IMG/VR virus record: IMGVR_UViG_3300021963_000832
Span: 1 to 20,100 of that record
Direction: 5' to 3' (one strand)
Origin: a virus
DNA: 20,100 nucleotides
How positions within the stretch are numbered: the first letter of the stretch is position 1; every line of letters begins with the position of its first letter. This document shows positions 1-20,100 of the stretch, in pieces. Made by a program: the position numbers and the translations under genes. The notes beneath the pieces were generated by a model. It ran no database searches. It was given only the letters and a program-made list of their open reading frames with translations, and was not told the DNA's origin.

Positions 1-51
1 GTTGCACTTGGCGATTAGCGTTTCGATCTTCTCGCGTTCCTTAAGGCTCAT
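1..51 (-). CDS. N-terminus of a leftward phage gene (partial, cut by window edge)
   Basis: Only the first 17 codons are in the window (MSLKEREKIETLIAKCN); the rest lies to the left. The ATG at 51-49 is preceded on the minus strand by a good ribosome binding site (GGAGAGG, about 5 nt before the start). It follows the 56-residue gene in the same direction after a 77-nt gap that holds a perfect inverted repeat. The visible part is charged and probably helical. No family can be named. Confidence 0.6.
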   Translation of the reverse strand, partial: MSLKEREKIETLIAKCN

Positions 52-85
52 TGATCCTCTCCATTCCGAGCGACAACCGCCCGCC

Positions 86-119
86 ATTGCCCTACCACGA
101 TTGCACGCGGTAGGGCAAT
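86..119. repeat. Perfect 11-bp inverted repeat (hairpin) in an operon gap
   Basis: ATTGCCCTACC (86-96) is exactly complementary to GGTAGGGCAAT (109-119), with a 12-nt loop. It lies between two leftward genes. No run of T follows on either strand, so it is not a classical intrinsic terminator. An RNA processing site, a factor-dependent terminator or a protein-binding site are alternatives. Confidence 0.7.
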
Positions 120-128
120 AACTGACTG

Positions 129-299
129 TCAGTAACGCCCCGTTCGCTTGAACTTCCGCAAAGCAATCCGGCCCCGCGCTCTTGTGCGATATGGCTTGAG
201 GATGATGCACCCGCCGCCAACTTTGCCCGCGCTGGCTTCACTGAACATTGAAGACACAATAAACCAGGCGCGGTAACGTTTGATAAGACGCCAGCCCAT
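129..299 (-). CDS. Small basic protein, 56 aa, unknown function
   Basis: The start ATG (299-297) directly follows the TAA stop of the 309-residue gene (302-300), so translation is probably coupled. The protein begins MGWRLIKRYRAWFIV and ends RGRIALRKFKRTGRY. It is strongly cationic (many Arg/Lys), with a short semi-hydrophobic stretch at residues 11-20. It could bind nucleic acid or associate with membranes; nothing in the sequence decides this. It is supported as a gene by its exact fit between neighbours on the same strand rather than by any recognised family. Confidence 0.55.
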   Translation of the reverse strand: MGWRLIKRYRAWFIVSSMFSEASAGKVGGGCIILKPYRTRARGRIALRKFKRTGRY

Positions 300-1229
300 T
301 TAGACCAGCTCCAGTTGCTTCGCTATGCGCTCAATCTCAGGCCAAGCGATGAGATGGCACCCGGCCCTGACATTGCCTTCAGCATCGATACTGTCGATTT
401 GGAAGTGCCCTACGGCGATCCTGTGGCCGTTGGTTTCGAACGTCTTCCCATGCGCCCGGCACGCGGCGATAAACGTGAAGGCGCGCTTGGCATGATCGAG
501 CGGCACAGTCGCGCCCTGCGACGTTTGCAGCTCATCGCCTTTGACGCGCAGCAATGCCGGAATGCCGTAGTTCGTGCGATAGTGGTCCGTCTCGCCCTTG
601 AGCCACAACACCGCGCGTTCGGCTTCCGCAAGGCGTGCAATCTCGGCTTGGCGTGCGGCCTTAGCATCGCGTGCGGCTTTGGCCTTGGCACGCTTCGCAA
701 TGGCTTCCGGCGTGTTGTGCTTCTCGAAACGTGCAGCACGGTCCGCGATGACCTTATCGCAATCCAACTCAATATCAATTCTAGGCGCGGCAAGGCCGAA
801 CGCGGCGCAATAGTCGCCTAGTACCTCTAGAGCGCGCCGCGCGGGTGCGCTGTTACTGTCCCACGACCGTCGCCAGGCTTCAAGCGCGTCCCGATATTGC
901 TTTAGGAAATGTGCTTCGTTCGCTTTGTGGTCTAGCTCGTCACTGTGGCGGCTCTGGCCGCCGCGTGCGCCGATAGAAGGCACGCTGAAGCCGCGATAGT
1001 TCAAAGCGCGATAGATTGCGGGCTTATGCTTGCCGCGTGTCGTGTTGCTATAGCCTTCACAGTCGATTAGGGCGACTATGGTGCCCTTGATCGTGTGAAG
1101 CTTAGCGATTGGCGTTCGATACGAATAGATCGTATCGCCTTCAAACCAGAAATTGCCGTTGTTGGAACGCGCGCCGGTCTTCTTTTGATTGGCCCACAAG
1201 TGAGCCACCATTGAATTATTGTTCGACAT
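300..1229 (-). CDS. Conserved-type phage protein of unknown function, 309 aa
   Basis: This is the largest gene of the left operon. Residues about 11-45 (WANQKKTGARSNNGNFWFEG, then TIYSYRTPIAKL) have the look of a short domain found in many phage early proteins of unknown role: a WANQ-type start, a hydrophobic pattern ending in FEG, then an IYSY...PIA turn. The middle (about residues 170-205) is an Ala/Arg/Lys-rich predicted coiled coil. The C-terminal third resembles a compact mixed fold with no motif I recognise. The start is supported by GAGAGGG within the shared leader element (1230-1254). The 56-residue gene follows without a gap. No enzymatic residues are evident. Confidence 0.8.
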   Translation of the reverse strand: MSNNNSMVAHLWANQKKTGARSNNGNFWFEGDTIYSYRTPIAKLHTIKGTIVALIDCEGYSNTTRGKHKPAIYRALNYRGFSVPSIGARGGQSRHSDELDHKANEAHFLKQYRDALEAWRRSWDSNSAPARRALEVLGDYCAAFGLAAPRIDIELDCDKVIADRAARFEKHNTPEAIAKRAKAKAARDAKAARQAEIARLAEAERAVLWLKGETDHYRTNYGIPALLRVKGDELQTSQGATVPLDHAKRAFTFIAACRAHGKTFETNGHRIAVGHFQIDSIDAEGNVRAGCHLIAWPEIERIAKQLELV

Positions 1230-1254
1230 TTTAGCTTCCCTCTCAGGGTTTGCA
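1230..1254 (-). promoter_or_regulatory. Shared leader element, copy A (diverged)
   Basis: On the minus strand this copy reads CTGCAAACCCTGAGAGGGAA just before the ATG at 1229. It keeps the core CCCTGAGAGGG palindrome with the ribosome binding site but differs at the edges from the other copies. The TGA in the core (1245-1243) is also the stop codon of the upstream 100-residue gene, so this copy doubles as the end of a coding region. Confidence 0.75.
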
Positions 1255-1545
1255 GTTAAGATGGGGATAGGCTTTCAGGTGAGTTTCTAACGCGGCTTGC
1301 GCGTCTCGTTTGCGAGGCCAGCCGATACGCACTTTGCCATTGTAGTGTTTGGCCTTGCCATGCCGGACGAAACCGCAAAGCATGACATAGCGGCCTTTTC
1401 CTTTATCCGGGCCATCGGCGTGAACGCCATACTTGTTGGGATCGCGGCCGAAAATGAACCAGCCTGGACCATCGGCGTTTGTGCTCTTTCGCACAAAGAA
1501 ATCCCGGAACTGTGTCCCGTCATAGCCTTCACTGGAAAAATTCAT
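1243..1545 (-). CDS. Small phage protein, 100 aa, unknown function
   Basis: The protein runs from MNFSSEGYDG to LNCKP. Around residues 25-45 it has aromatic and Gly-rich segments (GPGWFIFGRDPNKYG), and the C-terminal half is basic (KAKHYNGKVRIGWPRKRD). I do not recognise a family. The start at 1545 has AGGAGGG in the shared leader (copy B). The stop TGA is embedded in the leader of the next gene, leaving only 13 nt to the next ATG. An overlapping minus-strand frame (1287-1532) is a shadow. Confidence 0.75.
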   Translation of the reverse strand: MNFSSEGYDGTQFRDFFVRKSTNADGPGWFIFGRDPNKYGVHADGPDKGKGRYVMLCGFVRHGKAKHYNGKVRIGWPRKRDAQAALETHLKAYPHLNCKP

Positions 1546-1575
1546 TTGCTGTCCCTCCTAGGGTGTGCAGTGTGG
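1546..1575 (-). promoter_or_regulatory. Shared leader element, copy B
   Basis: On the minus strand it reads CCACACTGCACACCCTAGGA followed by GGGACAGCAA and the ATG at 1545. It matches copies C-E except inside the palindrome centre (CCCTAGGAGGG instead of CCCTGAGAGGG), where the CCCT and AGGG arms are kept. Confidence 0.85.
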
Positions 1576-1587
1576 TTGGCAATCTGT

Positions 1588-1613
1588 AATGCAGCATTGT
1601 TAAATGCTGCATT
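1588..1613. repeat. Perfect 11-bp stem with 4-nt loop after the 187-aa gene
   Basis: AATGCAGCATT (1588-1598) pairs exactly with AATGCTGCATT (1603-1613) around the loop GTTA. It sits 8 nt beyond the stop of the leftward 187-residue gene and just upstream of leader copy B. No clear T-tract follows on the minus strand. It may be a weak terminator, an mRNA-stabilising hairpin or an RNase III site. Confidence 0.75.
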
Positions 1614-1621
1614 GGAGACTG

Positions 1622-2185
1622 TCAATCCGCTTTCGGATTTACCAGTGCGCCAGTCACCACATCATAAACTGGATATGGTGCCTTACCTTCCTCGAACCAA
1701 TCATGTCCGAGGCAATAGGTCTTGACGCCATTTGCGTTGACAATGTTTTCGGCGTTGTCCAGGTCGCCAGCGCCGGGAACACAGGGCGAGCAAAACGGTG
1801 CTAGGGTGTAGTAAGGCGATTGGAGAACGAACACATTCACATCAAGACACGTTGCCAGTTCATACTCGTCGTCCGAATAGGTATGGTCTAGCGGGTCATC
1901 CGGGAAAGCATCGGCGCTGTCCACGGTAATTTCGCAATCCTCGCAAGCATAGTCCGCACAACCAGAGCCATATTGTTCGAACGCACTGGCATCTACCGCA
2001 TCGGACAAATCCGTTAGTGGTGCTATACCTTCAGCGTAGCATTTCGGGCAACAAGGTGGACCATATTGTGGTTCGCTCTCATCATACCAGGCTTGCCCGA
2101 CCGTGCCTTGTGCTATGACGCCATAGCGTATGCCAGTAACACGATCGATGTTCGTTCGTCCCATTCCATAATCGATGCCAGTCAT
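1622..2185 (-). CDS. Acidic Cys-rich conserved-type phage protein, 187 aa, possible zinc ribbon
   Basis: The protein starts MTGIDYGMGRTNIDRVTGIR and has the general pattern of a phage early protein of unknown function: an N-terminal GMG.TNID..TGIRYGVI segment, a middle Asp/Glu-rich part, then SPYYTLAPFCSPCVPGAGDL at about residues 122-141 and YCLGHDWFEEGKAPYPV near the end. Cysteine pairs CCPKC (about residues 45-49) and CADYACEDC (about 76-84) could bind a metal ion. Net charge is strongly negative. The start at 2185 has GAGAGGG in leader copy C. Function is unknown; being shared across unrelated phages suggests an early host- or nucleotide-related role, which is inference only. Confidence 0.85.
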   Translation of the reverse strand: MTGIDYGMGRTNIDRVTGIRYGVIAQGTVGQAWYDESEPQYGPPCCPKCYAEGIAPLTDLSDAVDASAFEQYGSGCADYACEDCEITVDSADAFPDDPLDHTYSDDEYELATCLDVNVFVLQSPYYTLAPFCSPCVPGAGDLDNAENIVNANGVKTYCLGHDWFEEGKAPYPVYDVVTGALVNPKAD

Positions 2186-2215
2186 TTCGCTGTCCCTCTC
2201 AGGGTGTGCAGTGTG
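2186..2215 (-). promoter_or_regulatory. Shared leader element, copy C
   Basis: On the minus strand it is CACACTGCACACCCTGAGAG then GGACAGCGAA before the ATG at 2185. It fills practically the whole gap between the 81-residue gene (ends 2219) and the 187-residue gene, so gap and leader are the same unit. Confidence 0.85.
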
Positions 2216-2218
2216 AAG

Positions 2219-2464
2219 CTAGATTTTTAGCACGGTATAGTCGAGCACGTCACCGCCCTTGTAATCCGCGCCAGTGTGCAAATCATAAGACCAGGTGAAG
2301 CGTGCCTCATCATCGCATGACACTATGGTTTCGCCTTCCTCCAGCTCGCGTGCCTCCCAAGCATCGCACAACGCAATTTCGGCGTCGGTCATGCCCGAGC
2401 TGTCACCGTTGATTAGGTATGATGCCCAATAAGCCGAGCCTGTAATTGTTCGAGTAGTGGCCAT
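2219..2464 (-). CDS. Small acidic phage protein, 81 aa, unknown function
   Basis: The N-terminal half (AYWASYLINGDSSGMTDAEI at about residues 11-30) is followed by an acidic helix (CDAWEARELEEGE), and the end is RFTWSYDLHTGADYKGGDVL then a beta-like DYTVL. This arrangement resembles small early proteins in many unrelated phages, none with a known role to my knowledge. The start at 2464 is set by GAGAGGG in leader copy D. It is followed closely by the 187-residue gene. Confidence 0.8.
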   Translation of the reverse strand: MATTRTITGSAYWASYLINGDSSGMTDAEIALCDAWEARELEEGETIVSCDDEARFTWSYDLHTGADYKGGDVLDYTVLKI

Positions 2465-2494
2465 TTGCTGTCCCTCTCAGGGTGTGCAGTGTGG
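2465..2494 (-). promoter_or_regulatory. Shared leader element, copy D
   Basis: On the minus strand it is CCACACTGCACACCCTGAGA then GGGACAGCAA before the ATG at 2464. It is nearly identical to copy C, differing in the last bases before the start. It directly abuts the 14-bp inverted repeat at 2495. Confidence 0.85.
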
Positions 2495-2544
2495 AAACAA
2501 CGCAAGCCATATCACGTTGGTTGCGAAATAGGCTTGCGTTGTTT
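2495..2544. repeat. Perfect 14-bp inverted repeat between two leftward genes
   Basis: AAACAACGCAAGCC (2495-2508) is exactly complementary to GGCTTGCGTTGTTT (2531-2544), with a 22-nt loop. It lies in the 100-nt gap between the 67- and 81-residue genes and touches leader copy D. The transcript would form a long stable stem. There is no T-tract, so an RNase III processing or stability element is as likely as a terminator. Confidence 0.8.
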
Positions 2545-2564
2545 GGATCATTTGAGCAATTTAA

Positions 2565-2768
2565 TTAGGCGCGATCTGTTGCAGCTTCGTCTAAGGCCAG
2601 GGCTTGCGCCCGTGCCTGGAGCTGTTTCGCCATGCCTTCGTTACACTCGGCAATTCTGACCTGGCTGTCTTTGCCGTGGCGAGCATCAGGCTTGCGCTCT
2701 CGCCACTCTCTCGCGTCGAGCAAGAGCATTGCCGCGGCATTAAGTAATAGGGTGCTGGTCGGTTGCAT
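2565..2768 (-). CDS. Small Ala-rich helical protein, 67 aa, first gene of the left operon
   Basis: The sequence starts MQPTSTLLLNAAAMLLLDAR and continues as a basic/Gln-rich helical stretch to DEAATDRA. The N-terminal hydrophobic segment is short and amphipathic, not a clear membrane span. The start at 2768 is supported by the shared leader (copy E), which is the main reason to accept it. A longer minus-strand frame (2591-2950) overlaps it in another phase but has no ribosome binding site. Function unknown. Confidence 0.7.
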   Translation of the reverse strand: MQPTSTLLLNAAAMLLLDAREWRERKPDARHGKDSQVRIAECNEGMAKQLQARAQALALDEAATDRA

Positions 2769-2795
2769 TTGCTGTCCCTCTTAGGGTGTGCGTGG
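2769..2795 (-). promoter_or_regulatory. Shared leader element, copy E
   Basis: On the minus strand it reads CCACGCACACCCTAAGAGGG then ACAGCAA and the ATG at 2768. Compared with copies C and D it lacks a few bases at its outer end and has CCCTAAGAGGG in the core, again keeping CCCT and AGGG. Confidence 0.8.
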
Positions 2796-2828
2796 TACTG
2801 GTCTAAAACCGCGTTCGGGTTCGTTTGT

Positions 2829-2881
2829 CCGGTTGGCGGAGCGGATGGAGCTACGTGGAACTCCGCCATCCGCCGCACCGG
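2829..2881. repeat. Long imperfect inverted repeat in the left-operon leader
   Basis: The outer arms CCGGT (2829-2833) and ACCGG (2877-2881) pair, as do TGGCGGAG and CTCCGCCA or, alternatively, GCGGATGG and CCATCCGC inside. Two mutually exclusive inner pairings are possible. It lies in the probable 5' untranslated region of the leftward operon. Confidence 0.5.
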
Positions 2882-2962
2882 CACAACGTGACCGAACGTA
2901 TCAGCCAGGAATGAGAAAGTAAAGAGTTTATTTGCATGGCTGATATGCATCTAGCACATATT

Positions 2963-2979
2963 AAGCAATTATATTGCAC
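2963..2979. promoter_or_regulatory. Operator-like 17-mer, site 1
   Basis: AAGCAATTATATTGCAC. The central 13 bases are a GCAAT-TAT-ATTGC palindrome, identical in the core to the consensus GCGCAATTATATTGCGC; the outer two bases on each side diverge. It is the site nearest the left operon. Confidence 0.6.
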
Positions 2980-3018
2980 CTATTCGACCGACCATTGGCC
3001 TTATATTCCATCTTGACC

Positions 3019-3035
3019 GCGCAATTATATTACAC
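3019..3035. promoter_or_regulatory. Operator-like 17-mer, site 2, after a TTGACC box
   Basis: GCGCAATTATATTACAC begins immediately after TTGACC (3013-3018). The left half is perfect and the right half has ACAC for GCGC. The box-then-operator layout is the same as at the capsid promoter (11510-11533). Confidence 0.65.
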
Positions 3036-3040
3036 ACCAC

Positions 3041-3068
3041 GTCAGCTCGCCTGGGGCTGCGAGCTGAC
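3041..3068. repeat. Perfect 10-bp hairpin
   Basis: GTCAGCTCGC (3041-3050) pairs exactly with GCGAGCTGAC (3059-3068) around the loop CTGGGGCT. It lies 5 nt after operator site 2. No T-tract follows on the plus strand. Confidence 0.7.
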
Positions 3069-3156
3069 AGGGTATTGCCCCGTATTGCCCTGTGATCTAT
3101 CGCATTCTGCGGCCAACCACACCCCGATACCGTTAACGGCCGGTATATTGTGATGT

Positions 3157-3162
3157 TATAAT
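3157..3162 (+). promoter_or_regulatory. Possible rightward -10 box (TATAAT)
   Basis: A perfect TATAAT lies 18 nt after TTAACG (3133-3138), which matches the -35 consensus at four of six positions. Operator site 3 starts nine bases downstream, where a repressor would block the start point. In AT-rich DNA such a match can be chance. Confidence 0.35.
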
Positions 3163-3170
3163 ATTACATT

Positions 3171-3187
3171 ACGCAATATAATTGCGC
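3171..3187. promoter_or_regulatory. Operator-like 17-mer, site 3
   Basis: ACGCAATATAATTGCGC, whose reverse complement is GCGCAATTATATTGCGT: one mismatch from the consensus palindrome, in the opposite orientation of the central TAT. Confidence 0.7.
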
Positions 3188-3201
3188 ACGCTGGGATATT
3201 C

Positions 3202-3218
3202 GCGCAATATTGTTGCGT
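3202..3218. promoter_or_regulatory. Operator-like 17-mer, site 4
   Basis: GCGCAATATTGTTGCGT. Left arm GCGCAAT is perfect; the right arm has two differences from ATTGCGC. It lies 14 nt after site 3. Confidence 0.55.
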
Positions 3219-3227
3219 GGATTATTC

Positions 3228-3244
3228 GCGCAATGATATTTCGG
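3228..3244. promoter_or_regulatory. Operator-like 17-mer, site 5 (degenerate right half)
   Basis: GCGCAATGATATTTCGG. The left arm is perfect and the right arm is partly preserved (ATTTCGG for ATTGCGC). Sites 3-5 start at 31- and 26-bp intervals, roughly three and two and a half helical turns. Confidence 0.45.
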
Positions 3245-3266
3245 AGGCGGGGGGTGGGGTGGGAGG
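3243..3266 (+). other. G-rich tract, candidate packaging (cos-like) or quadruplex region
   Basis: From 3243 to 3266 the plus strand is almost all G (runs of six, four and three G separated by single T), followed by GCACCCCC. It lies about 130 bp before the small terminase gene, where packaging sites often are. The structure could form a G-quadruplex. There is no direct evidence of cleavage here. Confidence 0.3.
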
Positions 3267-3319
3267 CACCCCCGGAATTTCCGCCATTAAATATTGATTG
3301 GCTCAACTCTATATCGCGC

Positions 3320-3351
3320 GGGACTTTTTTGAAAAACTTGGGTTTTTAGTC
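3320..3351 (+). repeat. Hairpin with two alternative pairings upstream of terminase
   Basis: AAAAA (3332-3336) can pair either with the preceding TTTTT run (3325-3330) or, as AAAAAC, with GTTTTT downstream (3342-3347). GGACT (3321-3325) and AGTCC (3348-3352) can close the second form. It lies just before the TTGACA box at 3355. Confidence 0.4.
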
Positions 3352-3354
3352 CTA

Positions 3355-3383
3355 TTGACAATTAAATCCCGAATTGTTAACCC
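3355..3383 (+). promoter_or_regulatory. Candidate terminase promoter (TTGACA, weak -10)
   Basis: A perfect -35 TTGACA (3355-3360) is followed after 17 nt by TAACCC (3378-3383), a poor -10. Transcription from it would begin at about 3390, on or next to the chosen ATG of the small terminase gene, which has no ribosome binding site. Confidence 0.4.
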
Positions 3384-3390
3384 TCCTAAC

Positions 3391-3942
3391 ATGACAAACG
3401 ATTTGATCGATCTTCAAGCTGAAGGCTCCTACGGACCCGCAATGCGGGCGCTCGGGACCGACCGCCAACGCCGGTTCGTCATCGCGCTCCTCGAATTGGG
3501 CGACATGAACCATACGCGCGCCGCCGCGATGGCAGGCTATGCCGGGACCACCGGCAACGCCATGCGGGTGATTGCTCACCGCCTGTTCCATGACGACCGC
3601 GTGCAGGCTGCAATTCACGAGGAGGCTACCCGCCGCTTGGCCTCGGGCAAGATCATGGCGGTGTCGAAGCTCCTCGACATTGCCAACAGCGCACCGGAGC
3701 CTAAAGACAAGCTCAAGGCCATCGGCATGATCCTCAACCGCGTTGGGATGCACGAGAAGACCGAACATCACGTCACCACGATGGACTTGAGCAAGACCGA
3801 CGACGCAATGATCGAGCGCATCAAATCCTTGGCCGCGAAGCTCGGTCTCGACCAACGGGCCCTGTTGGGTGAAGCTGGCGTGGTCGATGCCGAGTTCACC
3901 GAAGTCGAAAGCTCCACCGAAGGCATCGAGGATATCTTGTGA
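3391..3942 (+). CDS. terS: Terminase small subunit
   Basis: Recognises phage DNA and delivers it to the large subunit for packaging. The 183-residue protein has the usual small-terminase layout: a helical N-terminus (TDRQRRFVIALLELGDM), a helix-turn-helix DNA-binding region at about residues 38-72 (MNHTRAAAMAGYAG... RLFHDDRVQAAI), a central helical oligomerisation part, and an acidic tail (AEFTEVESSTEGIEDIL) that would contact the large subunit. I chose ATG 3391, not the upstream TTG at 3298, because residues before it look non-protein and a promoter box lies inside that stretch. No Shine-Dalgarno sequence precedes 3391, so leaderless translation is possible; ATG 3442 is an alternative. Its stop overlaps the next start (GTGA). 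Confidence 0.85.
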   Translation: MTNDLIDLQAEGSYGPAMRALGTDRQRRFVIALLELGDMNHTRAAAMAGYAGTTGNAMRVIAHRLFHDDRVQAAIHEEATRRLASGKIMAVSKLLDIANSAPEPKDKLKAIGMILNRVGMHEKTEHHVTTMDLSKTDDAMIERIKSLAAKLGLDQRALLGEAGVVDAEFTEVESSTEGIEDIL

Positions 3943-4070
3943 GATTTGTAATCCTGTTCTTCGTGTCGTGCGTTGTCGTCGGTCTCGTGGTCGATTATTT
4001 TGTGTACCGGCCGGAACGAATGGGCCAGAGTGATTGCCGACGCGGGTGTATCGACACGCCGAAGGAATGA
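3939..4070 (+). CDS. Small single-span membrane protein, 43 aa
   Basis: A GTG start (3939) overlaps the TGA stop of the small terminase gene. The protein starts with a hydrophobic span (FVILFFVSCVVVGLVVDYFV, residues 3-22), then a short Arg- and Cys-containing tail ending DTPKE. One membrane span with a cytoplasmic or periplasmic tail is the likely topology. No family is recognised. The exact overlap on one side and the short gap before the next gene support it as real. Confidence 0.6.
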   Translation: MRFVILFFVSCVVVGLVVDYFVYRPERMGQSDCRRGCIDTPKE

Positions 4071-4079
4071 GGATTTGCT

Positions 4080-4373
4080 ATGAGCATCGTCCAGTGCGGA
4101 GTAGGTTGTGGCTGCACCGGCAACTTCTGTCTCTACAACAAATTCGGAATGGAGGAGGGCAACATGCCTGTCATCAATGTGAAGTCACCCGAGATCGCAC
4201 AGATGGATCAGGAAGCCGAACGGCAACGGCAGCATCAGGAATGGCTTGACCAGATTGCCCCGCCGCTTGATGGCCGGGTGGAACGCTGGGGCGATGTTGC
4301 AATCGTCACTGGCGTCATCCTCGGCGGGCTGCTCATCCTGCGCGGCTTGTCCTACATGATCCTCGGCCTCTGA
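4080..4373 (+). CDS. C-terminally anchored membrane protein with two possible starts (97 or 69 aa)
   Basis: ATG 4080 has GAGG about 7 nt upstream. A second in-frame ATG at 4164 has a much stronger site, GGAGGAGGG (4151-4159), written into the codons for MEEGN. The long form adds a Cys-rich N-terminus (QCGVGCGCTGNFC, residues 5-17). Both forms share a charged helix (QMDQEAERQRQHQEWLDQ) and a C-terminal membrane span of about 20 residues (VAIVTGVILGGLLILRGLSY). The function is unknown. The stop overlaps the next start (TGATG). Confidence 0.7.
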   Translation: MSIVQCGVGCGCTGNFCLYNKFGMEEGNMPVINVKSPEIAQMDQEAERQRQHQEWLDQIAPPLDGRVERWGDVAIVTGVILGGLLILRGLSYMILGL

Positions 4374-4501
4374 TGATCTTCTATTCCGATTGGGAGCGCA
4401 CCCCGCTCTGGCTCGTGCTGTGTGGCTATCGATCCTTCCGCCGACGCAAGTGGGAAGGCGACCCTGCCGAGCACGCCTACGTCTGGGAGTACAGCGAGTG
4501 A
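4373..4501 (+). CDS. Tiny basic protein, 42 aa, unknown function
   Basis: MIFYSDWERTPLWLVLCGYR then SFRRRKWEGDP... to VWEYSE. ATG 4373 overlaps the preceding TGA, and its own TGA overlaps the GTG start of the large terminase, so it sits exactly between two coupled genes. It is Trp- and Arg-rich. No family is recognised; the double overlap is the evidence. Confidence 0.6.
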   Translation: MIFYSDWERTPLWLVLCGYRSFRRRKWEGDPAEHAYVWEYSE

Positions 4502-5949
4502 CCGCCCCCAATAAAAAACTCGAAGACGTTCTCGCTACGCTGGAGGCGGTGGCGGAGAAGAAGCTCTTTCACAAGATGCTTTTCTTCAAACCGTACCCGA
4601 AGCAGATCGCGTTCTTCAACATGCAGAAGCGCGAGCGTCTGTTCATGGCGGCCAACCAGGTCGGCAAGACCTATGGCGGCGCATACGAAGCCGCGTGTCA
4701 CGCAACAGGAGATTATCCCGAATGGTGGATGGGAAAGAAATTCGCGAGACCGACGCGCGGCTGGGTGGCGGGAGTGTCCTCGCTTGCAGTACGCGACACA
4801 CAGCAGAAGCATCTCTGCGGTATGCCCGGTGTCACTGCCGACTTTGGCACTGGCTTAATTCCAAAAGCCCGGTTTGCGGACAAGCCTTCCCTTGCTCGTG
4901 GTGTCACCGATGCCTTCGATACTTTGCAAGTGACCCACAAAACAAACGGCGTGCCGGATGGTATCTCGACAGTCCACTTCAAGAGCTTCGAGCAGGGCCG
5001 ACCGAAGTTTCAGGGTGACACGATTGATTGGGGCTGGGGCGACGAAGAAGGCCCGATGGATATCTACCAGGAATTTCTGACGCGCCTTCGCGGCGACGGC
5101 ATCCTGTACAGCACCTTCACTCCGCTGTTTGGCCAAACCGATCTCGTGCTGCGCTTTACCCGTGCTGCGGCCGACAGCGACCGCGGCATGGTGAACATGA
5201 CGCTCGAAGAAGCCGAGCACTTCACCCCGGAGGAAAAGAAGAAGCGCCTCGACGGTTACGCCGCACATGAGCGCGATGCTCGTGCGAAGGGTATTCCGCT
5301 CCTCGGCTCGGGCAAGGTCTTCGACTGCGCGGAGGAGTTCATCACTGAGCCGCGCATCGAGCGCATCCCCGACGAGTGGACAAAGCTGTGGGCAGTGGAC
5401 TTCGGTATGGGCCACCCCTTCGCTGCGGTGTTGCAGCTCTGGGACCGCGATGCCGATATCATCCACGTCCACCACGCGATCAGGATGGAGGGCGCACTGC
5501 CGATCATGCACGCGGCGGCAATGCGCCCCATCGGTGTCAATGTCCCTGTGGCTTGGCCGCAGGACGGGCATCAACGGGAAAAGGGGGCGACGACCGCTGG
5601 CACCACGACCGCGCAACTTTATAAGCAGGCCGGGTTGCAGATGCTCGACCATCACGCGCACTTCGAGGATGGCGGCAACAGCACCGAAGCTGGCATCCTG
5701 GAAATGGATCAGCGGATGAAGACCGGACGATATAAAGTTGCGTCGCATCTCACCGACTGGTTCGAGGAGTACCGCAGCTACCACCGCAAGGATGGCGTGA
5801 TCGTCAAGGTTCGCGACGATCTTATGTCCGCTTCGCGCATTGGCATCATGGCCAAGCGCCACGGCAAGATTGTTACGTTGGGCGGCCGTAAAGTGAAGCG
5901 TCAGTTCAATCAGATGGCGCAGGGCCTTGACTTCGACCCCTTTGAGTAG
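4498..5949 (+). CDS. terL: Terminase large subunit (packaging ATPase-nuclease)
   Basis: Motor that cuts the DNA concatemer and pumps it into the prohead through the portal. Of 483 residues, the ATPase half shows Walker A ANQVGKT (about 52-58), a Walker B region WGWGDEE (about 178-184) with its catalytic Glu, and a coupling motif STFTPL (205-210). The C-terminal RNase H-like nuclease half has acidic residues in VDFGMGHP (D301), WPQDG (D355) and VRDD (D440/D441), typical for metal binding. The start GTG 4498 is preceded by GGAG at 8 nt and overlaps the stop of the 42-residue gene. An upstream extension in the same frame to 4390 would overlap that gene entirely and is rejected. Confidence 0.97.
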   Translation: MTAPNKKLEDVLATLEAVAEKKLFHKMLFFKPYPKQIAFFNMQKRERLFMAANQVGKTYGGAYEAACHATGDYPEWWMGKKFARPTRGWVAGVSSLAVRDTQQKHLCGMPGVTADFGTGLIPKARFADKPSLARGVTDAFDTLQVTHKTNGVPDGISTVHFKSFEQGRPKFQGDTIDWGWGDEEGPMDIYQEFLTRLRGDGILYSTFTPLFGQTDLVLRFTRAAADSDRGMVNMTLEEAEHFTPEEKKKRLDGYAAHERDARAKGIPLLGSGKVFDCAEEFITEPRIERIPDEWTKLWAVDFGMGHPFAAVLQLWDRDADIIHVHHAIRMEGALPIMHAAAMRPIGVNVPVAWPQDGHQREKGATTAGTTTAQLYKQAGLQMLDHHAHFEDGGNSTEAGILEMDQRMKTGRYKVASHLTDWFEEYRSYHRKDGVIVKVRDDLMSASRIGIMAKRHGKIVTLGGRKVKRQFNQMAQGLDFDPFE

Positions 5950-5989
5950 GTATAGGTCGAAGCTTCCCGCCAAACAGAGGAACGATTTT

Positions 5990-6460
5990 ATGAACGATAT
6001 CACTGGCATCCCGCTTCGTGCTCCTGGCGCTCTCTCCGCAGAGGAGCAAGTCTTCGGCGTCGGCTTCAAGCGCGATGCAAATGGCAAGCCCATCGAGCAG
6101 GGGCACGGTGCTCTCGGCCACGAGACCCCGCAGCACAAGAATGCGCTCCAACGTATGCAGAAGCTCTCCGAGATGGGCGATGGCGACCGCGAAGACCTGA
6201 AGAAGCTCCTCAAAGAGCTTGTCCAGCCACCGGAGGATTTGACCCCGGAGCAGCGTAAGGCGAAGGATGCGAAGGACGCCGAGACCAAGGAGCGCGAGAG
6301 TGAGCAGGAGAAGCGTATCGCTGGTCTGGAGGAGATGCTGCTCAAGCAGAGCAAGATGATCGACAAGCTCCTCAACCCCCCGACTGTCGCGAAGAACATG
6401 ACCGCGACGGAAGTTCTGGAGCGTATGAAGTCCGGAAAGAAGAACGCTGACGAGTTCTAA
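5990..6460 (+). CDS. Charged coiled-coil phage protein, 156 aa
   Basis: The start ATG 5990 has AGAGGA about 8 nt upstream; the same frame open from 5927 lacks a ribosome site. The N-terminus (MNDITGIPLRAPGALSAEEQ) is followed by VFGVGFKRDANGKPIEQG, then a long Lys/Glu-rich helix (residues about 50-135) that should form a coiled coil, ending GKKNADEF. I recognise no domain. Its place between terminase and lysis genes would allow a head-assembly role, but this is a guess. Confidence 0.75.
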   Translation: MNDITGIPLRAPGALSAEEQVFGVGFKRDANGKPIEQGHGALGHETPQHKNALQRMQKLSEMGDGDREDLKKLLKELVQPPEDLTPEQRKAKDAKDAETKERESEQEKRIAGLEEMLLKQSKMIDKLLNPPTVAKNMTATEVLERMKSGKKNADEF

Positions 6461-6580
6461 ATGCTGTTCTGGTTTTACGATAGGGCAAACGCCCTCAAGA
6501 ACAAGGTGCGGCGGTTCTTCGGACTGCCGTGCCACTACCGTGTGAAGGCCAAGACCGGGAAGTTCTTCAGCGACAAATAG
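6461..6580 (+). CDS. Tiny basic aromatic protein, 39 aa
   Basis: ATG 6461 directly follows the TAA of the previous gene. The protein MLFWFYDRANALKNKVRRFF... ends TGKFFSDK and is rich in Phe and Lys/Arg, with an amphipathic N-terminal helix. No ribosome site of its own beyond a weak GAG, so it depends on coupling. Unknown function; might be membrane-associated. Confidence 0.5.
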   Translation: MLFWFYDRANALKNKVRRFFGLPCHYRVKAKTGKFFSDK

Positions 6581-6589
6581 GAGTGCGAC

Positions 6590-6802
6590 ATGACGGCGAT
6601 CATTCTTGTGTTGGTCATCTCTGTCGCCACCGGCACGCCGATCAGTCTGCTCCGCTCGACTGCGCCCATGGCCGCCGACGCCTGCCCTGAGTTCATCGAT
6701 CACATCGTCAAGGAGGGCAAACTTCTTGCAGCGGTTCAGGAACAAAACCAAGAGCCGATCCGGCTCGACATTCAATGTGTCCCCGAAGATAGGGCGAGCT
6801 GA
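6590..6802 (+). CDS. Small exported or membrane-anchored protein, 70 aa
   Basis: ATG 6590 has GGAG 6 nt upstream (6580-6583), shared with the preceding stop. Residues 2-22 (TAIILVLVISVATGTPISLL) are a hydrophobic signal peptide or anchor. The rest is a soluble, acidic part with two cysteines (ACPEF at 31-35 and QCVPE at 62-66) that could form a disulfide in the periplasm. Its stop overlaps the endolysin start, linking it to the lysis block. No lipobox. Function unknown. Confidence 0.65.
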   Translation: MTAIILVLVISVATGTPISLLRSTAPMAADACPEFIDHIVKEGKLLAAVQEQNQEPIRLDIQCVPEDRAS

Positions 6803-7281
6803 TGGCACTCTGGTCACGACCAATAGCAGCGGATACTAAGGGTTTGTGGTTCGCCCTCACCCTTACCATGCTCGCGGGCTACGAGGGCCTGTACACCAAG
6901 GCGTACAAGGACGTTGTGGGTGTCACTACCGTTTGCTACGGCGCAACCAATTCCGACCGCAAGGTGCGGATGGGCGACCAGTACACCGTGCAGGAATGCA
7001 AGGACATGCTCGCGGAGGATATCCCCAAGTACGCCGCGCCGATTGAGAAGTGCGTCAAGGTGCACATGCCGCCGCACCGCAAGGCCGCGCTCGTCAGTCT
7101 CGCCTACAACATCGGCCCGGAGCGCGCCTGCAAATCGACTGTCGTGCGTAAGCTGAACGCGGGCGATGTGAAGGGCGCGTGCGATGCCTTCATGATGTGG
7201 AACCGTGGCGGCGGGCGCGTCATCAAGGGCCTTACCAATCGCCGGGCCAAGGAACGTCTCGACTGCTTGAGGAATGACTGA
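6802..7281 (+). CDS. Endolysin, GH24 lysozyme-type muramidase (possible SAR endolysin)
   Basis: Cleaves the glycan strands of peptidoglycan at the end of infection. The catalytic triad of the phage T4/P21 lysozyme family is visible: E28 in GYEGLYTKAYKD, D37, and T43 in VGVTTVCYG. The fold continues with KAALVSLAYNIG (about 94-105), STVVRKLNAGD (112-122) and FMMWNRGGGRVIKGLTNRRA (130-149). Length 159 is normal. An N-terminal hydrophobic segment (GLWFALTLTMLAGY, 14-27) directly before the catalytic Glu, and Cys45 next to the active site, suggest a signal-anchor-release enzyme as in P21, but the segment is short. The start overlaps the preceding TGA (TGATG). Confidence 0.95.
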   Translation: MALWSRPIAADTKGLWFALTLTMLAGYEGLYTKAYKDVVGVTTVCYGATNSDRKVRMGDQYTVQECKDMLAEDIPKYAAPIEKCVKVHMPPHRKAALVSLAYNIGPERACKSTVVRKLNAGDVKGACDAFMMWNRGGGRVIKGLTNRRAKERLDCLRND

Positions 7282-7282
7282 C

Positions 7283-7636
7283 ATGCCACACTTCATCCGT
7301 CTGGGTTGGGGCCTCGCCACCGCTGGCATCGGGGCTTTCATCTGGCATTGGGGTGCGGGCATCGGCCTCATCATTATCTGCGTGGTGCTCGCCTACTTCA
7401 CCACGGCGGTCCCGATTATTGGCCCCTGGCTCACTGACGCGCGCAGGCATCTGCTGTGGGCGGCCTTCGTGATCGCCACCTTCCTCGCGGGCCAATGGCT
7501 CGGCGCGCATGATGCCAACCGGCGTCACGCCAAGCAGCAAGTCGTGATTGGCAACACTGTCGATCAGGTGGTGCGCGACACCAAGACGGACAAATTCCAG
7601 AAGCGGCAGGACCGCTACGACCGACCGGAGCATTGA
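7283..7636 (+). CDS. Membrane lysis-cassette protein (holin-like or inner spanin-like), 117 aa
   Basis: Two to three membrane spans are visible: LGWGLATAGIGAFIWHW (about 7-23), GAGIGLIIICVVLAYFTTAV (24-43) and LLWAAFVIATFLAGQWLG (56-73). They are followed by a charged tail of about 40 residues (NRRHAKQQVVIGNTVDQ..., ending RYDRPEH) that is likely helical. Lying between the endolysin and a lipoprotein, it could be a holin or the partner of the lipoprotein in a spanin pair; the sequence does not settle which. I chose ATG 7283 (GAGGA 9 nt upstream) over ATG 7274, which has no spacing from that site. Confidence 0.7.
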   Translation: MPHFIRLGWGLATAGIGAFIWHWGAGIGLIIICVVLAYFTTAVPIIGPWLTDARRHLLWAAFVIATFLAGQWLGAHDANRRHAKQQVVIGNTVDQVVRDTKTDKFQKRQDRYDRPEH

Positions 7637-7637
7637 T

Positions 7638-7868
7638 ATGAAGACCGCCGCAATTTTGTTGCTCGCCCTCGCGCTCGCCGGATGCCAGCACACCGACGCC
7701 AACCTGCGCCCGAGCGACACGAGCGCGATTTGTCAGGCCCTCATCGGCCCGATCAAGTACAACTCGCAGAAGAAGGACAGCTCGCGCTATGCTGCGGCCG
7801 TGCTCGCCCTCGATCTTAAGCAGCGCAACCAGGTGGGGCAGGCGCTTCGGTGCCCGCAGTACCGATGA
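7638..7868 (+). CDS. Small lipoprotein, probable outer-membrane spanin (Rz1-like role), 76 aa
   Basis: Likely helps disrupt the outer membrane together with an inner-membrane partner. The N-terminus MKTAAILLLALALAGC is a lipoprotein signal with lipobox ALAGC and lipidated Cys16; the mature part is about 61 residues (SDTSAICQALIGPIKYNSQK... ALDLKQRNQVGQALRCPQYR). The conserved ICxALxxPIxY and LxxRNxxGxxLxCP pattern resembles small lipoproteins found beside endolysins in alphaproteobacterial phages. ATG 7638 has GGAG (7627-7630) 7 nt upstream. It is a separate gene rather than embedded in its partner, unlike lambda Rz/Rz1. Confidence 0.75.
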   Translation: MKTAAILLLALALAGCQHTDANLRPSDTSAICQALIGPIKYNSQKKDSSRYAAAVLALDLKQRNQVGQALRCPQYR

Positions 7869-7987
7869 TTGTTGATATCCTCCTCATGCTTGCGACTGTC
7901 ATCATCGGCATCCCGCTCGCCCTCGTGTTTAGCGCCGTGGTGATCTATGTCGGGTTGGCGCTCTACAACATGATCTTTCGCCGCTGA
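7865..7987 (+). CDS. Tiny hydrophobic membrane protein, 40 aa
   Basis: ATG 7865 overlaps the TGA of the lipoprotein gene (ATGA). Almost the whole sequence is hydrophobic (ILLMLATVIIGIPLALVFSA then VVIYVGLALYNMIF) with two Arg at the end. It could span once, or twice as a tight hairpin through the Gly-Ile-Pro. It may be a holin-like or antiholin-like component. Its stop overlaps the promoter at 7988. Confidence 0.6.
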   Translation: MIVDILLMLATVIIGIPLALVFSAVVIYVGLALYNMIFRR

Positions 7988-8016
7988 TTGACATTTAATT
8001 GCGCCACGCCTATTCT
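7988..8016 (+). promoter_or_regulatory. Sigma70-type promoter before the head genes
   Basis: TTGACA (7988-7993), a 17-nt spacer, then TATTCT (8011-8016): the -35 is perfect, the spacing ideal, and the -10 is four of six. A transcript would start near 8022. The spacer carries a half-operator (AATTGCGC, 7998-8005), and a full operator follows at 8020. It lies directly after the lysis block and before the portal block. Confidence 0.75.
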
Positions 8017-8019
8017 CCC

Positions 8020-8036
8020 GCGAAATTATATTGCGC
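8020..8036. promoter_or_regulatory. Operator-like 17-mer, site 6, over the transcription start
   Basis: GCGAAATTATATTGCGC, one base from the consensus. It begins four bases after the -10 box of the promoter above, so a bound protein would cover the start point. The Shine-Dalgarno sequence of the next gene follows immediately. Confidence 0.75.
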
Positions 8037-8048
8037 GAAGGTAGTGGC

Positions 8049-8252
8049 ATGGGCCTCCCCAATCCAAAGAACTTCGGATTTGCCTCGGGCGATCTCGGCT
8101 TGGCCGCGATCCTGAACCCCGATCTCATGGACGAACTCCAGGAGAAAAAGAAGAAGGAACTCCAGGCCGCCAGCGAAAACCGGGGGGCTTCTGGCGAGAG
8201 CGTCTTTGGCCGCGCCGCGTCCGGTATGCTCGGCCTGCCGGGAGCAATCTGA
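8049..8252 (+). CDS. Small phage head-module protein, 67 aa, unknown function
   Basis: ATG 8049 has GAAGG 7 nt upstream; a TTG-started extension to 8031 would begin inside the operator and is rejected. MGLPNPKNFGFASGDLGLAA is followed by a Lys/Glu helix (ELQEKKKKELQAASEN) and a small-residue C-terminus (GRAASGMLGLPGAI). It is the first gene of the portal transcript and overlaps the portal start (TGATG). No family is recognised. Confidence 0.7.
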   Translation: MGLPNPKNFGFASGDLGLAAILNPDLMDELQEKKKKELQAASENRGASGESVFGRAASGMLGLPGAI

Positions 8253-9940
8253 TGGCTGACTACGGACTTTCCGTACCCCGCACCATCTCCTCGGCGGAGG
8301 AAGAAGTCGTCCGCGAGAGCATTCTCGAATGGTACGAGCTTGCACGCGTGCGCTCGCCGTTCGATATCCAATACGAGGAAGTGGCTTCGCTGCTCCTGCC
8401 AACCCACCGTGGCAGCTTCACGCAATTCGGGTTCGTCACGCCCGGCACGAAGATGACGGATCGCCAGATCGACGCAACCGGGATGCAGGCGCTTGTCCGC
8501 TTCGGCGCTATTTGCGACAGCCTGCTCACGCCCCGTAATCAGGTGTGGCACGGCCTTGAGGCCAGCGATCCATATGTCATGAAGGATCGCGCCTCGAAGC
8601 TGTGGTTCGAGAGCACGTCACGCAAGCTGTTCAAGATGCGGTACGCGGCGCACGCAAATTTCTGCGCGCAGAACCAGAGCGTCTTCAAGTCGCTCGGCGC
8701 GTTCGGCACCGCTGGCCTGTTCATCGATAAATTCTGGACGCACACCGGGGAGAAGTCCCTGCGCTATACGTCCGTGCCGCTCGGGCATCTGTTTCTCAAG
8801 GAAAACCAGCAGGGGATGGTCGATGGATTTATCAGAGCTTTCCGCTACACAGCTCGCCAAGCCGAACAGAAGTGGCCTGGACGCCTCCCTGCGATTATGC
8901 AGACTTCTCTCAAGAACAACAGTGAGCAGCTATACACCTTCCTGCATCGCGTCTGTCCTCGAACAGATGGCTCCTACGATCCCGGCTCTATCGACAGCCG
9001 ATCTATGTATTGGCGCTCGCTCTACATTTGTGTGGAGGGAAAGTGTCTCATGCAAGCCGAGAGTGGATACAATACCTTTCCACTCGCTCCTGGCCGATAC
9101 GAGCAAGGCCCCAACGCAGTCTATGGCACCAGCCCGGCGATGACCGTGCTCCCGGCACTGAAGACGCTCAATGCCGAGAAGAAGGTCTTCCTCGTATCAG
9201 GCCACCGCGCCTCGACCCCGGTGCTCCTGACCTACGATGACGGCTTGATGAACCTGAACATGAAGCCTGGCTCTATCGTGCCGGGCGGCATGTCCAGCGA
9301 AGGCCGCCCTCTCGTCGGTATTCTCCCCAACGGTGAAATCCAGATCACCAAGGAGATGATGGACGAGGAGCGCAATCTCATCAACGATGCCTTCCTTGTC
9401 ACCCTGTTCCAAATCCTTACCGAGACGCCGACCATGACGGCGACGGAAGTGATCGAGCGCACGAACGAAAAAGGCATCCTGCTCGCGCCGACCGTTGGCC
9501 GACAGGACAGCGAATACAAAGGCCCGCTGATCGACCGCGAACTCGATCTCCTCTCGCAGATGGGCGAGCTGGAGCCGATGCCGGGCGCGCTCAAGGAAGC
9601 CAAAGGCCAGTACCAAATTGTCCACACGTCACCGCTGGCGAAGGCCGCGCGAGCGCAGGAGGCCGCTGGCTTCATGCGTACAGTGGAGAAGGCGGCCGAG
9701 TGGGCGAATATGACGCAGGATGCGTCGATTATGGATCCATTCGACTTCCAGACTGCGATCCCGTCGATTGCCGAAATCCAGAGCGTGCCGGAAAGCTGGA
9801 TGGCTTCACCTGAGATGATGCAGCAGAAGGCGCAGAAGCGTGCCCAGCAGCAGCAAGTGCAGAACCAGATACAGGCGGCCCCGGCCGCAGCCGCGATGAT
9901 GAAAGCGCAGAACGAAGCGCAGGCTGGGCAGGAGGCGTAA
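8252..9940 (+). CDS. Portal protein (podovirus head-to-tail connector)
   Basis: Forms the dodecameric channel at the head vertex through which DNA is packaged and ejected. The 562 residues match the T7 gp8-type connector in size and pattern: an N-terminal helical part (SILEWYELARVRSPFDIQYE at about 23-42), the LLLPTHRG motif (47-54), the segment near 80-110 (MQALVRFGAICDSLLTPRNQ), a central YxxxP-type region, ETPTMTATEVIERTNEKG (about 391-408) on the wing/stem helix, and a Gln/Ala-rich C-terminal tail. The start has GGGAG about 8 nt upstream and overlaps the previous stop. Sequence at about 8820-9120 is lower in GC than the rest, hinting at mosaicism. Confidence 0.95.
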   Translation: MADYGLSVPRTISSAEEEVVRESILEWYELARVRSPFDIQYEEVASLLLPTHRGSFTQFGFVTPGTKMTDRQIDATGMQALVRFGAICDSLLTPRNQVWHGLEASDPYVMKDRASKLWFESTSRKLFKMRYAAHANFCAQNQSVFKSLGAFGTAGLFIDKFWTHTGEKSLRYTSVPLGHLFLKENQQGMVDGFIRAFRYTARQAEQKWPGRLPAIMQTSLKNNSEQLYTFLHRVCPRTDGSYDPGSIDSRSMYWRSLYICVEGKCLMQAESGYNTFPLAPGRYEQGPNAVYGTSPAMTVLPALKTLNAEKKVFLVSGHRASTPVLLTYDDGLMNLNMKPGSIVPGGMSSEGRPLVGILPNGEIQITKEMMDEERNLINDAFLVTLFQILTETPTMTATEVIERTNEKGILLAPTVGRQDSEYKGPLIDRELDLLSQMGELEPMPGALKEAKGQYQIVHTSPLAKAARAQEAAGFMRTVEKAAEWANMTQDASIMDPFDFQTAIPSIAEIQSVPESWMASPEMMQQKAQKRAQQQQVQNQIQAAPAAAAMMKAQNEAQAGQEA

Positions 9941-9943
9941 TGG
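9929..9943 (+). repeat. 15-bp direct repeat, left copy, at a gene junction
   Basis: CAGGAGGCGTAATGG, identical to 10246-10260. It encodes the last residues of the portal (QEA), the stop, the ribosome binding site and the overlapping start of the next gene. Confidence 0.85.
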
Positions 9944-10257
9944 GTAGTCCTATTCCCTATGGTCACTATGCCTATGTTGAGGGCCTGGAAAAGTATGTCA
10001 GCCACCGTGTTGTGCGTGCAGCCAAGATCAAGCATGTCTTCAGTGACACTTGCGTTGGTTTGGAACCGAATGGCATGGCGATCTCGTTTGATCCGCGCAA
10101 CAAACCAATCCCTGAAGTGGGTTGGTTTGCCATCAACTACGAAGATGGCTATTTGTCTTTCTGTCCCCCTGAACAATTCAAGGAGGGCTATGCCAAGGGT
10201 GATGAAGTGCTCAAAGTTGGTCTAATAGAGGATATGAAAAGGGAACAGGAGGCGTAA
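9940..10257 (+). CDS. Probable inserted accessory (moron-type) protein, 105 aa
   Basis: The gene starts MGSPIPYGHYAYVEGLEKYV, with later FDPRNKPIPEVGWFAINYED and YLSFCPPEQFKEGYAKGDEV. The NKPIPEVGW....YEDGY.SFCPPEQF pattern looks like a compact small phage protein seen in varied contexts; its function is unknown to me. It begins by overlap with the portal stop and ends by overlap with the next start, each junction being the same 15-bp sequence. My hand count gives 121 G+C in 240 bases (about 50%) against about 60% on both sides, so it was probably acquired separately. Confidence 0.8.
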   Translation: MGSPIPYGHYAYVEGLEKYVSHRVVRAAKIKHVFSDTCVGLEPNGMAISFDPRNKPIPEVGWFAINYEDGYLSFCPPEQFKEGYAKGDEVLKVGLIEDMKREQEA

Positions 10258-10260
10258 TGG
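10246..10260 (+). repeat. 15-bp direct repeat, right copy
   Basis: CAGGAGGCGTAATGG, identical to 9929-9943. It encodes the last residues of the 105-residue protein (QEA), its stop, and the start of the Bbp19-type gene. Confidence 0.85.
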
Positions 10261-10601
10261 CAGAGGAGAGGGGCGTTACCCAGGAGCAAGAAATTGCGAC
10301 CTATGAGTTCTTGCGGGTCCGTAAGCGAAACTATCAGCTTACGTTCGGCCCGATGCACGGACAGGAAGTGTTGCGCGATCTCGCGGAGTTTTGCCGCGCG
10401 AACGATAGCTGCTTCGACGACACAACCGGCAAATCTCTCGAACGCCTCGAAGGGCGGCGTGAAGTGTTCCTTCGCATCCAACGGCAACTACAACTGAACC
10501 CCGACATGCTGTACGCCCTATCGACAGGCCGCAGCTTCAAATATGTACTGACAGAGGAGAAGACCGATGAAGATGGCTTGGCAGAACTTATTGGTGAATA
10601 G
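10257..10601 (+). CDS. Bbp19-family phage structural-module protein, 114 aa
   Basis: The pattern FGPMHGQEVLRDLAEFCRAN (about 30-49), then GRREVFLRIQRQLQLNPDML (66-85), is that of the small family named after Bordetella phage BPP-1 Bbp19, normally next to the portal and scaffold genes. The family is thought to act in head assembly or as a minor virion part; the exact role is unknown. The start overlaps the previous stop with GGAGG 6 nt upstream. The last 35 nt overlap the scaffold gene. Confidence 0.8.
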   Translation: MAEERGVTQEQEIATYEFLRVRKRNYQLTFGPMHGQEVLRDLAEFCRANDSCFDDTTGKSLERLEGRREVFLRIQRQLQLNPDMLYALSTGRSFKYVLTEEKTDEDGLAELIGE

Positions 10602-11427
10602 CGTCCCGCGTGAGGGTGAGAACGGAGGCAACCCACCGCCGCCTCCGCCTCCGAAGCCCTGGTTCGACGGCAAGCTCGACGCCGAACACACCGGCCACTT
10701 GCAGAACCTTGGCCTGCACGACAAGCCGCTGGAGGAAGTCGCTATCACGGCGCTGAAGTCTCACCGCGCGGCCGAGAAGCTGCTCGGCGTGCCGAAGAAC
10801 GAACTCCTGCGCTTTAAGCCCGGCGACGAGACGATCACCAAAGAGTTCTGGAGCAAGCTCGGCACACCGGCCGAAGCGAAGGACTACGACTTCCCCGCAC
10901 TCAAGAGCGCGGACGGCAAGGTCACTGACGAACGCCTCGAAGCATCCCTGCGTGACACTGCGTTCAAGCTGCACTTGCCGAAGGACACGGCGGCGCAGGT
11001 TGCGGAGAGTGTCGTCAAGACGCTGCAAGCCCAACGCGATGAACAGGTCGCCGCGAGCACTGCCACGCTCGCTACGGAGAAGACCGCGCTTGCCGATCTC
11101 TGGAAAGCGAACGCCCCGGCGAACATGGTTGTCGCCAAAGCCGGTGCCGCCAAACTTGGCCTCAGTGCTGTTGAAGTGGACGCGCTGGAGAAGACTGTCG
11201 GCTACGCGAAGACGATGGAAGCTCTCCGCCGTGTCGGTGCTCTGTCGGGTGAGGATCAGTTCATCCGCAATGACAGCAACTTCAACGGCGGTGTCATGAC
11301 CGCCGACCAAGCCAAGGCCAAGATCACCGAACTCAAGGCCGACAAGGAGTGGATCAAACGCTGGCAGAACGGCGGCGCGGCCGAAAAGCGGGAGTTTGAC
11401 AGCCTCACCGCGCTCATGGCCGGGTAG
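10567..11427 (+). CDS. Capsid scaffolding protein
   Basis: Probably guides assembly of the procapsid and leaves before maturation. It lies between the portal module and the major capsid gene, as in podoviruses. Of 286 residues, residues 31-105 (PWFDGKLDAEHTGHLQNLGL, then SHRAAEKLLGVPKNELLRF and FWSKLGTPAEAKDYDFP) are the recurrent N-terminal pattern of such scaffolds. A long Ala/Lys/Glu helical middle (130-190) suits coiled-coil dimers, and the C-terminus is basic (DKEWIKRWQNGGAAEKREFD). Seven prolines in a row at 23-29 are unusual. ATG 10567 has GAGGAG (10554-10559) and sits inside the previous gene. No protease domain is present. Confidence 0.85.
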   Translation: MKMAWQNLLVNSVPREGENGGNPPPPPPPKPWFDGKLDAEHTGHLQNLGLHDKPLEEVAITALKSHRAAEKLLGVPKNELLRFKPGDETITKEFWSKLGTPAEAKDYDFPALKSADGKVTDERLEASLRDTAFKLHLPKDTAAQVAESVVKTLQAQRDEQVAASTATLATEKTALADLWKANAPANMVVAKAGAAKLGLSAVEVDALEKTVGYAKTMEALRRVGALSGEDQFIRNDSNFNGGVMTADQAKAKITELKADKEWIKRWQNGGAAEKREFDSLTALMAG

Positions 11428-11457
11428 GAAATACGCTTTTAATTCAACGCTTAGGCG

Positions 11458-11488
11458 CGCCCCCGCGCAATTATATTACGCGGGGGCG
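11458..11488. terminator. GC-rich hairpin between scaffold and capsid genes, operator in its loop
   Basis: CGCCCCCGCG (11458-11467) pairs exactly with CGCGGGGGCG (11479-11488); the 11-nt loop is CAATTATATTA. The following TAATTATTTCTC is only moderately T-rich, so this is a probable but not perfect intrinsic terminator. The loop and inner stem form operator site 7. Confidence 0.65.
11465..11481. promoter_or_regulatory. Operator-like 17-mer, site 7, inside the hairpin
   Basis: GCGCAATTATATTACGC, one mismatch from the consensus. A further degenerate half-site (GCGTAATTAT, 11486-11495) follows. Confidence 0.7.
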
Positions 11489-11509
11489 TAATTATTTCTC
11501 GAAACCTAG

Positions 11510-11540
11510 TTGACACGCGCAATTATCTTGCGCTACCAAT
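11510..11540 (+). promoter_or_regulatory. Candidate major-capsid promoter with operator site 8 in the spacer
   Basis: TTGACA (11510-11515) is followed by operator-like GCGCAATTATCTTGCGC (11517-11533), which occupies the place between -35 and -10. A weak -10 (TACCAA, 11534-11539) follows at an 18-nt spacing. A protein on the operator would occlude the polymerase. The capsid gene starts about 70 nt downstream. Confidence 0.6.
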
Positions 11541-11605
11541 ACTCGCAACTCGTGGCCCCCGTTGTTGGATAAGGCCGGTAAACGATTTCCAACGGGATAG
11601 GAACC

Positions 11606-12526
11606 ATGAGCGCAAATCTCATCAATCTGTTCACCACGCAGTTCAGCACCAACCTTGAGCTGAAGCTGCAACAGCAGACTTCGATGTTGCGCGGTCGCGT
11701 GACTGAGGGTTCGCATGTCGGTCGGCAGGCTTCGCCGGTCCAGTACATGAACCCGATCAAGATGCAGACCCCGGCCGGGCGCTTCGCCCCCATCGGTCGC
11801 GTCGATACCGACTTCACGCGGCGTTGGGTATTCCCCGCCGACAAAGACCTTCCGCAGCTCGTGGACACGTTCGATGAGCTTCGCACGCTGAACGATCCGA
11901 AGTCGATGTATCCCTCGAACGCTTCGGCGGCCGTCGCCCGCGAGTGGGATGACATTCTGATCGCCGCTGCGTTCGCCACCGCCTACACGGGCGTCGGCTC
12001 CGATAACGCTGCGCTCACCAGCGAGACGTTCAGCACTTCCGACTACCAGATCGCCAGCACCTTCGGCGCGTCGGCCGCTACCGGCCTGACTGTCCCGAAG
12101 CTGGTCGAACTCAAGCGCCTGTTCCGCAAGAACCATGTCGATCTCGACACGGAGCAAGTCACCATCGTCGCTGGCTCGCAGCAGGAGAGCGATCTCCTCA
12201 ACTCGGCCATCGTCACCAGTCGCGACTTCAACGAGAAGCCGGTGCTGGTGGATGGCAAGGTCACGCGCTTCATGGGCTTCGACTTCGTTTGGTCTGAGCG
12301 CCTGGCGACGGCCTCCAACGTCCGTAACGTGATCGCGTTCGCCAAGAGCGGGCTGTACTTGGGTGTCTGGAAGGACATGACCAACATCATCTCGCAGCGG
12401 AACGATCTCACCGGCCACCCGTGGCAGATTTACACGATGATGACCGCTGGCGCGACCCGCTTGATGCCGGGCAAGGTCATGTCGATCCTCTGTTCCGACA
12501 CTTCGGCTGTGGATATCACCCCGTAA
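11606..12526 (+). CDS. Major capsid protein (podovirus type, HK97-fold family)
   Basis: Forms the icosahedral shell. The 306-residue protein starts MSANLINLFTTQFSTNLELK and has the usual pattern of this family: EGSHVGRQASPVQYM (about 35-49), RRWVFPADKDLPQLVD (73-88), a hydrophobic beta/alpha core, SQQESDLLN (about 192-200), FMGFDFVWSERL (222-233) and LGVWKDMTNIISQRNDLTGH (about 252-271) near the C-terminus. It follows the scaffold gene after a 178-nt gap that holds its own terminator, operators and promoter. AGGA lies 3-4 nt before the ATG within GGGATAGGA. Likely highly expressed. Confidence 0.93.
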   Translation: MSANLINLFTTQFSTNLELKLQQQTSMLRGRVTEGSHVGRQASPVQYMNPIKMQTPAGRFAPIGRVDTDFTRRWVFPADKDLPQLVDTFDELRTLNDPKSMYPSNASAAVAREWDDILIAAAFATAYTGVGSDNAALTSETFSTSDYQIASTFGASAATGLTVPKLVELKRLFRKNHVDLDTEQVTIVAGSQQESDLLNSAIVTSRDFNEKPVLVDGKVTRFMGFDFVWSERLATASNVRNVIAFAKSGLYLGVWKDMTNIISQRNDLTGHPWQIYTMMTAGATRLMPGKVMSILCSDTSAVDITP

Positions 12527-12567
12527 GGTCGGCACACAGGAACCCTCGTTTTTAACGGAGACTTCAA

Positions 12568-13104
12568 ATGGCTGTCGATCACGTCAAGTCCACGCCGATC
12601 ACGAACTTCGATGCTTCGCCCATCCTCACGCCCACTTCGGGCGGGCAGGGTGGCCCGGCTCGGCTGATGCACTCGGATGGCTATTCCACCGCTGTCGCTT
12701 CTTCGAGCGCGGACGCGACCTACCAGCTCGTGCGCTTGCCCTCCACCGCAAAGGTGAAGCGCATCACGTTCGAGAGCGAGGCCCAGACTGCGGGCAAGTT
12801 CGATATCGGCGTGTACTACGCCACGGATGGCCGCGTGGGCAAAGCGACTTCGCTGCTCGCCGCCGCCGCCGTTGACCAGGACTTCTTCGCCACGGCCATT
12901 GACTGCGCTTCTGCGGTCGGCCGGACGGATATCACGAATGAAAGCACGACCTACACGCTCGACAAGCGCAGTCAGCCGCTCTGGCAGGCCGCTGGTCTCT
13001 CCGCCGATCCGGGCGGCAATCTCGATATCTGCGCGACGGTCAAGACGACCGCCGTGACCACGGGTACGGGCAAGTTCGGCATCGATGTTGAATGGGCACC
13101 GTAA
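12568..13104 (+). CDS. Virion structural protein (possible head decoration), 178 aa
   Basis: It starts MAVDHVKSTPITNFDASPIL, then ARLMHSDGYSTAVASSSADA, and a beta-rich body (YQLVRLPSTAKVKRITFESE, KFDIGVYYATDGR) typical of a beta-sandwich. Its C-terminus is KFGIDVEWAP. Position directly after the capsid gene, beta-rich Thr/Ala/Ser composition, and lack of motifs suggest a decoration or head-completion protein. GGAG lies 8 nt before the start. The assignment is by place and composition only. Confidence 0.75.
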   Translation: MAVDHVKSTPITNFDASPILTPTSGGQGGPARLMHSDGYSTAVASSSADATYQLVRLPSTAKVKRITFESEAQTAGKFDIGVYYATDGRVGKATSLLAAAAVDQDFFATAIDCASAVGRTDITNESTTYTLDKRSQPLWQAAGLSADPGGNLDICATVKTTAVTTGTGKFGIDVEWAP

Positions 13105-13110
13105 GAAGCA

Positions 13111-13175
13111 CCTACGGGCGGGGTGGCTGCGAGTAGTCCCCTCTCCTCCTCGGTCTAGTCGCCCCGTTCCGTAGG
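13111..13175. repeat. Long stem-loop between two structural genes
   Basis: CCTACGG (13111-13117) pairs with CCGTAGG (13169-13175) and CGGGG (13119-13123) with CCCCG (13162-13166), with a small bulge and a 38-nt loop. It lies in a 92-nt gap. No T-tract follows. It could process or protect the capsid-side mRNA. Confidence 0.55.
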
Positions 13176-13196
13176 GCAAAGTTTTAGGGAAGTGAC

Positions 13197-13412
13197 ATGG
13201 CTGCACACTTTATCGCAATCGACCGGGGCAAGCAAGGCACCAAGACTGCGGATTTCGTGTTCGACACGTCTTCGACGGCGGCTGGCGAACTGGAAGTCCG
13301 CATCGAGGATGCTGTTGGCTGGACGCGCGCTGAAGTGGCTTCGCGGCTCCGCAAGATTGCAACCATGATGGAGAGCGGGCCGATTGGCGGCTCGAACTTC
13401 CCGGATAAGTAA
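13197..13412 (+). CDS. Small virion-module protein, 71 aa, unknown function
   Basis: MAAHFIAIDRGKQGTKTADF, then FDTSSTAAGELEVRIEDAVG and a helix (TRAEVASRLRKIATMMESG). Ribosome site AGGGA is about 7 nt upstream. It sits between two head structural genes with a 13-nt gap to the next. No family recognised; a minor head or head-tail joining role is possible from context. Confidence 0.7.
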   Translation: MAAHFIAIDRGKQGTKTADFVFDTSSTAAGELEVRIEDAVGWTRAEVASRLRKIATMMESGPIGGSNFPDK

Positions 13413-13425
13413 ACAGGAGACGACA

Positions 13426-14055
13426 ATGGCTGACGCTTTTGAAAATCGCGGTACGCTCAATCGAGGCGGAGGCAGTTCTTCGATCCCGATGATCGTGAAC
13501 GATGATGGCTCACAGGTGCAGTCGCCGCGCTATCAGTATCTCGCGTCTCGCGGTCTCGTGTTCGGTGCCCATCGCGCCGCTGTCACGCTCCCGACCAACG
13601 CCGCCACCCTGGCCTCGCTGTTCGGCCTCTACAACCCACCCAGCTCGGGCAAGATGGTCGAACTGATCGACGTTGAGGCGCACTACGTTGTCGCCACGAC
13701 TGTCGTGACCGCGCTCGGCGTGTACTACTCGAATGGATCGAACGCCACTGGCGCGACCTTCACCACCGAACTCCGTTCGGCAATCGAAAGCGGCCGACTT
13801 GGCGAAGGCCAGACTTCCGTTTGCCGCTTCTACTCTGCGGTCACTCACGTTGGCACCCCGGCTTTGGCCGGTATCGTCGGCGGGTGGGGCGCGGTCACGG
13901 ATAGCGGCGCAACCCCGATCCGCAAGGAGTTCAACGGCTCCCTGCAATTCCCGCCCGGCACGCTGGTCGCTCTCGCCATGACCACGGCGGCGGCTACCAC
14001 TTCCGGCGTCACGCTCGGGATGCGCTGGGCGGAAGTGCCCTACGCGGAGATGTAA
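13426..14055 (+). CDS. Virion structural protein, 209 aa, beta-rich
   Basis: ATG 13426 has AGGAGA 6 nt upstream; the same frame is open from 13384 but overlaps the previous gene without a ribosome site. The protein MADAFENRGTLNRGGGSSSI... is followed by beta-strand-like stretches (LVFGAHRAAVTLPTNAATLA, MVELIDVEAHYVVATTVVTA, LGVYYSNGSNATGATFTTEL) and ends LGMRWAEVPYAEM. It is likely a head decoration or minor capsid protein. No catalytic motif. Followed by a terminator. Confidence 0.75.
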   Translation: MADAFENRGTLNRGGGSSSIPMIVNDDGSQVQSPRYQYLASRGLVFGAHRAAVTLPTNAATLASLFGLYNPPSSGKMVELIDVEAHYVVATTVVTALGVYYSNGSNATGATFTTELRSAIESGRLGEGQTSVCRFYSAVTHVGTPALAGIVGGWGAVTDSGATPIRKEFNGSLQFPPGTLVALAMTTAAATTSGVTLGMRWAEVPYAEM

Positions 14056-14069
14056 TTGAAACGGACGGA

Positions 14070-14094
14070 GGGGGCCGCAAGGCCCCTTTCTTCT
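14070..14094 (+). terminator. Intrinsic terminator after the head structural genes
   Basis: GGGGCC (14071-14076), tetraloop GCAA, GGCCCC (14081-14086), followed by TTTCTTCT. This is a classic stem-loop plus T-rich tail. It separates the capsid-related genes from the downstream tail-side genes, which would then need readthrough. Confidence 0.8.
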
Positions 14095-14107
14095 CCCGGA
14101 GACCGCG

Positions 14108-14524
14108 ATGGCCGCCTACAACAAATTCCAGTCCTTTGTTGAACTCCTCGCGGAGAAGGCTCACAACCTTGGCGCGGACGTGCTGAAGGTTGCGCTGACG
14201 AACACAGCGCCCGTGAATACGAACACGGTGCTCGCGAACATCACGCAGATTTCGGGCACCAACGGCTACACCACGGGCGGCACCGCCGCTTCGATCACCA
14301 GCTCGGCACAGACCAGCGGCACCTACAAGCTCGTGCTCGCGGACGTGGTGTTCACCGCGACCGGCGCGGTCGGCCCATTCCAGTACGCTGTGCTGTACAA
14401 TAATACCGCCACCAACAATGAACTGATCGCCTGGTGGGATTACGGCTCCGCTGTCACCTTGGCCAATGGCGACACCTTTACTGTGGATTTTGACGCCAGC
14501 AACGGTGTGCTGACCATCGCATAG
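14108..14524 (+). CDS. Conserved-type phage virion protein, 138 aa
   Basis: It starts MAAYNKFQSFVELLAEKAHN then LGADVLKVALTNTAPVNTNT, a pattern shared by many phage minor head/tail proteins: YNKF.SFVE.LAEK.HNLG, LKVALTNTAP, then the Gly-Thr-rich core, and FTATGAVGPFQYAVLYNN (about 83-100). Its C-terminus is FTVDFDASNGVLTIA. Likely a beta-sandwich virion component. GGAG lies 6 nt upstream of ATG 14108, immediately after the terminator. Exact role unknown. Confidence 0.85.
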   Translation: MAAYNKFQSFVELLAEKAHNLGADVLKVALTNTAPVNTNTVLANITQISGTNGYTTGGTAASITSSAQTSGTYKLVLADVVFTATGAVGPFQYAVLYNNTATNNELIAWWDYGSAVTLANGDTFTVDFDASNGVLTIA

Positions 14525-14533
14525 GAGTTTGCG

Positions 14534-15901
14534 ATGGCAGTTTCAGTTACCCAGACGGCGGCCCCAGCGTCGGTCTCTCCGGTTGCGGACGTGGCTGTTT
14601 TTACCGGTTTGAGTATCGGTGCAGCAGCGTCTGATCGTATTGTCTGTCTTTGCTACACGCACGAGAGTAGTTCAGGCGCTCCGACAGGTATCTTGGCGGG
14701 GGCGGCTGCGATGACGCTTGGGCCGAGCGCCGTGTTCGGGAGCATGCGGGCGCAAATCTGGTATCTTGCCATTGCGGCCGGGACCACGACTACTTTCACC
14801 TTGACGTGGAATACGGACGAGGCGGGCACAACCGACATTTACACGATTGCCATCTATTCTGTCCTTGGGTCCACGGGCACCCTCTCACAGAGCGGCACCG
14901 ATACCTCAACTGATATGGACAGCACCGACCCGCTGACCACTGGCTCGATTACGCTGGCGTCTGGGGATGGGTTTCTTGCTGTGGCGGCGTGCGCGACCGA
15001 CACGGTTGCGAAAACATGGGCCAACGCCACGGAGGATATTGACAGCGACGTTGGATCCCTCCGCCAAACCACGGCCACGCGCGTTACGTCCGGGACTGTC
15101 ACGATCACCTGTACGGGCGGGACGAATGCTGAAGATGGTACGCTTGCGTGGGTGGTTTTTGCCGCCGCATCGGCGGTCGCTTATTCTCTGACCGCGGCGG
15201 TGGGGGCGTTCACGCTCTCCGGCAAAGCGGCCCTCCAGAAGATTTCGCGGTTGTCGAGCCTTGGCACCTACGCTCTTACGGGCGTTGCCGCGCTGAAGAA
15301 GATCACCCAGGTCGCAAGTCTCGGCACCTACGCTCTTACGGGCCAAGATGTATATCAGATGATCTCCCGCGTCAGCTCTGCTGGGGCGTATGTCCTGACG
15401 GGTATTGCTGCGATCCTTTCCACCACTGCCATACAGACACTCGTGTTGGCCGCAGCGGTAGGTTCGTATGTAGTCTCAGGGCAGGCCACGACGCGGGCGC
15501 TTACCTATTTCACCGCTGTCGGCTCCTATCTCTACACAGGCGTGACCGCCGACCTTTCGAAGATCATTACACTGGTCGCGGTGCGCGGCACTTACACCTA
15601 TTCCGGCATGGCTGCGGCCCTCAATAGCGTTCGCAAGATCGTGGCGGTCACAGGCTCTTACACGCTCACCGGCTGGGATGCGACCCTCACGAAGCTCGCC
15701 AATGGGTCGATTATTCTTGTTGCTGCCGCAGGCTCTTACACGGTTACAGGCATCCACGTTCTCCTTGCCTTTTACCCACGGATTAGGCATGTTGTGCTGC
15801 GCCGCGTCACCCAGGCGAAACTCCTTTCCGGCAGGGTTTCCGCTGCGGTCCTGACGCAAACCAGGGCGGCAAGCGCGAAGCTGAAGAAGATCAGGAGTTG
15901 A
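14534..15901 (+). CDS. Repeat-containing virion or adhesin-like protein, 455 aa
   Basis: Residues 1-210 are Thr/Ala-rich and beta-like (ILAGAAAMTLGPSAVFGSMR, WYLAIAAGTTTTFTLTWN). Residues about 221-416 are nine degenerate repeats of about 20-27 residues centred on G-[ST]-[YF]-x-x-[ST]-G: GAFTLSG, GTYALTG (twice), GAYVLTG, GSYVVSG, GSYLYTG, GTYTYSG, GSYTLTG, GSYTVTG. The first four are spaced exactly 20 residues apart. The tail (417-455) is very basic (RIRHVVLRRVTQAKL... KLKKIRS). Such repeats occur in phage structural proteins; a fibre-like role is inference. GGAG overlaps the preceding TAG stop region; the stop is just before the tail tubular A start. Confidence 0.8.
   Translation: MAVSVTQTAAPASVSPVADVAVFTGLSIGAAASDRIVCLCYTHESSSGAPTGILAGAAAMTLGPSAVFGSMRAQIWYLAIAAGTTTTFTLTWNTDEAGTTDIYTIAIYSVLGSTGTLSQSGTDTSTDMDSTDPLTTGSITLASGDGFLAVAACATDTVAKTWANATEDIDSDVGSLRQTTATRVTSGTVTITCTGGTNAEDGTLAWVVFAAASAVAYSLTAAVGAFTLSGKAALQKISRLSSLGTYALTGVAALKKITQVASLGTYALTGQDVYQMISRVSSAGAYVLTGIAAILSTTAIQTLVLAAAVGSYVVSGQATTRALTYFTAVGSYLYTGVTADLSKIITLVAVRGTYTYSGMAAALNSVRKIVAVTGSYTLTGWDATLTKLANGSIILVAAAGSYTVTGIHVLLAFYPRIRHVVLRRVTQAKLLSGRVSAAVLTQTRAASAKLKKIRS
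15263..15343 (+). repeat. Tandem DNA repeat within the repeat protein gene
   Basis: GGCACCTACGCTCTTACGGG occurs identically at 15263-15282 and 15323-15342, exactly 60 bp (20 codons) apart. This is the least-diverged pair of the nine repeats, suggesting a recent duplication. Confidence 0.8.
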
Positions 15902-15903
15902 CG

Positions 15904-17148
15904 ATGGCCTTCCTTGACAGCTTGGATATCGCGAACCGGGCCTGCCAGTGGCTCGGCATCCCGCGCATTGTCGAGACCGACGAAGACAGCGTTGCGAACA
16001 ACGAGATCAGCTTCGTCTATGACAAGCTGCGGCGCTCAGTCCTGCGCCGGGACGTGTGGCAGTGCTCGATCAAGTACGCCCCGCTCCGCCCGATTGCCAG
16101 CACGACCTATCTCCTGGCCCCGGATGAATGGTCTGCGACCACGACCTACCCGGTCGGCGCTATCGCCAAGGACAGCAACGGCGAAATCTGGGTCTCGACG
16201 GAGCCTGAGAATTACAACAACGATCCGGCCAGCACGCGGGCATGGGATCGCTACTTTGGACCGATGACGGTTCACCTGTATGACGCGACCATTGAGTATT
16301 ACGCGGGCGAGCTGGTGTACAAGACGGTCGGCAATCCCGGCAGTTATGTCATCTATCTCTCCATGTCGAATGAGAATGACAGCGTGCCTTCGACCGCGAG
16401 CGCATGGGCCGCCACCACGACCTACAAGCGCGGCGATACTGTATCCCACAGCGGCGAACAGTGGCGCAGCCTGATCGAGTTGAACCTGAACGTCACGCCT
16501 GCGGACGTGCCGCTCGATTGGGTGGCCGGTACGACTTACACTGTCGGGCAGACTGCGCTTGCATCGGATGGCTATATTTACACCGCCACCGGCACCACTG
16601 TTGCGGACGACCCGGTTTCTGACGGCGGCGTGAACTGGACAAACAGTAACGTACCGGGCGGGTGGGCGAAGGTGCCTGACGTGTACGCCAGTGCGCTGAC
16701 GTGGCAACCGATTTATGCGGGCGTGTCGCGCATCAATCTGTTTTGGCCAATCGGCCTGAACTCGCGCAATACCTACCGCCTGCCGAATGGCTTCCTGCGC
16801 CAAGCGCCGCAGAACCCGAAGGGCGGCGACGCGGGCGGCATCGGCAGCATCCGCTATGACGATTGGCTGTTCGAGGGCAACTATCTCGTGACTTCGGCTG
16901 CGGGTCCACTGATCCTGCGCTTCGCCGCAGACGTGGTTGACGTGCAGCAGTTCGATGATTTGTTCTGCGAGGCTCTGGCGGCACAGGTGGCGGTTGCCGT
17001 GCAGCCGAAGGTCGGGCAGTCGAGCGCCAAGCTCGCGGATATCGTGTCCGCGCACAAGAAGTACATGGGTGAGGCCCGGATCGTGAACGCGGTCGAGAAG
17101 GGCATCATCGATCTTCCTGAAGACGACTTCCTCACATGCCGAGAGTGA
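15904..17148 (+). CDS. Tail tubular protein A (T7 gp11-like) with inserted carbohydrate-binding-like modules
   Basis: Part of the tail tube that connects the portal to the nozzle. The conserved N-terminus (LDIANRACQWLG, about 7-18, and VYDKLRRSVLRRDVWQCS, 38-55) and C-terminus (AADVVDVQQFDDLFCEALAA, 341-360, QPKVGQ, and AHKKYMGEARIVNAVE) match gp11-type adaptors. T7 gp11 has about 196 residues; this has 414. The extra part (about 76-250) holds three CBM5/12-like (chitin-binding-type) modules with a W...Y..G..........Y...P...W pattern: 76-114, 168-206 and 206-245. I chose ATG 15904 (AGGAG 6 nt upstream) over the TTG at 15898. Confidence 0.92.
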   Translation: MAFLDSLDIANRACQWLGIPRIVETDEDSVANNEISFVYDKLRRSVLRRDVWQCSIKYAPLRPIASTTYLLAPDEWSATTTYPVGAIAKDSNGEIWVSTEPENYNNDPASTRAWDRYFGPMTVHLYDATIEYYAGELVYKTVGNPGSYVIYLSMSNENDSVPSTASAWAATTTYKRGDTVSHSGEQWRSLIELNLNVTPADVPLDWVAGTTYTVGQTALASDGYIYTATGTTVADDPVSDGGVNWTNSNVPGGWAKVPDVYASALTWQPIYAGVSRINLFWPIGLNSRNTYRLPNGFLRQAPQNPKGGDAGGIGSIRYDDWLFEGNYLVTSAAGPLILRFAADVVDVQQFDDLFCEALAAQVAVAVQPKVGQSSAKLADIVSAHKKYMGEARIVNAVEKGIIDLPEDDFLTCRE

Positions 17149-17149
17149 C

Positions 17150-20100
17150 ATGGGTAATTCGAGCTACGTTCAAACAAACTTTCTCGGCGGCGAGTGGAGC
17201 AAGGTAGCTCAGGGCCGCGCCGACAAGCCGGAATACAAGACGGCCTTGGCGGTCGCGCGCAATCTTATTCCCATCCCTCCGGGGGCCGCTCCGCGTCGGC
17301 CGGGCTTCCGGCACGTCGCCATCACGCGCAATGGTGCGCCTGCTCGTCTGATCGACTACACCTTCCAGGAAGCCACGCCGTACAACATGGAGTTGACGGA
17401 CGGCTTTCTGCGGTTCTTCACGGGACCGGAGCCTGTGCGGACCAATGATGATGTGGCGGTGGTTTCAATTTCCAGTGCCACTCCCGCAGTCGTGACGGTG
17501 CTCACGGCGGTCGATTGGGCCAGCGGAGACCGCGTGCGGTTCCTCGATCTCGACGTCAACAATCCGTTGCTTCAGAACCGTGAATTTAACGCGACGATGA
17601 CGGCGACTACGACTTTCACGCTCACGGATGCGATCACTGGGGATGAGATCGACGGCTCCACGCTCGGTACTTTCGTGTCCGGCACGGTTGGCCGCATTGC
17701 CGAACTCGCCACTCCATATGCGGAGGCGCGTCTTTCTGTGATCCGCAAGGCGCAGATCAACCGCGACTTCGATACGGATATTGTTTTGTTCGAGGCCAAC
17801 ACTCGACCGCAGATCGTGTCCGTCGAGGAGGAGCCGACAGAGGATGCGTTTGCGGAGTTTGCGATTGCGCCCGCGAACCTGGAGGATGGTCCCTATCTTG
17901 ACCATACTAAGAACGCACAGGTCACTCCGTCCGGTACGACCGGCCTCATTTCCCTCACATTCGATTTCAAGGCATACAGCAGCAGTACAGCATACTCGAC
18001 CGGAGACTATGTAACCGACAGCAGCATCACTTACCGCTCGCTGACTGATGAGAACCAGAACCATACGCCAGCATCCAGCCCGACCTATTGGGAAGTGGCG
18101 GATGCAACGGAAGCGATCAATAGTGGCCGGGGGTTGCTCGAAACTGATGTTGGCCGCCATGTCCGCATCTATTCCGAACCGCCAATCTGGGCTGTCGGGA
18201 CCGCCTATGTCACTGGCGACGTGCGATCCTATAAGGACGTGGTTTACACCGCCTTGCAGAACGGTACGGGCAAGACCCCGGACGCTTTCCCGGCCTATTG
18301 GAGCATCACCCCAAGTGGAGCAATCTGGTCATGGGGCAAGATCACGAGCGTCAGCGGAAGCGTGTCAACACCGATTGCCAATTCGCTTGGGACTTACATC
18401 GGCGGCTTCTCCAATAAGGACGCTGCTTTCAACGGCGTCACCGCAGTCGGGCGTGGGAGCTGCGCGAACAGCGGTTCGGCCAACGACTACATCGGCTTGA
18501 ACTTTTCCGGCAATCCACAGTCAATCGCGTCGGCTATAGTTTATGGGCCAACTGGCGATGATATTGGCGCGTTCTACTCGGGAACGATCACTCTCAATCT
18601 GCGCGTAAAACAAACCGCTCCAGCCTCACGCTCGGATGGCTCGATCCTCAGTACGACTTCTTTCACTGACGTAAACAACGCTGTGAAGACACTTATTTCG
18701 ACGGACCAGATAACGGAGTGGAATTACGCCTGGATTGAAGTCGTAACCGGCGGTGCTTCCGGTCTCTACATCGCGGAGATCATCTTCAATTCGCTCGTGG
18801 CAACTGGCGGTACGGGCTGTTCGATACAGGTGCTTGGCGACCCGCTGCTTTACATCACGGCTGCAAGGGCGTGGCGGCTTGGCCTCTATAGCGACACGAC
18901 CGGATGGCCACGTTGCGGCGTCGGCCATGAAGGACGCTTGTGGCTGTCGGGCGGGGCCAAGAACCGTATTGATGCCAGCCGCTCGAACAAACCGTATAAT
19001 TTTGCACCGACTGAGACGGATGGTGCGGTTACGGGATCGAACGCTTTTTCGTACACGTTCAACGCCAAGGATGCGAACACGATCTTCTGGCTGGAGAGCG
19101 AGCCGAAGGGCGTACTCTGCGGTACGGAGGCGGGCGAGTGGCTGCTGCAATCGACCACGCAAAGCAATCCTCTGACGCCTACAACTGTTCAGGCCAACAA
19201 GAGCACGAGGATCGGTTGCGCTAATGCGGAGCCTGCGAAGTGTGAGAACACTCTCGTCATCATACAGGGCTTGCGGCGGCGTCTTGTGGAATACTTTGGC
19301 GACGTGAACGCTGGCAAGTTCACCGCGCCGAACCTGTCTGAGTTCTCCGCGCACATGCTCAAGGATCGCGCGATGGAAGTTGTCTATCAGCGCGAACTCG
19401 TCCCGATTGTTTGGGTGCGGGACGGTGAGGGCGCGCTCAAGGGCATGACATACAAGCGCGAGAGCCTGATCTCCTCTAACCCTCCAGAGTTCTATGGCTG
19501 GCACCGGCATGATCTCGGCTCGGAGCGGGAGATCGAGAGCATGGTGGTCGGACCTTCGATTGACAAGACGACCGACACGCTTGCGGTCATCACCAACGAT
19601 CCTTTGACGGATATTCGTCACGTCGAAATGCTGACAACGATCCAGCCGGAAGGCGTGGATATTCTGGAAGCGTGGTTCCTCGACAATGCTGTAGCGGCTT
19701 CGTCCTACACCGTGGACAGTGTGGCGAAGACAGTCACGCTCAACGGCCTCTGGCATCTGAACGACAAGCTAGTGACCGTGTTCGCGGGCGGTCTCGATCT
19801 CGGGGATTACACGGTGGAGGACGGATCGATTGAACTGACGATTGGCATAGTCGCGGGGTTCACCTTGCCTTATGTAATGAGCTTCGGCGGAGAGATGCCG
19901 ACCGTAGTGGGGTTCACCTACACATCACAGGGCCAGCAACTCCGCCCGATCTCGATGGCGGATACCGGCGCGCAAGCTGGTCCTGGGTTCGCCAAGAACC
20001 GCCGCAATCATCAGTTTGGCGTGCTGCTGGAAAGCACCAAAGGCATCAGCTTTGGCACAGACTTGGCCAAGGTGAAGACTGCCAAACTCACCACAAAGGG
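17150..20100 (+). CDS. Tail tubular protein B (T7 gp12-like nozzle), partial, with inserted binding-like domains
   Basis: Forms the tail nozzle distal to protein A. 983 codons are present and the frame is still open at the window end. The N-terminus (SYVQTNFLGGEWSKVAQGRA, about 4-23, then AVARNLIPIPPGAAPRRPGF) is typical of gp12-type proteins, as is WPRCGVGHEGRLWLSGG (about 585-600). An insertion at about 275-570 holds two W...Y..GD.V...Y modules (about 276-316 and 347-386), like those in tail tubular A, and then a domain (AFNGVTAVGRG... YIGLNFSGNPQSIASAIVYG) that looks like an F5/8-type-C (discoidin-like) fold. T7 gp12 has about 794 residues, so this protein is larger. The start has only GAGAG as a weak site and is 1 nt after the previous stop. 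Confidence 0.9.
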   Translation, partial: MGNSSYVQTNFLGGEWSKVAQGRADKPEYKTALAVARNLIPIPPGAAPRRPGFRHVAITRNGAPARLIDYTFQEATPYNMELTDGFLRFFTGPEPVRTNDDVAVVSISSATPAVVTVLTAVDWASGDRVRFLDLDVNNPLLQNREFNATMTATTTFTLTDAITGDEIDGSTLGTFVSGTVGRIAELATPYAEARLSVIRKAQINRDFDTDIVLFEANTRPQIVSVEEEPTEDAFAEFAIAPANLEDGPYLDHTKNAQVTPSGTTGLISLTFDFKAYSSSTAYSTGDYVTDSSITYRSLTDENQNHTPASSPTYWEVADATEAINSGRGLLETDVGRHVRIYSEPPIWAVGTAYVTGDVRSYKDVVYTALQNGTGKTPDAFPAYWSITPSGAIWSWGKITSVSGSVSTPIANSLGTYIGGFSNKDAAFNGVTAVGRGSCANSGSANDYIGLNFSGNPQSIASAIVYGPTGDDIGAFYSGTITLNLRVKQTAPASRSDGSILSTTSFTDVNNAVKTLISTDQITEWNYAWIEVVTGGASGLYIAEIIFNSLVATGGTGCSIQVLGDPLLYITAARAWRLGLYSDTTGWPRCGVGHEGRLWLSGGAKNRIDASRSNKPYNFAPTETDGAVTGSNAFSYTFNAKDANTIFWLESEPKGVLCGTEAGEWLLQSTTQSNPLTPTTVQANKSTRIGCANAEPAKCENTLVIIQGLRRRLVEYFGDVNAGKFTAPNLSEFSAHMLKDRAMEVVYQRELVPIVWVRDGEGALKGMTYKRESLISSNPPEFYGWHRHDLGSEREIESMVVGPSIDKTTDTLAVITNDPLTDIRHVEMLTTIQPEGVDILEAWFLDNAVAASSYTVDSVAKTVTLNGLWHLNDKLVTVFAGGLDLGDYTVEDGSIELTIGIVAGFTLPYVMSFGGEMPTVVGFTYTSQGQQLRPISMADTGAQAGPGFAKNRRNHQFGVLLESTKGISFGTDLAKVKTAKLTTK

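Follow-up and report, generated by a model that had tools for sequence, protein, structure and literature searches.

The window analysed here is an entire IMG/VR record of 20,100 bases (20.1 kb) from a podovirus-type phage. Its rightward genes encode the small terminase (start 3391), the large terminase (about 4500-5949), an endolysin (6802-7281), the head-tail connector or portal (8252-9940), the major head protein (11606-12526) and tail proteins. Small leftward genes fill the left 2.8 kb. Five of these, with starts at 1229, 1545, 2185, 2464 and 2768, are preceded by a common leader. The leftward starts at 299 and about 51, read from the sequence, have no leader, and none was present at the rightward structural genes (terminase, portal, head and tail were checked). 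The leader is thus restricted to leftward genes. The features of the window are collected in the table.

The window also contains a second repeat family, consisting of palindromes near CGCGCAATTATATTGCGCG (9 matches with up to 2 mismatches, compared with 0.45 expected). Between the leftward and the rightward genes, five copies occupy the non-coding region, and two precede the major head protein; the copy at 11519 follows directly after TTGACA, at the position of a promoter spacer. In appearance these palindromes resemble the operators or stoperators of a phage repressor.

Table. Leader copies, neighbouring repeats and genes in the window
Feature	Position	Strand	Details
Leader copy 1	2766..2798	-	core 2771-2790; centre AAG; before ATG 2768
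Leader copy 2	2462..2494	-	core 2467-2486; centre GAG; before ATG 2464
Leader copy 3	2184..2216	-	core 2189-2208; centre GAG; before ATG 2185
Leader copy 4	1543..1575	-	core 1548-1567; centre AGG; strongest ribosome-binding site, AGGAGG; before ATG 1545
Leader copy 5	1228..1260	-	diverged; CCCTGAGAGGG at 1238-1248; before ATG 1229
14-bp perfect inverted repeat	2495..2544	-	spacer directly upstream of leader copy 2
23-nt inverted repeat (83%)	1576..1625	-	spacer directly upstream of leader copy 4
Gene, 67 aa	2565..2768	-	no family found
Gene, 81 aa, DUF6926-like	2219..2464	-	homologs in Rhodobacter, Brevundimonas and Citromicrobium phages
Gene, 187 aa, Cys-rich	1622..2185	-	homologs in 49 IMG/VR loci
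Gene, 100 aa	1243..1545	-	homologs in Rhodobacter capsulatus phages
Gene, 309 aa, PHROG 7247 (unknown function)	300..1229	-	homologs in Caulobacter, Brevundimonas and Rhizobium phages
CGCGCAATTATATTGCGCG-like palindromes	2965-2977, 3021-3033, 3173-3185, 3204-3216, 3230-3242, 8022-8034, 11467-11479, 11519-11531		ninth match, at 7650, weak

A sequence-only reading of this DNA had described five starts behind a near-identical leader, and our searches bore this out. Allowing up to two mismatches, the core CACACCCTGAGAGGGACAGC matched four times (at 1548, 2189, 2467 and 2771, always on the minus strand), and none was expected from 100 dinucleotide shuffles. The fifth copy (1235-1248, before the start at 1229) has diverged to AAACCCTGAGAGGGAAGC. 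A de novo repeat search returned the same five copies as a single 33-nt family, 64-94% identical to the reference, and the ATG in which each copy ends opens an ORF encoding 67-309 aa. On its own, the bare pattern CCCTNNNAGGGACA was not significant when 2 mismatches were allowed (5 matches, 4.0 expected), so the significance resides in the whole leader together with its position at starts.

The 33-nt leader reads roughly CACACTGCACACCCTGAGAGGGACAGCAA-ATG. Since its AGGG stands at a constant distance of 8-9 nt from the ATG, GAGAGGG (AGGAGGG in the copy before 1545) is the only ribosome-binding site. This site lies within the 3' arm of a CCCT-N3-AGGG palindrome (-3.9 kcal/mol alone), as previously claimed: the arms are present in 5/5 copies and the centre varies (GAG in three copies, AGG in one and AAG in one). 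In four copies further pairing, TGC/GCA or GC/GC, is possible beyond a symmetric internal loop of ACA/ACA, which lengthens the stem (to -6.8). A search of Rfam gave a single sub-threshold chance match and nothing else.

Taken with the preceding T, the centre is a stop codon (TGA, TAG or TAA) in all five copies. Copy 5 overlaps the 3' end of the gene at 1243-1545, and the TGA inside its palindrome is the genuine stop of that gene; this real stop may be the cause of the divergence of the copy. The conserved feature could then be the stop codon, coupling termination to re-initiation. However, three of the four purine combinations yield stops anyway, the other four copies have no convincing upstream ORF ending at the centre stop, and the centres in the second phage described below often give no stop. 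We rejected the coupling reading as not general and regard it as hardly credible.

The five proteins behind the leaders are not paralogous to one another, which agrees with the initial impression that they are unrelated. For four of the genes, homologs turned up in unrelated phages; those whose starts were read have ordinary or other leaders, with the exception of one contig (L036, see below). The leader therefore belongs to the phage and not to the gene. By inference only, the homologs point to an alphaproteobacterial host. The gene at 1622-2185 represents an unnamed Cys-rich family with the motif YC[LF]GHDWFEEGKAPY that is widespread in phage contigs; a pattern scan of GTDB genome contigs found no relatives of it in bacterial genomes.

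An exact search of IMG/VR for the core gave three other matches, none of them at a gene start. A looser leader pattern followed by ATG matched at least 119 stretches, roughly no more than our own rough estimate of the chance expectation for a collection of that size, and no repeated leaders were seen among the 80 loci listed. Among the records searched, the window leader is private to this one; the relatives have other leaders or none.

To our knowledge, start-associated repeats are known in few phages, and we know of no function found for them since their description in 2011. The start-associated sequence (SAS) of Cluster K mycobacteriophages, the 13-bp GGGATAGGAGCCC, has the ribosome-binding site between outer GGG/CCC and is located a few nucleotides before the ATG of unrelated non-structural genes, in one orientation, confined to its phage group and with unknown function (PMC3203893). 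The window leader shares with it a conserved repeat at the position of the ribosome-binding site before several unrelated genes of the same orientation, and the restriction to non-structural genes, here all five in the leftward set. Its sequence, however, differs from GGGATAGGAGCCC, and CCCT-N3-AGGG holds the ribosome-binding site in its 3' arm. The parallel with Cluster K but with a different motif, as drawn in the sequence-only reading, thus holds for position, orientation and gene class. Membership of a named SAS group would call for one motif in several related genomes, and among the records searched the window leader occurs in this one only; it is therefore SAS-like and not a member of a named group. 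Cluster K phages also have ESAS elements, 17-bp imperfect inverted repeats with a common consensus located just upstream. No common repeat of this kind was seen in the window, where the two inverted repeats in the spacers are mutually unrelated.

Microbacterium phages of Cluster EF have the SAS-like GGGAAAGGACCCC, and those of clusters EC, EG and EI have start-linked repeats, which in EC and EG are positioned upstream of the ribosome-binding site (PMC7302621). These are likewise cluster-private repeats before the starts of mostly non-structural genes, but their sequences and hosts differ from ours. The EF repeat agrees with the window leader in position, orientation and unknown function as well. 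In GGGAAAGGACCCC the ribosome-binding site is between the outer arms; that of the window is within the 3' arm. The leader is a new variety of SAS-type start element, and its ribosome-binding site in the arm is a second architecture.

To survey repeated start leaders, we used a de novo detector of repeated 20-mers before starts. It recovered 11 known SAS genes in mycobacteriophage Anaya, the control, and in 80 unrelated loci it detected no family with at least three members. Relatives and gene-sharing phages did have repeated leaders: AGCTCAGCGGAGAAYGACA at four starts in L014, one at two starts in L012 (which may be a local duplication), one at nine starts in L035, and leaders before many small genes of Brevundimonas phage Gurke (L038; CAACAACGGAGACACCCG-ATG) and Citromicrobium phage RXM (L040; GGTCAACAAGAGGAGTGACGCA-ATG). 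Each has its own letters. Gene arrays of this kind thus recurrently have repeated start leaders, each with a private sequence. The leaders of L012, L035, Gurke and RXM have no window-type hairpin around the ribosome-binding site. In Gurke, variable inverted repeats were observed immediately upstream of the leaders, and their arms seem to covary (GCCCCT..AGGGGC, GGCCCT..AGGGCC). The detector also returned L053, again with its own letters; in L053:2995-5441, seven starts have a hairpin of the type CCCC-(GCAC/GCAT/CAC)-GGGG, with varying loop, directly upstream of GGAGGAAATT-ATG.

The same architecture was found in L036, a 28-kb contig that has, at L036:5992, a homolog of the window gene 1622-2185 (58% identity). 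Six leaders of the form AACCT-N4-AGGT enclose the ribosome-binding site, with the centres GGAA (3), AGAT, TGAA and AGAA. All are on the same strand, a few nucleotides before an ATG; there were 0 on the other strand and 0 in a reversed control. Three nearly identical intergenic units of ~85 nt at L036:5900-7130, in each of which the leader follows two strong hairpins, stand before unrelated genes. One of the duplications takes in the last codons of the preceding gene (ETGEIVNP-stop), so that a second, unrelated gene has the same terminal residues. This is direct evidence that spacer-leader units were duplicated between unrelated genes in L036.

The L036 core, CAAACCTNGAAAGGT, matched 42 stretches in IMG/VR, which is near our own rough chance estimate. 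It was also observed before starts at L211:6090-6430 (2 copies) and L215:5763-7232 (4 diverged copies); of the diverged copies, one pairs via G-U (ACUCU-GAA-AGGGU) and one is broken.

It had been proposed that the window genes are cassettes moved by recombination in the leader. Indirect support for this comes from the four genes whose homologs stand behind other leaders and from the duplicated ~85-nt unit of L036. The window repeat does not extend beyond the leader, and the L036-type duplication route is therefore what we infer for this phage.

The suggestion that pairing matters gained moderate support, from conservation but not from energy. When the 11 copies of the two leader families (window and L036) were pooled, the left arms had 0/44 changes, compared with 7/39 in the centres (p=0.004) and 9/44 in the left flanks (p=0.0025), and the right flanks had 16/44; these counts are not independent, because the copies share descent and three of those from L036 are one recent duplication. 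The outermost pair (C-G in the window, A-U in L036) is the only pair changed on both sides. As for background, the ribosome-binding site lies in such a stem at 5% of starts (117/2360), and such a hairpin occurs in 1/45 homologs of the same gene. Based on frequency alone, we estimate a probability of about 0.07 that two of about nine leader families have the hairpin by chance.

About 5-6 kcal/mol is needed to open the ribosome-binding site of the window leaders and 3-6 for those of L036; the median in homologs elsewhere is 1.9. The energy argument that this difference offers (p=2.6e-6 versus homologs in other phages) was rejected: composition-matched shuffles of the upstream sequence cost similar amounts, the real leaders being not higher (p 0.05-0.83). 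The signal thus reflects mostly C-rich leaders and G-rich ribosome-binding sites. The folding z-scores of the window leaders are only -0.7 to -1.7. In the SAS of Anaya, the opening energy is not raised. With the energy argument void, it is the conservation pattern that argues for the hairpin, and as judged from the letters a hairpin at the ribosome-binding site is plausible.

These results bear on an alternative, namely that the leader has no regulatory role. It would then be just a good ribosome-binding site whose copies were made alike by recent local duplication or by gene conversion, useful at most as a short recombination homology, with the palindrome as a by-product. Energies like those of shuffles are in line with this, as are the recent duplication of a whole spacer in L036 and the relatives whose repeated leaders are without hairpins. 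It does not, however, account well for left arms that stay constant while the centre and both flanks vary, or for three L036 copies that have only a 12-13-nt core in common, between unrelated flanks. We consider the absence of a regulatory role rather unlikely.

The T4 RegA sites and the RNA-phage coat-protein hairpin are phage translational operators that overlap the ribosome-binding site. In the same style, the hairpin could be an operator through which a phage-encoded RNA-binding protein switches the whole early set. The element contains the ribosome-binding site, and in four copies the 23-nt stem, interrupted by a symmetric internal loop, is nearly identical, but the likeness to these operators is of architecture only, no binding protein having been found for the window leader. 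The search for a regulator yielded no candidate (that for RegA was without a working control, and much of the genome is absent from the record), and a CsrA domain was absent from nine records (the window and eight related or comparison records). We therefore find an operator of this kind decidedly doubtful.

The repeat could also act in DNA or transcription, as a phage promoter (T7/T3-like ACCCT...AGGGA) or as a repressor site near the start. We take the leader to resemble, loosely, the ends of T3-class promoters. In Cluster K, putative promoters are present in the ESAS elements (PMC11373665). If transcription started at GGG, however, only about 11 nt would remain before the ATG, with no ribosome-binding site; moreover, the spacing to the ATG is fixed and sigma-70 promoters were not above chance. 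No single-subunit RNA polymerase was found in the window or in the eight related or comparison records, several of which are fragments (the positive control worked), and this speaks against a T7-type promoter. An action in DNA or transcription is thus very improbable.

The reading that we favour, and hold to be reasonably probable, is that the leader is a phage-specific start-associated sequence that was copied before small, mutually unrelated early genes and has been maintained as the translation-initiation signal that they share. This SAS-type element probably spread by leader duplication before being retained as the shared signal. Genes would come in from different phages and acquire the resident leader, either by recombination in the spacer-leader unit or by its duplication. 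The ribosome-binding site would be in the 3' arm of a short CCCU-N3-AGGG hairpin, and with this placement the element probably sets or lowers the initiation rate alike for the five genes. For the window phage, we infer hairpin formation in vivo, the shared translational control and the recombination route.

A bolder version of this reading, which we consider unlikely, is that the leader is a plug-in socket: incoming accessory genes would land behind a resident hairpin leader read by a phage RNA-binding protein and so join one translational regulon at once, the window phage and L036 having evolved different letters. If this were true, the differing letters would be as expected of an operator-repressor pair. 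Two phages with different sequences place their ribosome-binding site in a conserved inverted repeat, and mutating such elements would be a simple way to test whether they act through RNA pairing. The finding is relevant to how phages acquire accessory genes with immediate expression, and the leader can flag genuine small genes overlooked by gene finders.
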